Below are positions 1 through 64,000 of a stretch of 64,000 nt of DNA, piece after piece (the stretch's first letter is position 1; each line of letters begins with the position of its first letter). The DNA is from Bacillota bacterium (GTDB lineage: Bacteria; Bacillota; UBA4882; UBA10575): the NCBI GenBank assembly GCA_012727425.1, contig JAAYHQ010000030.1, positions 1-64,000 of the forward strand, in the 5' to 3' direction. The notes under the pieces were generated by a model that saw only the letters and a program-made list of their open reading frames with translations, searched no databases and was not told the DNA's origin. A program made the translations under genes and the position numbers.

Positions 1-42
1 CATGGTAATGAAGATAACCACCACGATAATACCTATTGCCAT
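1..42 (-). CDS. N-terminus of a hydrophobic protein, probably a membrane transporter; truncated by the window edge
   Basis: Minus-strand ATG at 42-40 preceded by GAGGAGGG; reads MAIGIIVVVIFITM... off the window edge; divergent from the ROK regulator. Confidence 0.45.
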   Translation of the reverse strand, partial: MAIGIIVVVIFITM

Positions 43-170
43 GTTTCCAAATCCCTCCTCAAAATTTTCCACGAGCAATAAGCAATACTGAATTGAATAC
101 TGAATTGGTGATGACACTTGTGCTTTCCCAGATCCACCTCCCAAATATTAGAAGCCGTTTTTTATTTCCA

Positions 171-193
171 TTTAGTAAAATGATTTTACTAAA
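171..193. promoter_or_regulatory. Perfect inverted repeat, candidate ROK-family operator
   Basis: TTTAGTAAAAT-G-ATTTTACTAAA (11-bp perfect arms) in the divergent intergenic region upstream of the ROK gene. Confidence 0.6.
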
Positions 194-458
194 TAGTTTT
201 CTTAATTATAATTAATAATATCACGCGCTGTCAACCCCTAAATTTTCCTTTCCGTAACTTTCCTTTAACAAACCTAAAACCGTACCGTTCTTTGTTTTTT
301 TCATGTTTCATGCCAACAAGTTATCATCGCGTTTTAAATGGATCCTTTCCTGTTTTAACTTTATTTCTTGTGGTTAACTAATTGCTGTGCTATAATTTTA
401 TAAAATGGATTTATGAAAGGGCTTTTTAAAGTAATAAATTGAAAAGAAGGTATTGTCA

Positions 459-1586
459 TTGAGAGAAAAATATACTGCCAATATGGAAATAAAAAAAATA
501 AACCGCTCGAAAATATATCAACTTCTGCTGAAAAACCAGGGTTTATCCCGGCAAGAAATCGTACTGAAACTGGGCTTAAGCCTGCCTACAGTCACCCAAA
601 ACATCGAAGAATTGATCGCGGAGGGGCTTGTCGAAGAATTCGGTTTTATCGGTAATACCGGCGGAAGACGCGCCCGCTCCTACCGCGCGGTTTTAAATGC
701 CCGCGTGGCCATCGGACTTGATGTGACCAAACATCACATTACCTGCGCGGCGGTGGATTTGTCCGGAAATCTGATTGAATGTATCCGGATCCGCCGGCAG
801 TTTGAACGCACCGATGAATATTACAAGATCCTCGGTTCCTTGGTAGATGAGGTCGTTAAGAAAATAAATATTCCGCCGGCACGGGTCTTGGGGGTCGGGA
901 TCGGTGTCCCGGGGCTGGTCACGGCAGATAACAAGAGGATCTTTTACGGGGAAATTCTTAATTTCGGGGGAGCAACCTCCGCCGAGTTTGGCAAGTATAT
1001 ACCCTATCCGGTTTCGCTGCATAATGACGCCAACGCCGCCGGCTTTGCGGAAATCTGGTCCCATGATTATCTCGCCAACTCCTTTTACCTGATGCTCAGC
1101 AACAATATTGGTGGTTCGGTTTTGATCAATGGTCAGATTTACAGCGGCGAAAATCTAAGAAGCGGAGAAATTGGTCACTTGAAAATTGTTCCCAACGGCA
1201 AGCAGTGCTACTGTGGGCAAAAAGGCTGCTTCGACGCCTACTGTGCGGCAACGGTTTTATCCAATTATACGGATGGCAATCTGGAAAAGTTCTTTGAAAA
1301 ACTCCGTGCCAAAGACCCCCAGGCCGAAAAGATGTGGGATGAATACCTGGATAACCTGGCCCAGGCGGTCAGTAGTTTAAATATCCTGTTCGACAGCACC
1401 GTCATTCTCGGTGGTTATGTGGGCGAATATATCGAGGACTATCTGGATGATCTTAAGACAAGGACCGCAAAATTACATCCTTTTAACAACGACTCCGCAT
1501 ATCTACAAGCCTGCAAATACAAAAAGCAAGCCATTGCCGCGGGTGCTGCCTTAAACTATATTGATGAGTTCATCGCTTCCGTATAG
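459..1586 (+). CDS. ROK family transcriptional regulator (NagC/XylR type)
   Basis: N-terminal winged HTH ([30 protein letters not shown]) plus ROK sugar-kinase fold with Cys cluster [16 protein letters not shown] start with AAGAAGG upstream. Confidence 0.9.
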
Positions 1587-1626
1587 GATCTTGCACCGAA
1601 AATACAAATATTTGGGGGATAAACAA

Positions 1627-3216
1627 GTGGAAAAAATTAAGCAAATGATTAACAGCAAACGGACGACGCTAGGGATTGAGTTGGGCTCAACGCGAATAAA
1701 GGCGGTGTTAATCGGTGAGGACCATACGCCCATTGCCACCGGAGGGCACACCTGGGAAAACAAATTGGAAAACGGCATCTGGACATATGACCTTGCTGAG
1801 GTGTGGACCGGGCTGCAAAACTGCTATCGCGACCTGGCGGACAAAGTCAGGCGGCAATTCAATGTCACGCTCACCAGTGTTGGCGCGATTGGCATCTCCG
1901 GCATGATGCACGGCTATCTTGTTTTTGACAAAAACGGAGAACTGCTCGTTCCCTTTCGCACCTGGCGGAACACCATAACTGGCGAAGCGGCCGCAATTTT
2001 AAGTAAGGAATTTAACTTCAACATTCCTCAGCGCTGGAGTGTCGCCCATCTTTACCAGTCCATTCTCTCCGGTGAGGAACATGTGAAAGACATTGCCTAT
2101 ATGACAACCTTGTCCGGTTATGTCCACTGGCAACTGACCGGGGAAAAAGTTCTGGGGGTCGGGGACGCTTCCGGGATGTTCCCGGTCGATAGTAATTTAA
2201 ATGCTTATAACCCCCGCATGTTACGCCAGTTCGAACAACTTATTGCCGGTAAGAACTACAACTGGAAATTGGAAGAGATTATGCCTAAAGTGCTAACCGC
2301 GGGCGACCATGCCGGTTACTTAAGTGCCGAAGGGGCAAAACTGCTCGATCCCACCGGTACTTTGCAACCGGGTATCCCCATGTGCCCACCCGAAGGCGAC
2401 GCCGGAACCGGGATGGTGGCCACCAACAGCGTCGCGCCCCGGACCGGCAATGTCTCCGCCGGAACCTCAATCTTCGCCATGGTGGTCTTGGAGAAAGAAT
2501 TATCCAGGATCTATCCCGAACTTGACATCGTCAACACCCCGTGCGGCAAACCGGTGGCCATGGTCCATTGCAACAACTGTTCCTCGGAGATCGACGCGTG
2601 GATAAACCTGTTCAAGGAACTTCTGGAAAATATGGGGCAGAACCCGAGTAAGGATGAACTTTATTCTGTGTTGTATAACAAGGCGCTTACGGCGGACCCG
2701 GACGGCGGCAACCTTCTGGCCTACAACTATTTGTCCGGCGAGCATATAACCGGGTTCGAGGAGGGGCGCCCGCTCTTTTTACGCAAGCAAAACAGCCGCT
2801 TTACCCTGGGCAACTTCATGCGCACCCTTCTCTTTTCCACGCTGGGTACCTTAAGAATCGGGATGGATATCCTCGCCCAGGAACAAGTACGGATCGATCG
2901 CCTTTTGGGTCATGGCGGTCTCTTTAAAACAAAAGGCGTCGCCCAACAGTTAATGGCCGGAGCCCTCAACGTCCCGGTAGCGGTGATGGCTTCCGCCGGC
3001 GAAGGCGGGGCCTGGGGTATTGCCTTGTTGGCGGCCTATATGCTAAAAAAGACGTCCGGAGAAACCCTCGAGGCCTACCTGGACCAAAAAGTCTTCGCCC
3101 AAGAGGCCTTGAGTTTCATCGCACCCAAAGCGGAGGATGTGGAAGGTTTTAACCTGTTTCTCCGGCGCTATAAGGACGGGCTGAAGATCGAAAAGGCCGC
3201 CGTCGAAAACTATTGA
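1627..3216 (+). CDS. FGGY-family carbohydrate kinase (xylulokinase-like)
   Basis: [16 protein letters not shown]-terminal phosphate-binding motif; [13 protein letters not shown] and [23 protein letters not shown] typical of FGGY kinases; follows the ROK regulator. Confidence 0.85.
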
Positions 3217-3262
3217 CCCGCGATAACGGTTTGCTTGGCGGTTCAAGTGCGCCCATGCTCAT

Positions 3263-3299
3263 AAAAAAACGGCCCCGCTTAACCAGGGCCGTTTTTTTA
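3263..3299 (+). terminator. Rho-independent terminator
   Basis: ACGGCCC...GGGCCGT stem followed by a T run, just after the FGGY kinase. Confidence 0.85.
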
Positions 3300-3332
3300 T
3301 GCTATCTTTTTGTCACCGTTTGCCGGTTTTGT

Positions 3333-4010
3333 TTAGGCCTCCACGTCCTGCGGACTTACCCAAGGGCCAACCCAAAGACGAACCGCCCGAATCCAAGCGT
3401 CCCGTTCCGGACCCGGCAGTTCATGGGCATAGCGGTAATCGGATTTCCGGATAAACTCCTTCAGCTCACTGCTTAAACGGGATAGGTAGGCAGTTTGCAC
3501 TTCAGCAAGAAAAGCCCCCGCTTCCTTATGGCGAACCGGTTCGTAAGCCTTCCGGAAATGGGGGAGGCATAAACAACCCGTCTGCCGGTACTTTTCGCGG
3601 AAGGCCCCACTGCGGAGCGCACCAAGCAGCCCGTCCACATAGCGATCTTCCATGGCCGCTTCTTCCCGGCAAACAGCACACACCCGTTCTTGATCCACCG
3701 CCAACCGGGACGGTCCTCCCCGCTTCACCCCGGCGGTCTGGTCCAGTTCCGCGCAGAAAGCATCAATCAAGTCCGCATAGATGATGGAATGGGCCAATGG
3801 ATCCCCCATCCGCTGCAAAACCCAAGCGTGTTCGCGGCAGAAACCGCCCGCCGCCCGCAGCTGATCCCGAATCCGGGGGTCGTTGACCGATTCATAAAGG
3901 AAATTGGCAAGATACCGTTTGGTGGCCTTGGCTAGACAATGGCAGAGCGGGCACCCGCCGTCTTCCAACGCCAGCTCCAAGTTATAAACGATGACGTCTT
4001 TTGCTTTCAA
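3333..4010 (-). CDS. DUF6062-like Cys-rich protein
   Basis: CPLCHCLAKATKRYLANFLYESVNDPRIRDQLRAAGGFCREHAW with further CAVC and CLPH motifs; TTG start inferred after AAAGGAG. Confidence 0.6.
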   Translation of the reverse strand: MKAKDVIVYNLELALEDGGCPLCHCLAKATKRYLANFLYESVNDPRIRDQLRAAGGFCREHAWVLQRMGDPLAHSIIYADLIDAFCAELDQTAGVKRGGPSRLAVDQERVCAVCREEAAMEDRYVDGLLGALRSGAFREKYRQTGCLCLPHFRKAYEPVRHKEAGAFLAEVQTAYLSRLSSELKEFIRKSDYRYAHELPGPERDAWIRAVRLWVGPWVSPQDVEA

Positions 4011-4029
4011 AGGCAACTGCTCCTTTACG

Positions 4030-4971
4030 TTACAAGTCGGCCGTCCAGCGGTCCCCAAGCAGTTCCCGGCATGTGCCGACCATCTCGGCGATGATCTCAG
4101 CCGCGGGGGCAATCCGGTTCACCAAAGCCGCGGCTTGTCCCGCCATCACCGAGCCTTCCTCCACATCACCATGGAAGGCCGCCGCCAACTTACCCGCCCC
4201 CATCGCCTCCAGTTCGGCGGGGGAAACGCCCTCCGCCTCCGCCGCCAGGAACTGCCGGGCCAGCTTGTTTTTGAGGACCCGGACCGGGTGTCCGGTGCTC
4301 TGGCCGGTAATGACCGTGGAACGGTCGGTCGCCTTGAGGACCATCTTTTTATAGTCTTCATGGACAATACATTCTTCCGCACAGATAAACCTGGTTCCAA
4401 CCTGAACCCCTTCGGCACCCAGGAGGAAAGCGGCGGCCATGCCCCGGCCGTCGGCGATCCCGCCGGCCGCGATCACCGGCACTTGCAGGGCATCGGCCAG
4501 TTGGGGGATGAGGACCATTGTGGTCTCCGTCCCAATATGGCCGCCCGCCTCCATTCCTTCGCCGATCACCGCATCAACTCCCGCTTTCTCCAGCCTTTTC
4601 GCCAAGGAGACCGCGTTGACCACCGGGATCACTTTCACCCCGGCGTCTTTCAGGGCGGACATATATTTTCCGGGGTTTCCAGCCCCGGTCGTAATCACCG
4701 GGATCTTTTCCTCAATGACGATCTGGATCACCTCATCAACGTAAGGGGAGAGCAGCATCACGTTGACCCCGAAGGGCTTGCTCGTCAGCGTCCGGGCCTT
4801 TTGGATCTGTTCCCGCACCCAAGTACCGGGCGCACTCCCCGCCGCGATCAGCCCCAGCCCGCCACCGTTCGACACCGCAGCCGCCAGTTCGGCAGTGGCC
4901 AACCAGGCCATCCCGCCTTGAATAACCGGATACTTAATCCCTAATAATGAAGTGATTCGTGATTTAATCAT
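4030..4971 (-). CDS. fabK: Enoyl-[acyl-carrier-protein] reductase II / nitronate monooxygenase family (FabK)
   Basis: GIKYPVIQGGMAWLATAELAAAVSNGGGLGLI, GEGMEAGGHIGTETTMVLIPQ, VIAAGGIADGRGMAAAFLLGAEGVQVGTRF. Confidence 0.85.
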   Translation of the reverse strand: MIKSRITSLLGIKYPVIQGGMAWLATAELAAAVSNGGGLGLIAAGSAPGTWVREQIQKARTLTSKPFGVNVMLLSPYVDEVIQIVIEEKIPVITTGAGNPGKYMSALKDAGVKVIPVVNAVSLAKRLEKAGVDAVIGEGMEAGGHIGTETTMVLIPQLADALQVPVIAAGGIADGRGMAAAFLLGAEGVQVGTRFICAEECIVHEDYKKMVLKATDRSTVITGQSTGHPVRVLKNKLARQFLAAEAEGVSPAELEAMGAGKLAAAFHGDVEEGSVMAGQAAALVNRIAPAAEIIAEMVGTCRELLGDRWTADL

Positions 4972-5596
4972 CCTTTTCCCTCCCGTCGCCGGTTGCTTTT
5001 CCTTCCATACCAAAGATCCCTTCCGCCAGCGTTCTCTCGTCCAGGGCCAGAATCAAAAATTTCCCCTGAAAAACCGCCTTTTCTTCCACTCTGGTCACCA
5101 CTTCCACCACAAAGCGGCGGCCCCGCCTCTCTAAGACCCGGGCCCGGGCCATAAGGACCTCACCAACCCGGGCCGGATGGGGAAACTCCACCCGGGCCGA
5201 CCCGGTTAAGGCGTGGGGCGCATCGGCCACGGCCACCGCCAAGGAATTAGCCTGCGCAAAAAGGTAATGCCCACGGATCACATTATACCTGGTTAAACTC
5301 ATCCCCGGTTCGGCCACCATCCGGGACAGACCACCGACCCCCGGTTCACAGTAAAGCAGATCACCCACCACTTCCAAAGAAGCCGGATAGTGCTCACCAC
5401 TGAGCGCGCGCGAGGCCAGGTTTTTCGCCCGTTCTTTCATCTCGGGCAAACCCAAAGCCAAGCGGTCAAGGCGGATGGTTTGGATACTAACACCCAGCTC
5501 CTTGGCCAGTTGTTCATCGGTGAGCAGCGGATTTTCTTCCAGTTTTTGCAGCAGAGTCTGATGGCGTTGCTCTTTTGACAAGCGTTTTCCCGTCAT
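4964..5596 (-). CDS. fapR: Transcription factor FapR (fatty acid/phospholipid regulator)
   Basis: N-terminal HTH LTDEQLAKELGVSIQTIRLDRLALGLPEMKER plus hot-dog fold domain; overlaps the start of fabK. Confidence 0.88.
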   Translation of the reverse strand: MTGKRLSKEQRHQTLLQKLEENPLLTDEQLAKELGVSIQTIRLDRLALGLPEMKERAKNLASRALSGEHYPASLEVVGDLLYCEPGVGGLSRMVAEPGMSLTRYNVIRGHYLFAQANSLAVAVADAPHALTGSARVEFPHPARVGEVLMARARVLERRGRRFVVEVVTRVEEKAVFQGKFLILALDERTLAEGIFGMEGKATGDGREKDD

Positions 5597-5610
5597 CTTC
5601 TCATTCCTTT

Positions 5611-5635
5611 ATTACTAAGTCTTAAGATCTACTTA
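5611..5635. promoter_or_regulatory. Candidate FapR operator
   Basis: ATTACTAAGTCTTAAGATCTACTTA just upstream of fapR; TAAGT...ACTTA inverted repeat around CTTAAG. Confidence 0.35.
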
Positions 5636-5694
5636 TGATTATAGCGGAAAAATTCCCCTTTGAATAGTCTTTCTTTTTCGGTCGGCCAAAACCA

Positions 5695-5727
5695 GACAAA
5701 AAGCCTCTTCCCTGGGGGAGAGGCTTT
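5695..5727 (-). terminator. Rho-independent terminator of the GerMN gene
   Basis: AAGCCTCT...AGAGGCTT stem, T run on the minus strand. Confidence 0.75.
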
Positions 5728-5746
5728 TTGCGTTGGTTGGTTCTTT

Positions 5747-6319
5747 TTATAACTCACCCGCGCTCAGCGGTTCGTCGGTGGCGATATGCCCCATCAAGCT
5801 TTCCCGTTTTTCCCCGTCCACCAAAAACTGCACTTCTTCGATGCCGGGCAGACCGGTCAAGGTCTTGACGATCTGGTGCACCAGCAGTGTTTCCTGGAGC
5901 GAGCCGCCGTAAAGGTTTGTACTGGAAAAATTGACGTAAGCCCGTTCGCCGTCCTGCCAGGCGGAGAGGATTTGCAGTTGATCATAGAGCGCGGTGGATA
6001 ATCCTTCTTCCGTCGGCGGTTGCCGGAGCTCAGCCAGGACCTTCGCGACCAAGGTTTCGTCGGTGGCTTTGATCTTGCGCGTTACGGTCTTCAGCATCGG
6101 CAGATCGGCCCGGCCGGTCTGAATATATTCTTGATTGGGAAAGAACAGTGTTACTTCCCGTTCCTCTTCCCGTCCCCCCGGAGCCGGAACCTCCTGGGAT
6201 GGTGGGGTTTCCGGCGGCTGCGCCGCACGCCGCAGGTAACCCGGGGAGATAAAAAGCACAAACAACAAGGCCAACACCAGAAGAACCCCGAGCAAAGCGC
6301 CGGGTTTTCGCATCAGCAA
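5747..6319 (-). CDS. GerMN domain protein (sporulation/germination GerM-like)
   Basis: Single N-terminal TM plus VTLFFPN...AYVNFSSTNLYGGSLQETLLVHQIVKTLTGLPGIEEVQFLVDG. Confidence 0.85.
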   Translation of the reverse strand: MLMRKPGALLGVLLVLALLFVLFISPGYLRRAAQPPETPPSQEVPAPGGREEEREVTLFFPNQEYIQTGRADLPMLKTVTRKIKATDETLVAKVLAELRQPPTEEGLSTALYDQLQILSAWQDGERAYVNFSSTNLYGGSLQETLLVHQIVKTLTGLPGIEEVQFLVDGEKRESLMGHIATDEPLSAGEL

Positions 6320-6398
6320 TCCCCTCCGTTTTTTAACTTAACATAAAGCTTTTAAACCCACAAAGCTTCCCTCTTTAGCTTATATTCTACCCACCGGT

Positions 6399-6731
6399 TC
6401 ACATTTTATCTCCAGCTTCCCCCACCGTCCGGGGGACCAAACCCGCCCGGTCCAAGAGGGTCTTCAGTGCCAACAAGGGGATCCCCCCCTCAAACTTAAC
6501 CTCCCCGTTATAAAGCAGGAGCGGGAACTTACGTCCGGCGGCCAGCGCCTCCCGGACCAGGGGGTGATCCTGATCCCGGTGTAAATCAAGGAATTCCACT
6601 GTCAACTGCTCGCCGTAGGCAAGGAGAAGGCCCTGCGCCAAATAGCGAATCTGTGTCTGTAAATCCGAAGCCTCGGTACAACAGGCCTTGGCTTCGCCGT
6701 CGGCAATAATAATGATTTCAAGCGGAGTCAA
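6399..6731 (-). CDS. Thioredoxin-like (DUF1462/YuzD-like) small protein
   Basis: TTG start behind AAAGGAGG; LEIIIIADGEAKACCTEASDLQTQIRYLAQGLLLAYG...FPLLLYNGEVKFEGGIPL; the provided ORF is extended upstream into dnaB. Confidence 0.5.
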   Translation of the reverse strand: MTPLEIIIIADGEAKACCTEASDLQTQIRYLAQGLLLAYGEQLTVEFLDLHRDQDHPLVREALAAGRKFPLLLYNGEVKFEGGIPLLALKTLLDRAGLVPRTVGEAGDKM

Positions 6732-6744
6732 GCGGGTGCCTCCT

Positions 6745-8094
6745 TTATTGCTCGGGTTTCCGGAAGCGTTCCAAACCCACAAACTTGCTATATTCTTTCT
6801 GGAAGAGAAATTCGACCGTCCCCAAGGGTCCGTTCCGGTGCTTGGCCACAATAAACTCGGTGATATTTTTCTTCTCGGTCTCCGGTTCGTAATAATCCTC
6901 CCGGTAAAGGAAACAAACCAGATCGGCGTCCTGCTCCAACGAACCGGATTCACGCAAATCGGACAAGGCCGGCCGTTTGTTCTGTCTCTGCTCCACCGCC
7001 CGCGAAAGCTGGGAAAGGGCAATTACCGGTACGGAAAGTTCCCGTGCCAACGCCTTCAAGCTCCGCGAGATCTCCGTAACCTCCTGTTGCCGGTTCTCGA
7101 CCCGTTTGGGCCCCTGCATCAATTGGAGATAATCAATGATGACCAAGCCCAATCCGTACTCGGATTTGATCCGGCGCGCCTTGGCCCGGACATCCAACAC
7201 CGAGAGACTGGGGGAATCATCAATAAACATGGTTGACTCGCTCAACCGACCCAGGGCATGGGAGAGACGGGGCCAGTCTTCTTCATGAAGGTTTCCCGTC
7301 CGGATCCGCTGGTTATCAACGCCCGCTTCGGAGCAGAGGATCTTCATGGCCAGCTGTTCCTTAGACATCTCCAGACTAAAGATGACCACCGGAATCTTCA
7401 GATGAACCGCTACATGTCCCGCAATGTTCAGCGCAAAAGTCGTCTTTCCCATACTGGGGCGGGCCGCCAGAATGATCAAATCGGAAGGTTGAAAGCCGGC
7501 GGTCAACCGGTCCAGATCACTAAAGCCGGACGGAACACCGGTCACCGAACCCCGGGCTTCATACAGCTTCTCAATCTGCTCAAAGGTCTCGATCAAAATG
7601 TTTTTTAGATTGACCACGCTCCGGCCGCTCCGCCGGTTGGCGATGGAAAAGATCATGTGTTCCGCCCGGTCGAGGATATTACCCACTTCATCCTGGGCAT
7701 CGTACCCCAAGGTTACGATCTCCGTCGCCGCGTGAATCAACTGGCGTAACAGCGACTTTTCTTCCACGATCCGGGCGTAATACTCGACGTGGGCGGCGGT
7801 CGGTACGGAACTGGCCAGTTCCGTCAGGTAAGTAACCCCGCCGACCTTTTCCATCAGGTCTTTCTGGCGTAACTCCTCCGTCACCGTCACCAGATCCACC
7901 GGTTCGCCCCGGTTGGTCAGGTCGAGGACTGTCTGGTAGATCAGACGGTGGGCGTCTTTATAAAAATCCTCCGGGCGTAAAATCTCCATTGCCCGGTAAA
8001 TAGCCTCTTTCTCCAGAAACATTGCGCCAAGCGTTGAGCGCTCCGCATCCAGATTCTGGGGAGGGATCCGGTCCAGCAACATACCATCACTCAT
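6745..8094 (-). CDS. dnaB: Replicative DNA helicase DnaB
   Basis: IPPQNLDAERSTLGAMF, Walker A ARPSMGKTTFALN, VIIDYLQLM. Confidence 0.97.
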   Translation of the reverse strand: MSDGMLLDRIPPQNLDAERSTLGAMFLEKEAIYRAMEILRPEDFYKDAHRLIYQTVLDLTNRGEPVDLVTVTEELRQKDLMEKVGGVTYLTELASSVPTAAHVEYYARIVEEKSLLRQLIHAATEIVTLGYDAQDEVGNILDRAEHMIFSIANRRSGRSVVNLKNILIETFEQIEKLYEARGSVTGVPSGFSDLDRLTAGFQPSDLIILAARPSMGKTTFALNIAGHVAVHLKIPVVIFSLEMSKEQLAMKILCSEAGVDNQRIRTGNLHEEDWPRLSHALGRLSESTMFIDDSPSLSVLDVRAKARRIKSEYGLGLVIIDYLQLMQGPKRVENRQQEVTEISRSLKALARELSVPVIALSQLSRAVEQRQNKRPALSDLRESGSLEQDADLVCFLYREDYYEPETEKKNITEFIVAKHRNGPLGTVEFLFQKEYSKFVGLERFRKPEQ

Positions 8095-8194
8095 CGCTAC
8101 CCCTCCTTCAACAAAGGTTAACTATTTCCCGCCAGATGACAAAGAAAGCCGCACAGAACGGCGGCTCGTAATATCGATCTTTCACTGGCCGGTT

Positions 8195-10135
8195 TTAATG
8201 GGTCACAAAGACATGGTCCATCAATTCCTGTACCGTCGCCACGGGCCGGACCCGGATCCCGTCGAGCAGGGAAGGAATCTCCTCTTTGTTCTCCATGGGG
8301 ATAAAGACTTCCTTCACCCCGGCTTGTTTGGCCCCATAAATCTTCTCAAAGATGCCGCCGACCTCTTTCACCTTGCCTTGGATCGAAACCTCGCCAGTTA
8401 CCGCGATATCCTGGCGGATCGGCCGCTCAAGGAGGCAACTGATGATCGCTAACGTGATCGCAACCCCGGCCGAGGGTCCGTCGATCCGCCCACCGCCGAC
8501 GATGTTGACGTGGAGGTCATAGTCATTGACGTCGAGGCCGGTTAAGAGGCGGACCACCGAAGCGGCATTGAACACCGAATCTTTCGCCATGGAACCCGCC
8601 GTCTCATTGAACCGCATCTTTCCTTTGCCTTTTTCCGCCGGAAAACTGACCGCTTCGATCTCGATAATCGAACCCACAAACCCGCTGACCCCTAAGCCGT
8701 AGATCTTCCCGATTTCACCGTGGGCGCTCCCGCGGGCTTTCGTAAAGGGGGTCATCCGGCCGGTGCGGATCACTTCCAACAGGTCTTCTTTCCGGATCCG
8801 CACGGTCAGACCGGAGTTTTGCTTGAACTGTTTATACTGTTCGTACAGGGCCAACCCGTATGCATCGGCCAGCATCCCCACGGCTTTCCGGCCTTCAATC
8901 GAATATTCGCTAATGATCCGGGGCACTTCCGGATCCAATTCCGCCCCGAGACGCTGGGCGGCCCCCACCACAATCTGTTCAATCGCTTGTTTCGTCAACG
9001 GTTCAAAGAAGACTTCGGCACAGCGGGAACGCAGTGCCGGACTGATCTCCGCCGGATCCCGGGTCGTCGCGGCCACCAGAATAAAATCGGCCGGTGCCCC
9101 CTCTTCGAAGAGCTTTTTGATGTACTTCGGCACCCCCGGATCGTCCGGATCGTAGTAGGCCGAGTCAAACTTAACCCGCTTGTCTTCCAAAACTTTCAAT
9201 AATTTGTTCATCAGGACCGGGTCCATATCGCCGATCTCATCAATAAACAGGATTCCCCCGTGGGCTTCGGTCACCAACCCGGGTTTGGGTTCGGGAATGG
9301 CGCTCTCGGCCAGATCCCGGCGGGCCCCTTGGTAAATCGGGTCATGCACCGAACCCAAGAGCGGGTTGGTCACTTCCCGGGGGTCCCAACGCAAGGTGGT
9401 TCCATCCACTTCCACAAAGGGCGCATCGGCCGCAAACGGCGTATATTCGATCCGCTTCGCTTCTTCCAAAACCAGCCGGGCCACGGTAGTTTTTCCCACC
9501 CCCGGCGGTCCGTAAACGATCACATGCTGGGGGTAGGGCGAGACCAGCTTGGAAAGGAGCACCCGGATCGCCGCTTCCTGCCCGACCACCTGGTCTAAAG
9601 AAGAAGGCCGCAGTTTCTCCAGGGCCGAACGGGATAAGGAGATCTGCTCCAACTTCTCAAGCTCGGCGTATTTCTTTAAGGTATACGGGTTATCCGGCCC
9701 GGAAACCTCCTTCAATACTTGCAGCTTGATCTCTTTTACATACTCTTCATGCCGGGTCTGCATCCGCTCGGCGATCTTCTTTTCGATCTTGTCTTCCACC
9801 GTTTTCCGGGCGATCAGATCGGCGATCTCTTCTTCAATATCATCCAAGACCGAGGGGATCTCATTTTCTTTCGGTAGCCGATCCAAAGTGGGATCTTCGT
9901 AAACCAGCCGTTGTAAAGCAAGGACACGTTCGGTTAGGTGTTTTGAGCGCATCAGTTTCAGCGCATCAAGTTTTCCCGCCTTCATCACCAGCTTGTCCGA
10001 ACCGTAAAGGTTCGCCAAGAGCGTATAAAGGGCCGTTACTTGCCGTTGCAACTGGTCTTCCTGGGAGAACCTGTCCCGCCAAGCCATCCCCGAAACTGAA
10101 TTCTCCTCGCCAACCCCTCTGAGCACACTTTTCAC
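8195..10135 (-). CDS. lonC: Lon family ATP-dependent protease, LonC (sporulation-lineage Lon)
   Basis: Walker A GPPGVGKTT, GGILFIDEIGDMD, Lon catalytic Ser GGGRIDGPSAGVAITLAI; sits between dnaB and rplI. Confidence 0.85.
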   Translation of the reverse strand: MKSVLRGVGEENSVSGMAWRDRFSQEDQLQRQVTALYTLLANLYGSDKLVMKAGKLDALKLMRSKHLTERVLALQRLVYEDPTLDRLPKENEIPSVLDDIEEEIADLIARKTVEDKIEKKIAERMQTRHEEYVKEIKLQVLKEVSGPDNPYTLKKYAELEKLEQISLSRSALEKLRPSSLDQVVGQEAAIRVLLSKLVSPYPQHVIVYGPPGVGKTTVARLVLEEAKRIEYTPFAADAPFVEVDGTTLRWDPREVTNPLLGSVHDPIYQGARRDLAESAIPEPKPGLVTEAHGGILFIDEIGDMDPVLMNKLLKVLEDKRVKFDSAYYDPDDPGVPKYIKKLFEEGAPADFILVAATTRDPAEISPALRSRCAEVFFEPLTKQAIEQIVVGAAQRLGAELDPEVPRIISEYSIEGRKAVGMLADAYGLALYEQYKQFKQNSGLTVRIRKEDLLEVIRTGRMTPFTKARGSAHGEIGKIYGLGVSGFVGSIIEIEAVSFPAEKGKGKMRFNETAGSMAKDSVFNAASVVRLLTGLDVNDYDLHVNIVGGGRIDGPSAGVAITLAIISCLLERPIRQDIAVTGEVSIQGKVKEVGGIFEKIYGAKQAGVKEVFIPMENKEEIPSLLDGIRVRPVATVQELMDHVFVTH

Positions 10136-10199
10136 TATCTATTCCTCCCTAGACCTAATCCCATGGCTTTTGCGCGTAGCACTGACGCAAATGCTTTTC

Positions 10200-10652
10200 C
10201 TAGCCTTCCGCCGCAGTGACCTGGATCTTTAGAGTAGCCTTCACTCCCCGGTAGAGGTTGACGGCAACTTCATGTTCACCCATGGTTTTAATTGGCTCTG
10301 GCAGGTTAAGTTGTTTTTTATCAAGTTCAATCTTGGTTTCTTCCTGAAGCCGGTCGACGATATCCTTGCCAGTAATGGAACCGAACAATTTCCCGCCCTC
10401 ACCGGCTTTGGTCTTAAAGGTCAGGGTCAAACCGTCCAGTTGGGCAGCAAGCTGACGGGCGGCCGCCTCATCTCTCGCCGCTTGTTCCTTCTGGCGTGCC
10501 CGTTCCTCCTCCAGTTTCTTTATATTCCCCGGCGTTGCTTCGACCGCCAGTTTTTTGGGAAATAAAAAATTACGAGCGTAACCCGCGCTCACCTCTTTTA
10601 ACTCGCCTTTTTTCCCTAGCGCCTTGACATCACTTAAGAGAATCACTTTCAT
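10200..10652 (-). CDS. rplI: 50S ribosomal protein L9
   Basis: [36 protein letters not shown]. Confidence 0.97.
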
Positions 10653-10703
10653 CGTGAACACCACCTCCTCAAAAACAACATCCGAATCTGCGCTCGCCTG
10701 GTT

Positions 10704-11030
10704 TCACTTGAACGCCGTTTTTTTCTTTGTAACGTAGTCCAAACAAGCGGATAAATCTCCGTACCAGTCCTCGAGTTGATGTTCACCCGCCAAATGGTGA
10801 CGGAGTTGTTCTTCGATCGCCTGGTCCACCTGTTGCAGACCGATGCCCAGCCGCCGTCCCAAAAAATAACAGGTTAGAATGATCGCCGCCAGAGACCGGG
10901 TGAGCACTTGCCGGTTATTACCGAGCAAGGCTTTGAAAAACAAAGAAACCCCTTCCAACAGCTCGCTTTTGAGCCATTCAATGGTATGGAGCTTACGGGC
11001 AATATCCACTTCCTGGCGGGGGCGGTTCAT
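10704..11030 (-). CDS. MazG-like family protein
   Basis: EVDIARKLHTIEWLKSELLEGVSLFFKALL, next to r-protein genes. Confidence 0.6.
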   Translation of the reverse strand: MNRPRQEVDIARKLHTIEWLKSELLEGVSLFFKALLGNNRQVLTRSLAAIILTCYFLGRRLGIGLQQVDQAIEEQLRHHLAGEHQLEDWYGDLSACLDYVTKKKTAFK

Positions 11031-11152
11031 GGGCAAGCCTCCTTGCTAAAACTTCTATTCCACACCAGAGTAGATTTTCCTTCCGGTCTCCTTTTGGAAA
11101 AAGTAAAGGAAAAAGAAAGGAGGCGTTAACAGCCTCCGTCTTCTTCACCCCA

Positions 11153-11395
11153 TTAATCACTGGTATAGGGTAACAAAGCAAGTTGTCGCGCCCGCTTAAT
11201 CGCGACGGTTAACTGCCGCTGGTGGCGGGCACAGTTCCCGGAGATCCGACGGGGAAGAATTTTACCCCGTTCCGTAATGAACTTCCGTAGTCGAGCCGCA
11301 TCTTTATAGTCAACGTGTTCGATCTTTTCGACACAGAAATTACAGACCCGTTTTTTCTTCCGGCCTCTTTCCCGTACCAATAAATTCACCTCCAT
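11153..11395 (-). CDS. rpsR: 30S ribosomal protein S18
   Basis: [59 protein letters not shown]. Confidence 0.97.
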
Positions 11396-11405
11396 CAACC
11401 CTTAT

Positions 11406-11828
11406 TTAAAAGGGAAGGTCATCCAGGTTAATCTCGCCAAGATCATCTCCGATTAAGTCATCGGAAGCGCCGCCACCGTCATCGCCGGCCGGGGCGGTTC
11501 TCCGCGCCTCGCCGGCCCGGTCCAAAAATTGCACATTAGCGGCAACCACTTCCGCCACCCGACGTCTTTGTCCATCCTGTGTTTCGTAACTCCGGATCTG
11601 CAAACGCCCGTCCACCGCCACCAAACGCCCTTTATGCAGATGATTGGCGCAGGTTTCGGCCAATTTCTGCCAAACGACAATGGGGATAAAATCGGTTTCC
11701 CGCTCGCCCTCCTGATTGGTGTACGGGCGGTCCACCGCCAACGTGAAATTGGCAACCGCAACCCCATTGGGCGTATACCGCAATTCCGGGTCCCTAGTCA
11801 ATCTGCCAATCAAAATGACATGATTCAT
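11406..11828 (-). CDS. ssb: Single-stranded DNA-binding protein
   Basis: [34 protein letters not shown]; acidic C-terminus DLPF. Confidence 0.96.
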
Positions 11829-11863
11829 AAAAACACACCACCTTTACCGTTCGGGCCAGGTGT

Positions 11864-12148
11864 TCAGGTGTTCAGACGGACAATCAAATGACGGATTACA
11901 TCATCGGAGATCCGAAGCACCCGGTCCAATTCTTGCGCGGTTGCACTCGGGGCTTTCATCTCGACCACCAAATAATAACCTTCGGTATGGTTATTGATTT
12001 CGTAGGCCAAGCGCCGTTTACCCCACCGGTCAACCTTGGTGACTTCACCTTCACCATTTTTAATCACGTCTTGAATCCGGTTGATGGCATTCTCCAAAGC
12101 CTCCTCATCTAACTGAGGAGAAAGGATGATGACGCTTTCATAAGTCAT
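11864..12148 (-). CDS. rpsF: 30S ribosomal protein S6
   Basis: MTYESVIILSPQLDEEALENAINRIQDVIKNGEGEVTKVDRWGKRRLAYEI. Confidence 0.96.
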   Translation of the reverse strand: MTYESVIILSPQLDEEALENAINRIQDVIKNGEGEVTKVDRWGKRRLAYEINNHTEGYYLVVEMKAPSATAQELDRVLRISDDVIRHLIVRLNT

Positions 12149-12210
12149 TCTCCCGACACCTCCTCCCTCTGGACTTGCGGCCTCGTTGCCAACGAGGCAG
12201 GGAAGCACAC
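12149..12210 (-). promoter_or_regulatory. rpsF 5' leader with putative S6:S18-binding motif; promoter TTGTTT-N17-TATAAT just upstream (TATAAT = 12223-12218)
   Basis: Minus-strand CTTCCCT-GCCTCGTTGGCAACGAGGC-CGCAAG...AGAGGGAG: hairpin with an unpaired CCG beside the stem, as in the known rpsF leader. Confidence 0.6.
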
Positions 12211-12278
12211 GGTTAAAATTATAACATTTAATGCTAAAATAAACAAGTCGGCACGTTTACAGGCCGGTTCCCGGGCGT

Positions 12279-12485
12279 TCAACCCATAGTATACCCGGAA
12301 CGAATAATCTTTTTAATCCCTTTTTCCAGTTTGACACGGGGAATCAAAACCAACCGTCCACAAGTCAAGCATTTAAGCCGGATATCCATCCCCACACGTA
12401 GGACCTCCCACTCCGTACCACCGCAGGGATGCGGTTTTCGGAGTTGGACCTGGTCACCAAGGGCAAGTTTCAGTGGCTCCTTCAT
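12279..12485 (-). CDS. DUF951 family protein
   Basis: [48 protein letters not shown]. Confidence 0.85.
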
Positions 12486-13366
12486 CCCCTTGCTTCCTCC
12501 TTACATGACGGGGTTGCTTCCATTACCGGTCGCGCACTTCGGCCCCGCCGGTTATTCCAGGCGGGGTTGGCATACTTCTCCCGCTGGAGCTGCGTGGCCA
12601 ACCGCCGTTCTTCCGCGGTTAAAAAACCCTCCTCCCAGCTGATCCCCAAAACTTCACTTAACCCTTGGCGCAAAGCGGCAATCACCGCCATGCGGTCCGG
12701 TACCATCCCTAAGGCTTCCTCAAGCCCAATGACCTTTCCGGACAAGGCCGCCTTGTCCACCGCCGCCGTTCCCGGTTCCTCCGCCCAAACCTCCCACCAA
12801 AACCAGGGGTCATAGGCCAGCAGGATCGACCCGTGCTGCAGAAGGGCCTTTCCCCGCCGGAGCTGCGCACTACCCACCAGTTTTTTCCCTTGGTAGGTCA
12901 ACTCGTACCAGGACGGAGCGGCGAAACATGCTTCGGGCAGCATGGCCTTTCCCCGCCGCTGGCCCGCGGCCATTTCGACCGGTAGCCCAAGGAGGGCAAA
13001 ACCACGCTGTAAACCTAGGGCGATCCTGTGGTAATCCGCCAAAACTGAACCGGTGAACCCGTCTTGTTCTCCGGCAACCAAAGCGTATGTCAGCTCGTAC
13101 TGGTGGAAGACCGCGCGTCCACCCGTTGGCCGCCGCACCCATTCCACACCGGCTTGCCGGCAGCGGGCTTGCCGGGCTGCGGATAAAGGTCTTTGGAGAT
13201 AGCCCAGGGAAAGGGCGGGCGGATCCCAGCCGTAAAAACGGAGGGTCACCGGCGCGGTCCCCCGTAAATAGGTGGTCAGCAGCGCCTCATCAACCGCCAT
13301 GTTCCAAGCGGCCGTCCCGGCCGTCCACGGGAGAAAACGTCCGGTCATTCCTCGTTTACTCACCAA
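12482..13366 (-). CDS. lipM: Lipoate/octanoate protein ligase family (LipM-like octanoyltransferase)
   Basis: [57 protein letters not shown] (candidate catalytic Cys). Confidence 0.7.
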
Positions 13367-13733
13367 TCAACTTCCGGTATTCCTCAGCAGTCAGGAGCTT
13401 TTGCAGCTCTTCAGGGTTGGCGATCTCAATCTCGGCAATCCAGCCTTTACCGTAAGGATCCTGGTTGACCAATTCCGGGTTAAACTGTAATTCTTCGTTG
13501 ACGGCCATAATCTCTCCCGTCAACGGGGCATAAATATCGGAAACCGCTTTGACCGATTCAACACTACCCATCTCTGCTTTGGCCTTTATCTTTTCGCCAA
13601 CAGCCGGCAGATCCACATAAACCACGTCACCCAGTTCTTTTTGGGCATAATCCGTGATTCCAACCGTCGCCCGGTCGCCTTCCACCCGGACCCACTCGTG
13701 TTCTGACGTATACTTTAAATCGGACGGCACCAT
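13356..13733 (-). CDS. gcvH: Glycine cleavage system H protein
   Basis: SEHEWVRVEGDRATVGITDYAQKELGDVVYVDLP, lipoylation region ESVKAVSDIYAPLTGEI. Confidence 0.95.
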   Translation of the reverse strand: MVPSDLKYTSEHEWVRVEGDRATVGITDYAQKELGDVVYVDLPAVGEKIKAKAEMGSVESVKAVSDIYAPLTGEIMAVNEELQFNPELVNQDPYGKGWIAEIEIANPEELQKLLTAEEYRKLIGE

Positions 13734-13858
13734 CTTTCAAACCCCCAATTTTTATATTCCGCACACGGATTAAGGACCAGACTTTCATGTTTATCATATA
13801 ATGAAGGGAATCGCTTGTAAAGAGTCAGCAAAGATTTTTCCCAAAAGGGGGGTCCATT

Positions 13859-13945
13859 ATGTGTCGTTTGCTCGCCGCCGTCTTAAACCCGCTCCTGAAA
13901 ATGAAAGGAAAAACCATGATTATCATCAAACAACGCCACCGGTAA
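13859..13945 (+). CDS. Putative 28-aa small ORF
   Basis: AAAAGGGGGG then ATG; MCRLLAAVLNPLLKMKGKTMIIIKQRHR; TATAAT at 13796-13801 upstream and a hairpin plus T run downstream. Confidence 0.35.
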   Translation: MCRLLAAVLNPLLKMKGKTMIIIKQRHR

Positions 13946-13962
13946 TTTTGGTCATTGGCCGC

Positions 13963-13983
13963 CTCCACCAACGGAGGTTTTTT
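13963..13983 (+). terminator. Rho-independent terminator in the gcvH-bioY intergenic region
   Basis: CCTCC-ACCAA-CGGAGG followed by TTTTTTT on the plus strand only. Confidence 0.6.
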
Positions 13984-14075
13984 TCATTTCCGCTCCAGAC
14001 TGGTTTTTTTGCGCAAAACGCCCAGCTTATTCGCCCGGTGCTTCCCGCCGTTGAAAATATCGTTTTTAAATTTAT

Positions 14076-14636
14076 CTAAATTTGCGGCAGACGGTACCAC
14101 AGGGGGGGAATCAGTACGGCCAGCAGGAGGGCCTTGATGAGGTCACCCAGGAGGAAAGGGGTCAAACCCAGGGCCAGTTGGCCGAAGGCCACCGGCGCGT
14201 TTAAGACCAGAAGATTCAGAAGATACAGGTAGGGCAGGGCGATCAGGTAAATAACAAGCATCCCCGTGCAAGTCAGGGCAAAACATTTTAAAAAGGAGGG
14301 TTTCCGGACCAACGTGCTGAGCGCGCCCACGACGGCCGCCGCCCCGACAAAACCAAGGATAAAGCCGAAACCTGGGCGCAAGATGTAACTAATGCCGCCC
14401 CCCTGGCTGAAGACGGGAACACCAACCAAACCAAGGAAAAGGTAGACCAACTGGCTCAGCGGTGCGTAACGGGGACCGAGCAAAATCCCGGCCATGATCA
14501 CCATAAAATTCTGCAGGGTGAAGGGGACAGGCGGAATAATCTCCACCCGCAAGTAAGCACCGATCCAAGTTAAAGCGGAAAAAAGCGCCACCAAGACTAT
14601 TTTCTCCGTTCGCTTGCGTTTTTGCAACCAGAACAA
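14076..14636 (-). CDS. bioY: Biotin transporter BioY (ECF S component)
   Basis: FTLQNFMVIMAGILLGPRYAPLSQLVYLFLGLVGVPVFSQGGG, GFILGF. Confidence 0.92.
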   Translation of the reverse strand: MFWLQKRKRTEKIVLVALFSALTWIGAYLRVEIIPPVPFTLQNFMVIMAGILLGPRYAPLSQLVYLFLGLVGVPVFSQGGGISYILRPGFGFILGFVGAAAVVGALSTLVRKPSFLKCFALTCTGMLVIYLIALPYLYLLNLLVLNAPVAFGQLALGLTPFLLGDLIKALLLAVLIPPLWYRLPQI

Positions 14637-14665
14637 AATAATCCCTCCTCGCCAATCCTCGGCCT

Positions 14666-15637
14666 TTACCGGTCCAAGAGCGGCTGCACATCACCGGCCA
14701 TGACCGGTATCCGTTGACCGTCGTGCGCAATGATGAGCGCCCCGTCGTCGGCGATCGCCACGGCTTCACCCCGGTATACTTTCCGTCCGTCGTCCACCTC
14801 CACCGGCCGCCCCAGGGTTGCCGTGTACTGCCGGCAGTAATCCAGGCACCGGCCGAAGCCTTGTTCTAAAGCATAAAAATACTCCTCCTCAAAACACTGC
14901 AGATATTTACGGAGCAGGTCTTTGCGGTCGACAAAACAGCCCGTCGCCATCCGCAAGGAGCCCGCCTTGGTCCTTAGTTCGAGGGGAAAGTCGTTACTGC
15001 GCTGGTTGACGTTGATCCCCACCCCCATAATAACATGTTCCAACCGGCCCAACTCCCCGGTGACCTCCGTCAGGATCCCGGCGAGTTTACGGTCTTGGTA
15101 ATAAAGGTCATTGGGCCATTTCACCAGCGGGCGGATGTCCAACACGGCTTTAACGGCCCGCGAAAGGGCAACCACCGCCAGTAAGTTCAGTTTTGGCAGC
15201 TCGATAGGGGAAAAAGGCGGGCGCAGGATGATGCTGAGCCAAATACCGGTGCCGGGTGGCGAAAACCAACTGCGCCCCAGCCGTCCACGCCCGGCCGTTT
15301 GCATCTCCGCCAGGATCACCGCCCCCTCGTCCACGGCGGGAAGCAGTTCTTTTGCCCGCTGGTTAGTGGAGGGAAGCTCATCGTAGTACTCAATGGTTCT
15401 CCCGATCAGCTGGGTCGAAAGGCCGTTCACCACTTCCCAGGGGTAGAGTTTATCGGGCCGGGCCACCAAATGGTAACCCCGGCGGGGATGGGCCGTAATT
15501 TTGTACCCCAGTTCCCGTAAGGTCTTAATCTGTTTCCAAACCATAGTCCGGCTGACGCCCAACCGGGCCGCCAGATCTTCTCCCGAAACAAAAGCGTCCT
15601 GGTCGAGGAGGTCAAGTAAAGTCCCCAACTGCAACAT
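14666..15637 (-). CDS. birA: Bifunctional biotin operon repressor / biotin-[acetyl-CoA-carboxylase] ligase BirA
   Basis: N-terminal HTH VSGEDLAARLGVSRTMVWKQIKTLRELGY plus AEMQTAGRGRLGRSWFSPPGTGIWLS and VKWPNDLYY. Confidence 0.95.
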   Translation of the reverse strand: MLQLGTLLDLLDQDAFVSGEDLAARLGVSRTMVWKQIKTLRELGYKITAHPRRGYHLVARPDKLYPWEVVNGLSTQLIGRTIEYYDELPSTNQRAKELLPAVDEGAVILAEMQTAGRGRLGRSWFSPPGTGIWLSIILRPPFSPIELPKLNLLAVVALSRAVKAVLDIRPLVKWPNDLYYQDRKLAGILTEVTGELGRLEHVIMGVGINVNQRSNDFPLELRTKAGSLRMATGCFVDRKDLLRKYLQCFEEEYFYALEQGFGRCLDYCRQYTATLGRPVEVDDGRKVYRGEAVAIADDGALIIAHDGQRIPVMAGDVQPLLDR

Positions 15638-15792
15638 GCCATCGCTCCTTGTTTCTCGTCATTCGTCGTTCATCACCCGCTACACGAAGGAAAGCACCGG
15701 AAGAAGGGGAGGCCATAATCATTTCCGGCCGTGTTCGTAACAGGAATTGAACGGCACGGCAATCGCTTTTAGTCTAACCAAACGCTCTTTCC

Positions 15793-15824
15793 TTGTCAAC
15801 CGTTTTCACAGTAAAGGTTGACAT
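15793..15824. promoter_or_regulatory. BirA box overlapping the birA-bioY -35 element
   Basis: TTGTCAACC-N14-GGTTGACAT; minus-strand promoter TTGACA-N17-TAGACT (15799-15794 / 15776-15771). Confidence 0.75.
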
Positions 15825-15860
15825 ATGTTGCATTGTTCGCCAACTCTTAACCACTTTTGC

Positions 15861-15889
15861 TTGCCTTTCCGTCCGAAGCGGGATAAAAT
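15861..15889 (+). promoter_or_regulatory. Promoter of the ABC transporter operon
   Basis: TTGCCT-N17-TAAAAT. Confidence 0.5.
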
Positions 15890-15961
15890 AGAAATGCGTA
15901 GTTCTACGGGCAAAGGTGCGCCTTACCCCACAGAACCAACCACCATTCTGACCTGAGGCCA

Positions 15962-16034
15962 AGGCTTGTCCTGAAGCGAAGGGTTGCGGATCCTCGATCA
16001 TCGATCACAAGCCTGTCCCCGGACGGGCTTTTTT
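15962..16034 (+). promoter_or_regulatory. Candidate transcription attenuator (antiterminator/terminator)
   Basis: AGGCTTGT (15962-15969) pairs with ACAAGCCT (16007-16014); alternative stem AAGCCTGTC/GGACGGGCTT hairpin (16009-16030) followed by a T run. Confidence 0.5.
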
Positions 16035-16100
16035 CTTCCGGATGACCAAGGATCAGGATCAACGCCTTGGGCAGCAAACAAAAACTGGAGGGATGATTCA

Positions 16101-17075
16101 ATGTGGAAAAAAACTTTGCTCACCGGCTGTTTAATCCTCTTGCTCATCGTCGGTTCCCCGCTGTTGACCGCCAACCGGCCAGGGGAGACGTCGGTTAATG
16201 TAATGGTCCTGTCCGGAACGACCGGGCTCTCCTTGGTCAAGCTGTTGGAAGAACAACCGCCAATCGCCCCGGACGTAACTTTTAACTATACGGTGATCAA
16301 AAGCCCGGACCAGATGAGCGCGAAGATCATCTCCGGAGAGGCCGACATCGCTGCCGTCCCCACCAACCTGGCTTCGATCCTTTATAACCGCGGTATCCCA
16401 GTCCAACTGGCGGCAATCACCAATTGGGGCGTGATGTACGTCGTCGGCCGCGATACAACGATCGCCACCTGGGCCGATCTGAAAGGAAAAGAAATTGGTG
16501 TCACTGGAAAAGGGAGCACCCCCGACCTGCTCTTCCGGTACTTTTTAGAGGCCAACGGCCTGGATCCGGAAACGGACGTCCAAATCCGGTACTACGCCAG
16601 CCCGGCCGAGCTGGCACAACTGGTCATTGCCGACAAAGTTCAACTGGCCACCTTGCCCGAGCCGTGGGTCACGGAAGCCCTTTCCCGCAATCCAGCCCTG
16701 TCGGTGCTGTTGGATTACCAAGAAGAGTGGGCACGTTTGGAAAAACGGGAGGTCTCCTACCCCCAAAGTGCACTGGTGGTCAAGACCGCACTCGCCAAAG
16801 AGCAGCCGGCCGTCGTCCGTGCTTTTCTGAAAGCGGCAGCCGACGCCAGCGCTTGGGTGGTGGACAACCCCGACGCCGCCGGTGTTTTGGCCGAGAAATA
16901 CCTCTCCATTTCGGCGGCCGCGGCCACAGCCGCCATTCCCCGTTGTCATCTCCGGTTTAACGAGACCGCCCAGGTCCAGCCCGAAATTGAGCATTTCCTG
17001 GCCAAACTCTATTCTTTCCAGCCACAAGCGATTGGGGGCAAACTACCGGATGAAGGCTTCTATTTACAAAAATAG
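16101..17075 (+). CDS. ABC transporter substrate-binding protein (NitT/TauT/ThiY-like)
   Basis: Signal peptide; VMVLSGTTGLSLVKLLEE, SAKIISGEADIAAVPTNLASILYNRG, ADLKGKEIGVTGKGSTPDLLFRYFL. Confidence 0.85.
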   Translation: MWKKTLLTGCLILLLIVGSPLLTANRPGETSVNVMVLSGTTGLSLVKLLEEQPPIAPDVTFNYTVIKSPDQMSAKIISGEADIAAVPTNLASILYNRGIPVQLAAITNWGVMYVVGRDTTIATWADLKGKEIGVTGKGSTPDLLFRYFLEANGLDPETDVQIRYYASPAELAQLVIADKVQLATLPEPWVTEALSRNPALSVLLDYQEEWARLEKREVSYPQSALVVKTALAKEQPAVVRAFLKAAADASAWVVDNPDAAGVLAEKYLSISAAAATAAIPRCHLRFNETAQVQPEIEHFLAKLYSFQPQAIGGKLPDEGFYLQK

Positions 17076-17805
17076 GCTGCTTACCGTTGTTTCTGTCCTG
17101 ACCCTGTTTCTGGTCTGGACTTTGGCCGCCACCCTGGTTGGGAAGGAGATCATCCTTCCCAGCCCGGTGGTGGCCTTTACCCAACTTTTCCGCCTGCTCA
17201 CCTCCGGCGGCTTCTGGAGGCACTTGGGTGCCACCCTCGGCCGCGGGCTAACCGGTTTCGGCCTTTCCTTTCTGGCGGGTCTGTGCTTTGGGTTGCTCGC
17301 CGGGTTGCACCCGCGCTTTAAAACCTTTTTTCACCTTTGGCTGACGGTCATCCGGAGCACCCCGACGATGGCGCTGATTCTCCTTGCCCTGATTTGGTTT
17401 AAAGCGGACGCCGTCACCCTCTTCGTCACTTTTCTGGTGGTCTTTCCGTTGATCACCCAAAACATCACCGAAGGCCTGGCCCAGATTGATCCGCGGCTAA
17501 AAGAGATGGCCCGCCTTTTCCGGGTGGGGTTTCCGACCATTCTCTTCCGAATGTATCTACCCGCCATCCTGCCTTATCTGGCCACCGCGGCGGCCGCCGG
17601 GCTTGGTTTGACCTGGAAGGTGATGATCGGCGCCGAAGTTCTGGCTTACCCCCGCTGGGGGATTGGTGCACGGATGGATACGGCCCGCACTTATTTACAA
17701 ACCCCTGAGGTTTTCGCCTGGACCATCGTAGTGATTGCGATCAGTCTCTTTTTTGACCGGATCCTCACTACCCTGATCCGGAAACGACTATTGTATTGGG
17801 AGTAA
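17050..17805 (+). CDS. ABC transporter permease (NitT/TauT type)
   Basis: ATG overlaps the SBP 3' end; multiple TMs; EMARLFRVGFPTILFRMYLPAILPYLATAAAAGLGLTWKVMIGAEVL. Confidence 0.88.
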   Translation: MKASIYKNRLLTVVSVLTLFLVWTLAATLVGKEIILPSPVVAFTQLFRLLTSGGFWRHLGATLGRGLTGFGLSFLAGLCFGLLAGLHPRFKTFFHLWLTVIRSTPTMALILLALIWFKADAVTLFVTFLVVFPLITQNITEGLAQIDPRLKEMARLFRVGFPTILFRMYLPAILPYLATAAAAGLGLTWKVMIGAEVLAYPRWGIGARMDTARTYLQTPEVFAWTIVVIAISLFFDRILTTLIRKRLLYWE

Positions 17806-17811
17806 AATTAA

Positions 17812-18534
17812 ATGCACCAGATCGAATTTACATTGTCCGGAATTAGGAAGTCCTATGGGCCGGTCCAGGTGCTGGCCGGCTTGTCGTTTGCCGTAAAAAC
17901 CAACCACATCGTCGCCCTGCTCGGTCCTTCCGGCTGTGGTAAAACCACCTTGCTTTCGATTATCGCCGGCCTCAAACAGCCCGACCAAGGACAGGTTACC
18001 GGTGTGGAAAACAAACCTGTCAGCTATCTTTTCCAAGAACCGCGCCTGCTTGACTGGTTAACCGTCGGTGAAAACTTGGCCTTTGTTTTAAGGGACCACA
18101 TTCCCCGGGCCGAATTGGCCAAGCGGATCGATTACTATTTGGAACAGATGGCGCTTGCCGCCTACCGGGATACCTATCCCCGCCAACTCAGCGGCGGTCA
18201 GCGCCAGCGGGTGGCCATGGCCCGTGCTCTGGCCTATCCCTCCCGTCTCCTCCTGATGGACGAACCCTTCAAGTCCCTGGATATACGGTTGAAATGGTCC
18301 CTCATGACCCGCTTCCTGCAACTCTGGACCGCCGAGCCCCGTACTGTCCTCCTGGTCACCCACGATCCCAAGGAAGCACTGCTCCTGGCCGACGAGGTAT
18401 ATGTGCTCTCCCCAAAACCCGCCGTCGTCAGAAGCCACCATCAGATCACCCTGCCCCGCACCGCCCGTACACCGGACGCCCTCCCCCTGTTGGAACTGGA
18501 ACAACAGATCACCGCCGAATTAATCCGGGATTAA
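17812..18534 (+). CDS. ABC transporter ATP-binding protein
   Basis: Walker A LLGPSGCGKTTLLS, LSGGQRQRVAMARAL, LLLMDEPFKSLD. Confidence 0.93.
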   Translation: MHQIEFTLSGIRKSYGPVQVLAGLSFAVKTNHIVALLGPSGCGKTTLLSIIAGLKQPDQGQVTGVENKPVSYLFQEPRLLDWLTVGENLAFVLRDHIPRAELAKRIDYYLEQMALAAYRDTYPRQLSGGQRQRVAMARALAYPSRLLLMDEPFKSLDIRLKWSLMTRFLQLWTAEPRTVLLVTHDPKEALLLADEVYVLSPKPAVVRSHHQITLPRTARTPDALPLLELEQQITAELIRD

Positions 18535-18545
18535 CAAAAAAAGGG

Positions 18546-18574
18546 TTGATTATTATTTAATATTGCCGTATAAT
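18546..18574 (+). promoter_or_regulatory. Promoter of the coaB operon
   Basis: TTGATT-N17-TATAAT. Confidence 0.65.
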
Positions 18575-18595
18575 TATCACTTAAGTTTACAGAGT

Positions 18596-18692
18596 TCTTT
18601 GCCTGATTTTAGCAAAGACAACCGCTAACACAGCTTATTGGTGTTGCTTTGGCTTTGGCGTGTTATTGATATATACTGGACGCAACGCCAAA
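18596..18692 (+). promoter_or_regulatory. Structured 5' leader RNA upstream of coaB
   Basis: Perfect hairpins TCTTTGC/GCAAAGA, AACAC/GTGTT and TTTGGCGT/ACGCCAAA, with TTTGGC duplicated in tandem. Confidence 0.45.
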
Positions 18693-18786
18693 ACCCGGCC
18701 GGACCCGCACTTACAAGCTACGGTATAAAAATTCGTTCAGGTGACCATAAGCAATTCTGAAAAAAGGAGAGGAGTGGGGAGCGACC

Positions 18787-19551
18787 ATGAAAGTACTGGT
18801 AACCGCGGGTGATACTTACGAACCCATTGATGATGTCCGCAAAGTGACACACATGGCCACCGGCCGGCTCGGCAGCTTAATCGCGGACGAATTTGCCCGG
18901 CACGGAGCCGAAGTGACCCTAGTCTGCGGGGAGGGTTCGCTCCGCCCGACTTTGCCGATGGCCAAGGTGGTTGAGATTCAAGGGGTAATCTCTTTACAAG
19001 AAGCACTGACCGGGCTTTTGTCCGAAACTTCCTTTGACTGTGTCGTACACAGCATGGCCGTCAGTGATTATACCGTACGGGGCCTGGCTACCGAAGAGGA
19101 CCTGATTGACGCGCTGTGCAAAATCGCCCCTCATTTACACACCAGCGAAAATGACAGGGAACGTGCTTCAAAGATTAAACAAGCCATCAACAACGCCCTG
19201 CTCCAGACGGCCGGCAAAATTAGCTCCGATTACCCGGCGATCGCGGTCTTCATGGACCGGGCACCCAAGGTTATTTCATGTGTGAAGCAAATACAGCCCA
19301 AGACCATCCTGGTCGGCTTTAAACTCTTATCCAATGTGGAGGAAGAGGAATTACTCCAGGCGGCGCGAGAACAAATGGCAGCGTGCGGCAGTGATCTGGT
19401 CTTAGCCAATGATCTGGCCCGGATCAAGGGGGATAAACATCAAGGAATCCTGATCGGCCCAGAGGGCATTTTAGCCCGGCCGGCCACGAAACCAGAGATT
19501 GCCCAAGCTATCGTCGCGCATGTGACCAACCGAATTAAGGGGCCGAACTAA
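18787..19551 (+). CDS. coaB: Phosphopantothenate--cysteine ligase (stand-alone CoaB)
   Basis: MKVLVTAGDTYEPIDDVRKVTHMATGRLGSLIADEFARHGAEVTLVCG; CVVHSMAVSDY. Confidence 0.88.
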   Translation: MKVLVTAGDTYEPIDDVRKVTHMATGRLGSLIADEFARHGAEVTLVCGEGSLRPTLPMAKVVEIQGVISLQEALTGLLSETSFDCVVHSMAVSDYTVRGLATEEDLIDALCKIAPHLHTSENDRERASKIKQAINNALLQTAGKISSDYPAIAVFMDRAPKVISCVKQIQPKTILVGFKLLSNVEEEELLQAAREQMAACGSDLVLANDLARIKGDKHQGILIGPEGILARPATKPEIAQAIVAHVTNRIKGPN

Positions 19552-19552
19552 A

Positions 19553-20302
19553 GTGAACTTGGCAATCGACATCGGCAACAGTACCATCCGGGTGGCAACT
19601 GCCCTAGAGCAGCAGATCGGCGAAGTGTGGCAGATCAGCAGCAAAACCAAGGATGTTGCGGGTGAACTCGTCCAAATCCTGGCCCGGTTAAAAAAACCTG
19701 TCCAAAAGAGTATCATCGCTTCAGTGAAACCGGAGCTGAACAATACCGTATACCATGTGGTACGTTCCTTCTGTCGTTCGGAGCCAGTCTTCGCCTCTTT
19801 GAAGCAGGGCTTTTCGTTGGATTACAGTTGCTACGAAGGACTGTTGGGTATTGACCGGGCACTGTGCTGTGAAGCCGCCAACCAACTGACCGCACCGCCC
19901 TTTGTCGTCGTTGATTTGGGAACGGCGACCACCATTAATCTGGTTGATGAAAATAGGCGTTTTCGGGGCGGTCTGATTTTCCCCGGTGTGCAGATGGGAC
20001 TGGCGGCCCTCGCTAACAACACCGCTTTACTGCCTCCGGTCCAACCCGAACCGGCGGTGCCCCTAATCGGCCAAAACACCAGAGAATGTCTGCTGGCGGG
20101 GGCCGTACACGGGACAGCCCTGTTCCTGGATAAGGCGATCGCCAAGATTTGGTCCCAATTGGGCAGAGAAGGGGCCACCGTGATTACCGGCGGATCTGCC
20201 CCGGTCATCACTCCGCACCTGGAAACCAGGTCCATCCTTGAACCAAACCTGCTCGTCAAAGGTTTGTTTACGGTCTTAAATCGTTACGGGGAGGGGTCAT
20301 AG
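19553..20302 (+). CDS. coaX: Type III pantothenate kinase
   Basis: LAIDIGNSTIRVA, GIDRALCCEAANQL, VVVDLGTATTINLV, GGLIFPGVQMGLAAL. Confidence 0.92.
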   Translation: MNLAIDIGNSTIRVATALEQQIGEVWQISSKTKDVAGELVQILARLKKPVQKSIIASVKPELNNTVYHVVRSFCRSEPVFASLKQGFSLDYSCYEGLLGIDRALCCEAANQLTAPPFVVVDLGTATTINLVDENRRFRGGLIFPGVQMGLAALANNTALLPPVQPEPAVPLIGQNTRECLLAGAVHGTALFLDKAIAKIWSQLGREGATVITGGSAPVITPHLETRSILEPNLLVKGLFTVLNRYGEGS

Positions 20303-20965
20303 ATGGCGACCACACAAAAGGCTTCGGAAAGCATCAAGCGGCTTGTACTGCTCGCGATGTTTAGCGCAATCATCATTCTGCTGGCCGTTACCCCCATCGG
20401 CTTTATTAATCTGGCCTTTATCAAAGCGACCATCGTTCATATCCCGGTGATCATTGGTTCACTTTTGTTAGGACCGAAGCTGGGGGCGGTCCTGGGTTTT
20501 GTCTTCGGGGTGACCAGTTTAATCAACAACACCCTGAACCCGGCAATCTCTTCCTTCGTCTTTTCTCCTTTTATCCCGGTTCCGGGGCGGTCAACCGGTA
20601 GCCCCTGGGCGCTGGTGATTTGCTTTGTCCCCCGAATTTTAGTGGGAGTTGTGCCTTGGTACATCTACCGGCTCGCCAAAAAGTGGGTGAAGGAAGAAAG
20701 GCTGAACTTTATTCCGTTGGCCCTAGCCGGGATTGTGGGCTCGGCCACCAACACCCTCTTGGTCATGCACCTAATCTATTTTCTCTTTCGCGACGAATAC
20801 GCTGCCATCCGCGGCGTAGCCCAAAAGGCGGTCTACGGTATTATCTCCGCCATTATTGTGGGCCACGGTGTTCCCGAAGCAGTGTTGGCCTGTATTTTAA
20901 CGACCGCCATTACGAAGGCCTTGTTGATTGTCCTGCACAAGGACAGTGCAGACGGCGCGCCCTAA
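20303..20965 (+). CDS. ECF transporter S component, probably pantothenate (PanT-like)
   Basis: LLAMFSAIIILLAVTPIGFI, IIGSLLLGPKLGAVLGFVFGVTSLINNT; directly follows coaB-coaX. Confidence 0.75.
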   Translation: MATTQKASESIKRLVLLAMFSAIIILLAVTPIGFINLAFIKATIVHIPVIIGSLLLGPKLGAVLGFVFGVTSLINNTLNPAISSFVFSPFIPVPGRSTGSPWALVICFVPRILVGVVPWYIYRLAKKWVKEERLNFIPLALAGIVGSATNTLLVMHLIYFLFRDEYAAIRGVAQKAVYGIISAIIVGHGVPEAVLACILTTAITKALLIVLHKDSADGAP

Positions 20966-21088
20966 GCGCGCCTTAAATTTTCCGTCCGTCCGTTGCTCCA
21001 GCCTTTTCCGTAATTCTTGTAATCACCCGCATCTTGCCTTCCCCCTTTACCAATCGTTCGGACCAAAGAGGCTTTTCTCCGCCTATAA

Positions 21089-21688
21089 TTTACCAAGATC
21101 CCCCATGTCTGGGCTTTAGACCGGGCTTTGTTCAGCTCCCTGCGACTGGGACCTTTCCAAATTCCCTGGGCCACTTTCCTGGTCATTGGCCTTCTGTGCC
21201 TGTTCACCTCATTCTTCACCAAGACGAAATTAGGCCAACAGATGCGCGCCGTCGGCCAGGACCGGCATATTGCCGAGGTCTCCGGGATTAATGTGGACCG
21301 TACCCGGCTGATTGCCATCATCATCTCCACCGTCCTGGGCGCTTGGGGACAATTGATCTACCTGCAAAACCTCGGCACCTTCAACACCTATAACAGCCAC
21401 GAGCAGGTCGGGATGTTCTCCATTGCGGCGCTGCTGATTGGTGGCGCTTCTATCTCCAGAGCCACCATCTGGAACGCGATCATCGGCGTCCTGCTCTTCC
21501 ACACCTTGTTTGTGGTTTCACCCCTTGCCGGCCAACGTATCCTGGGTGTGCCCCAAGTCGGTGAATACTTCCGGAGCTTCCTGGCTTACGGAGTGATCGC
21601 CGTCGCTTTGGCGCTCCACGCCTGGCAGAGCAAAAAACAAGCCGAGCAACAGGCAGAGATCCAAGCTGAGCAAGCGCTGGAGGATTAA
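21089..21688 (+). pseudogene. 5'-truncated sugar/nucleoside-type ABC transporter permease remnant
   Basis: In-frame stop TAA at 21086; C-terminal part only: GQQMRAVGQDRHIAEVSGINVDRTRLIAIIISTVLGAWGQLIYLQN; no start, SBP or ATPase nearby. Confidence 0.65.
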
Positions 21689-21745
21689 ACAGAAGAGTGG
21701 GGAGCAGAGAATTTTTGATTTAAAGCCAAGCCTGCAATAGAAAAA

Positions 21746-21780
21746 GAAGTTGTTCCCAGGGGGGAACAACTTCTTTTTTT
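21746..21780 (+). terminator. Rho-independent terminator
   Basis: GAAGTTGTTCCC-AGGG-GGGAACAACTTC + TTTTTTT. Confidence 0.92.
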
Positions 21781-21884
21781 CTCTGCCTGATCAAGCTTTT
21801 CCGTCTTTTCTCTCTCTGCTGGTGTCTTTTCAACAGAGAAACATATCCATGATTGTGCCCTAAAAATACATCACCAGTAAAAAA

Positions 21885-21915
21885 GAAGGTTTCCGTCTCC
21901 GGAAACCTTTCCTTC
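21885..21915 (-). terminator. Terminator downstream of tRNA-Thr
   Basis: Minus strand GGTTTCC-GGAGAC-GGAAACC followed by TTCTTTTTT. Confidence 0.75.
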
Positions 21916-21921
21916 TTGACA

Positions 21922-21998
21922 TGGAGCCAGCGATCGGACTTGAACCGATAACCTGCTGATTACAAGTCAGCTGCTCTGCCAATTGAGCTACGCTGGCT
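21922..21998 (-). tRNA. tRNA-Thr (anticodon TGT), CCA encoded
   Basis: AGCCAGCG...GTAGCTCAATTGGCAGAGCAGCTGACTTGTAATCAGCAGGTTATCGGTTCAAGTCCGATCGCTGGCTCCA. Confidence 0.95.
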
Positions 21999-22081
21999 TT
22001 TTTTATCCTAACAATAAATGATTATAGCACAAATCTAATATCCCTGCAAGTCCGGCCACCGGAAAGGAAAAAGCTTTTCTT

Positions 22082-24187
22082 TTACACCTTAAAATGAGGA
22101 CGGCGTTTGGTCAGCTCGGCCTTTTTCGCGTCATTGAACCGGTTGACGGTGGACAAATACCCCGTAATCCGGCGTACTCTCCGGATCTCCGGCGACTGGC
22201 AAGAGGGGCATTCCGCTTCAAAGATACCCCGGTTACCACAGGACAAACACTCGTCGATGGGGAAGTTAATCCCAGCGTAACCGATATCGGCCGCCGCCAT
22301 GTGCCGGAGGATCTTCTCAAAAGCCTCCAGGTTATCGATGGGGGGGGCGTCAAACTCCACATAGCTGATATGGCCGGCATTGGTGAAGCGGTGATAGGGA
22401 CCCTCCAGGTTAATCTTGTCAAAACAACTGATCTCCTGGTCGACTGGGATATGGAAGCTATTCGTGTAGAACTCTTTGTCCGTAACGCCAGGGATCACAC
22501 CGAATAATTTCCGGTCGATGGCAACAAACCGCCCGGAAAGTCCTTCCGCCGGGGTGGCCAGTAACGTATAGTTCAGATCATACTCATCCGCCATCTCATC
22601 GATCCGCTGGCGCATATGGCTGACAATCTCCAGTCCCAACTGTTGCGCACCGAGATCTTCTCCGTGGTGCACACCGATCAGCGCCGTCAACGTTTCGGCC
22701 AGCCCGATAAAGCCAACGGAAAGAGTCCCATGCTTAATCACCGGGGCAATCGGATCTTCCGGTTTCAGCTTTTCGGAATCAAGATAAAGGTGTTGCCCCA
22801 TTAAAAACGGCATGTCTTTGACCTTCAGCTTGCTCTGGACCCGGTAGCGGTGGTAAAGTTGCCGGCAGGCCAGCACAAGAATCCGGTCCAACTCATTGTA
22901 GAAGTACTCCAAATTCCCCTGGGCTTTAATGGCAATCCGGGGAAGATTGATCGTGGTAAAAGAAAGGTTCCCCCGCCCGGTGGAGACTTCCGCCCCGTGG
23001 CGGTTGGCAATCACCCGGGTCCGGCAGCCCATATAGGCTACTTCCGTCCCGTACGGCGCATTGAAGGACGAATCCATAAAGCTGAAGGTGGGATTCAACC
23101 GTTGCGCCGCCACCCGCATCGCCAGTTGGAAGAGGTCATAGTTGGGATCGCCCGGATCAAAATTGATCCCCTTCTTCAACCGGAACAGAATATTGGGGAA
23201 GATCGGGGTTTCGCCCCGTCCCAACCCTCTTTCGTGGGCTAGAAGCAGGGAACGGGTGACCAACCGGCCCTCCGGTGAAGTATCGGTCCCCAGGTTTATA
23301 CTGCTAAACGGGACCTGCGCCCCGGCCCGGCTGTGCATGGAGTTTAAATTATAGATCAGTGCTTCCATCGCCTGGTAGACATCGTCTTCGGAGCTCCCTT
23401 TGACAAAGGGGGCCATATCCCGGTCGAAAAAGGCGAAGGATTGACCGCCGTGCATGTCATTCTGCGAACTTTGCAGAATGATCGCCGCCAGCGCGGCCGC
23501 CGAAGCGATCCGCTTCGGTGGCCGGATGTAACCGTGACCGGTATTAAAACCCTCCGTCAGCAGCCGGCCTAAGGGAATCTGAATACAGGTCAAGGTCTTG
23601 CCGTAAAAATCCAGGTCATGAATGTGGATATCGCCCTCGATATGGGCTTGGGAAAACTCCTCCGGAATTAAACGGTAAAGGTAATATTTTTTACTGGCCG
23701 CCGAAGCAATCTGCAGCATCTTCGCGGACGGCGAGTTGCTGACGTTGGCGTTTTCCCGGCTGGTTTCAACCAGGATCTCTTCCACCACGTCCATCAGTTC
23801 GGACTTGGTCTCCCGCAAACGCGTGCGGCGGTCCCGGTAAAGAATGTAGGCCTTGGCTGTCTTGGCATGTCCGGTTTCGATCAAAACCTTCTCGACCGCA
23901 TCCTGGACCTCTTCCACCGTCGGAATTCCGGTGGTTTTGATCTTGGCCAGATACTTCACCACGACTTGCGCCAGTTCTTCCGCCAGTTGTTTATCTTCGC
24001 CGCCCACCGCCCGGGCCGCTTTAAAGATTGCCTCGGAGATCTTGCTGATCTGAAAGGGCACAATCCGCCCGTCCCGTTTCTGAATCGAACGAAAGATCCG
24101 TTCCGGAGAGGCGGCTGGGTTACGAAATGGGACCAACCGGACTTTCCCCAATTCTTTTTCCAATTCTTCCTGGACTTTCGCCATCAC
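22082..24187 (-). CDS. nrdD: Anaerobic ribonucleoside-triphosphate reductase NrdD
   Basis: N-terminal ATP-cone; C-terminal Zn site CLSCGN...CPSC and glycyl-radical motif RRITGY. Confidence 0.95.
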   Translation of the reverse strand: MMAKVQEELEKELGKVRLVPFRNPAASPERIFRSIQKRDGRIVPFQISKISEAIFKAARAVGGEDKQLAEELAQVVVKYLAKIKTTGIPTVEEVQDAVEKVLIETGHAKTAKAYILYRDRRTRLRETKSELMDVVEEILVETSRENANVSNSPSAKMLQIASAASKKYYLYRLIPEEFSQAHIEGDIHIHDLDFYGKTLTCIQIPLGRLLTEGFNTGHGYIRPPKRIASAAALAAIILQSSQNDMHGGQSFAFFDRDMAPFVKGSSEDDVYQAMEALIYNLNSMHSRAGAQVPFSSINLGTDTSPEGRLVTRSLLLAHERGLGRGETPIFPNILFRLKKGINFDPGDPNYDLFQLAMRVAAQRLNPTFSFMDSSFNAPYGTEVAYMGCRTRVIANRHGAEVSTGRGNLSFTTINLPRIAIKAQGNLEYFYNELDRILVLACRQLYHRYRVQSKLKVKDMPFLMGQHLYLDSEKLKPEDPIAPVIKHGTLSVGFIGLAETLTALIGVHHGEDLGAQQLGLEIVSHMRQRIDEMADEYDLNYTLLATPAEGLSGRFVAIDRKLFGVIPGVTDKEFYTNSFHIPVDQEISCFDKINLEGPYHRFTNAGHISYVEFDAPPIDNLEAFEKILRHMAAADIGYAGINFPIDECLSCGNRGIFEAECPSCQSPEIRRVRRITGYLSTVNRFNDAKKAELTKRRPHFKV

Positions 24188-24198
24188 AAAATCCCCCG

Positions 24199-24666
24199 CT
24201 ATTCCTGTTTTTTCTTCGCTCCGAGGAGCTGCTGGAGCTCGCGCATGAAGATATCAAGGTCTTTAAATTGCCGGTACACCGAAGCAAAACGGACATAAGC
24301 CACTTCATCAATCTCTTTCAACCGCTCCATGATCAGTTCACCAATCAAGCTGCTCGGCGTTTCGGTCTCATTCCGCTTCCGGATCGCCTGTTCCACTTCG
24401 TCGGCAATTTTTTCAAAGATTTCGAAGGACAACGGCCGTTTTTCACAGGCTTTACGCAGCCCGTTAATGATCTTCTCCCGGTTAAAGGGCTCCCGTCTTC
24501 CGTCTTTTTTAATGATAATCAAGGGTTCTTCTTCAATCCGTTCATAGGTGGTAAACCGGCGTTCACAGGCCAGACACTCCCGGCGCCGCCGAATCGCCAC
24601 TCCTTCTTCGGAAGAACGGGAGTCAACCACCCTGCTTTCCAGGTGGTGGCAAAAAGGACATCGCAC
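24199..24666 (-). CDS. nrdR: Transcriptional repressor NrdR
   Basis: [66 protein letters not shown]. Confidence 0.98.
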
Positions 24667-24708
24667 TTTTTACCCCCCTCGGTCGCGCGCTCCAGTCGGT
24701 ACTCACTC

Positions 24709-24755
24709 ACCCCTATATTTAGTGGCTTTAAATATTATAACCCCCATATATTGTT
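24709..24755. promoter_or_regulatory. Tandem NrdR boxes
   Basis: ACCCCTATATTTAGTG (24709-24724) and ACCCCCATATATTGTT (24740-24755), 31 bp start-to-start, just upstream of nrdR. Confidence 0.7.
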
Positions 24756-24865
24756 TTGTCGACCTTTTTTTCGCTCCGCTATTCTTTTTTTTTCCCCCCT
24801 TGGCCGCTTTTACGCCAAATAAATAATCGAACCGTCCTTTTTCGTCCATTTCGAAACAAGCCGCT

Positions 24866-26092
24866 TTAACAACTACTGCCCGCCAGGTAGCCGGTGGAAA
24901 AGGCAATCTGGAGGTTAAACCCGCCGGTATAGGCATTGACATCAATCACTTCCCCCGCAAAATAAAGGCCTTTGACCAGCTTCGACTCCATGGTCGCCGG
25001 ATTGATCTCTCTAACCGCGACCCCGCCGGCGGTCACGATCGCCTCTGTAAGCGGCCGTAAACCGGTAATCTCCACTTCTAAACCCTTAAGGATCGCGCCC
25101 AACCGCTCCCGTTCGGCTCTGGTGATCTGGTTGACCGGTTTCTCGGGCGGGATCGCCGCCAGCGAAACAATAACCGGAATCAATGCCCGCGGCAGAAGAT
25201 CGCCAAGGGCATTGCGGAAAATTTTCCGGGCGTACTTGGCAAAATCCCGTTGGAGCCGTAAATCCAACTGTTCGGGCGTGAGCGCCGGTTTCAAATCGAT
25301 GACCAGACGGTAAGCGGTGTTGGCTTCCAAATGGGTACTGGCCGAAAGCACAATCGGCCCGGAGACTCCGAAATGGGTAAATAGCATCTCGCCAAAGTCG
25401 GTGTAGACGGCCTTTCCGGCTTTGGTTAAAACCTTGATCGCTACGTTTTTCAGGGCAAGGCCCGCGACCTCCCGGACCCAGGGCGTGGCGGCTTCCAGCG
25501 GCACCAGAGCCGGTTTCAACGGGGTAATGGTATGACCCAAAGCCGCGGCCAACCGGTAACCGTCCCCGGTCGAACCGGTTTGGGGGTAGGAACAGCCACC
25601 GGTGGCAATCACGACACTTCCGGCGGCCAAAAACTCTCCGCTGTCAAGCTTCACACCACAGACCCGTCCTGTTTCCGCCACGACCGCCACCGCCACCCCG
25701 CCGGTCTTGATCCGGACACCGGAATGGGCTAAAAACCGCTCCAACGCCGCCACCACATCGCCGGCCCGGTCGGACGCCGGAAAAACCCGGCCGCCCCGTT
25801 CCACCTTGGTGGGCAGCCCCCATTCCTGGAAAAAGGCGAGCAGATCCCGGTTGCTAAACCGGTGAAAAGCACTGTATAAAAACTTTCCGTTCACCGGAAT
25901 GTTGGCGATCAACCCTTCCCGGTCGGTGATGTTGGTCAGGTTACACCGGCCCTTGCCGGTGATGAGGAGTTTGCGCCCCAGCCGCTTATTTTTCTCCACT
26001 AAAACCACGGTGCGGCCCCGGCGGCCGGCCGTCCCCGCCGCCATCATTCCCGCCGGTCCACCCCCGATCACTACCACCCGATCCGTCGCCAT
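24866..26092 (-). CDS. NAD(P)/FAD-dependent oxidoreductase, HI0933/BaiN family
   Basis: VVVIGGGPAGMMAAGTAGRRG, GRKLLITGKGRCNLTN, YFAGEVIDVNAYTGGFNLQIAFSTGYLAG; alternative start at 26116. Confidence 0.92.
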   Translation of the reverse strand: MATDRVVVIGGGPAGMMAAGTAGRRGRTVVLVEKNKRLGRKLLITGKGRCNLTNITDREGLIANIPVNGKFLYSAFHRFSNRDLLAFFQEWGLPTKVERGGRVFPASDRAGDVVAALERFLAHSGVRIKTGGVAVAVVAETGRVCGVKLDSGEFLAAGSVVIATGGCSYPQTGSTGDGYRLAAALGHTITPLKPALVPLEAATPWVREVAGLALKNVAIKVLTKAGKAVYTDFGEMLFTHFGVSGPIVLSASTHLEANTAYRLVIDLKPALTPEQLDLRLQRDFAKYARKIFRNALGDLLPRALIPVIVSLAAIPPEKPVNQITRAERERLGAILKGLEVEITGLRPLTEAIVTAGGVAVREINPATMESKLVKGLYFAGEVIDVNAYTGGFNLQIAFSTGYLAGSSC

Positions 26093-26194
26093 CCCGCTTC
26101 CGCCTCCCCGATGCAAAGTATAATCACCGCTGTGCGCACCAATTGCTTTTACATTTTTGCCACCATTATGGCGGAAAAAACAAGAACCGAATCT

Positions 26195-26222
26195 AAAAAA
26201 AAAAGCGCCACCTTGTGGTGGC
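26195..26222 (-). terminator. Rho-independent terminator
   Basis: Minus strand GCCACC-ACAA-GGTGGC-GC-TTTTTTTTTT. Confidence 0.88.
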
Positions 26223-26399
26223 TAACCAATTACAACCTTTAGACTTTAGAGTTACTTAAAGTTACCGGAAAAGATTCACCTACCCCGACTGCCGGCGTGG
26301 TCAGAGGCAGGGCGAGCTTCACCCCTCCGCTGGCGCCTGGCGTCGGAATGACGCTCTGCAAACTCTCTGCCCCCACTAGCGGGTATACAAAGAGTTTGT
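26195..26399 (-). ncRNA. Candidate structured ncRNA or BaiN leader RNA
   Basis: Promoter TTGCGG-N17-TATTAT (26434-26406, minus); hairpins at 26359-26398, 26340-26354, 26289-26310, 26243-26262, then the terminator. Confidence 0.45.
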
Positions 26400-26527
26400 A
26401 CTTAAATAATAACAGATTAGCATCGATCCCGCAATTTAGTTTTCTACCCGAAATAAGGATTTATAGCGTGATTCTTCCTCTTATGTCGTTTTTACCCCGT
26501 TTTCCTCTGTTTTTCGCCCGTCTTGCC

Positions 26528-27841
26528 TTAATTTCCCGTTTGTAGCTGGGCTAATCTCTTGGCGCGCGCGGCCGCCGCCCGGCGGATCTCCTCCTCATCC
26601 CCGGCAAGCACGCGTCCCTCTTTCACCAGCCATTTGCCGTTAACCATCACGGCCGCAACATCACTCCCCCGTGCCGTATAGACCATGAGCGAAACCGGAT
26701 TGAAGCAAGGTGTTAAATGGCTCCGCTCCAGATCAATCATGATCAGATCCGCCTTCTTGCCCGGCTCCAAGCTGCCAATCTGGTCGCCCAAACCCAAGGC
26801 GCGGGCCCCGTTAATCGTCGCCATCTTTAAAGCCGTCTCCGCTGGTAAAACCGTGGGGTCGTTGTTGACGACCTTATGCAAGAGCGAAGCGGTCCGCATC
26901 TCGGTGAACATATCAAGCCGGTTATTACTGGCCGCACCGTCGGTGCCGAGACTGACCAGCACACCGGCCTCCTGCAATTGGGCCACCGGTGCGATGCCAC
27001 TGGCCAGTTTCAAGTTGCTGGAGGGGTTGTGGGCCACCGCCACTTTTTGTTTGGCCAGATAAGAGATCTCCCCTTCATCCAGCCACACCCCATGGGCCAT
27101 TAAGACCGGACGGGAAAAAAGCCCTTGGTCCGCCAGGTAGGCGATGGGGCGCTTCCCGTAGTTCTTCCCAATCTCCTCCAGCTCGTCGCGGGTCTCCGCC
27201 ACATGAATATGGAGGGACATCTGGTAATGCTTGGCGGCGGTGACAATCTGCCGGAGGGCCGCCGGTGATAAAGTATAGGGGGCATGGGGTCCCAACATGG
27301 CCGTAATGCGCCCGTCGGCCTTCCCTTTCCACTTCTTCGCTTGTTCAACCGCCTCTTCCAGTTTGGTTTCGACCTCATCGTCGGAGCCAAGAATCCCGCG
27401 GGATAACACGGCCCGGATCCCCGATACGGCCACCGCTTCTGCCACTTCATCCATGAAAAAATACTGGTCGGCAAAGGTGGTCGTCCCCGAGCAAAGCATC
27501 TCATTGATGGCCAGTCTGGTTCCGTAATAAACATCTTCGGCGGTTAAATTTGCTTCCAACGGCCAAATTTTCTCCTGTAGCCAGGTGTATAGGGGGTAGT
27601 CGTCCCCGAGACTCCGGAAAAGCACCATCGCCGCGTGGGTGTGGGTATTGACCAGTCCGGGCATGACCAGTTTCGTTCGGGCGTCCGTGACCACATCGGC
27701 ATCATCGGCCACTCCGTCGCGCCACGGACCAACTTCGGCAATTTTATCATCAACAATCTTCACATAGGCATCCTGGATCGGCTCGGCCCCTTCCGCCATG
27801 GTCAACAACCATTGACAGTGAATAACCTCCGCTGGCATCAC
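26528..27841 (-). CDS. mtaD: 5-methylthioadenosine/S-adenosylhomocysteine deaminase (amidohydrolase)
   Basis: VMPGLVNTHTHAAMVLFRSLGDDYPLYTWLQEKIWPLE, SLHIHVAETRDE, SLGTDGAASNNRLDMFTEMR. Confidence 0.9.
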   Translation of the reverse strand: MMPAEVIHCQWLLTMAEGAEPIQDAYVKIVDDKIAEVGPWRDGVADDADVVTDARTKLVMPGLVNTHTHAAMVLFRSLGDDYPLYTWLQEKIWPLEANLTAEDVYYGTRLAINEMLCSGTTTFADQYFFMDEVAEAVAVSGIRAVLSRGILGSDDEVETKLEEAVEQAKKWKGKADGRITAMLGPHAPYTLSPAALRQIVTAAKHYQMSLHIHVAETRDELEEIGKNYGKRPIAYLADQGLFSRPVLMAHGVWLDEGEISYLAKQKVAVAHNPSSNLKLASGIAPVAQLQEAGVLVSLGTDGAASNNRLDMFTEMRTASLLHKVVNNDPTVLPAETALKMATINGARALGLGDQIGSLEPGKKADLIMIDLERSHLTPCFNPVSLMVYTARGSDVAAVMVNGKWLVKEGRVLAGDEEEIRRAAAARAKRLAQLQTGN

Positions 27842-27867
27842 GCCATCTCCTTTCTTCCTACCTTACT

Positions 27868-29163
27868 TCACCAGCTGTTAAGGTACCTTTTCTGCTCGTC
27901 GGTTAAAGTATCGATCCTTACCCCATAGGCTTCCAAAGCCAACTGGGCTACCAAGTAATCAATTTTCTGCGGAACGTTATAAACTCCTGCCGCCAGTCCG
28001 CCTTCTTTCTCCGCCTCGATCAGATGCAGCAAAGACAAGATCTGCAGGGCAAATGAGAGGTCCATGATTTCGGCGGGGTGGCCGTCGCCGGCCGCCAGGT
28101 TGACCAGGCGCCCTTCAGCCAGCAAATACAAGCAGCGCCCGTCTTTGAGATGATAAGCGGTAATATTGGTCCGGGCTTCGGTGACCGCCGTGGCCATTGC
28201 CGCCAGGTCCTTTTTGTTTATTTCCACGTCAAAATGGCCGGCATTCGCCAGCATCGCTCCGTCCTTCATCAGCGCAAAATGGGGCCCGGCAAAAACATCT
28301 TTACACCCGGTCACCGCGATAAACAGATCGCCGATCCGCGCCGCTTCCAAGGCCGGCATCACTGTAAAGCCGTCCATCAACGCTTCCAGTGCTTTGACCG
28401 GATCGACCTCGCAGACCACAACCCGGGCGCCCAACCCTTTCGCCCGGAGGGCAACCCCCCGTCCACACCAACCATAACCCGCCACCACCACGGTTTTTCC
28501 GGCCACCACCAGATTGGTAGTGCGCATGATCCCGTCCCAGGTTGACTGGCCGGTACCATAGCGGTTATCAAAGAGGTGTTTGCAGAGGGCGTCATTGACC
28601 GCGATCATGGGGAAAGCCAACTGGTTTTGCGCGGCCATGGCCCGGAGGCGGAGGACCCCGGTGGTCGTCTCTTCACAGCCGCCTTTAACCAACGGCAGCA
28701 GGTCCCGTTCTTTTGTATGCAAGAGATTCACCAGGTCGCCGCCATCATCAATGATATACTCCGGCTTGTGGTGTAGAGTTGCGGCTAAGTGCGCAAAATA
28801 CTCTTCCTCCGTCGCCCCGTGCCAGGCAAAAACGGAGATCCCCCTGCCCGCCAAAGCCGCCGCCACATCATCCTGGGTTGACAACGGGTTACTGCCCGTA
28901 ACGGCCAGGTCGGCCCCTAATGCTTTTAGGGTCAGAGCCAAATAGGCCGTTTTGGCCTCCAGATGGACCGAGACCGCCACCCGGCGGCCCGCCAAAGGCT
29001 GAGCCGCCGCGTATTTTTCCCGAATCCGGTTTAAAATTGGCATATGTTTGCTGACCCATTCAATCTTCCGGTCCCCGGCCGCCGCCAGGTTTGGGTCACG
29101 GATCTGACTGGTTACCATCAGATCACTCCTTCCCAAGTCATTCGTTTGCTCCTTAATCACCAC
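27868..29163 (-). CDS. ahcY: Adenosylhomocysteinase
   Basis: KIEWVSKHMPIL, VSVHLEAKTAYLALTLKALGADLAVTGSNPLSTQDDVAAAL, VVAGYGWCGRGVALRAKGLGA. Confidence 0.95.
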   Translation of the reverse strand: MVIKEQTNDLGRSDLMVTSQIRDPNLAAAGDRKIEWVSKHMPILNRIREKYAAAQPLAGRRVAVSVHLEAKTAYLALTLKALGADLAVTGSNPLSTQDDVAAALAGRGISVFAWHGATEEEYFAHLAATLHHKPEYIIDDGGDLVNLLHTKERDLLPLVKGGCEETTTGVLRLRAMAAQNQLAFPMIAVNDALCKHLFDNRYGTGQSTWDGIMRTTNLVVAGKTVVVAGYGWCGRGVALRAKGLGARVVVCEVDPVKALEALMDGFTVMPALEAARIGDLFIAVTGCKDVFAGPHFALMKDGAMLANAGHFDVEINKKDLAAMATAVTEARTNITAYHLKDGRCLYLLAEGRLVNLAAGDGHPAEIMDLSFALQILSLLHLIEAEKEGGLAAGVYNVPQKIDYLVAQLALEAYGVRIDTLTDEQKRYLNSW

Positions 29164-29303
29164 ATTATATTATAAAACGGTCAAAATGAAAAGGAACGCG
29201 GAGAAAAAGTCAATCAAGAAAAAAACTATCAACTTTTCACACCAATGCTACGATTAAATAAATAGCCGTCCAGGCTGGCCCTCGCCCGTGCCGGCTCCCG
29301 GCA

Positions 29304-29663
29304 ATGTCTACAGTCGATAACGGTGGTGATCAAGTGTCCTTTGGAGCAAGACTGCGCGCTTTACGCGAAGAACAAGGCTTATACCAGAAGGATCTCGCGG
29401 AAAAACTAGGCCTCTCCCAAAAAACAATCAGCAATTACGAGAATAACGAAAGGTTCCCCGACCAAAAAACGCTCCATAAGATTGCTGATTTCTTCAACGT
29501 GTCTATCGACTTCCTCCTTGACCGGACCGATATCCGGAGCCCCATCGCGATCGTGGCCGCCCACCGCAGCGACGATCCGATCCTGGATTTACCGGAAAAC
29601 GCCCGCCAATCGGTGCTCAGTTTCATCAAAATGGTCAAAGAAGAGTTGGGTATCAAAGACTGA
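29304..29663 (+). CDS. XRE-family HTH regulator
   Basis: FGARLRALREEQGLYQKDLAEKLGLSQKTISNYENNERFPDQKTLHKIADFFNVSIDFLLDRTD. Confidence 0.92.
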   Translation: MSTVDNGGDQVSFGARLRALREEQGLYQKDLAEKLGLSQKTISNYENNERFPDQKTLHKIADFFNVSIDFLLDRTDIRSPIAIVAAHRSDDPILDLPENARQSVLSFIKMVKEELGIKD

Positions 29664-29711
29664 CCGGTCTTCCCGTACGAAGCATGGCGCCAAAAAAGTG
29701 GAGGGTTACCG

Positions 29712-30149
29712 TTGCCAAACGAATTAATCGCTCTGGCCGAAGAGCACAAGATTACGTTGAAGTTTTGGGATTTCGAACCCCCCGTGGAAGCCATTTATTT
29801 TTACTATCCGGGTAAAAACCCGGTGATCGGCCTGGACTACCGGTTAACAAAGGATATCAGGCATTTCCGTTGTGTCCTGGCGGAAGAACTCGGGCATTTT
29901 TTCACCACCCGGGAAGCGGGTACCGTCATTCATTATCATCGCCGGAACCGGATTGGGATTTACCGCGAGGAGTACCAGGCCATGGTCTGGGCCGTTAACC
30001 ACCTCATCCCGGACCACGAATTGGAGCGGGCATATAAGCTTATGCCGCCATGGGAGCTAAAAGACTTCTTCCAGGTCGACCCGGAGTTTATGGCCTTTAA
30101 ATTAAGACTCGCCAAAGACAAACTCTTCAATGCCCTCAAAACGACCTAA
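29712..30149 (+). CDS. ImmA/IrrE-type metallopeptidase domain protein
   Basis: RCVLAEELGHFFTTREAG active-site region; follows the XRE gene. Confidence 0.8.
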   Translation: MPNELIALAEEHKITLKFWDFEPPVEAIYFYYPGKNPVIGLDYRLTKDIRHFRCVLAEELGHFFTTREAGTVIHYHRRNRIGIYREEYQAMVWAVNHLIPDHELERAYKLMPPWELKDFFQVDPEFMAFKLRLAKDKLFNALKTT

Positions 30150-31186
30150 TCCGTATCCTCCAGTTTAATCTTCCCCCCTTGGCTCCGAAAAACCCCTTTC
30201 TCCGTAATCCACGCCCGTACGAAGCGGGCCGGTGTCACATCAAAGGCGGGATTGTAGACCGTCACCCCTTCCGGGGCGATTTGTTGACCGCGCAACCTGG
30301 TCACCTCTTCGGCGGCCCGTTCCTCAATGGGAATCTGTTTTCCGTCGGGGAGGGAAAAATCAAAGGTGGACATCGGTGCCGCCACATAAAACGGAATACC
30401 GTGGGCTTGGGCCAAAACCGCCAGCGTATAGGTGCCGATCTTGTTGGCCACGTCCCCGTTGGCGGCAATCCGGTCCGCGCCGGTCAGGACGGCCTGGACC
30501 TTCCCCTGTTGCATGAGATAGCCCGCCATATTGTCGGTGATCAAAGTAACCGGAATTCCGTCCTTCATCAGCTCCCACGTGGTCAACCTTGCCCCTTGTA
30601 GGAGCGGCCTGGTCTCACAGGCCACCACCTTGAGGTACTTCCCCTCATCCACCGCCGCCCGGATAACGGCCAACGCCGTCCCGTGGGCGACCGTAGCCAA
30701 AGCACCCGCGTTACAGATGGTCAAAACGGTCATCCCGTCAGTCAACAGTGCCGCACCATGGGCCCCAAGACGGCGGTTGGTCTCGATGTCTTCCTGGTAG
30801 AGCCGGAGCGCTTCGGCTTCCAACGCCGCCGCCACCACAGCCGGGGAGTCCTGCCGGTGGACGGTCACGACCTGTTCCATCCGGCCCAAGGCCCAGAACA
30901 GATTGACCGCCGTGGGGCGTGTGCCGGCCAGTTCCGCAAAGACCGCCTCCAGCCCGGCAAAAAAATCCTTCTCCTGCCGAAGGAGCTCATACGCGCCCAA
31001 CACCACCCCAAAGGCCCCGGCGACACCGATGGCCGGGGCTCCCCGCACCGCCAACCGCCGGATCGCATCGGCAACCGCCCGGTAATCCTTACAGACCAAA
31101 TAAACCTCTTTCTCCGGGAGCTGCGTCTGGTCCAGCAAGACCAGGGACCGCGCTTCCCACCGTAGCGTTGAAAACGTCTGGGCCAA
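30146..31186 (-). CDS. mtnA: S-methyl-5-thioribose-1-phosphate isomerase
   Basis: AIRRLAVRGAPAIGVAGAFGV, LTICNAGALATVAHGTAL, VLTGADRIAANGDVANKIGTY. Confidence 0.95.
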   Translation of the reverse strand: MAQTFSTLRWEARSLVLLDQTQLPEKEVYLVCKDYRAVADAIRRLAVRGAPAIGVAGAFGVVLGAYELLRQEKDFFAGLEAVFAELAGTRPTAVNLFWALGRMEQVVTVHRQDSPAVVAAALEAEALRLYQEDIETNRRLGAHGAALLTDGMTVLTICNAGALATVAHGTALAVIRAAVDEGKYLKVVACETRPLLQGARLTTWELMKDGIPVTLITDNMAGYLMQQGKVQAVLTGADRIAANGDVANKIGTYTLAVLAQAHGIPFYVAAPMSTFDFSLPDGKQIPIEERAAEEVTRLRGQQIAPEGVTVYNPAFDVTPARFVRAWITEKGVFRSQGGKIKLEDTD

Positions 31187-31188
31187 AG

Positions 31189-31986
31189 TTAATCCTCCTC
31201 AAAAAACCGGTCGACATTAGGAACAGCCTCGCGACAACGGCACTTCCGCTCCGGCGGCAGGGTTGTCAACACCCGCATCAAGAGCTGCTTCAAACGCGCG
31301 TTGTTCTCGGCCATCAGGGCAACCACTTCCTCGTGGGTCAATGGTCCGTCGGCGATTCCCGCCGCATAGTTGGTCACCAGCGAGACGGTGGCGTAACAGA
31401 TCCCGGCCTCCCGGGCCAAAACCACCTCCGGTACATTGGTCATCCCGACCAAATCCCCGCCTAGTTTGGCAAACATCCGGATCTCGGCTGGGGTCTCAAA
31501 CCGCGGTCCCTCGGTGCAGACGTAAACCCCATGGTCATGGGCTTTGTAGCCTAATTCGGCTGCGGCCTTGAGCGCGACGTCCCGGATCTCCGGACAATAG
31601 GGTTCCGTATAGTCAACATGAACCACTCCGGCGGGGCCCCCTTCAAAGAACGTGCTGGGCCGCCCTTTGGTAAAATCAAGGAATTGGTCGATCAGCACCA
31701 TCTCCCCCGGGCGCATCTCCGGATTTAAACTCCCCACGGCGGTCGTCGCCAAAATCCGCCGTACTCCCAGTTTCCGTAACCCCCAGATGTTCGCCCGGTA
31801 GTTAATCCGGTGCGGCGGTACGGTATGCCCCGCACCGTGCCGGGGCAGAAAGGCAACTTCGACACCGTTATACTCACCAACGGTCGGGCAAACCTCGCCA
31901 TAGGGCGTTTGGACCTTAACCTCCCTTGTCTTAGTTAGGATCGCCGGATCATACACTCCGGTTCCGCCAATAATGGCCACTTCCAT
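31189..31986 (-). CDS. mtnP: S-methyl-5'-thioadenosine phosphorylase
   Basis: AIIGGTGVYD, FLPRHGAGHTVPPHRINYRANIWGL, EGPRFETPAEIRMF. Confidence 0.93.
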   Translation of the reverse strand: MEVAIIGGTGVYDPAILTKTREVKVQTPYGEVCPTVGEYNGVEVAFLPRHGAGHTVPPHRINYRANIWGLRKLGVRRILATTAVGSLNPEMRPGEMVLIDQFLDFTKGRPSTFFEGGPAGVVHVDYTEPYCPEIRDVALKAAAELGYKAHDHGVYVCTEGPRFETPAEIRMFAKLGGDLVGMTNVPEVVLAREAGICYATVSLVTNYAAGIADGPLTHEEVVALMAENNARLKQLLMRVLTTLPPERKCRCREAVPNVDRFFEED

Positions 31987-32207
31987 CTTGATCGCTCCTT
32001 TCTCACTCTGCCTTTGCTTGTCTTGCGTGTTGTTCTACTTTAAAAGCCAAGGGTCTTTCACCTTTGGCCCTTCTTTTTTTCGTCCCACCGCACAACTTGA
32101 CAAAAACCCCACAGGCCGATCATTCGGGTCCGGGCGGGGAGAATCCTGCAAAAAAAGAAAACCCATTGTTATGGGTTTCAGGAAGCACAGCAAGCTGGTC
32201 GGCGGTT

Positions 32208-33560
32208 TTACTTTTCCAACCGGGCCAACAACTGTTGACGCCGTTCTGCAAAGCCGGGCTTGCCCAGCAAGGCAAACATGTTCTTCTTATATTCCTCGAC
32301 CCCCGGTTGGTCGAAGGGGTTGACCCCCAAAAGATAACCACTCATGGCACAGGCTTTTTCGAAGAAATAAACCAAATAGCCAAAGAAGAACGGGGACAAT
32401 TCCGGGATCGGCACCACCAGACAGGGAACACCCCCATCCTGGTGGGCCAGAAGGGTGCCGCGCAGCGCCTGCCGGTTCATCTCGTCAACGCGTTGACCGG
32501 CGATATAATTGAGGCCGTCCGGATCGCCGGGAGCGTCCGGTAACACCAAAGTGGACCGGTCGGCGGCCACCGCCAGAATGGTCTCAAAGAAAAGACGCCG
32601 CCCTTCCTGGATGTACTGGCCCAAGGAATGAAGATCCGTGGTAAAGTCGACTGCCGCCGGGAAAAGGCCTTTCCCGTCTTTACCCTCACTTTCTCCGAAA
32701 AGCTGTTTCCACCACTCGGCAAAGTAATGCAAAGCCGGTTCGTAGCTGACCATTAATTCGATGCTTTTCCCTTTTTGGTAGAAAATATAGCGCAAAGCCG
32801 CATACAGATAGGCCTGGTTCCGTTCCAGGTCCGGATGGGAACAGGCATCGTAAGCCGCGGCCGCCCCGGCCAAAATCGCATCCAAATCGATCCCGGCCGC
32901 CGCTATCGGTAACAAGCCAACCGGGGTTAAAACCGAGTAGCGGCCACCGATGTCATCAGGGATGACAAAAGTGGTATAACCCTCTTCCTCCGCCAACTGC
33001 CGGAGGGCGCCCCGCCGACGGTCGGTGGTGGCATAGATCCGCTCAGCCGCCGCCTTCTTCCCGTATTTCTCCTCGGCCAATTGCTTGAGGAAACGGAAGG
33101 CCACCGCTGTCTCGGTGGTTGTCCCCGATTTTGAGATCACATTGACACTGAACTCTTTGTCTTTTAAATAAGCCAAGAGTTGCTCAAGATAGGCCCCGCT
33201 CAAGTGGTGCCCGACGAAGATTACTTCCGGATCACCCACCCGGTGGTTCGCCGGACGGAAGTACGGCAGCAGCATCGCCAAGGCGGCCCGGGCTCCCAAG
33301 TAGGAACCGCCGATGCCGGCAACCACCAACACTTCCGAGCTTTCCCGGATCCGGGCGGCCGCCGCTTTCACCGCCTGAATTTCTGCCTGGTCGATCCGGA
33401 CCGGAAGGTCGACCCACCCCAGAAAATCACTGCCCGCCCCTTGCTTCTCCGCAATTTGCCGGTGGATGGCTTGAATCCGGGGGGCCAGCATGTCCAACTC
33501 GGCCCGGTCGAAAAAATCAGCGGCTGCACTATAGTCCAGAACGATCCCCTGCGCACTCAT
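32208..33560 (-). CDS. pgi: Glucose-6-phosphate isomerase
   Basis: [46 protein letters not shown]. Confidence 0.96.
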
Positions 33561-33646
33561 GTTTTCACCTCATCCCTTTCCACAGACAGTTTATGTTTCC
33601 GGCCACCCTTTTGCTTTGTTGTTTTTTCTTTAATTGCCCCGCGGAA

Positions 33647-34501
33647 CTAACTCTCCCCTTGGAAGAAAACAGCGATACAGCCGGGACCGGTATGAGTCCC
33701 CACCGTGGAGGAGATCTCACCAATCCGGATGGCTTTGACGTTATAACGTTTTTTCAGCTCATCGGCCAAAGCCACCGCTTCTTCCTCACAACGGGAATGG
33801 CCGATGGTGATCAACTGGTCATATAAAGCGCGGCCCTCGGCGGCCATAATCTCCAGAAGCCGTTTGATGGCCCGCCGCCGGCCCCGTACTTTCTCCCGCG
33901 GAACAATCCGGCCTTCCTTATTCACTTCAAGAATGGGTTTGATGTTCAAGACATCACCCATCACCGCCTGGATCCGGCTGACCCGGCCGCCCTTCTGAAG
34001 GTATTCCAGTGTGTCCAGGGTAAAGACGGAGAACAAGCGGGAACGGATCGCCGTTAATTCCTTGATAATTTCGTTTTTCCCTTTTCCCGCCGCCGCCATC
34101 TCCTGTGCCTTAAGCACCAGAAGACCTTGGCCCAACGAAGCGGTCCGCGAATCAAAGACCCCGATCTTTTCTTTCTGGTCTAGTTGTTCCCGGGCCAAGA
34201 GCGCACTCTCGTAAGTACCACTCATCCCAGAAGAGATGGTGATCACCACCGCCTCTTGCCCGGCCGCCACCGCTGCCTGCATCACCTGGAGAAAATCGCC
34301 GGGGGTCGGTTGGGCCGTCGTCGGGAGCTTCTCCGTGGAAGTGAGGAGCCGGTAAAACTCCTCCCGTCCCAGGTCAAAACCGTCCCGGTACGAGCGGTCG
34401 AGGAAATTAATCGTCATCGGCACAACGCCAATCCCTTCCGCGGCGAGGAAATCCATGGTCAAATCACATGCGGTGTCGGTAATTATTTTAACTTTATTCA
34501 T
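33647..34501 (-). CDS. DegV family fatty-acid-binding protein
   Basis: VKIITDTACDLTMDFL, TSQPTPGDF-like TTAQPTPGDFLQ, ISSGMSGTYESALLA. Confidence 0.93.
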   Translation of the reverse strand: MNKVKIITDTACDLTMDFLAAEGIGVVPMTINFLDRSYRDGFDLGREEFYRLLTSTEKLPTTAQPTPGDFLQVMQAAVAAGQEAVVITISSGMSGTYESALLAREQLDQKEKIGVFDSRTASLGQGLLVLKAQEMAAAGKGKNEIIKELTAIRSRLFSVFTLDTLEYLQKGGRVSRIQAVMGDVLNIKPILEVNKEGRIVPREKVRGRRRAIKRLLEIMAAEGRALYDQLITIGHSRCEEEAVALADELKKRYNVKAIRIGEISSTVGTHTGPGCIAVFFQGES

Positions 34502-34582
34502 AAAACTCCTCCTTCGTTTACGAAAAATATACGTTCACAATAATTCGACGTGACCGTCAATAAAAAGTTACATTCAATTTCC

Positions 34583-34610
34583 CCTAAAGAGAAAATATTT
34601 TTTCTTTAGG
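34583..34610. repeat. 28-bp near-perfect AT-rich palindrome between the ger operon and degV
   Basis: CCTAAAGA-GAAAATATTTTT-TCTTTAGG. Confidence 0.7.
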
Positions 34611-34720
34611 CGGCACGCGCCCATCCGCCGCTAGCATACCCCGGTCCACAAGCGGTAAAAGAAACCTTACCCCGGATTTTTTCTCTTCATGGTATACCGG
34701 TAACCAGCGTGGACGCTGTC

Positions 34721-34945
34721 TTAGGAGCCAGAAGCCAGCATTTTGCGGAGTCCCATAAAAAGTTCGACCCAAATGCTTTCCACATAGGGCAATTCCACCC
34801 CGCTGGCCAACAGAATACTTAAAAACAAGCCCAAAAGCATCAGCAAGGTGAAAACCGCCAGTTCCCGCCAAAACTCTTTGGCCACCAAGCCGGGAGCTTC
34901 ATAAAGGAAGAGACCGATAAAGACCACTACAATAAGGACGATCAT
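34721..34945 (-). CDS. Small two-TM protein, putative germinant-receptor D subunit
   Basis: 74 aa with two hydrophobic segments; start overlaps the gerB stop (ATGA); last gene of the gerA-C-B operon. Confidence 0.6.
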   Translation of the reverse strand: MIVLIVVVFIGLFLYEAPGLVAKEFWRELAVFTLLMLLGLFLSILLASGVELPYVESIWVELFMGLRKMLASGS

Positions 34946-36033
34946 GATGCCATCTCCTGCTGCGCACCGCCGCGCAGGAACGACACCCCTAAGGTAAGCA
35001 TCGGTAAGAAGAAACAGAAAAAGAGGCTAACTAAAGGTTGTACCTCTTCAATATAATGTAAGTGAAGGCTGATGCTGGGGTAGATCTGCCGGGCAAAAAC
35101 CAAGATTAAGATCCCTAACGGAAGAACCAGCGGCCGATAGGCACGCAACTCTAATATTTGGGCGGTCCCCACCGCCAGGGTATATAAACAGAGCATGATC
35201 TTGATAAAGCCCATCGTTAAAAAGTTGAGCAGCGGGATCAGCTCCAGCCGCGTTAGAACCTGTCCGATAATGATCATCCGGTAAAATTCGATGGTCGGAA
35301 AGACAAAAAGTTCGCCGGTTCTCCCCAGGACACCAACGGCTAAAAATTGCAGTAAGCTCAACAAACCGCCCGCTACCACCATCCCCCGCAAAACGGCGCC
35401 CCTTACTTTCTGTGGCCGGTTGACCTGGGGTAAAAGCATCAAAAAAAGCACGTTTTGGCCAAAGGGAAAGACGGCAATCCCCAGCGTGTTCCAGAACACC
35501 GTCGCCAGCGACTGGTTAAAAAGGGGCAAAAGGTTCTCCGCTTTAAAGGCATTAAGCACTAAGAACACGGAGACTAGGATTAAGCCGACCGTGGCTAACA
35601 CCAAAGGCTCGTTGCTCCGGGCGATAACCTCAAGGCCACGCCGGCAACCATAAACGATAATAATAACCCAGGGAAGCAAAAGGGCCAGATCCGGGGTGTC
35701 GGTAAAAACGGTTGTCTTTAGTAAGGTGACGAAGACCGCCAGGGCCCCCGCTCCGGTTTGCAGGAAAAACCACAAAAACAAGAGGGAAATCAGTTTGCCG
35801 AGGACCGGTCCATAAACGAACTCATGCACCGCAAAGAGTGTTTTCCCCGGATAACGCCGGAAAAGAAAGAGGCTGAGATAGACAAACCCCAGTGCCTGTC
35901 CCAACGCGAAAAGAATGAGCAACCAGAGGTTTTGCCAGGCTTCAATCCCCGACGGCAACACGATCCAACTGCCAATGGTAAAACTTATCACCAGAAAGGT
36001 TAATTGCCGCGGCGAGATCAGCTCTTGCGCCAT
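34942..36033 (-). CDS. gerB: Spore germination protein GerAB-type permease
   Basis: ISPRQLTFLVISFTIGSWIVLPSG, multi-TM GerAB family. Confidence 0.9.
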   Translation of the reverse strand: MAQELISPRQLTFLVISFTIGSWIVLPSGIEAWQNLWLLILFALGQALGFVYLSLFLFRRYPGKTLFAVHEFVYGPVLGKLISLLFLWFFLQTGAGALAVFVTLLKTTVFTDTPDLALLLPWVIIIVYGCRRGLEVIARSNEPLVLATVGLILVSVFLVLNAFKAENLLPLFNQSLATVFWNTLGIAVFPFGQNVLFLMLLPQVNRPQKVRGAVLRGMVVAGGLLSLLQFLAVGVLGRTGELFVFPTIEFYRMIIIGQVLTRLELIPLLNFLTMGFIKIMLCLYTLAVGTAQILELRAYRPLVLPLGILILVFARQIYPSISLHLHYIEEVQPLVSLFFCFFLPMLTLGVSFLRGGAQQEMAS

Positions 36034-36051
36034 GTTTATTCCTCCTCCGTT

Positions 36052-37242
36052 CTATAACTCCAACGCCGGTCTGGTACTCAAACCCAGTTCTTCTACAGCT
36101 GTTTTCACCTTAATTTCGACGGGCGCCTCCACAAAGTACCGTTCCCAATCCGGCGCCAACCGTTGCCAGGAGCGGTTGTCGCGACCGAAAAGCAGCCGCC
36201 CAAAACCAAAAATATCCGCCTTATAAGCCCGTGCTTTGGCCAGAGCCGCTTCGATCTCGGCTTTGATCACTTCCGCTTGCCACTGTTCCAGCTTTTTAAA
36301 CTGGTCCGGTGTGGAGAGGTCGGTATAAACGGTTTGGGTACCAAGCCCGGACCGCATTTGTACCTCAATTTTAACGCGGATTTGCTCCGCTTCCGCCTGC
36401 ACCGTCACCTTGGAAGCAGAATCAAAGATTTCTAAAGTGGCTTTGCCTTTCTCTCCGGGCACATCAACGGTAAGTACACCCCCCTGTACCTCACCAAGGA
36501 CCCATAATAAACCCCGCGTCTCTTTTGGATCCAAAAACCCAACCAGTTTATCCCCTTTAATGATCCCGGTTCCATCAAGTATATACTCCTTTTTCCCGGC
36601 ATGCTCTATTGTTCGGATCCGGGGTAAGGTGTTGGCCGCGGTCTTTTCCATCGTGAGGGCAATATAATCGGAGAGACGCACCGGCCGGATCTTGGAAGTT
36701 AACTGGTAATGTTGCAACAGGTCCGAGATGGCTTGGCTCGAAACCCGCTCCAGCCCGGCCGAAGCATCAAAAATCTGGACCGGGTCCTCAGCGGTGAGCA
36801 ACAGCCACTGGGTCAACCGGGGTTCATGGTCGCGGATGAAAAAATCCAACGCCGGCATCAACCCTTCCCGGGCCACTGCTTCGTTGATCACCAGCACCTG
36901 GTTATGGGAGAGGAAAAGCCGGCGGCTGCTTTGCAACGTCGCGTTCCGGATCGCCTCAAAAACCGTCGGTCCGCGGGAACGCAAGATCCAGAAAGGCCTG
37001 AGCTCCTCGTCGCCGCTTCCGCTCCCGCCCGGACTTTGGATCTGCGCCGCCCGCACAATTTGGTAGGAGACTTCATAACCTTCCCCCTCGGGTGCCAGGT
37101 TGATGCCGATTCCAACCACAACCGCTAATTTCTCCAACTCCCGCCGGTCCCAGCACCCACCGGTGAAAACGAGGAAAACCAGAACTAACCACCAGAGGCC
37201 TTTGGTCAACCCCCTCCGGCGCTCACCATGTACCTTCACCAT
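36052..37242 (-). CDS. gerC: Ger(x)C family spore germination lipoprotein
   Basis: LVFTGGCWDRRELEKLAVVVGIGIN lipobox and GerAC core. Confidence 0.93.
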   Translation of the reverse strand: MVKVHGERRRGLTKGLWWLVLVFLVFTGGCWDRRELEKLAVVVGIGINLAPEGEGYEVSYQIVRAAQIQSPGGSGSGDEELRPFWILRSRGPTVFEAIRNATLQSSRRLFLSHNQVLVINEAVAREGLMPALDFFIRDHEPRLTQWLLLTAEDPVQIFDASAGLERVSSQAISDLLQHYQLTSKIRPVRLSDYIALTMEKTAANTLPRIRTIEHAGKKEYILDGTGIIKGDKLVGFLDPKETRGLLWVLGEVQGGVLTVDVPGEKGKATLEIFDSASKVTVQAEAEQIRVKIEVQMRSGLGTQTVYTDLSTPDQFKKLEQWQAEVIKAEIEAALAKARAYKADIFGFGRLLFGRDNRSWQRLAPDWERYFVEAPVEIKVKTAVEELGLSTRPALEL

Positions 37243-38806
37243 CGCGATCCCCACCTTTTTCCTCCTGATCCGCAGCATACCCAGAAGGTTGGAGCCAACC
37301 AATCAAGCGGGGGCGGGTCCCCAACGCCCAAATGGGCGCCCGGACCAACACATCTTTCAGATCGGCCGGCACAACCGGCGCCAACGGCGCTAAATAAGGC
37401 ACCCCAAAGGAACGTAAAGAAGCCAGATGAAGGAGGGTAAACAAGACCCCGGTTAAAATGCCGTAGGCCCCCAGCACTCCCGCGAGGATCGTATAGATTA
37501 AGCGGAGAAAGATCCCGGGGCCCAATAACCCGGGGACGACAAAAGTGGTGATCGCGGTTAACGCGATGACAATGATCGTCGGCGCCCCAACCAGCCCGGC
37601 GGTAACCGCCGCCTCGCCAATGACCAGGGCGCCCACGATACTGATGGTCTGTCCGAACGGCCGTGCCAAGCGCACCCCGGCTTCACGGAGAATCTCAAAA
37701 ACCAGCCCCATTATGATCACCTCAATGACCAACGGAAAAGGAGTGCCTTCCGTTGCCGTCTTGATCGTAATCATGAGCGGCGTCGGGATTAATTCCTGAT
37801 GGTAGGAGCCCAAAGCGACAAAAAGCCCCGGGGCCAGCACCGCAAGGAAAAAAGAGAGGTAGCGGAACCAGCGGATCATCGTAGCGTAGTAATAAGGGAA
37901 ATTATAATCGTCCGGACTTTGGAAATACTCCACCAGTAAGACGGGGACCGTATTGACAAGCGGCGTCCCGTCAACAAAGATGGCAACCCGGCCTTCCAAA
38001 AGTTTGGCCGCAACCACATCCGGCCGTTCCGTGAAGGCCACCGTCGGAAAGAGTGAAAAGGGGGCATCCGTAATAAACTCGTGCACATAATTGGCATCAA
38101 GGATAAAATCGGTCTTAATCCGTTTCAATCTGCTTCGAACCTCGTTGACCAGTTTTTCGTTAACGATCCCTTTTACATAGGCAAGGGCAATGGTGGTCTG
38201 TGTCTGCCGCCCCAGCTTCATCTCTTCAAAATGCAGCCCGGCGGTGCTGATTTTCCGCCGCAACAGAGCGGTGTTGGTCCGGAGATTCTCGGTGAACCCT
38301 TCATGGGGGCCTTGGATAATCTGTTCCGCTTCCGGTTCTTGAATCGCCCTTTTCTCCCATCCTTTCGTGGACAGAAGCAAAGCAGCCGCCTGACCGTCCA
38401 CCAGGAAGATGGTATCCCCGGCTAAAAGCCCGCGCACCACCTGGCGCCACTCCGTTTCCCTTTGCATTTCCCCTACGGCCAGTACGTTTTGGGCGATCTG
38501 GTCCAGTAAATCCGTGGCGCCTTGCCCTTTTCCCCAATCCACTTCGTGCAGGAGCGGGGACAACACATCCCGGTTGACGATCTGTTGATCGACAAGGCCG
38601 TCGATGAAAAGTAAAGCCCCGGTCGTCCCCGGCTTAGGCCCCAACGTCAAACGCCGGATGATCAAGTCCGGACTGGCCCCCAGTTCCCGTTTGAACGCCG
38701 CCAGGTTCGCCTCCAGGTCCGGACTCAAATCCCGGCCCGCCCGCGGCCCCGGTGTTGTTGTTCGTTGCTGGGCGCGACGGAACTTCCGCCAAAGCATTGT
38801 AAACAT
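37223..38806 (-). CDS. gerA: GerA-type spore germination protein (A subunit)
   Basis: VAYVKGIVNEKLVNEVRSRLKRI, RVAIFVDGTPLVNTVPVLLVEYFQSPDDYNFPYYYATMIRWFRY. Confidence 0.95.
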   Translation of the reverse strand: MFTMLWRKFRRAQQRTTTPGPRAGRDLSPDLEANLAAFKRELGASPDLIIRRLTLGPKPGTTGALLFIDGLVDQQIVNRDVLSPLLHEVDWGKGQGATDLLDQIAQNVLAVGEMQRETEWRQVVRGLLAGDTIFLVDGQAAALLLSTKGWEKRAIQEPEAEQIIQGPHEGFTENLRTNTALLRRKISTAGLHFEEMKLGRQTQTTIALAYVKGIVNEKLVNEVRSRLKRIKTDFILDANYVHEFITDAPFSLFPTVAFTERPDVVAAKLLEGRVAIFVDGTPLVNTVPVLLVEYFQSPDDYNFPYYYATMIRWFRYLSFFLAVLAPGLFVALGSYHQELIPTPLMITIKTATEGTPFPLVIEVIIMGLVFEILREAGVRLARPFGQTISIVGALVIGEAAVTAGLVGAPTIIVIALTAITTFVVPGLLGPGIFLRLIYTILAGVLGAYGILTGVLFTLLHLASLRSFGVPYLAPLAPVVPADLKDVLVRAPIWALGTRPRLIGWLQPSGYAADQEEKGGDRDGEGTW

Positions 38807-39245
38807 CGTCTTCCCCCTTGTTTGATCTTAGTATGGGCGGCAAATTGGTAAACTAACCGGAGTGGTCAAACACCGGCCAGGAAGCAAAAACACCAAAAGA
38901 AAAAACCCCGCCAGGGGGCATTGAACCGTTATCTTCTTCCTCTCCTTGCAGGAACTGCACTAATGATCTTGACTCTTTAACCTCATAATATAGGTAGTCG
39001 CCCCGCCGGCTTACCAAGCGCGCACGCTGGCAACCTTAACGATACGAATGAAAGGATTTAAAGGGCGCGATCGGGCAGAGCACCCAAACGCAATCCCCAT
39101 ACCAGAACCAGAACCAAAGCTTCCAAAGCAATGCCCAGTTGGAAGTGGACCAAGCCGCCGGCCCGCTCAGCCGGACCTTGTCCCAACAGTCACAACCGTC
39201 ACCACAATAACCCACCGTCATTGACCAAAGCCCGCCATTTACCAA

Positions 39246-39284
39246 AAAAGCCCCGGTCCCTAACGCGACCAGGGCTTTTTCGGT
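39246..39284 (-). terminator. Terminator of the DUF554 gene (potentially bidirectional)
   Basis: AAAAAAGCCCCGGTCC...GACCAGGGCTTTTT. Confidence 0.75.
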
Positions 39285-39291
39285 CTTGGCC

Positions 39292-40029
39292 TCAGCCCAA
39301 AACCAAGAACCAATTGCGGACCAGTTCAAAAAGGAACGGCAGAAAAATGGCGGGGAGGAGGTCTCCCACCCTTATTTTGCCGATTTCCAGCAGATTAAGG
39401 CCGATCGCCATGATTAGAATCCCGCCGAGCAACGACATCTGGCTGAGCACTTCCGGGCTCATCACCGCTTTCACCAGTCCGGCCAGGACGGTTATGGTCC
39501 CCTGGTACAGAAGGACCGGAATGGCGGAAAAAATCACCCCCGGCCCCAAACTGGCCCCAAAAATCACCGCACTGATGCCGTCAAGGATCGATTTGGAAAG
39601 CAAGGTTTCGATCTGGCCAGTAAGGCCGTCTTCCAAGGCGCCAACGACCGCCATGGCACCAACGCAGTAAACCAGGCTGGCCGTGATGAAGCCCCGGGCG
39701 AAATTACCACCTAAACCACTAAACTTTTGCTCCACCCGTTTTCCTAAGCGTTCCAACCGCTCCTCAATCCGCAAAGCGGCACCGATCAGCCCACCCCCAA
39801 CCAAGCATAGGATCATCAGCATGGTAAAGCGCCGCTCCAAACGGCCTTCCGCCGCGAGGAGAAAAAGTTCCTGCAGGGCGCCGGATAGTCCAAGCATCAC
39901 CACGGCCAAACCGATCCCTTGCATAATCGTGTGTTTCATCCGTTCGGGAATCCCGTTCTTGAGTAAAAGGCCACCGCTAGCCCCGACAATAATCGCGAGC
40001 ACATTTATGATTGTTCCTCTTCCGATCAT
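39292..40029 (-). CDS. DUF554 family membrane protein
   Basis: GTIINVLAIIVGASGGLLLKNGIPERMKHTIMQGIGLAVVMLGLSGAL. Confidence 0.92.
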   Translation of the reverse strand: MIGRGTIINVLAIIVGASGGLLLKNGIPERMKHTIMQGIGLAVVMLGLSGALQELFLLAAEGRLERRFTMLMILCLVGGGLIGAALRIEERLERLGKRVEQKFSGLGGNFARGFITASLVYCVGAMAVVGALEDGLTGQIETLLSKSILDGISAVIFGASLGPGVIFSAIPVLLYQGTITVLAGLVKAVMSPEVLSQMSLLGGILIMAIGLNLLEIGKIRVGDLLPAIFLPFLFELVRNWFLVLG

Positions 40030-40130
40030 GGCCCCGCCTCCGTTGATTGTTGTTTTTGCCTCTTTGGCCATTAATGGCAAGATGTATGAATAAACCAAGC
40101 AAACACAGGGGCAATTAAAAAGGCCGGTTT

Positions 40131-40580
40131 TTACCCGGCTGCCGGATAATGAATCGCCGTAATCCGGTAGTGAAAGGTGCCTCCCGGCGCTTCCACCTTC
40201 ACTTCCTCCCCGAGCGCCTTTAAAAAAAGGGCTTTCCCCACGGGCGAAAGGGGGGAGATCCCGTTTCCGTCCGGCAGTTCACCGAAGGGGGAAATGATCT
40301 GAAAAGCCATTTTCTCTTTGGTGTTCAGGTCTTCAACCTCAACACGGCTTCCAATGATGACGAGCGGGAAAGCCCCTGGCTCGCCGAGTAGATGTGCCTC
40401 TTGCACCAGACCTTTCAGTTTTTCTATGTATTCCGCCACGATCTCCTTGATTTTCTCCCGTTCCGCCGCAGAATCGGCGAAAAACTCCTCAATAAAGCCG
40501 GTACTTTGTTCTTCCACTGCTACCAAGTGGGTGACTAAGGCTTCCCGAAGCTCACCCAAGACGACACTTTCGCGCATCAC
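40131..40580 (-). CDS. GreA/GreB-family elongation factor-like protein
   Basis: C-terminal GreA domain: IGSRVEVEDLNTKEKMAFQIISP...ISPLSPVGKALFLKALGEEVKVEAPGGTFHYRI. Confidence 0.82.
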   Translation of the reverse strand: MMRESVVLGELREALVTHLVAVEEQSTGFIEEFFADSAAEREKIKEIVAEYIEKLKGLVQEAHLLGEPGAFPLVIIGSRVEVEDLNTKEKMAFQIISPFGELPDGNGISPLSPVGKALFLKALGEEVKVEAPGGTFHYRITAIHYPAAG

Positions 40581-40652
40581 CTTTCCTCCTTGAAGTCATA
40601 TATAATGAAATAATCTATAGTTAGAAATAGGTTGGGACTTCTGACCGGTCCG

Positions 40653-41180
40653 TTACTCTTCGCTAAACACCAAGCTCCCAAAGACCACATTTACCTCAAC
40701 CAGGACCCCTTCTTTATGCTCCGTCTTCTCCCCCGACCGGTACGTATATTCGCCGATGGTAATCTGATTGCCATCGGGCAGCCTTGCTCCGGAAAAAACC
40801 GAGTTAACCTTGATTGTGATCGGCGCATCCCGTTTGATCTTGATCACACCTTCGCCAAAGACCACGTTAAGCGTAAGGCGCCGGGTCCGGTTTTGGGCTG
40901 GGAGTGCGGTCAAGTCAAAAAGCCCCCGGCCAAAAATGACATTGTATTCATCCTGCTCGGCCAGGACAAGCTCCCGGTCGTCAAAGAGTACGGTATTCCG
41001 GTCGGTCCGCCAAGAAGATCCGTTAAACAACATGCTCACACCGATATAGATAATCAACAGGGCAAACCCAATCCGGAGTAAGGAGACATTAATATGGAAA
41101 ACTGTTTTGAAGATCGCACACAAGCCAAGGATGATTAGGAAAACACCCCAAAATACGCCGTCCAGCAAACCCAATCTCAT
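40653..41180 (-). CDS. LiaF-like cell-envelope stress membrane protein
   Basis: TM segments then VIFGRGLFDLT...LNVVFGEGVIKI...VNVVFGSLVF repeats typical of the LiaF C-terminal domain. Confidence 0.75.
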   Translation of the reverse strand: MRLGLLDGVFWGVFLIILGLCAIFKTVFHINVSLLRIGFALLIIYIGVSMLFNGSSWRTDRNTVLFDDRELVLAEQDEYNVIFGRGLFDLTALPAQNRTRRLTLNVVFGEGVIKIKRDAPITIKVNSVFSGARLPDGNQITIGEYTYRSGEKTEHKEGVLVEVNVVFGSLVFSEE

Positions 41181-41293
41181 CTCCTTTCACCTCCTGATTT
41201 CACCGGCTTAACCGGTAGTTAACCACAAAAGAGTCACCTTTCCCTTCGCTCCCGCATAAAATAATCCTTGTAAATCAAAAAGGGGGTTTTTCG

Positions 41294-41422
41294 ATGCAGA
41301 ATAATCAGGTTGAAAAACTAATTAAGCACCTGATCCTTAGTGGGGACACCTCGGGTTTACGCGAGTTGATTGCTAACTCTTCCTGGAAAGAGCATACGGA
41401 AAGATCCGCGCCGAAGCGGTAA
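41294..41422 (+). CDS. Putative 42-aa small ORF or gene remnant
   Basis: AAAGGGGG-N7-ATG; MQNNQVEKLIKHLILSGDTSGLRELIANSSWKEHTERSAPKR; convergent overlap with the next ORF. Confidence 0.4.
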   Translation: MQNNQVEKLIKHLILSGDTSGLRELIANSSWKEHTERSAPKR

Positions 41423-41840
41423 GCGCCGCTTGTGCCCTTCTTTCTTGCCGCACGGCGTAGGCCAGAAAAAACCAGAGGGGGAGCAGAAAGCCCAACCAGA
41501 GGCTGGCCAGGAGCCAAAAGCCCCCCACAAGCCCCGGGGTATATTTGGCCGTTTCCGCCACACTCAGCGCCCGGTCCGCCGCAATGAAAATAAAAACATG
41601 AAGCAAACAGGTGAGCATACCGGAGAGACACAACCGTTTACAGCGGCGCCGTCTTTCTTCCCGCTGGATCCTGAGGATGATCCCCTCCACCAGACCGGAG
41701 GGGACCTCTTTTTTTACCCAACCACAAGCCTCCGCCAACGGGGAAAACTTGTCCGGGCGTTGGAGGCGATGCAGATTGGCCAACAGCAGATCAATCTGGT
41801 CGTGCTTGCCTTGATCAAGCCCTTGGTCTCGTCTCGGCAT
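41373..41840 (-). CDS. Membrane protein, putative anti-sigma factor
   Basis: Two hydrophobic segments, overlaps the 3' end of the ECF sigma gene. Confidence 0.5.
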   Translation of the reverse strand: MPRRDQGLDQGKHDQIDLLLANLHRLQRPDKFSPLAEACGWVKKEVPSGLVEGIILRIQREERRRRCKRLCLSGMLTCLLHVFIFIAADRALSVAETAKYTPGLVGGFWLLASLWLGFLLPLWFFLAYAVRQERRAQAALTASARIFPYALSRKS

Positions 41841-42495
41841 CCCGCAACCCCCACTTTTTAATAATCATCCGGCGGAGTTTCTCTTTTCCGCGGTGCAAAT
41901 CAGCCCGGATTGAAGCCAAAGGACGGCGGGTGACCGCAGCGATCTCCCGGTAGGTGAGGCCCTGGAAGTAATAGAGGATCAACACGGCACGCTGCCGGAA
42001 AGACAGACGGGCCAGAGCCTGATGCAGGTCTTCCTCTTTATCGCGCTTGATCACCAGTTCCAAAGGATCGTTTGCCGGCTCCCGCGGTAACTCCGTACCG
42101 GTTTCTGCGAAGACAACCAAGTCGTCCTGACGCTTTTTCTTTCGCAGATGATCCAGGGCCGTATGGTACGCAATCCGGTACAACCAGGTCCAAAGGGTTG
42201 AGTCACCACGGAAGGCCGGTAACCCTTTCCATGCTTTAACAAAAGTTTCCTGGGTGAGTTCCTGCGCCTGGTCTTCATCGCGGAGCATCCCTAAAAGCAG
42301 ATGATAGACTTTGGCTTTATGCAACTCGACCAGCGCCCGAAAGGCCTCTTCGTCATGGGCTTGCGCTTTGCTGACTAAAAGGGCTTCCTCCTGGTCCAAT
42401 TTGGTCGCCGCTTGCCGGTCGGGAGTGGAGCGGACCAAGGGTTTCCACCGGAGAGATGAGGTAAGCAATCGACTCAGAATTCTTTTTTTCCGCAA
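41815..42495 (-). CDS. ECF-type RNA polymerase sigma factor
   Basis: DEDQAQELTQETFVKAWKGLPAFRGDSTLWTWLYRIAYHTALDHLRKKKR and LSFRQRAVLILYYFQGLTYREIAAVTRRPLASIRADLHRGKEKLR. Confidence 0.95.
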   Translation of the reverse strand: MRKKRILSRLLTSSLRWKPLVRSTPDRQAATKLDQEEALLVSKAQAHDEEAFRALVELHKAKVYHLLLGMLRDEDQAQELTQETFVKAWKGLPAFRGDSTLWTWLYRIAYHTALDHLRKKKRQDDLVVFAETGTELPREPANDPLELVIKRDKEEDLHQALARLSFRQRAVLILYYFQGLTYREIAAVTRRPLASIRADLHRGKEKLRRMIIKKWGLRDAETRPRA

Positions 42496-42564
42496 ACAAA
42501 CGCCCCCTTCGACCTCTTACCCTTGTTCCTTTCTCTTCCCGCGCTGGAAATCCTTCTCAACACT

Positions 42565-42610
42565 GCTGTTTCCTAAAAAATTAGTGGTTGGCTTGGCGCC
42601 AACCACCCCG
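42565..42610 (-). terminator. Terminator downstream of murJ
   Basis: Minus strand GTGGTTGG-CGCCAAG-CCAACCAC then TAATTTTTT. Confidence 0.75.
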
Positions 42611-42624
42611 TAGCGGTCTACCCG

Positions 42625-44199
42625 TCACTCATTTCTCCGCACAATCCTTTTGACCAGCTTCACTTCTTCCATCCGTAAAAGAGCCGCCAGCGCCATATAA
42701 ACCACAACACCAACCCCAATCCCGCCCATCACCTGCAAAAGGCGGTTCAGGTTAACCGTGAACGCCAGTCCGGCCAAGAACCGGGTCCAAAGCGGCAGGA
42801 ATAACCGGACCACAACGGACATCCCCAACGCCGCCGAAGTGGCTTGCGTTCCCGTTTTGATCAATTTCCCGGTGCGCAGACCGCCAACCTTTTTCCGTAA
42901 AAGAGCGAAGGAGAGCAACATGTTGGCCACCCCCATCAGGGAAAAGGACAGGGCTAAACCGCCATGCTGCAACGGGGTATATTTTAGAAACAGATAGTTA
43001 AGGCCGATACTCAGCAGCACAGAGGCGATGGAGACTTTCACCGGTGTTATGGTGTCTTTCAGCGCGTAAAAACCGCGGGGCAGGATCTGAATGACCCCGT
43101 GGGCAAACAAGCCCAAACTGTAAAAGAATAAGGCGTAGGCAGTCAACTCCGACTGGAGCGGGGTAAACTCGCCCCGTTCGTAGAGCAAGCGGATGATCTC
43201 GGTCCGCATAGTAATAAAACCGAAGGCGGACGGGATGGTAATGAAGAGGATCACGCGGATGCCGAGAATAAGGTTGTCTTTAAACTCCGCCCATTTGCCC
43301 ACGGCAGTCAGCTGCGACAGGGTGGGGAAGAAAGCGGTGGAGACCGCCGACGCAAAGATCCCCAAAGGAAGCAAGACCAGTCTTTGGGCCAAACGGAGAT
43401 AAGTAATGCTTCCTTCCGGTAAAGCCGAAGCCATATTGGTGGTGATCCAGATGTTAAGCTGGGTGGCGGACAGGCCCAGAATCGCCGGGATCATGAGCCG
43501 GATCATTTTTTTATACCCCGGGTGCTGAAGGTTTATATAGAACGGGTTGTAACCGCTGATCTGTTTTACCGCCATAGCCTGGGTCAAGAAATTGGCAATC
43601 GCCCCGGTCACGACCCCAAAGGCCATCCCTTTGATTCCGAAACGCGGACCCAGAAACCAAGCCCCCAGAATAATCCCCACGTTATATAAGATGGGCCCGA
43701 AAGCCGGAATAAAAAACCGCTGGTAGGAATTGAGGACCCCGCCCATCAAACCGGCCAGCGCCGTAAAGAAGACAGCCGGAAACATCATCCTGGTCAATTC
43801 AATCAGGAGCTCCAGTTTGCCCTCTTTCATTTGGTAGGCTTGTAAAGGAGCAAGCTGACGGGCAAAGACGATCCCGAGCAGTGAAAAGAAGGCCAGCAGG
43901 ATGATGGTCACATTCAAAAAGGTACTGGCCATCTTCCAACCCTCGTCTTCCTCCCCTTTAGCCAAATACTCGGAGAAGAGGGGAATAAAAGCAGCCGATA
44001 AGGCCCCCCCGACCAAGAGATAGTACATGAAATCGGGAATCACAAAAGCGGCAAAAAACGGGTCCGTTTCGGCGCGGGTAAATAGATTGGCGGTGAGCGC
44101 TTCCCGGACAAAACCGAGCAAACGGCTGAATAAAATCATCCCGGAGATCATCCCGGCGGTCCGGGCCAGCTGTCCAGAGGAAACAGGTGTTGCTTTCAA
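42625..44199 (-). CDS. murJ: Lipid II flippase MurJ
   Basis: RTAGMISGMILFSRLLGFVREALTANLF, PDFMYYLLVGGALSAAFIPLFSEY. Confidence 0.95.
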   Translation of the reverse strand: MKATPVSSGQLARTAGMISGMILFSRLLGFVREALTANLFTRAETDPFFAAFVIPDFMYYLLVGGALSAAFIPLFSEYLAKGEEDEGWKMASTFLNVTIILLAFFSLLGIVFARQLAPLQAYQMKEGKLELLIELTRMMFPAVFFTALAGLMGGVLNSYQRFFIPAFGPILYNVGIILGAWFLGPRFGIKGMAFGVVTGAIANFLTQAMAVKQISGYNPFYINLQHPGYKKMIRLMIPAILGLSATQLNIWITTNMASALPEGSITYLRLAQRLVLLPLGIFASAVSTAFFPTLSQLTAVGKWAEFKDNLILGIRVILFITIPSAFGFITMRTEIIRLLYERGEFTPLQSELTAYALFFYSLGLFAHGVIQILPRGFYALKDTITPVKVSIASVLLSIGLNYLFLKYTPLQHGGLALSFSLMGVANMLLSFALLRKKVGGLRTGKLIKTGTQATSAALGMSVVVRLFLPLWTRFLAGLAFTVNLNRLLQVMGGIGVGVVVYMALAALLRMEEVKLVKRIVRRNE

Positions 44200-44323
44200 T
44201 CTTAAAATCCTTCCTTACAAAAATCTTTCTCCCAGAACATTCCCTACGCTTGGGAAAACTCCTTCCTGCCCGCAAGCAAGGAAACCAAAACTTTAGCAAA
44301 AAACCCCCTACCTAAATTAAAGG

Positions 44324-44602
44324 CTAGGGGTTGTAACAACGTTTTAAAATTGGCAAACCTTCAAAAAGGATGCGCCTGGCCCGTGCGGTCTCCATCTCCC
44401 AGAACACCATGACCCCGCGGCCGGCCCGTCCGTCGCGCTCGCCGGGGCGGGCCAAGACGGGGTGGGCTTTCGGCCGGAGGAAATAATGCAATCCGATGGC
44501 GGAAAAGGTTAGGGTCAAAATGATTAGCAAGTTCAGACAGAAGAAGTTTTTAATCACCACCGGCGGAATCTTTACCGGACGGCGCTTTACGGTCACGACC
44601 AC
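44324..44602 (-). CDS. Small single-TM protein downstream of gpr
   Basis: Basic N-terminus plus one TM (LNLLIILTLTFSAIGLHYFLRP); stop codon lies inside the downstream terminator stem. Confidence 0.5.
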   Translation of the reverse strand: MVVTVKRRPVKIPPVVIKNFFCLNLLIILTLTFSAIGLHYFLRPKAHPVLARPGERDGRAGRGVMVFWEMETARARRILFEGLPILKRCYNP

Positions 44603-44664
44603 CCCCCCTATCCCTTTATTCTATGCCGGAAGGGGGCCCGTTATGTATGGTCGGGCCGCGCTCC

Positions 44665-45624
44665 TCACTCCAGATAGCGAAAGACCTCTTCGGCGGTGAC
44701 CCCCGGATGCAAAGCAATATTGATTGCCCCCGCCAACGCCCGGGAAAGGTCTTCGATAAGTACGTCAATCTCCTTCGGGGTCACAATCAAATCCTGGAAA
44801 TAGGGGGAGAGAACCCGGTCAATGACCTCTTTCCGGTAGGCATTGGTTGAAGGCCCACCTAAACCCGCCATTTGCTCCAGCGCATCATGGATAATCGTCC
44901 GGGCGTGAACGACTGTGGGAACACCAATGGCGATCACCGGTACGCCCAGGGATTCAGTGGTTAACCCTAACCGGTGGTTACCAACGCCGGACCCCGGATT
45001 AATCCCGGTGTTGGCAATCTGGACCGTACTCCCCACCCGTTCCGTACTCCGGGAGGCCAACGCATCTATGACCAGAACGAAATCGGGTTTAATCCGTTGG
45101 ACAATCCCGGCAACAATCTCTTTGGTTTCGATTCCGGTGATGCCCAGGACCCCCGGGGATACGGCACAGACCGGCCGCAGACCGCCTCTTTTTTCCGGCG
45201 GCGCACTTTCCCAAAGATGCCTGGTCACCAGGACCTTCTCCACCACTTTGGGGCCAAGAGCGTCCGGGGTGGCGTTCCAGTTCCCCAACCCCACAACCAG
45301 ACCGCTGGCCTCATCGCTGAGCTGAAAACCGGCAATGAAAGTACGGAGCTCTTCCGCGATCACCTGCGCAACCTCTTCCAATTCATCCTTATCCCGTCCG
45401 CGCAAAGCGGGAGACTCAACCGTCACATAATAACCGGGTTTTTTCCCCAGCGCTTGACCGGCTTCAGGGGTTTGGATCACCACCCGGGTCACCTTGGTGC
45501 GCCCTTTTTCTTCGGTATAAGATTCGACCCCCGGTACGGAAGAACCCCTTGCCCCCGCCACCAACTGGTGGGTCTCCATCGCCAGGTCGGTGCGGATCTC
45601 CCCCAGAGTCTGCATAAAAGTCAT
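44665..45624 (-). CDS. gpr: GPR endopeptidase (germination protease)
   Basis: RTDLAMET propeptide, VVGLGNWNATPDALGPKVVEKVLVTRHL, VIDALASRSTERVGSTVQIANTGINPGSGVGNHR. Confidence 0.97.
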   Translation of the reverse strand: MTFMQTLGEIRTDLAMETHQLVAGARGSSVPGVESYTEEKGRTKVTRVVIQTPEAGQALGKKPGYYVTVESPALRGRDKDELEEVAQVIAEELRTFIAGFQLSDEASGLVVGLGNWNATPDALGPKVVEKVLVTRHLWESAPPEKRGGLRPVCAVSPGVLGITGIETKEIVAGIVQRIKPDFVLVIDALASRSTERVGSTVQIANTGINPGSGVGNHRLGLTTESLGVPVIAIGVPTVVHARTIIHDALEQMAGLGGPSTNAYRKEVIDRVLSPYFQDLIVTPKEIDVLIEDLSRALAGAINIALHPGVTAEEVFRYLE

Positions 45625-45648
45625 GCGACCGGCCTCCTTTGCCCCTCG

Positions 45649-45975
45649 TTAACGCAATTCCGTCGGGACGATCGCATCAATCACCCCAATGACCGCGGAG
45701 GCCAACAGCGCCCCGATGATCGACACTTCCACCGAAGCCACAATGAACTGGGTCAGATAAATAACCACTGCCGAGGTGAGAAAGCCGACCAACCCCCGTC
45801 CCTGGGGAGAAACTTCCCGCCCAAAAAGGCTTTCGACAATATAACCGAGGACCGAGATGACCACGGCAGCAATTAGTGCCCCGATAAAACCGCCCACTTT
45901 AAACCCCGGCACCAGAAAACTGACGAACAGCAAGACCAAAGCGGAGACCACAAAGCGAATTACTGCCCCTATCAC
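45649..45975 (-). CDS. Phage-holin-family/YvlD-like four-TM membrane protein
   Basis: FVVSALVLLFVSFLVPGFKVGGFIGALIAAVVISVLGYIVE. Confidence 0.8.
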   Translation of the reverse strand: MIGAVIRFVVSALVLLFVSFLVPGFKVGGFIGALIAAVVISVLGYIVESLFGREVSPQGRGLVGFLTSAVVIYLTQFIVASVEVSIIGALLASAVIGVIDAIVPTELR

Positions 45976-46116
45976 AGAACTACCTCCCTTTCAAATTCTT
46001 GATGTTATCCTCCCCCGTGGTCAGGCAAATTATGCTGAAATCAAGAAAGACCTTGCATTCGTTGGCGAAAAGGGGTAAAATATAGTGAGCTTAAGGAATA
46101 GTGGGAGGTGAACTTG

Positions 46117-46392
46117 TTGCCCAATATTAAATCCGCCAAAAAAAGGGTTGCTGTCTCCGAAGTACGGCGTTTAAGAAACCGTAGTCAACGCTCCAAATTA
46201 AGAACCCTCGTGAAAAACACCCAACTGGCGATGGATACCGACCTGGAAAAAGCACGAAATTTACTTACCCTTACCATAAAAGAGTTGGATCAAGCCGCCA
46301 GTAAAGGACTGATCCACAAGAATACCGCGGCCCGGAAAAAAAGCCGCCTGATGCGTAAGTTCAACCAACGGTCAGCAGCCGTTAATGCCTAA
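46117..46392 (+). CDS. rpsT: 30S ribosomal protein S20
   Basis: TTG start after GGGAGGTG; PNIKSAKKRVAVSEVRRLRNRSQRSKLRTLVKN...KNTAARKKSRLMRKFN. Confidence 0.95.
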   Translation: MPNIKSAKKRVAVSEVRRLRNRSQRSKLRTLVKNTQLAMDTDLEKARNLLTLTIKELDQAASKGLIHKNTAARKKSRLMRKFNQRSAAVNA

Positions 46393-46393
46393 G

Positions 46394-46421
46394 CAACCGC
46401 CCGCTTGCACGGGCGGTTTTG
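46394..46421 (+). terminator. rpsT terminator
   Basis: CCGCCCG-CTTGCA-CGGGCGG-TTTT. Confidence 0.88.
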
Positions 46422-46426
46422 TCTTG

Positions 46427-47446
46427 CTACGGTTCTGGCGCCGTCAAAAAGGAGCCCAGATCAAGCAGCACGGAATAGAGTTCCAACCCGGTGTCGCTTT
46501 GGCCGGTCTTTAAGCGGTAATCGGCGGTCAAGAGCCGCCGGTGCGCCCGGCGCAGTTGGGTAAAGGTCAAACGGGCAGCTCTGTTCCTTATTTTCTCTGC
46601 AACGTAGGGATGGCAGCCCAACTCCTTTTGGATCTCCTGCTCCCGTCCCGTCTGCAGCAAAAACCAGCCCAGAAACAGCCGGCGTACCTCATTCCCCAAA
46701 AGGGCCAGAATTTTCAGCTCCGGTTCGCCGGCGGCCAATAACCGGTGGAGGAGGCTTAACGCCACTCCGGTCTTCCCTTCCAGCGCCCCGTCGATCATGG
46801 CGAAGATATTCGTCTCCACCGCTTCCCCCAGCAGCGTACGCCATTCCTCCGCCGACGCCGGTTTCGCCCCATCGCCGCAGTAGGTTTTGATCTTGACCAA
46901 TTCACTCTTTAAAGCCAACAACGAAGTGCCTTTGGCTTCCAGTAACAGATCGAGCTCCCGGGAAGAAAGCGCAAGGCCTAATGCTTTTGCTTCCTGGCGG
47001 AGCCAGTTTTTGGCCTCGTAGTTTTTTAAGGGTGGACAATACACCACTTCCACCAGGTCCTTTAACTGTTTGACCCCTTTTTTGCGCTGGTCGAGGCGGC
47101 GGGCGGTTAAGACCAGATAAACTTCGGGCGGCAACTGGGGGAGCGCCGCCAGGAGGGTTTCTTCTTGGGCCGCTTTCATCTCTTCCAATCCTTTGAGGAC
47201 CAAAAGACGCTTGGCACTAAAGAAGGGAGCGGTCGCCAGCTCCGTCGCGAGCAGTGGGGCTTCCACTTCTTTGAGCTCCATCACCACAACATTAAAATCC
47301 TCTTCCGCATTGGGAAAAAGCAACTGTTTGATCCGGTTAATTCCGGTGACGACCCAATATTCTTCTTCGCCCAGAAACAAAACAGGCCGGGTCAGACGGG
47401 CCCTCCCTTTTTGCTGTAGACTATAGAGAAAATCGACGGCTTTCAT
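46427..47446 (-). CDS. holA: DNA polymerase III delta subunit
   Basis: VLFLGEEEYWVVTGINRIKQLLFP...LLVLKGLEEMK; HolA C-terminal domain. Confidence 0.92.
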   Translation of the reverse strand: MKAVDFLYSLQQKGRARLTRPVLFLGEEEYWVVTGINRIKQLLFPNAEEDFNVVVMELKEVEAPLLATELATAPFFSAKRLLVLKGLEEMKAAQEETLLAALPQLPPEVYLVLTARRLDQRKKGVKQLKDLVEVVYCPPLKNYEAKNWLRQEAKALGLALSSRELDLLLEAKGTSLLALKSELVKIKTYCGDGAKPASAEEWRTLLGEAVETNIFAMIDGALEGKTGVALSLLHRLLAAGEPELKILALLGNEVRRLFLGWFLLQTGREQEIQKELGCHPYVAEKIRNRAARLTFTQLRRAHRRLLTADYRLKTGQSDTGLELYSVLLDLGSFLTAPEP

Positions 47447-49779
47447 CTTCCAACCTCACTTTGCACCTGAATCTTTGCCGGACCGCCCCGGCGTCCCGGA
47501 CGGATCCGGAAGGTTAAGCGCCCCCTCTGGTCGGTCCGGTAAACGGCGACCCCGGTATCCGCCAACCGGGAGAGAACACCCGTCCCCGGGTGGCCAAAGG
47601 GGTTATCCGCACCGACACTGATCACGGCCAGCTCCGGCCGGACCTTTTCCAGCCACGCCCGGCTGGTCCCGGTCTCGCTACCGTGGTGGCCCACCTTCAA
47701 CAGATTGGCCCGCAGGCCGTCCCCATATACCGCCACCAGCCGCCCTTCGCCCAGGGCTTCCACATCTCCCGTCAGGAGAACCCGGACCCCATGCCAGTCC
47801 AACAGCAAAACCAGGGAATTGTTGTTCAGATCGGTTCCCGGCCAAGGGGTGGCCGGGGGGTGGAGGACCAACCCTTTCAGCTCCCCCACTTGCCACATCG
47901 TCCCTTCCACGCCTTGCCGCAGCGGGATTCCCCGTTCCAACACAAGGGTGAGAAACCTTTCGTAGAGCCGGGTCGTATGGGCGTAACCGCTCTCCAGGAT
48001 CTGACCCACTTCGATCCGCCCGTCTTCCAAGAGGCGCACCACCCCGCCTAAATGGTCTTCATGGGCGTGAGTCACCATGATCATATCGAGGGTCCGGATC
48101 CCCCGGGCTTGCAGGTAGGGCCGGATCGCCCTTGTATAAGCAGCCGGTTCGCCGCCATCCACCAAAAGATGATGGTCCCCCGGGACGGAGATTAAAAGCG
48201 CATCCCCCTGCCCGACATCGAAGAAGACCAGTTCGAGACAGGGCGCCAGCTCCTGGACCAAATAATAGCCGGTCGCCGCCAAGGCCAACAAGACCAGAGT
48301 CAACAGGAGGTAGAATAGAGGCAGCCTTCTTTTTTTGGTCACCGGGTTAACCGTCAAACCCCATGTCAGCAAAAAAATCACCCCATAACAAGCCGCCACT
48401 GTTAACCAAGGCCAAGGGGGAAAACGAAGATACCCCGGCCATGACGCCAGCCAAACCGCAAGCCGCCAAAAACCTTCGATCAGGACCGCATTGCCGGCGT
48501 TTAAAAGGCGGGCCAACGGTAAACAAACCACGCCGCTTAGCGCCGCCACCAAACCCAATTGCACCACCAAGCCGGCCAAAGGCACCAGAAGTAAATTAGC
48601 CAGCGGCGCCACCAGGGAAAAACCGCCGTAAACCTTAGCCACCAACGGCGCAACCATGATCTGGGCCGCCAAGGAAAGAAAAAAAGGGCGGCCTTTCGCC
48701 AACCTGGAATCAGCAGCCCACGACTGTTCCCACCGGGGGTAAACTACCAACAAGCCAACACAAGCCGCAAACGAAAACCAAAACCCAAAGGCAAAAACCT
48801 CCAGGGGGCGCAGGAGCAAGATGAGCACGGCCGCGACCGCAAGGTGCAGCGGCCGGTACGTGCGCCGTCGCGATAGATCACCGTATAAAGCCAGCAGACC
48901 CATGATCCCCGCGCGTAAAGCCGGGGCCCCGCCCCCCGCCATCAAGAGAAAAAGGGCTACGGCCGGTACCGCCAGGAGGCCCAGGACCCGGTCGGGCAGA
49001 CGGAGAAGTTTGCCCAAGCCCCAAAACAAACCAAGCCAAAACGTAAGATGGAGCCCACTAACGGAAAGAAGGTGGGCAACACCGACCCGTTCAAAGGTCA
49101 GCGTCGACAATCCCGGTTCCCGCCGCCCCAGAAGCATCCCGTGGAGGATGGTCGCCGCCGGTGGTGGCAAGGTCGCCTCCCCGACCGCAATTAACCTGCG
49201 CTGTCCGGCGTTAACCCAGCGGCCCACCGCCGAAACCCGGCCGTGGCCGTACGCCACCGGCTGCCCTCGGACCAGCAAACCGCCGGCAATCCGCTCCCGG
49301 GCCCAAATGGACCCGGCACGCGGCTCATCCCCAAACAGTCGTCCCCGCAACAGTAAACGTTGCCCGTATTGGTAGGTCCCCGCGGCCGGCAGGAACACTT
49401 CTACTTTCGGCCGGACGGTTAAATCCACTCCCTGCAGGGTTTCAACACGAAAAACAAACCGCGCACCGTCCCGCCACGGGGCCGGGGTCTCAAGCACTGT
49501 CCCGGCCACTTCAACCAGCTGCCCTTGGTGGTCGCCAAACACCGCCCGGTGGCGAAGGTGGAGCCGGGCTTCGGCCCCGCCCAAGACCACTCCAATCAGT
49601 AAACATAAGAGCAGTCCGCTCCCTTTCCGCCGCCCCAGTCGGCACCCGGCCAGGAACAGAACCAGACCGAAAAGAAAGAGGAAAAGGACGGCCGTCCGCC
49701 CCTGCCCGCCGTACCACCCGGCAATGATCCCGCCCCCCAGAAAAAAGGGGGCCCAGAGGAGAAGGGGACGGGCCGTCAT
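47443..49779 (-). CDS. comEC: DNA internalization competence protein ComEC/Rec2
   Basis: HLLSVSGLHLTFWLGLFW competence domain plus metallo-beta-lactamase motif MVTHAHEDHLGGV. Confidence 0.95.
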   Translation of the reverse strand: MTARPLLLWAPFFLGGGIIAGWYGGQGRTAVLFLFLFGLVLFLAGCRLGRRKGSGLLLCLLIGVVLGGAEARLHLRHRAVFGDHQGQLVEVAGTVLETPAPWRDGARFVFRVETLQGVDLTVRPKVEVFLPAAGTYQYGQRLLLRGRLFGDEPRAGSIWARERIAGGLLVRGQPVAYGHGRVSAVGRWVNAGQRRLIAVGEATLPPPAATILHGMLLGRREPGLSTLTFERVGVAHLLSVSGLHLTFWLGLFWGLGKLLRLPDRVLGLLAVPAVALFLLMAGGGAPALRAGIMGLLALYGDLSRRRTYRPLHLAVAAVLILLLRPLEVFAFGFWFSFAACVGLLVVYPRWEQSWAADSRLAKGRPFFLSLAAQIMVAPLVAKVYGGFSLVAPLANLLLVPLAGLVVQLGLVAALSGVVCLPLARLLNAGNAVLIEGFWRLAVWLASWPGYLRFPPWPWLTVAACYGVIFLLTWGLTVNPVTKKRRLPLFYLLLTLVLLALAATGYYLVQELAPCLELVFFDVGQGDALLISVPGDHHLLVDGGEPAAYTRAIRPYLQARGIRTLDMIMVTHAHEDHLGGVVRLLEDGRIEVGQILESGYAHTTRLYERFLTLVLERGIPLRQGVEGTMWQVGELKGLVLHPPATPWPGTDLNNNSLVLLLDWHGVRVLLTGDVEALGEGRLVAVYGDGLRANLLKVGHHGSETGTSRAWLEKVRPELAVISVGADNPFGHPGTGVLSRLADTGVAVYRTDQRGRLTFRIRPGRRGGPAKIQVQSEVGR

Positions 49780-50291
49780 TCTTTAATCTCGAGGTAAGGC
49801 CGGATTTTGGCCAGCGTTTTTTCGCCGATTCCCTTCACGGCCAGCAGGTCATCGACGATCCGAAACTTGCCCACCGTCTCCCGGTATTCAATGATCCGGG
49901 CGGCCAGCACCGGCCCGATCCCCGGTAAAGCCTGCAGTTCTTCACTGCTTGCCGTATTTGGGTCAAGCGGGAAGATAACTTTTTCGCCAGCGGCCGTCCC
50001 GCCCCCGGGGGCCGACGGTGCCTTTTCGGCAGCCGGTTCCTCCGCCGTCCCTGCCTCCGGTCCGGTCTCCTCCGGCGGTAACATGGCCACGGCCCGCCGG
50101 GGCTCCTGTCCAGACCACTCCCCGGACGCGGCGGGCCAGGCGACGTCCACCGGCGCCACCAAATGCACCTCCAGATCCCCGCGGTTAAGCGCCTGGAAGC
50201 CCAAGCGGCCCGCACCAAGGAAAACCGCGGCCACCAGCAGGAGAAGAACTTTCCTTTGTTGTTTTGAAAGTTCGTTCCGCATCCTTTTCAC
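49776..50291 (-). CDS. comEA: ComEA helix-hairpin-helix DNA-binding protein
   Basis: LDPNTASSEELQALPGIGPVLAARIIEYRETVGKFRIVDDLLAVKGIGEKTLAKIRPYL. Confidence 0.93.
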   Translation of the reverse strand: MKRMRNELSKQQRKVLLLLVAAVFLGAGRLGFQALNRGDLEVHLVAPVDVAWPAASGEWSGQEPRRAVAMLPPEETGPEAGTAEEPAAEKAPSAPGGGTAAGEKVIFPLDPNTASSEELQALPGIGPVLAARIIEYRETVGKFRIVDDLLAVKGIGEKTLAKIRPYLEIKE

Positions 50292-50344
50292 CTCGCGTCA
50301 CCCATTGGTCCTGAGCGTCGTCAAGGTTACGGGATCGGCCACTA

Positions 50345-52090
50345 TTATGTCCTGCTTTTTTCCGAACGAAGGGTCGCCGCCAACTGTAACATCTCGCGGG
50401 CATGCTCACGGGTGGTTGCGGTGACCTCCGCTCCCCCAAGCATCCGGGCAAGTTCCTCCACCCGTTCCTCTTGATCTAAAGCTCGGACCTCTATTGTTGT
50501 CCGCCCCGCCTGCGTTTTTTTCTCAATGTAATAATGGTGATGGGCCAAACTGGCAATCTGGGGCAGATGTGTAACACAGATCACCTGGTGGGTACAGCCC
50601 AAAAGTAAAAGTTTCTCCGCCACCGCCTGCGCCGTCCGCCCACCGATCCCGGTGTCAATTTCGTCAAAAACCATCGCCGGAATCTGGTCGGCTTCAGCCA
50701 GGATCACCTTCAACACCAACATCAAACGGGAAAGCTCGCCGCCGGAAGCGATCTTCGCCAGCGGGCGCAGGCCTTCACCGGGGTTCGGCGCCACCATAAA
50801 CTCCACCTGGTCAACCCCGTCTTTCCCCACCGCCACTTGCTCACCATCAAGTTTGAGCCCATTCCGGAGATCGGGCGTCCGGTTCAACGCCACCCGAAAG
50901 ATGGTTTTCCCCATATTCACCTCATGCAACTGTTGCATCACGGCCGTCTCCAAGCGGTCCGCCGTCTCCCGCCGTAAGGCCGAAAGGGTCTGTGCCGCCC
51001 GGCCCAATTCCGTTTCCACGGCCGCCAACTGCCGCGCCAGTTCCTGCTGGCGTTCCGTCCGGTCGCTGAGGGACGCCAGTTCCCGTCGTAACTTCGCCGC
51101 GTAATCCAGAATTGCCGGGATGCTTTGGCCGTACTTCCTTTTCAACTTGGCGATCTCATCCAGCCGTTCTTCCACTTGGTTCAGGCGTTCCGGGTCAAAA
51201 GTGATCTGGTCGCGATAAGCACGGATCTCCCGCGCCACTTCCTCCACCTCGCAAGTAATCCGGGTGGTCGTTTCGACCCACGGTCTTAATTGGGGGTCGA
51301 TCTCCGCTGCTTTGGTCAGAGCTTCAACCCCGGCGCCCAATTGGTCCAGAATGGCACCGCCGTCGTCCATCCCGTAAAACCGGTGATAAGCCTCGGAAAC
51401 ACAGGCATAAAGCCGTTCCGCACCGGCCAGGAGATCCCGTTCCCGGCTTAATTCTTCCTCTTCGTCCGGTTGTAACTGGGCGGCTTCGATCTCCTGCAGT
51501 TGAAAACTGAACAACTCCACCCGCCGCTTTTCTTCGGCTTCGTCCATCTCCAGACTGGCCAGCTCCTTCTTAATCTCTTGCCATCTGGAGTATAACTCCG
51601 CCACCCGCGCCGCTTCCTCCTTTAAACGCTCACCGCCGAAGCGGTCCAGGATCTCCCGCTGGGAGACGGCGGAGAAGAGGGACTGGTGTTCATGTTGACC
51701 ATGGATATCCATAAGCAAACGACCGACCTCATTAAGGGTGAGGACGGTCACCGTCTGTCCATTCATCCGGCAACGGCTCCGGCCGGACTTTTTGATTTCC
51801 CGGCTGATCACCAAGAGACGGTCGTCACCCACCGGGATTCCCCAGTCGGCAAGGAGGTGATCGAGCTCCGGACGCTCCGTCAGTTCAAAGACCCCTTCAA
51901 TCCTGGCCGTTTCGGCGCCGGCCCGGATCTGTTCCCAAGAAGAACGTCCCCCCAAAAGCAAGCTGACCGTATCAATGATGATCGATTTTCCGGCGCCCGT
52001 TTCCCCGGTTAAAATATTAAACCCCGGTCCAAACTCTAAGTGCAACTGATCAATCAGGGCAAAGTTCTCGATCATCAGCTCGCGCAGCAT
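50345..52090 (-). CDS. recN: DNA repair protein RecN
   Basis: MLRELMIENFALIDQLHLEFGPGFNILTGETGAGKSIIIDTVSLLLGGR. Confidence 0.97.
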   Translation of the reverse strand: MLRELMIENFALIDQLHLEFGPGFNILTGETGAGKSIIIDTVSLLLGGRSSWEQIRAGAETARIEGVFELTERPELDHLLADWGIPVGDDRLLVISREIKKSGRSRCRMNGQTVTVLTLNEVGRLLMDIHGQHEHQSLFSAVSQREILDRFGGERLKEEAARVAELYSRWQEIKKELASLEMDEAEEKRRVELFSFQLQEIEAAQLQPDEEEELSRERDLLAGAERLYACVSEAYHRFYGMDDGGAILDQLGAGVEALTKAAEIDPQLRPWVETTTRITCEVEEVAREIRAYRDQITFDPERLNQVEERLDEIAKLKRKYGQSIPAILDYAAKLRRELASLSDRTERQQELARQLAAVETELGRAAQTLSALRRETADRLETAVMQQLHEVNMGKTIFRVALNRTPDLRNGLKLDGEQVAVGKDGVDQVEFMVAPNPGEGLRPLAKIASGGELSRLMLVLKVILAEADQIPAMVFDEIDTGIGGRTAQAVAEKLLLLGCTHQVICVTHLPQIASLAHHHYYIEKKTQAGRTTIEVRALDQEERVEELARMLGGAEVTATTREHAREMLQLAATLRSEKSRT

Positions 52091-52094
52091 CCTC

Positions 52095-52547
52095 TTACCT
52101 CCTCAGCTTGTACAACCGCTCCAGCACCTGCTCAACTTGCTGTTTTCTCCGGACAATCACCAAGATGGAGTCGTCCCCGGCAATGGTGCCGACGATTTCT
52201 TTCCAATCCAAATCATCCAAGGCCGCCGCCACGCCATGGGCGGCCCCGCTGGTTGTTTTGATGATGATTAAGTTTTCGGTATGGTCAATACTGGTCACCG
52301 CACCTTCAAACATCCGTTCCGCGCGCTTTAAAAGATCGGGGAAGCTGCGGTCCAAAGGTAATGAATAACGATAACCACCACTGGGCGTTGGTACTTTGAT
52401 GAGACCCAGTTCTTTAATGTCCCGCGACAGGGTGGCCTGGGTCACTTCGATCCCCTCCGCACGCAGTGCCGCCCCTAGCGCTTCCTGGGTTTCAATGGGT
52501 TTTTCTTTGATGATCGACAGGATTAAACTGTGGCGACGGGCTTTCAT
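52095..52547 (-). CDS. argR: Arginine repressor
   Basis: KARRHSLILSIIKEKPIETQEALGAALRAEGIEVTQATLSRDIKELGLIKVP. Confidence 0.95.
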   Translation of the reverse strand: MKARRHSLILSIIKEKPIETQEALGAALRAEGIEVTQATLSRDIKELGLIKVPTPSGGYRYSLPLDRSFPDLLKRAERMFEGAVTSIDHTENLIIIKTTSGAAHGVAAALDDLDWKEIVGTIAGDDSILVIVRRKQQVEQVLERLYKLRR

Positions 52548-52595
52548 GATGCACCCTCCCTTTGCGGCTGTTTGCACTTCCCGGCGCAAAAGCCC

Positions 52596-53453
52596 TTACA
52601 ATCTTCCTTCTTTGACCTTCTCGCGCAAAATATGATAAAAGCTTTTTTCCTTAAACCGGATAAACCTGGTCCGGTACGGTGCCGTGTAGATTTTAATCTC
52701 ATCTTCGGCCGCTAAAGTCAGGCTCTCCTGACCATCGGCGGTCAACATCACTTCACGGGGGGGAACCGTAAATTTAACCTCAAGCACCGAATTACTCCCC
52801 ACCACCAAAGGCCGGTTAAAGAGCGAGTGGGCGCAGATTGGTGTCAACACCAGCGCCGATAATTGGGGTGAGACAATCGGTCCCCCCGCCGATAGAGAAT
52901 AGGCCGTTGATCCGGTCGGCGTGGCAATGATTAACCCATCCGCCGCCAACATGCCGGTAAAAAACCCATCTATGAACAGTTCGAGCCGGACCAACCGGGA
53001 AACGAGGCCTTTACTGATCACAATATCATTCAACCCCACCAAGCAGGCACGCTGCCGGCCGCCACTGGTCACCTCGGCGTTGACCATAATCCGGTTTTCC
53101 AAGAAAAAGTCGCCGTTCTTCAGTTTTTCCACGGCACCGGCCACATCTTTATCTTCCACTTCGGTCAAAAACCCCAAATGACCCAGGTTAATGCCGAAGA
53201 TCGGCACTTCCCAGGGGTAAAGGCGGCGGGCCACTGACAAAAGCGCGCCATCTCCGCCCAGAACCACCCCATAGTCCAACTGGGCCGGCAAATCCTCTTT
53301 CCGGCAACCCAGCTCAGTTGCGTCAAGACGTGTGGCGCTTTCTTCCTCCATCACCACTTGAAAGCCGGCCGTTTTGAGGAGGCCGATTAGTTCACGGGCC
53401 ACTCGCACCGCTTCCAGTTTTTCTAAAAGCGGGAATACGCCGATTTTTTTCAT
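52596..53453 (-). CDS. nadK: NAD kinase
   Basis: VVLGGDGALLSVARR, GINLGHLGFLTEVE, ATPTGSTAYSLSAGGPIVSPQL. Confidence 0.96.
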   Translation of the reverse strand: MKKIGVFPLLEKLEAVRVARELIGLLKTAGFQVVMEEESATRLDATELGCRKEDLPAQLDYGVVLGGDGALLSVARRLYPWEVPIFGINLGHLGFLTEVEDKDVAGAVEKLKNGDFFLENRIMVNAEVTSGGRQRACLVGLNDIVISKGLVSRLVRLELFIDGFFTGMLAADGLIIATPTGSTAYSLSAGGPIVSPQLSALVLTPICAHSLFNRPLVVGSNSVLEVKFTVPPREVMLTADGQESLTLAAEDEIKIYTAPYRTRFIRFKEKSFYHILREKVKEGRL

Positions 53454-53613
53454 AATTACACCTCGTCCTCTCCAATCCCTTATATTTATTCATTAGATCT
53501 CAGGGAAATCCTGCATGAAGATGAGCAAAGGGTCATAGTTTTATAGCATTGGCCCTCCCATGGGCCGGCGCAGAAAAGCCCTCCAAACCGGCTTGTTAAA
53601 GGAAGGTCAGAAG

Positions 53614-55002
53614 ATGAAAGCGAAGCTCCAACCCTATTTCCGAAAATATGTAATCCTTACTTGCTCCAGTCTACTGCTGCGGGTCTACGGCGGCGTCTAC
53701 CGCCTTTTTCTCCTCCGCCGTTTCGGTGCCGAACCCTTCGGTCTCCTGGGCATGATCTTCCCCTTCTACCGTCTGCTGAGCCTCTTGGCGACGCTGGGCT
53801 TACCCACCGCCTTTGCCCGTTTGGTCGCCATCGAAAACGCAAAAAAAAACGCCGCTTGGATCGGGGAGGCCAAAAGTAAAGTCTTCACCCTTGTAGCCGC
53901 CACCGCCGTGATCGTCTCCGGCCTCCTTTTCCTCGGCGCCACGCCGCTGGGAACTTTCCTCTACCATGACCTCCGGACCGGTCCGCTCCTGAAGTATTAT
54001 GCGTGCGCCCTCAACCTGCATTGTCTTTGCCTGGTGTACCGGGGGTATTTTCACGGTCTCGACCACATTGCCCCCCTGACCTTTGCCGATCTCATCGAGA
54101 CCCTTGGCGAAACCGTTTATATTCTCCTTTTTCTGTACGATGGTGCCTGCCCGCCGGTAAACGGGGAAGTGGCCGGACGGGTCCTGGCCAAAGGATATCT
54201 GCTGGGGGAAGCAACCTGTCTCGGCGCCCTCTTTCTCTATGACCGTTTTCGCGTCCGTCCCCAGTTGGCCGGTGCGGTAACCCGGCCCGCCTCCGGGCGG
54301 AAGCTCCTCCCTTTGCTCCTTTCTTCTTTCCCCTTAATGGCGCAGCAGTTGGTTCTGTCCCTGGCGCGCATCGCCGACAGCATCCTCCTCCCCAGATTAT
54401 TAGCGAAAGGCGGACTCTCTGCCAACCAAATTGCCCATCTACTCGGCGTCTACTGGGAAATGGCCACCCCGCTCCTGTTTTTTCCGTTGATCCTATTTTC
54501 CCCGGTTTCCACTTTAATTCTTCCCGCCACCGCCCGCGCCGTCGCCCAAAATAAGCTTCCCGCCTATTTGCGGAAGCTCCGCTGGCTGCTCGGGGGCGCG
54601 TTCCTTTATGCCCTGGGCGTGTGTTTCCTCCTTCTCAAGTTCGGACCGCTGCTCGCCCGGTTACTCTATGGCACCACCGCCGCCACTCGTTATCTCCCGT
54701 TTCTCCTCCCCGCCCTGCCGTTTCTGCTCCTGAACAGTCTGTTGACCCCGGTGGCGGAAGGCCTTGGCAAGCAGCTTTTTTTACTCCGGGCCACCCTGGT
54801 CCTGCTCTGTGTAAAGACCGGCGTCACCGCCGCCTTTGTGCCGCTTCCCGCTTTCGGGCTGGCGGGCGCCGCCTGGGGGCTGACCACCAGCCAAGTGCTA
54901 CTCTTTTGTTTGTTGTGGAAGGAAATCTTTTTAACTGTCATTCCCAACCCCAAGTGGTTCCTTTTATTCAAAACCTCCCTTTTTCACCTGCCCAAAACCT
55001 AA
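53614..55002 (+). CDS. SpoVB/MurJ-type polysaccharide flippase
   Basis: MATE/MOP-like multi-TM: SSLLLRVYGGVYRLFLLRRFGAEPFGLLGMIFPFYRLLSLLATLGLPTAFARLVA. Confidence 0.8.
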   Translation: MKAKLQPYFRKYVILTCSSLLLRVYGGVYRLFLLRRFGAEPFGLLGMIFPFYRLLSLLATLGLPTAFARLVAIENAKKNAAWIGEAKSKVFTLVAATAVIVSGLLFLGATPLGTFLYHDLRTGPLLKYYACALNLHCLCLVYRGYFHGLDHIAPLTFADLIETLGETVYILLFLYDGACPPVNGEVAGRVLAKGYLLGEATCLGALFLYDRFRVRPQLAGAVTRPASGRKLLPLLLSSFPLMAQQLVLSLARIADSILLPRLLAKGGLSANQIAHLLGVYWEMATPLLFFPLILFSPVSTLILPATARAVAQNKLPAYLRKLRWLLGGAFLYALGVCFLLLKFGPLLARLLYGTTAATRYLPFLLPALPFLLLNSLLTPVAEGLGKQLFLLRATLVLLCVKTGVTAAFVPLPAFGLAGAAWGLTTSQVLLFCLLWKEIFLTVIPNPKWFLLFKTSLFHLPKT

Positions 55003-55087
55003 AAAAAAACCGCTGCGGGCAGCAACGGTCTTTTTACGCCACTACGCAACGGTACAGGGGCAACAGACGACAATTTCTTTCGATCCT

Positions 55088-55813
55088 TTAGAGGATCTTA
55101 CTTAAAAAAAGTTTGGTCCGTTCATGTTGCGGGGAATTAAAGAGTTGATCCGGGGTGTTTTCTTCGATGATCAACCCCTCATCCATAAACAACACCCGGT
55201 CGGCAACCTCACGGGCAAAACCCATTTCATGGGTGACCACGACCATAGTCAGCCCTTCCTTGGCCAACTCCTTCATCACATCCAGGACTTCCTTGATCAT
55301 CTCCGGATCCAGGGCGGAAGTCGGTTCGTCAAAAAGCATCACTTTTGGTTGCATCGCCAACGCCCGGGCGATCGCCACCCGCTGCTGTTGTCCACCGGAG
55401 AGGGTATCGGGATAAGCCAGTGCTTTCTCCTGCAAACCGACTTTCCGTAACAGATCGTAAGCCCTGGCTTCGGCTTCCTCCCGTGAACATTTTCGCACTT
55501 TAAGCGGGGCCAGGCAGATGTTTTCTACCACATTCATGTGGGGAAACAGGTTGAAGCGTTGAAAGACCATCCCCATTTCGGCGCGGATTTGGTTGATATC
55601 AACCTTCTTCAGATCCGTAATTTCGACCCCGTCAAAATAGATCTGGCCCCCGTCGGGGATCTCCAACAGATTGAGGCAGCGCAAAAAGGTGCTTTTCCCC
55701 GAACCGCTCGGCCCAATCACACAGACGACCTCACCCTCCCGGACCTCGTTGGTAATGCCGTTTAAAACCCGTAGGGTGCCAAAGCGTTTTTGTAAGTCGA
55801 CTACTTTAATCAT
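55088..55813 (-). CDS. Polar amino acid ABC transporter ATP-binding protein
   Basis: [59 protein letters not shown]. Confidence 0.96.
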
Positions 55814-56468
55814 TTTGCTTGAGCCACCTCTCCGCGTAATTAACCAGTTGGGTAATGGGAAGCGTCATGCATAAGAAGAGTAAGGCCACCGCAGTCCAGA
55901 TTTCAAAAGCCCGGAAGGTTCGGCCCGCGATCATCGAGCCTTTCCGCACCAACTCCTCCAACGCAATCACGGAAACAATCGAGGAATCCTTGAGCAGGGC
56001 AATGAATTCGTTCCCCAACGGCGGAATGATCCGTTTAAAGGTCTGCGGGATCAGCACATACCGCATGGCTTGGGAGTAGGTCATCCCCAAGGAGCGGGCC
56101 GCTTCCAATTGCCCGCGGTCAATTGACTGGATCCCGGCCCGTACGATCTCGGCCACATATGCACCGCTGTTGACCGACAGGGTGATAATCGCCGCCATCC
56201 GCGGCGGGATCGTCCCAAAATAGGCGGGCAGCCCGAAATAAACCAGATAGAGCTGGACCAGCATGGGCGTTCCCCGGATAAAGGTAACATAAATCGAGCT
56301 TAACGTATAAAGCAGTTTATTCTTGGAAACCCGGCCAATTCCAACAAAGGTTCCGATCAGAATCCCCATCCCCACCGCAATACAGGTCAACTGAATGGTT
56401 AAAGCCGCCCCCTGCAGCAGAACGGGCAAGAAGCGGACCACCACACTTAAGTCCCATTTATAACCCAT
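55806..56468 (-). CDS. Polar amino acid ABC transporter permease
   Basis: HisM/GlnP family: [64 protein letters not shown]-like. Confidence 0.95.
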
Positions 56469-56604
56469 TACTTCCTCTCCTTCGTTTGCACTTTCCTCCA
56501 CCTTTGCCCCCATAAAACCTTGCACGTTGGACAATCCACAGGGCGCCTCTGATCCGACAAGCTCCTGGGAAATTTGTCAAAAATCCCCTTCATCCCCTCT
56601 GAGA

Positions 56605-56642
56605 AGCGAAAAAGCAGCCGTCGGCTGCCTTTTCGCCTTTTT
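56605..56642 (-). terminator. Intercistronic hairpin/attenuating terminator between SBP and permease
   Basis: GGCGAAAAGGCAGCC-GAC-GGCTGCTTTTTCGC on the minus strand. Confidence 0.7.
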
Positions 56643-56654
56643 CATAATTATTCA

Positions 56655-57449
56655 CTATTCACCAAAGTATTTCCGGTAAATCTCGTCGTAGGTTCCGTTA
56701 GCCTTAAGAGTGGCTAAAGCCTGATTGATCTGGGCCAGCAGTTCGGTGTCGCTCTTCCGGAGGGCCAAGCCATATTCTTCAGTCGTAAAGGCTTCCCCCA
56801 CAATCTGATACTGCCCGGGGTTGGCTTTCATCTGCGCCCCGGCCACCGGCAGATCCATGATCACCGCATCGGCGTTGCCGTTCCTCAATTCCAGGAACGG
56901 GTCGGTGGCATGGTTAAACCGTTTAATCGAGGCAAAGACAATCCCTTGTTCCATCATCTCCGTAGCGGTCAAGTCACCGGTGGAGTTGATCTGCACGGCC
57001 AGCCGTTTGCCAACCAAATCCTCCGGCCCTTTAATTCGGTCATCACCCGCGCGGGTGACAATAACCAGACCGGCATTGATGTACGGGTCGGAGAAGTTAA
57101 CCACTTCTTTCCGTTCGTCCGTAATCGTCATCCCGGAAGCAATCACATCGTAGTTCCCGCTGAGCAATCCGGGGATGATCCCATCCCAGGACACATTCTT
57201 AATCACAACTTCCATCCCCAGTTCCGCCCCGATCGCCCGCATCAGATCGAGGTCAAAACCGAGGAGTTCACCAGTTTCCTCGTCCAGATACTCAAAAGGA
57301 GGAAAAGCCGCGTCGCAACCTACCACCAGGACTCCACCACCGGTCTCGGTCGCGGTCTCCTTTTTGGGCCCAAAAACATAGATCCCAACCAAAGCAATCA
57401 CGACAACAAGACCAACAATTACGCCATACAAGATCGGTTTCTTCTTCAT
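56655..57449 (-). CDS. Polar amino acid ABC transporter substrate-binding protein
   Basis: VGCDAAFPPFEYLDEETGELLGFDLDLMRAIGAELGMEVVIKNVSWDGIIPGLLSGNYDVIASGMTIT. Confidence 0.95.
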   Translation of the reverse strand: MKKKPILYGVIVGLVVVIALVGIYVFGPKKETATETGGGVLVVGCDAAFPPFEYLDEETGELLGFDLDLMRAIGAELGMEVVIKNVSWDGIIPGLLSGNYDVIASGMTITDERKEVVNFSDPYINAGLVIVTRAGDDRIKGPEDLVGKRLAVQINSTGDLTATEMMEQGIVFASIKRFNHATDPFLELRNGNADAVIMDLPVAGAQMKANPGQYQIVGEAFTTEEYGLALRKSDTELLAQINQALATLKANGTYDEIYRKYFGE

Positions 57450-57591
57450 TAATTAAACCCCCACTCTTTTGGATATCACAGCAAACGTCCAATTTAATTT
57501 ATTAATAATTATAACCCATCACTTATATTTATGCAAGCCGTTTTGTCATCGCGCGTCGTTTGCCGCAAAGTTTAACTTCCTGGCAACCGAA

Positions 57592-57620
57592 TAAAAAAAC
57601 GGATGAAACCATCCGTTTTT
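57592..57620 (-). terminator. Terminator of the ricT operon
   Basis: AAAAACGGATG-GTTT-CATCCGTTTTTTT (minus). Confidence 0.85.
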
Positions 57621-57640
57621 CTTTCGCCATCATGACGGCC

Positions 57641-58477
57641 TTAAAAATTAACCTCACCCAGGGGGACCTCAAAGGGTTCCCCTTCCGCCAACTGGATAAC
57701 CAAGGTCTCCTTCAACATATTGATCTGGACAACCACCGCTTCTTGTCCTTGGTATTCCACCTTGCTGCCCACCGTGGGAAGCACTTGACTGCTCTCCCGG
57801 TAAGTTTCCGATTCAAACTTGAGACAACACATTAAGCGACCGCAGATCCCCGAGATCTTTGTCGGATTCAACGACAGATTCTGCTCCTTGGCCATTTTGA
57901 TCGAGACCGGATCAAACTCCCCTAAAAAGGTAGCACAACAGAGCGCACGACCACAGGGTCCCAGCCCGCCAAGCATTTTGGCTTCGTCCCGGACCCCGAT
58001 CTGGCGGAGTTCAATCCGGGTCCGGAACACCGCGGCCAGATCCTTGACCAGTTCACGAAAGTCAACCCGTCCGTCCGCCGTAAAGTAAAAAATGACTTTG
58101 CACCGGTCAAAGGTGTATTCCACATCAATCAGCTTCATCTCAAGCCCGTGCTGTTTAATCTTCTCCAGACAGATCCGGAAGGCATGGGCTTCCTTTTCCT
58201 TGTTCTCAAGGTACTGGGCCCGGTCCTTCGCGCTGGCCGCCCGGATGACTTTTTTTAACGGAGGAGTAATCTCGCTGGCCGGAACCTCCTTCGGTCCGAT
58301 CTTGACCGTGCCGTACTCCAAACCCCGGGCCGTTTCCACAATCACTTCCTGGTCGACCTGCAAATCCAGGTTGTCCGGGTCAAAATAGTAGATTTTGCCG
58401 GCCCGTTTAAACCGGACCCCGACTACTTTATATGATTCCGCCGGAGCACCCTCCGGGGTGTTTTTGGCCTCTTCCAT
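57641..58477 (-). CDS. ricT: PSP1-domain protein RicT (YaaT)
   Basis: VVGVRFKRAGKIYYFDP, YFTADGRVDFRELVKDLA, GLGPCGRALCCATFLGEFDPVSIKMAKEQNLSLNPTKISGICGRLMCCLKFE. Confidence 0.95.
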   Translation of the reverse strand: MEEAKNTPEGAPAESYKVVGVRFKRAGKIYYFDPDNLDLQVDQEVIVETARGLEYGTVKIGPKEVPASEITPPLKKVIRAASAKDRAQYLENKEKEAHAFRICLEKIKQHGLEMKLIDVEYTFDRCKVIFYFTADGRVDFRELVKDLAAVFRTRIELRQIGVRDEAKMLGGLGPCGRALCCATFLGEFDPVSIKMAKEQNLSLNPTKISGICGRLMCCLKFESETYRESSQVLPTVGSKVEYQGQEAVVVQINMLKETLVIQLAEGEPFEVPLGEVNF

Positions 58478-58513
58478 TTTTCGACCTCCTTTCGGCTTCG
58501 CCGCGCAACACCT

Positions 58514-59326
58514 CTAGGACCGCGGACCTGCTCCCAACTCGGTATAGAGGGTTAGAAAAAGATCCTCCAGTAACAAACGGAGGTTAAGGTTGGCCGCCGT
58601 ATACGCCCGCGCTTGCTGAACCGCCGCGTTCGCCCGGACCAAACCGGCGGTCGCCTTCCCCGCATCGGCCGCAGCCAACAAAGCGGCCCGCAAGTACGCC
58701 TGGAGCCCTTGCAAATACAGATCCACCTGGTTCCGGTCGGTACTGCTTAACTCTTCGGCCCGGCGCAAGAGAGCGCCCAGATCGGACAGGGGGAGTTCAT
58801 CCCCGCAATCACCGGCCGAACCGTCCTCCCACCCAATACCGCCCAACTGCACCCGTTGCATCCGGGAACGGATGGTGGGCAAAATGCCCCGTTCATCCTC
58901 GGCCAGCGCCAGAAAATAAACAGCGGGTGGCGGTTCCTCCAGGGTTTTTAAGAACGCATTCGCCGCCACCTCGGTCAGGACTTCAAATTTCCGAAAGTAA
59001 TAAACTTTACTGGCCGAAAGGTAAGGGTTAAGGACGGCGTCATAGCAAAGCTGCCGCACCTCTTCCAGCCTTATTTTTCCCCCCTCGGGGGCCAGCACAC
59101 AAAAATCGGGGTGACTGCCTTGGTCCATGAGCTGGCAGGCGCGACACCGGCCACAAGGTTTATCCCGTTCCGCCAGGCAAAGCAAAGTTTGGGCGAGACG
59201 CCGGATCCCCGCTTCGTTTTCTGGGCTGATTGGTCCCAAAAACAGATAGGCATGGCCGGCCTTCCCGCTGGCAAAAAGCCTTTGTAGTTCGGCAAAACGC
59301 TTGTTGGCTAGTTTTTCGGTCACCAT
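58514..59326 (-). CDS. holB: DNA polymerase III delta' subunit
   Basis: GHAYLFLGPISPEN, CGRCRACQLMDQGSHPDF, FEVLTEVAANAFLKTLEEPP. Confidence 0.9.
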   Translation of the reverse strand: MVTEKLANKRFAELQRLFASGKAGHAYLFLGPISPENEAGIRRLAQTLLCLAERDKPCGRCRACQLMDQGSHPDFCVLAPEGGKIRLEEVRQLCYDAVLNPYLSASKVYYFRKFEVLTEVAANAFLKTLEEPPPAVYFLALAEDERGILPTIRSRMQRVQLGGIGWEDGSAGDCGDELPLSDLGALLRRAEELSSTDRNQVDLYLQGLQAYLRAALLAAADAGKATAGLVRANAAVQQARAYTAANLNLRLLLEDLFLTLYTELGAGPRS

Positions 59327-59335
59327 GATGCTCCT

Positions 59336-59779
59336 TTAGTAGTATAAATCAATCAATAAACCGCGGATCTCGTCGATCTTCGCCAGCAACGCGATGGTGT
59401 CAGCGTTTTTCGTCAAAACTTCGGTCGTCAACTCTTCCAGCGTTTGGTTAATCTTCTGCACTACACAGAACACCCGGCGGTTGCCCCGCCGGTCCCAGCG
59501 GCTCTCTTCTTTCATTTCGTAGCTGCCGCCGATGGCCTTTTTCAAAAAGTCGCGTACCGCCGCCCGGTAGGAACGGAGCGTCGCCATGCTCGGTTCGTTT
59601 AGCAGTCGCTTCCCGGTTTCATCAACCCGGCTCAAAAGCTGATCCCAGTCGGCCGCCTCTTGCTCCCCGGCGGTCCTCAGGATCTGCTTAAACGCCCCTT
59701 TACCCACGTGCTCCGGGGTTAATTCGCCCCGCTCGGCCAAGGGAGGAGACGATTCGGCCCCAACACCTTTAATCCGCAT
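59336..59779 (-). CDS. YaaR/DUF327 family protein
   Basis: GKRLLNEPSMATLRSYRAAVRDFLKKAIGGSYEMKEE; between holB and darA as in Bacillus. Confidence 0.88.
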   Translation of the reverse strand: MRIKGVGAESSPPLAERGELTPEHVGKGAFKQILRTAGEQEAADWDQLLSRVDETGKRLLNEPSMATLRSYRAAVRDFLKKAIGGSYEMKEESRWDRRGNRRVFCVVQKINQTLEELTTEVLTKNADTIALLAKIDEIRGLLIDLYY

Positions 59780-59791
59780 TCCTCTTCACTC

Positions 59792-60121
59792 CTAAACTTT
59801 CTCAAAAGACTCTACTTTCAGGGTGAAGACGGTCGCCCCCCCGACCTCTACTTCCACCGGGGTTGGAATAAAGGTGTTCAAGGCCTGGTCCATCGCCGCC
59901 ATCGGGCTGACCAACCCTTTCCTGGTCCGGCACTCCTCGCGAATAATCGCTTTGACCTCCTCGGCCTGTTCTTCCTGGACCCCTATTAATAATGTAGTAT
60001 TCCCTTGCCGCAGGAAGCCGCCGGTACTAGCCAGTTTGGTCGCCCGGTGTCCCTTTTCCAGCAAAGCAGTGAGCAGACGATTAACATCCTGATCCTGAAC
60101 CACAGCGATCAGTAGTAACAT
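59792..60121 (-). CDS. darA: Cyclic-di-AMP receptor DarA/PstA (YaaQ)
   Basis: LLIAVVQDQDVNRLLTALLEKGHRATKLASTGGFLRQGNTTLLIGVQEEQAEEVKAII. Confidence 0.93.
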   Translation of the reverse strand: MLLLIAVVQDQDVNRLLTALLEKGHRATKLASTGGFLRQGNTTLLIGVQEEQAEEVKAIIREECRTRKGLVSPMAAMDQALNTFIPTPVEVEVGGATVFTLKVESFEKV

Positions 60122-60808
60122 CTATTCTCCTCCTTTCGCGTCATTGCCAACCGGAACCACGGGGAATCTCGCCAAAAACCGCGCCCAAATTTGCTGGTGC
60201 AGTTCTTCCTTTGTCTGGCCGGCACTGCTGAGCAGACAGAACCTTTCGGCCTCGGCAGCCGCCAACCGTAAATAACCCCGACGAACCTCTTCTTGGAAAG
60301 CGCGGCCCTTCGCTTCGATCCGGTCCGTTCCTTTGCTGCGGTTCCGTTCCTGTACCCGGTGCCAGCCCTCCTCCGGCTTGAGGTCAAGCAAAAAAGTGAG
60401 GTCGGGAACCAAGCCGCCCGTGGCAAAGGTATTGATCTGGCGAATCAGCTCCAGATCGTTTCCGGAGGCAAAACCTTGGTAGGCCAGGGTGGAATCGATA
60501 AACCGCTCACAGATGACTACCGCGCCCCGGGCCAGCCCCGGCCCGATCACTTTGCGCACGTGTTGCGCCCGCGCCGCCGCGTAAAGAAGAACCTCGGTCT
60601 CCGGCACCAGATCCTCCTGGGCGAAAAGGAGTAGATCACGGATCTTCTCAGCAAGCACCGTTCCCCCCGGCTCCCGGGTGATCAGGGTCGGGACCCCCTC
60701 CGCCGTCAGGCGGGCCGCAAGCAGTTGCGCCTGCGTCGATTTCCCGGACCCATCGATCCCTTCAAAAGTTATAAAAATACCCTGTCGCTTTCTACTGTCC
60801 TGTTTCAT
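60122..60808 (-). CDS. tmk: Thymidylate kinase
   Basis: GIFITFEGIDGSGKSTQAQLLA, TREPGGTVLAEKIRDLLL; start placed at MKQDSRK. Confidence 0.96.
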   Translation of the reverse strand: MKQDSRKRQGIFITFEGIDGSGKSTQAQLLAARLTAEGVPTLITREPGGTVLAEKIRDLLLFAQEDLVPETEVLLYAAARAQHVRKVIGPGLARGAVVICERFIDSTLAYQGFASGNDLELIRQINTFATGGLVPDLTFLLDLKPEEGWHRVQERNRSKGTDRIEAKGRAFQEEVRRGYLRLAAAEAERFCLLSSAGQTKEELHQQIWARFLARFPVVPVGNDAKGGE

Positions 60809-60951
60809 GCCAACTCCTTCATCGGTTCCAAGCTGATTGGGTCTTCCCGTCCACGGGCCGTCTCCCAATCCTTTTTCGACATCAAAGGTCCTGCTTCCTT
60901 TTTTCCGGCCGGCGCGATTAAAAAAACCTGGTTCTTCCGAAACCAGGTCGC

Positions 60952-61137
60952 TTACCTTCCTTTCAACCAATCGTGCCAGAGAGTACGGAAAGCCGCAAGC
61001 CACTGGGGATAATCTTCATCCTTCACCGTCACCCGGGCCAGCCTTCCTTCACAGGCCGGGCAGATCACCGCCCCGTGGATCCGCAATCCCCGCTCGGTTA
61101 ATTGACCACAAAAAGAACAGGAAACCTTCTCGTCCAT
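60952..61137 (-). CDS. csfB: Sigma-G inhibitor Gin (CsfB)
   Basis: MDEKVSCSFCGQLTERGLRIHGAVICPACEGRL; upstream of tmk as in Bacillus. Confidence 0.8.
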   Translation of the reverse strand: MDEKVSCSFCGQLTERGLRIHGAVICPACEGRLARVTVKDEDYPQWLAAFRTLWHDWLKGR

Positions 61138-61200
61138 CTGCGCCAACACCTCACCGGGATAATAATATTCCCGGGACCGCTAATCTGTGCCTTTGGTTGT

Positions 61201-61461
61201 TTATAACCAGGTCTTCAAAAAACATAAGGAAATTAAACCGGGAAGGCCCAAAAAACCACAGTATAAAATGGTATAAATATTCAACGGCAAGTAGTATCCG
61301 GTAAACTGGGTCAAAAGGTTAAAGCCAAAAAGAAGGAGAAAACCGCTTCCGCCTTTAAACATAAGCTCCAGACCGAACTGGAGCGGCGAAGCAAGGTACT
61401 TCCCCCCAAACGCAACCAGCAGTAAAAGCAGAAAATATACCAGTAGGACTTCGAAGGACAC
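61201..61461 (-). CDS. bofA: Pro-sigma-K processing inhibitor BofA family protein
   Basis: FGLELMFKGGSGFLLLFGFNLLTQFTGYYLPLNIYTILYCGFLGLPGLISL. Confidence 0.85.
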   Translation of the reverse strand: MSFEVLLVYFLLLLLVAFGGKYLASPLQFGLELMFKGGSGFLLLFGFNLLTQFTGYYLPLNIYTILYCGFLGLPGLISLCFLKTWL

Positions 61462-61773
61462 TCAAACCTCCTCCCCCAAAGGGAACAATCCTTTCCCCTC
61501 CACCAAAAGTTTCTCTTGGAAATACCGCTCCTCCCGGGCTTTTTTCAGCAAGTAAACATAGCGTTTCTCGGCGGCACCCAAAGCATAAATGGCGTGGTCA
61601 ATCAGTTCGGGGTCGGTGACGTTGTTAAAATAAGCCCGTGCTTCCTGCCAGTCTTTCCTTGCTTCCTCGACCAACCGCCAATACCTTTCTTCCGCCTGTT
61701 TCTTTTGGGCTCCTTCCACCTTCAAGATCTGGTTCAAGAGACTGTTCAAAAAATCCTTCTTCTCGACAAACAT
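61462..61773 (-). CDS. DUF2508 (YaaL-like) protein
   Basis: ARKDWQEARAYFNNVTDPELIDHAIYALGAAEKRYVYLLKKARE; next to bofA. Confidence 0.85.
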   Translation of the reverse strand: MFVEKKDFLNSLLNQILKVEGAQKKQAEERYWRLVEEARKDWQEARAYFNNVTDPELIDHAIYALGAAEKRYVYLLKKAREERYFQEKLLVEGKGLFPLGEEV

Positions 61774-61850
61774 GGTGTTCCCTCCCCGTTTCTTCCTTTA
61801 TTATGCAGCGGGGAGGGGTAAACTATACCCAAATTCAGGTTATCCTGTGA

Positions 61851-62825
61851 TTATTTCTCATCCAGCGGTGGTTCTCCGCCGTCGCCAATCCCCATTCCTT
61901 TCAGCCAAAAACCGATAATCACCATCCGGCGCTTGAGGAGCACCGCAAGGAACAGAACCAACGCAGCCGCGCCCAAATAACCCCAGGGGACGCCTTTACC
62001 CATGTTGACCGGGTAAAGCACCGGAATCCCGTCTTTTCCCGGCTGCAACTGTCTTTCCTGGGCATATTTCCCCCTGGCCGGTGCCAACAAGTCAAGCACG
62101 CGGGGTGCTTCGTCCATCGTGGCTCCTCCAAAGTGCCAGTCGCCGGGTTCGGTGCGGATCTCCCGGAGAAAGCCGGGACCAAAACCATCATAAGCACCGA
62201 CCAGCACATAGTAGCGCCAACTTTTCTGAGGGCGCCCCACCACCGCCATCGGTGCCGTCAGGCGGATTATGTTCTGGTCCGGCAGATAAACGGCGTCCAA
62301 GTCGGTGGCGGTCAAAGTTTGATCGGCGGTTAAGTAGACCAGGCGACTGCTTTCCCAGCCCACGCCCACCAGACAAAATTCCCAGCCGTACCGCGAGGCC
62401 AGCTTTACCCCAAAGGCTTCACTGACCGGGGTGGTCTTCCCCCCGGGCTTTGTATCGATATAAATATGGATCACCGGATGGATAAAACCCTCCGGCGCAT
62501 TCCAGGGGTTGGTTACCTGTTTGATCTGGAGATCAAAGAATAAGTGTTCCCCGTCGCCGGCAACGCGGAACGACAGCAGATCATAAAGGCCTTCGTAAGG
62601 CCGGAACGCCAGATTCCGGGGGTAAACATAACTGCCCGGCCCGTAGTCGTCGCCTTCCGGATCAACCGCTGTAAAATATACTTCCACCGGCCGCGGTACA
62701 CCGGATGCGGTGTGAACCTCCCCCGGCGCCCAGCTCAGAAAAACCCCAAGCAGAAGGAGGAGATACTTCATCTTCTTCATCGCTTTCCCCATTACCCTCA
62801 CCATCCTTACCCCCAAATTATGCAT
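61851..62825 (-). CDS. Secreted glucodextranase/DOMON-like domain protein with C-terminal TM
   Basis: Signal peptide; DPEGDDYGPGSYVYP, DLLSFRVAGDGEHLFFDLQIKQVTNPWNAPEGFIHPVIHIYIDT; C-terminal LGAAALVLFLAVLLKRRM. Confidence 0.75.
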   Translation of the reverse strand: MHNLGVRMVRVMGKAMKKMKYLLLLLGVFLSWAPGEVHTASGVPRPVEVYFTAVDPEGDDYGPGSYVYPRNLAFRPYEGLYDLLSFRVAGDGEHLFFDLQIKQVTNPWNAPEGFIHPVIHIYIDTKPGGKTTPVSEAFGVKLASRYGWEFCLVGVGWESSRLVYLTADQTLTATDLDAVYLPDQNIIRLTAPMAVVGRPQKSWRYYVLVGAYDGFGPGFLREIRTEPGDWHFGGATMDEAPRVLDLLAPARGKYAQERQLQPGKDGIPVLYPVNMGKGVPWGYLGAAALVLFLAVLLKRRMVIIGFWLKGMGIGDGGEPPLDEK

Positions 62826-62952
62826 GGCCCCGGTAAACTATTCCACTTTTACCACCGCCCGTCCGCTTTACGGGGGTTGATGGTTTAATAAATTCCTTTC
62901 CTTGGCACACTATGATTGTTATGCCGCGACCGTCGAAAAAGGAGGGTCCAAA

Positions 62953-64000
62953 ATGGAGGCAAAGGTCAAACCAACCATCGGGGTTTTGGCGACCGTCCCT
63001 TTCATTATGGTTTTGGGTAATTCAATGCTCATTCCAGTGCTTCCTGCCATCCAAAAGGCTTTGGACGGCTCTCTTCTCCAAGTCGGTTTGTTAATTACCG
63101 CCTTCTCGGTTCCGGCCGGACTGACGATCCCCTTCGCCGGCATGCTCTCCGACCACACCGGACGGAAAACAGTCATGGTTCCCGCCCTCATCGTCTACGG
63201 TACTGGCGGGCTGCTGGCCGGAGTCGCTGCCTTGCTCTTTAAAGAAAACGCCTATCCTTATATTTTAGGCGCCCGGATCATCCAGGGGATTGGTGCCGGG
63301 GGCACCTACCAACTGGCCATGGCCCTGGCGGGCGATCTGATCCAGGATAACGAACGGGCCCAAGTTCTAGGCCTCCTGGAAGCCGCCAATGGTTTGGGCA
63401 AGGTCATCAGTCCGCTGGCGGGAGCCGCCCTTGGTTTAATCGCGTGGTACATACCATTCTTTGTCTACGGGATCCTGGCCTTACCCATCGCCCTGGCCAT
63501 CTTGTTCATCGCCCAGGAAGGAAAAGCGAAGCAAAAAGGCCAGCCCCTCACCGCCTATTTCATCAATCTCCTCCGGATCCTCAAGGAAAAAGGGGTGAAT
63601 TTGGGGATGGCCTTCCTCTGCGGCTTGATCGTTCTCTTTTCCTTATTCGGACTGTTAAGTTTTTTCTCCGATTTGCTTGAAACAACATTTCACCTGCGCA
63701 TCTTTCAACGGGGCTTAATCATCGCCGTTCCGGTTCTGGCCATGGCGATCACCTCCTACCTCTTCGGAATTGTCCTTAAACAGCAGATGGTTCAGATTAT
63801 GAAAGGGACCATCATCGGCGGTCTTTCCCTCGTAACGTTGGGTCTGTTCCTCTTTCCGCTGGGCGACAGTGTAGTCAGTAAAACGATCTTTGCCACCCTG
63901 ATTGGCACCGGCACCGGAATGGCCCTACCCGCCCTCAATACCCTGATTACTTCTTCCGCCCCCACCAGTGAACGGGGGTTGGTCACCTGCCTGTACGGAA
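62953..64000 (+). CDS. MFS transporter (truncated by the window end)
   Basis: AAGGAGG then ATG; AGMLSDHTGRKTVMVPALIVYG motif A; open to the window end, hence absent from the ORF track. Confidence 0.88.
   Translation, partial: MEAKVKPTIGVLATVPFIMVLGNSMLIPVLPAIQKALDGSLLQVGLLITAFSVPAGLTIPFAGMLSDHTGRKTVMVPALIVYGTGGLLAGVAALLFKENAYPYILGARIIQGIGAGGTYQLAMALAGDLIQDNERAQVLGLLEAANGLGKVISPLAGAALGLIAWYIPFFVYGILALPIALAILFIAQEGKAKQKGQPLTAYFINLLRILKEKGVNLGMAFLCGLIVLFSLFGLLSFFSDLLETTFHLRIFQRGLIIAVPVLAMAITSYLFGIVLKQQMVQIMKGTIIGGLSLVTLGLFLFPLGDSVVSKTIFATLIGTGTGMALPALNTLITSSAPTSERGLVTCLYG

Follow-up and report, generated by a model that had tools for sequence, protein, structure and literature searches.

Locus and predicted RNA gene

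The window, i.e., the whole stretch of 64,000 nt of DNA analysed here, carries on its minus strand a segment of about 200 nt between mtaD (stop near position 26528) and a gene for a BaiN-like flavoprotein. The segment comprises a sigma-70-like promoter, three hairpins (P1 to P3), and an intrinsic terminator (Table 1). Promoter, 5' stem (P1), and terminator had all been placed correctly in a preliminary description of this DNA, and its remark that no open reading frame explains the segment was confirmed, as the reading frames crossing positions 26434-26195 are short and unremarkable and account for nothing. The terminator is one of only two found in 5 kb. Taken alone, the promoter (8/12) is weak, since it falls under our cut-off of 9/12 sigma-70 consensus positions; promoter-like elements were also detected before most homologues, with up to 11/12 consensus positions in relatives. 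Folding of the minus-strand segment (203 nt) revealed a minimum free energy of -81.3 kcal/mol (z of -3.4), and 2 of 200 shuffled sequences were equally stable. A second small hairpin (CCGCCA-UAA-UGGUGG, positions 26174-26160, minus strand) is located between the terminator of the RNA and the BaiN-like gene.

Table 1. Positions of the predicted RNA gene, its elements, and a separate element found in related genomes (window coordinates unless a locus is given).
Feature	Position	Strand	Remarks
Sigma-70-like promoter	26406..26434	-	-35 TTGCGG (26434-26429), 17-nt spacer, -10 TATTAT (26411-26406); 8/12 consensus
RNA gene, copy A, about 204 nt	26195..26398	-	5' end (about 26399) predicted from the promoter, 3' end from the terminator
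P1, 5' terminal hairpin	26359..26398	-	sequence variable, hairpin kept in homologues
P2, long hairpin	26314..26356	-	closed by GAGC (26356-26353) / GCUC (26317-26314); apical stem CGCY/RGCG
P2 apical loop palindrome	26332..26337	-	GGCGCC; in other members GGGCCC, GGUGCC or GACGUC
P3 hairpin	26279..26311	-	CCCUGCCUC(U)GAC / GUCGGGGUAGG; stem strongly covarying
P3 loop	26290..26299	-	CACGCCGGCA; palindrome GCCGGC at 26296-26291, GCCGGC in 40/40 members
Intrinsic terminator	26195..26222	-	GCCACC-ACAA-GGTGGC-GC-T10; stem 26222-26207, ten T at 26204-26195
~390-nt element	L172:1501-1893	+	also L173, L174, L175, L176, L177, L178, L181, L183

Distribution of the RNA family

When 61 genomes were searched at the DNA level, the segment was found at the same place in the family of the window (f1), together with a shorter second match elsewhere in the window's own genome and in relatives. 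These second sites represent a paralogue (copy B), which lies on another contig in the window's genome and has the same layout as copy A, namely a promoter, a variable hairpin, a GAGC...GCUC hairpin, a CUCUUGAC-CACGCCGGCA-GUCAGAG hairpin, and a terminator. Genomes of f1 usually carry two copies of the RNA. Using a covariance model (R1) built from an alignment of f1, f2, and f4 sequences (A1), matches were obtained in 23 of the 29 genomes of the class, including the divergent family f5, and three more genomes were added with a further model (R2), for which five sequences of f5 and one of f4 were used, giving a total of 26/29. Detection was reciprocal in that R2 recovered the copy of the window at an E-value of 2.3e-9 and R1 recovered the f5 members. 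In the class genomes without a match (G017, G023, and G028), two of which are less than 90% complete, a loose pattern search gave nothing convincing. Given its paralogue elsewhere in the same genome, on a different contig, and its homologues throughout the class, the segment is not the orphan that it had been taken for.

Searches with R1 and R2 in other Bacillota (about 380 genomes) resulted in weak matches only and no credible member; among the matches outside the class with E-values of about 1e-3 to 5e-3, five were inspected by eye and gave the impression of coding or unrelated DNA. When about 85,000 species genomes were scanned for the exact pattern, 25 matching stretches came from MAGs of Bacillota, on contigs coinciding with those of the class members found (some designated 'Hydrogenispora sp.'), and ten came from unrelated bacteria; these ten scored 12-28 bits and were taken as chance. 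The exact pattern was not found in any viral contig, no similar plasmid record was found, and a literature search revealed no paper on non-coding RNAs of the Hydrogenispora-like group. Altogether, a conserved stand-alone RNA family almost certainly exists, which in the sequences searched has so far been seen only in Hydrogenispora-like Bacillota, the class of the window. Poorly studied bacteria of anaerobic digesters thereby gain a class-wide RNA family that is missing from Rfam.

Conserved secondary structure

In alignment A1, 19 pairs were proposed, with 92.2% of the cells paired and two-sided changes at 12 of these pairs; none of 500 shuffles reached as many two-sided pairs, and slid controls were paired to about 37%. 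Independent alignment of the f5 set gave the same pairing picture. Covarying stems, named in the preliminary description as support, and conservation in relatives, the lack of which would have refuted it, were thus both found (12/19 pairs and 26/29 class genomes, respectively), and on the basis of these homologues and stems the segment is beyond chance. P1 differs in sequence among the members, but its hairpin fold is kept in almost all of them. The three hairpins, the promoter, and the terminator stay while the neighbouring genes differ between lineages; the terminator was found at most member loci, and the promoter was recognised by consensus only.

The inner stems proposed earlier had to be revised. 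GCGTC/GACGC (26354-26340), described as a stem of its own, proved to be only a local alternative inside the longer conserved P2, and several members are unable to form it. The CTGCC/GGCAG stem (26310-26289) is not conserved, CCUGCC pairing with GGUAGG in P3 instead, and the ACTTTA/TAAAGT stem sits in a variable linker. Within the covarying core, no conserved alternative anti-terminator pairing was seen.

Gene context

In f1, copy A is located after mtaD and before BaiN (genera g1, g2, and g6) or nrdR (g3 and g4); in G009 and G010 the order is mtaD-RNA-nrdR, with BaiN absent downstream. In f2 and in G025, copy A precedes nrdR-nrdD, and in f5 the RNA follows a sigma-factor gene and the downstream gene varies. 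In g1, copy B is flanked on one side by ychF in the opposite orientation and on the other by a PHP-domain gene, which is also present in g2, g5, and g6. The f5 sigma factor (L138-L141, L150-L153), which is always encoded 5' of the RNA, resembles the sporulation factor sigma-K, a name assigned from its sequence; only sigma-70 regions 2 and 4 were recognised by Pfam. Next to the f5 copy of G021, a PyrR binding-site RNA (RF00515, 58.7 bits) was detected upstream of a pyrR-like gene (L141:4195-4290, minus strand).

These contexts bear on the earlier suggestion that the gene for the BaiN-like flavoprotein might have this RNA as its cis-acting leader, i.e., a riboswitch or attenuator. Its position about 100 nt upstream of this gene and the terminator at its end would suit such a leader, as would the checked copy-A loci of g1, g2, and g6, where BaiN is the next gene. 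A cis-leader requires a constant downstream gene or operon, and none was found: in the sister genera (G009, G010) nrdR replaces BaiN, PHP or other genes follow copy B, and in f5 the downstream genes differ and it is the upstream sigma-factor gene that is constant. Moreover, the terminator ends the RNA. Since the contexts vary between lineages and copies, they exclude a leader of a single gene and favour transcription of the RNA as a unit of its own, so that we consider the leader extremely improbable and the least likely of the readings discussed here. The suggested link to SAM recycling found no support either, as genes of SAM recycling do not occur in the vicinity of copy B or of the f5 copies. 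The other proposal, a structured RNA transcribed independently from a promoter and up to a terminator of its own, was supported by the preservation of these elements in unrelated gene contexts.

No terminator was found between mtaD and the RNA, so that read-through from mtaD is possible, and the segment might accordingly be an RNA processed from the 3'-UTR of the mtaD transcript or the mere terminator region of the mtaD operon. The promoter-like elements before most homologues speak against this origin, which we regard as very unlikely, and copy B must have its own promoter because it follows ychF in the opposite orientation.

Comparison with known RNA families

At gathering score, Rfam models revealed only a tRNA elsewhere in the window and no family at the RNA locus, and cmscan of positions 26000-26600 with E-values up to 10 yielded no riboswitch family, in agreement with the earlier reading, in which no known riboswitch had been recognised. 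RT-5 (RF03026) was the only Rfam model with an E-value below 0.1 touching the core. Membership in RT-5 was rejected, as the window reached 25.1 bits compared to a gathering score of 45.7 bits and 0/29 class genomes were over the cut-off; the weak RT-5 matches occurred at some copy-A loci only and at none of the copy B or f5 members. 6S RNA (RF00013) is similar in being a stand-alone RNA with one or two copies per genome in the class. It was rejected as well, since its model did not match at the locus and true 6S genes were identified elsewhere in 27 of the 29 class genomes.

Self-complementary loops

Counting by eye in 40 members, the P2 apical hexamer was found to be GGCGCC in 26, GGGCCC in 9 (copy B), GACGUC in 3 (f5), and GGUGCC and GACGCC in one each. 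It is self-complementary in 39/40 members, one of them via G-U, the exception being GACGCC in L081. For the hexamer duplex, the self-complementary forms had energies of -7.2 to -12.5 kcal/mol, compared to -1.5 kcal/mol for the exception. Pairing the P2 loop with itself in an alignment of 18 sequences (A3) resulted in 98.1% of cells paired and four two-sided changes, and 0/500 shuffles were as good in this test, which ignores kinship between the sequences. The changes of the palindrome represent few independent events, the sigma-factor tree leaving undecided whether GACGUC had one or more origins in f5. The third and fourth nucleotides of the hexamer are adjacent, which rules out a pair between them in the same chain; their joint change thus points to intermolecular pairing. 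Loop palindromes that covary to stay self-complementary, as looked for in homo-oligomers, were found in P2. In P3, the loop palindrome GCCGGC is invariant in all 40 members while the stem varies freely; as the palindrome never varies, it offers no covariation test. Intramolecular pairing between the P2 and P3 loops was considered in two registers and rejected, being possible in some members, broken in several, and without any two-sided change.

Matched palindrome change as an argument for loop-loop homo-oligomers has been made for OLE and GOLLD, where the L9.3 palindrome of OLE switches from GGCC to GAUC or AGCU and L21a of GOLLD from GC to CG (PMC12286853). Together with ROOL, both are RNA-only homo-oligomers, in which other symmetric kissing loops are invariant (PMC12286853). 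The RNA described here is similar to these bacterial non-coding RNAs in its self-complementary loops with internal palindromes that switch together. While OLE, ROOL, and GOLLD are large and ornate, the new RNA, a candidate homo-oligomer, has about 200 nt, three hairpins, and a terminator, and it revealed no Rfam match to any of the three. A further resemblance is to the HIV-1 dimerization initiation site, a six-nt GC-rich palindrome in an apical loop beside a purine, for which the same logic of mutation and compensation applies (PMC7357161); this site is a viral genome packaging signal, and the comparison concerns the way of working and implies no homology.

Proposed self-association

The self-complementarity of two hairpin loops makes it probable that molecules of this RNA adhere to one another. 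Genome comparison has shown the family, its structure, its independence from neighbouring genes, and the palindromic covariation in P2. On these grounds we propose, with a probability of roughly 0.6, a trans-acting RNA that self-associates through the P2 and P3 kissing loops. An RNA of about 200 nt would be transcribed from its own vegetative-type promoter and end at the intrinsic terminator, with P1 capping its 5' end. Pairing between the P2 loop palindromes of two molecules, and in the same manner between their invariant P3 palindromes (GCCGGC), would presumably lead to dimers or chains. The RNA may serve as a scaffold, or it may expose its conserved loops to a partner, either protein or RNA.

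Alternatively, the RNA might be a stand-alone monomer, in which the P2 hexamer and the CACGCCGGCA loop of P3 dock a protein or seed target mRNAs, the palindromes being incidental or mirroring the symmetry of a protein dimer. An invariant P3 loop on a stem free to vary is what any fixed partner would give, and regulatory RNAs commonly occur as pairs of paralogues within a genome. However, a fixed monomeric contact does not predict matched changes of the P2 hexamer that keep it self-complementary, and chance palindromes in both loops are unlikely. We regard the monomer as possible but rather unlikely.

Regarding self-association, the P2 palindromes of the paralogues in g1 and g2 (GGCGCC vs. GGGCCC) do not pair mutually, and the P3 palindrome is common to both. 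It is conceivable, though we put it forward only tentatively and with more doubt than belief, that the RNA belongs to the smallest natural self-assembling RNAs and forms chains or closed multimers, with P2 sorting the paralogues and P3 joining them in these two genera. To our knowledge, natural RNA homo-oligomers are seldom observed, and the RNA-only bacterial ones solved to date are all large. An RNA of 200 nt with two self-complementary loops would be an easy system to test selection for RNA self-assembly in cells.

A separate element upstream of the RNA

A conserved, apparently non-coding, multi-branched element of about 390 nt was identified 5' of the RNA in seven genomes, of which six belong to f5 and one to f2; some genomes carry several copies of the element at other places. 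BLASTn matches were obtained in 25 of 399 genomes of the phylum, other Bacillota among them; the element has no Rfam match and was not found in the window's own family. Its fold revealed a z of -13.7 against shuffles, and an alignment of nine copies led to 140 predicted pairs, 51 of them with two-sided changes. The element looks like an undescribed large structured RNA.
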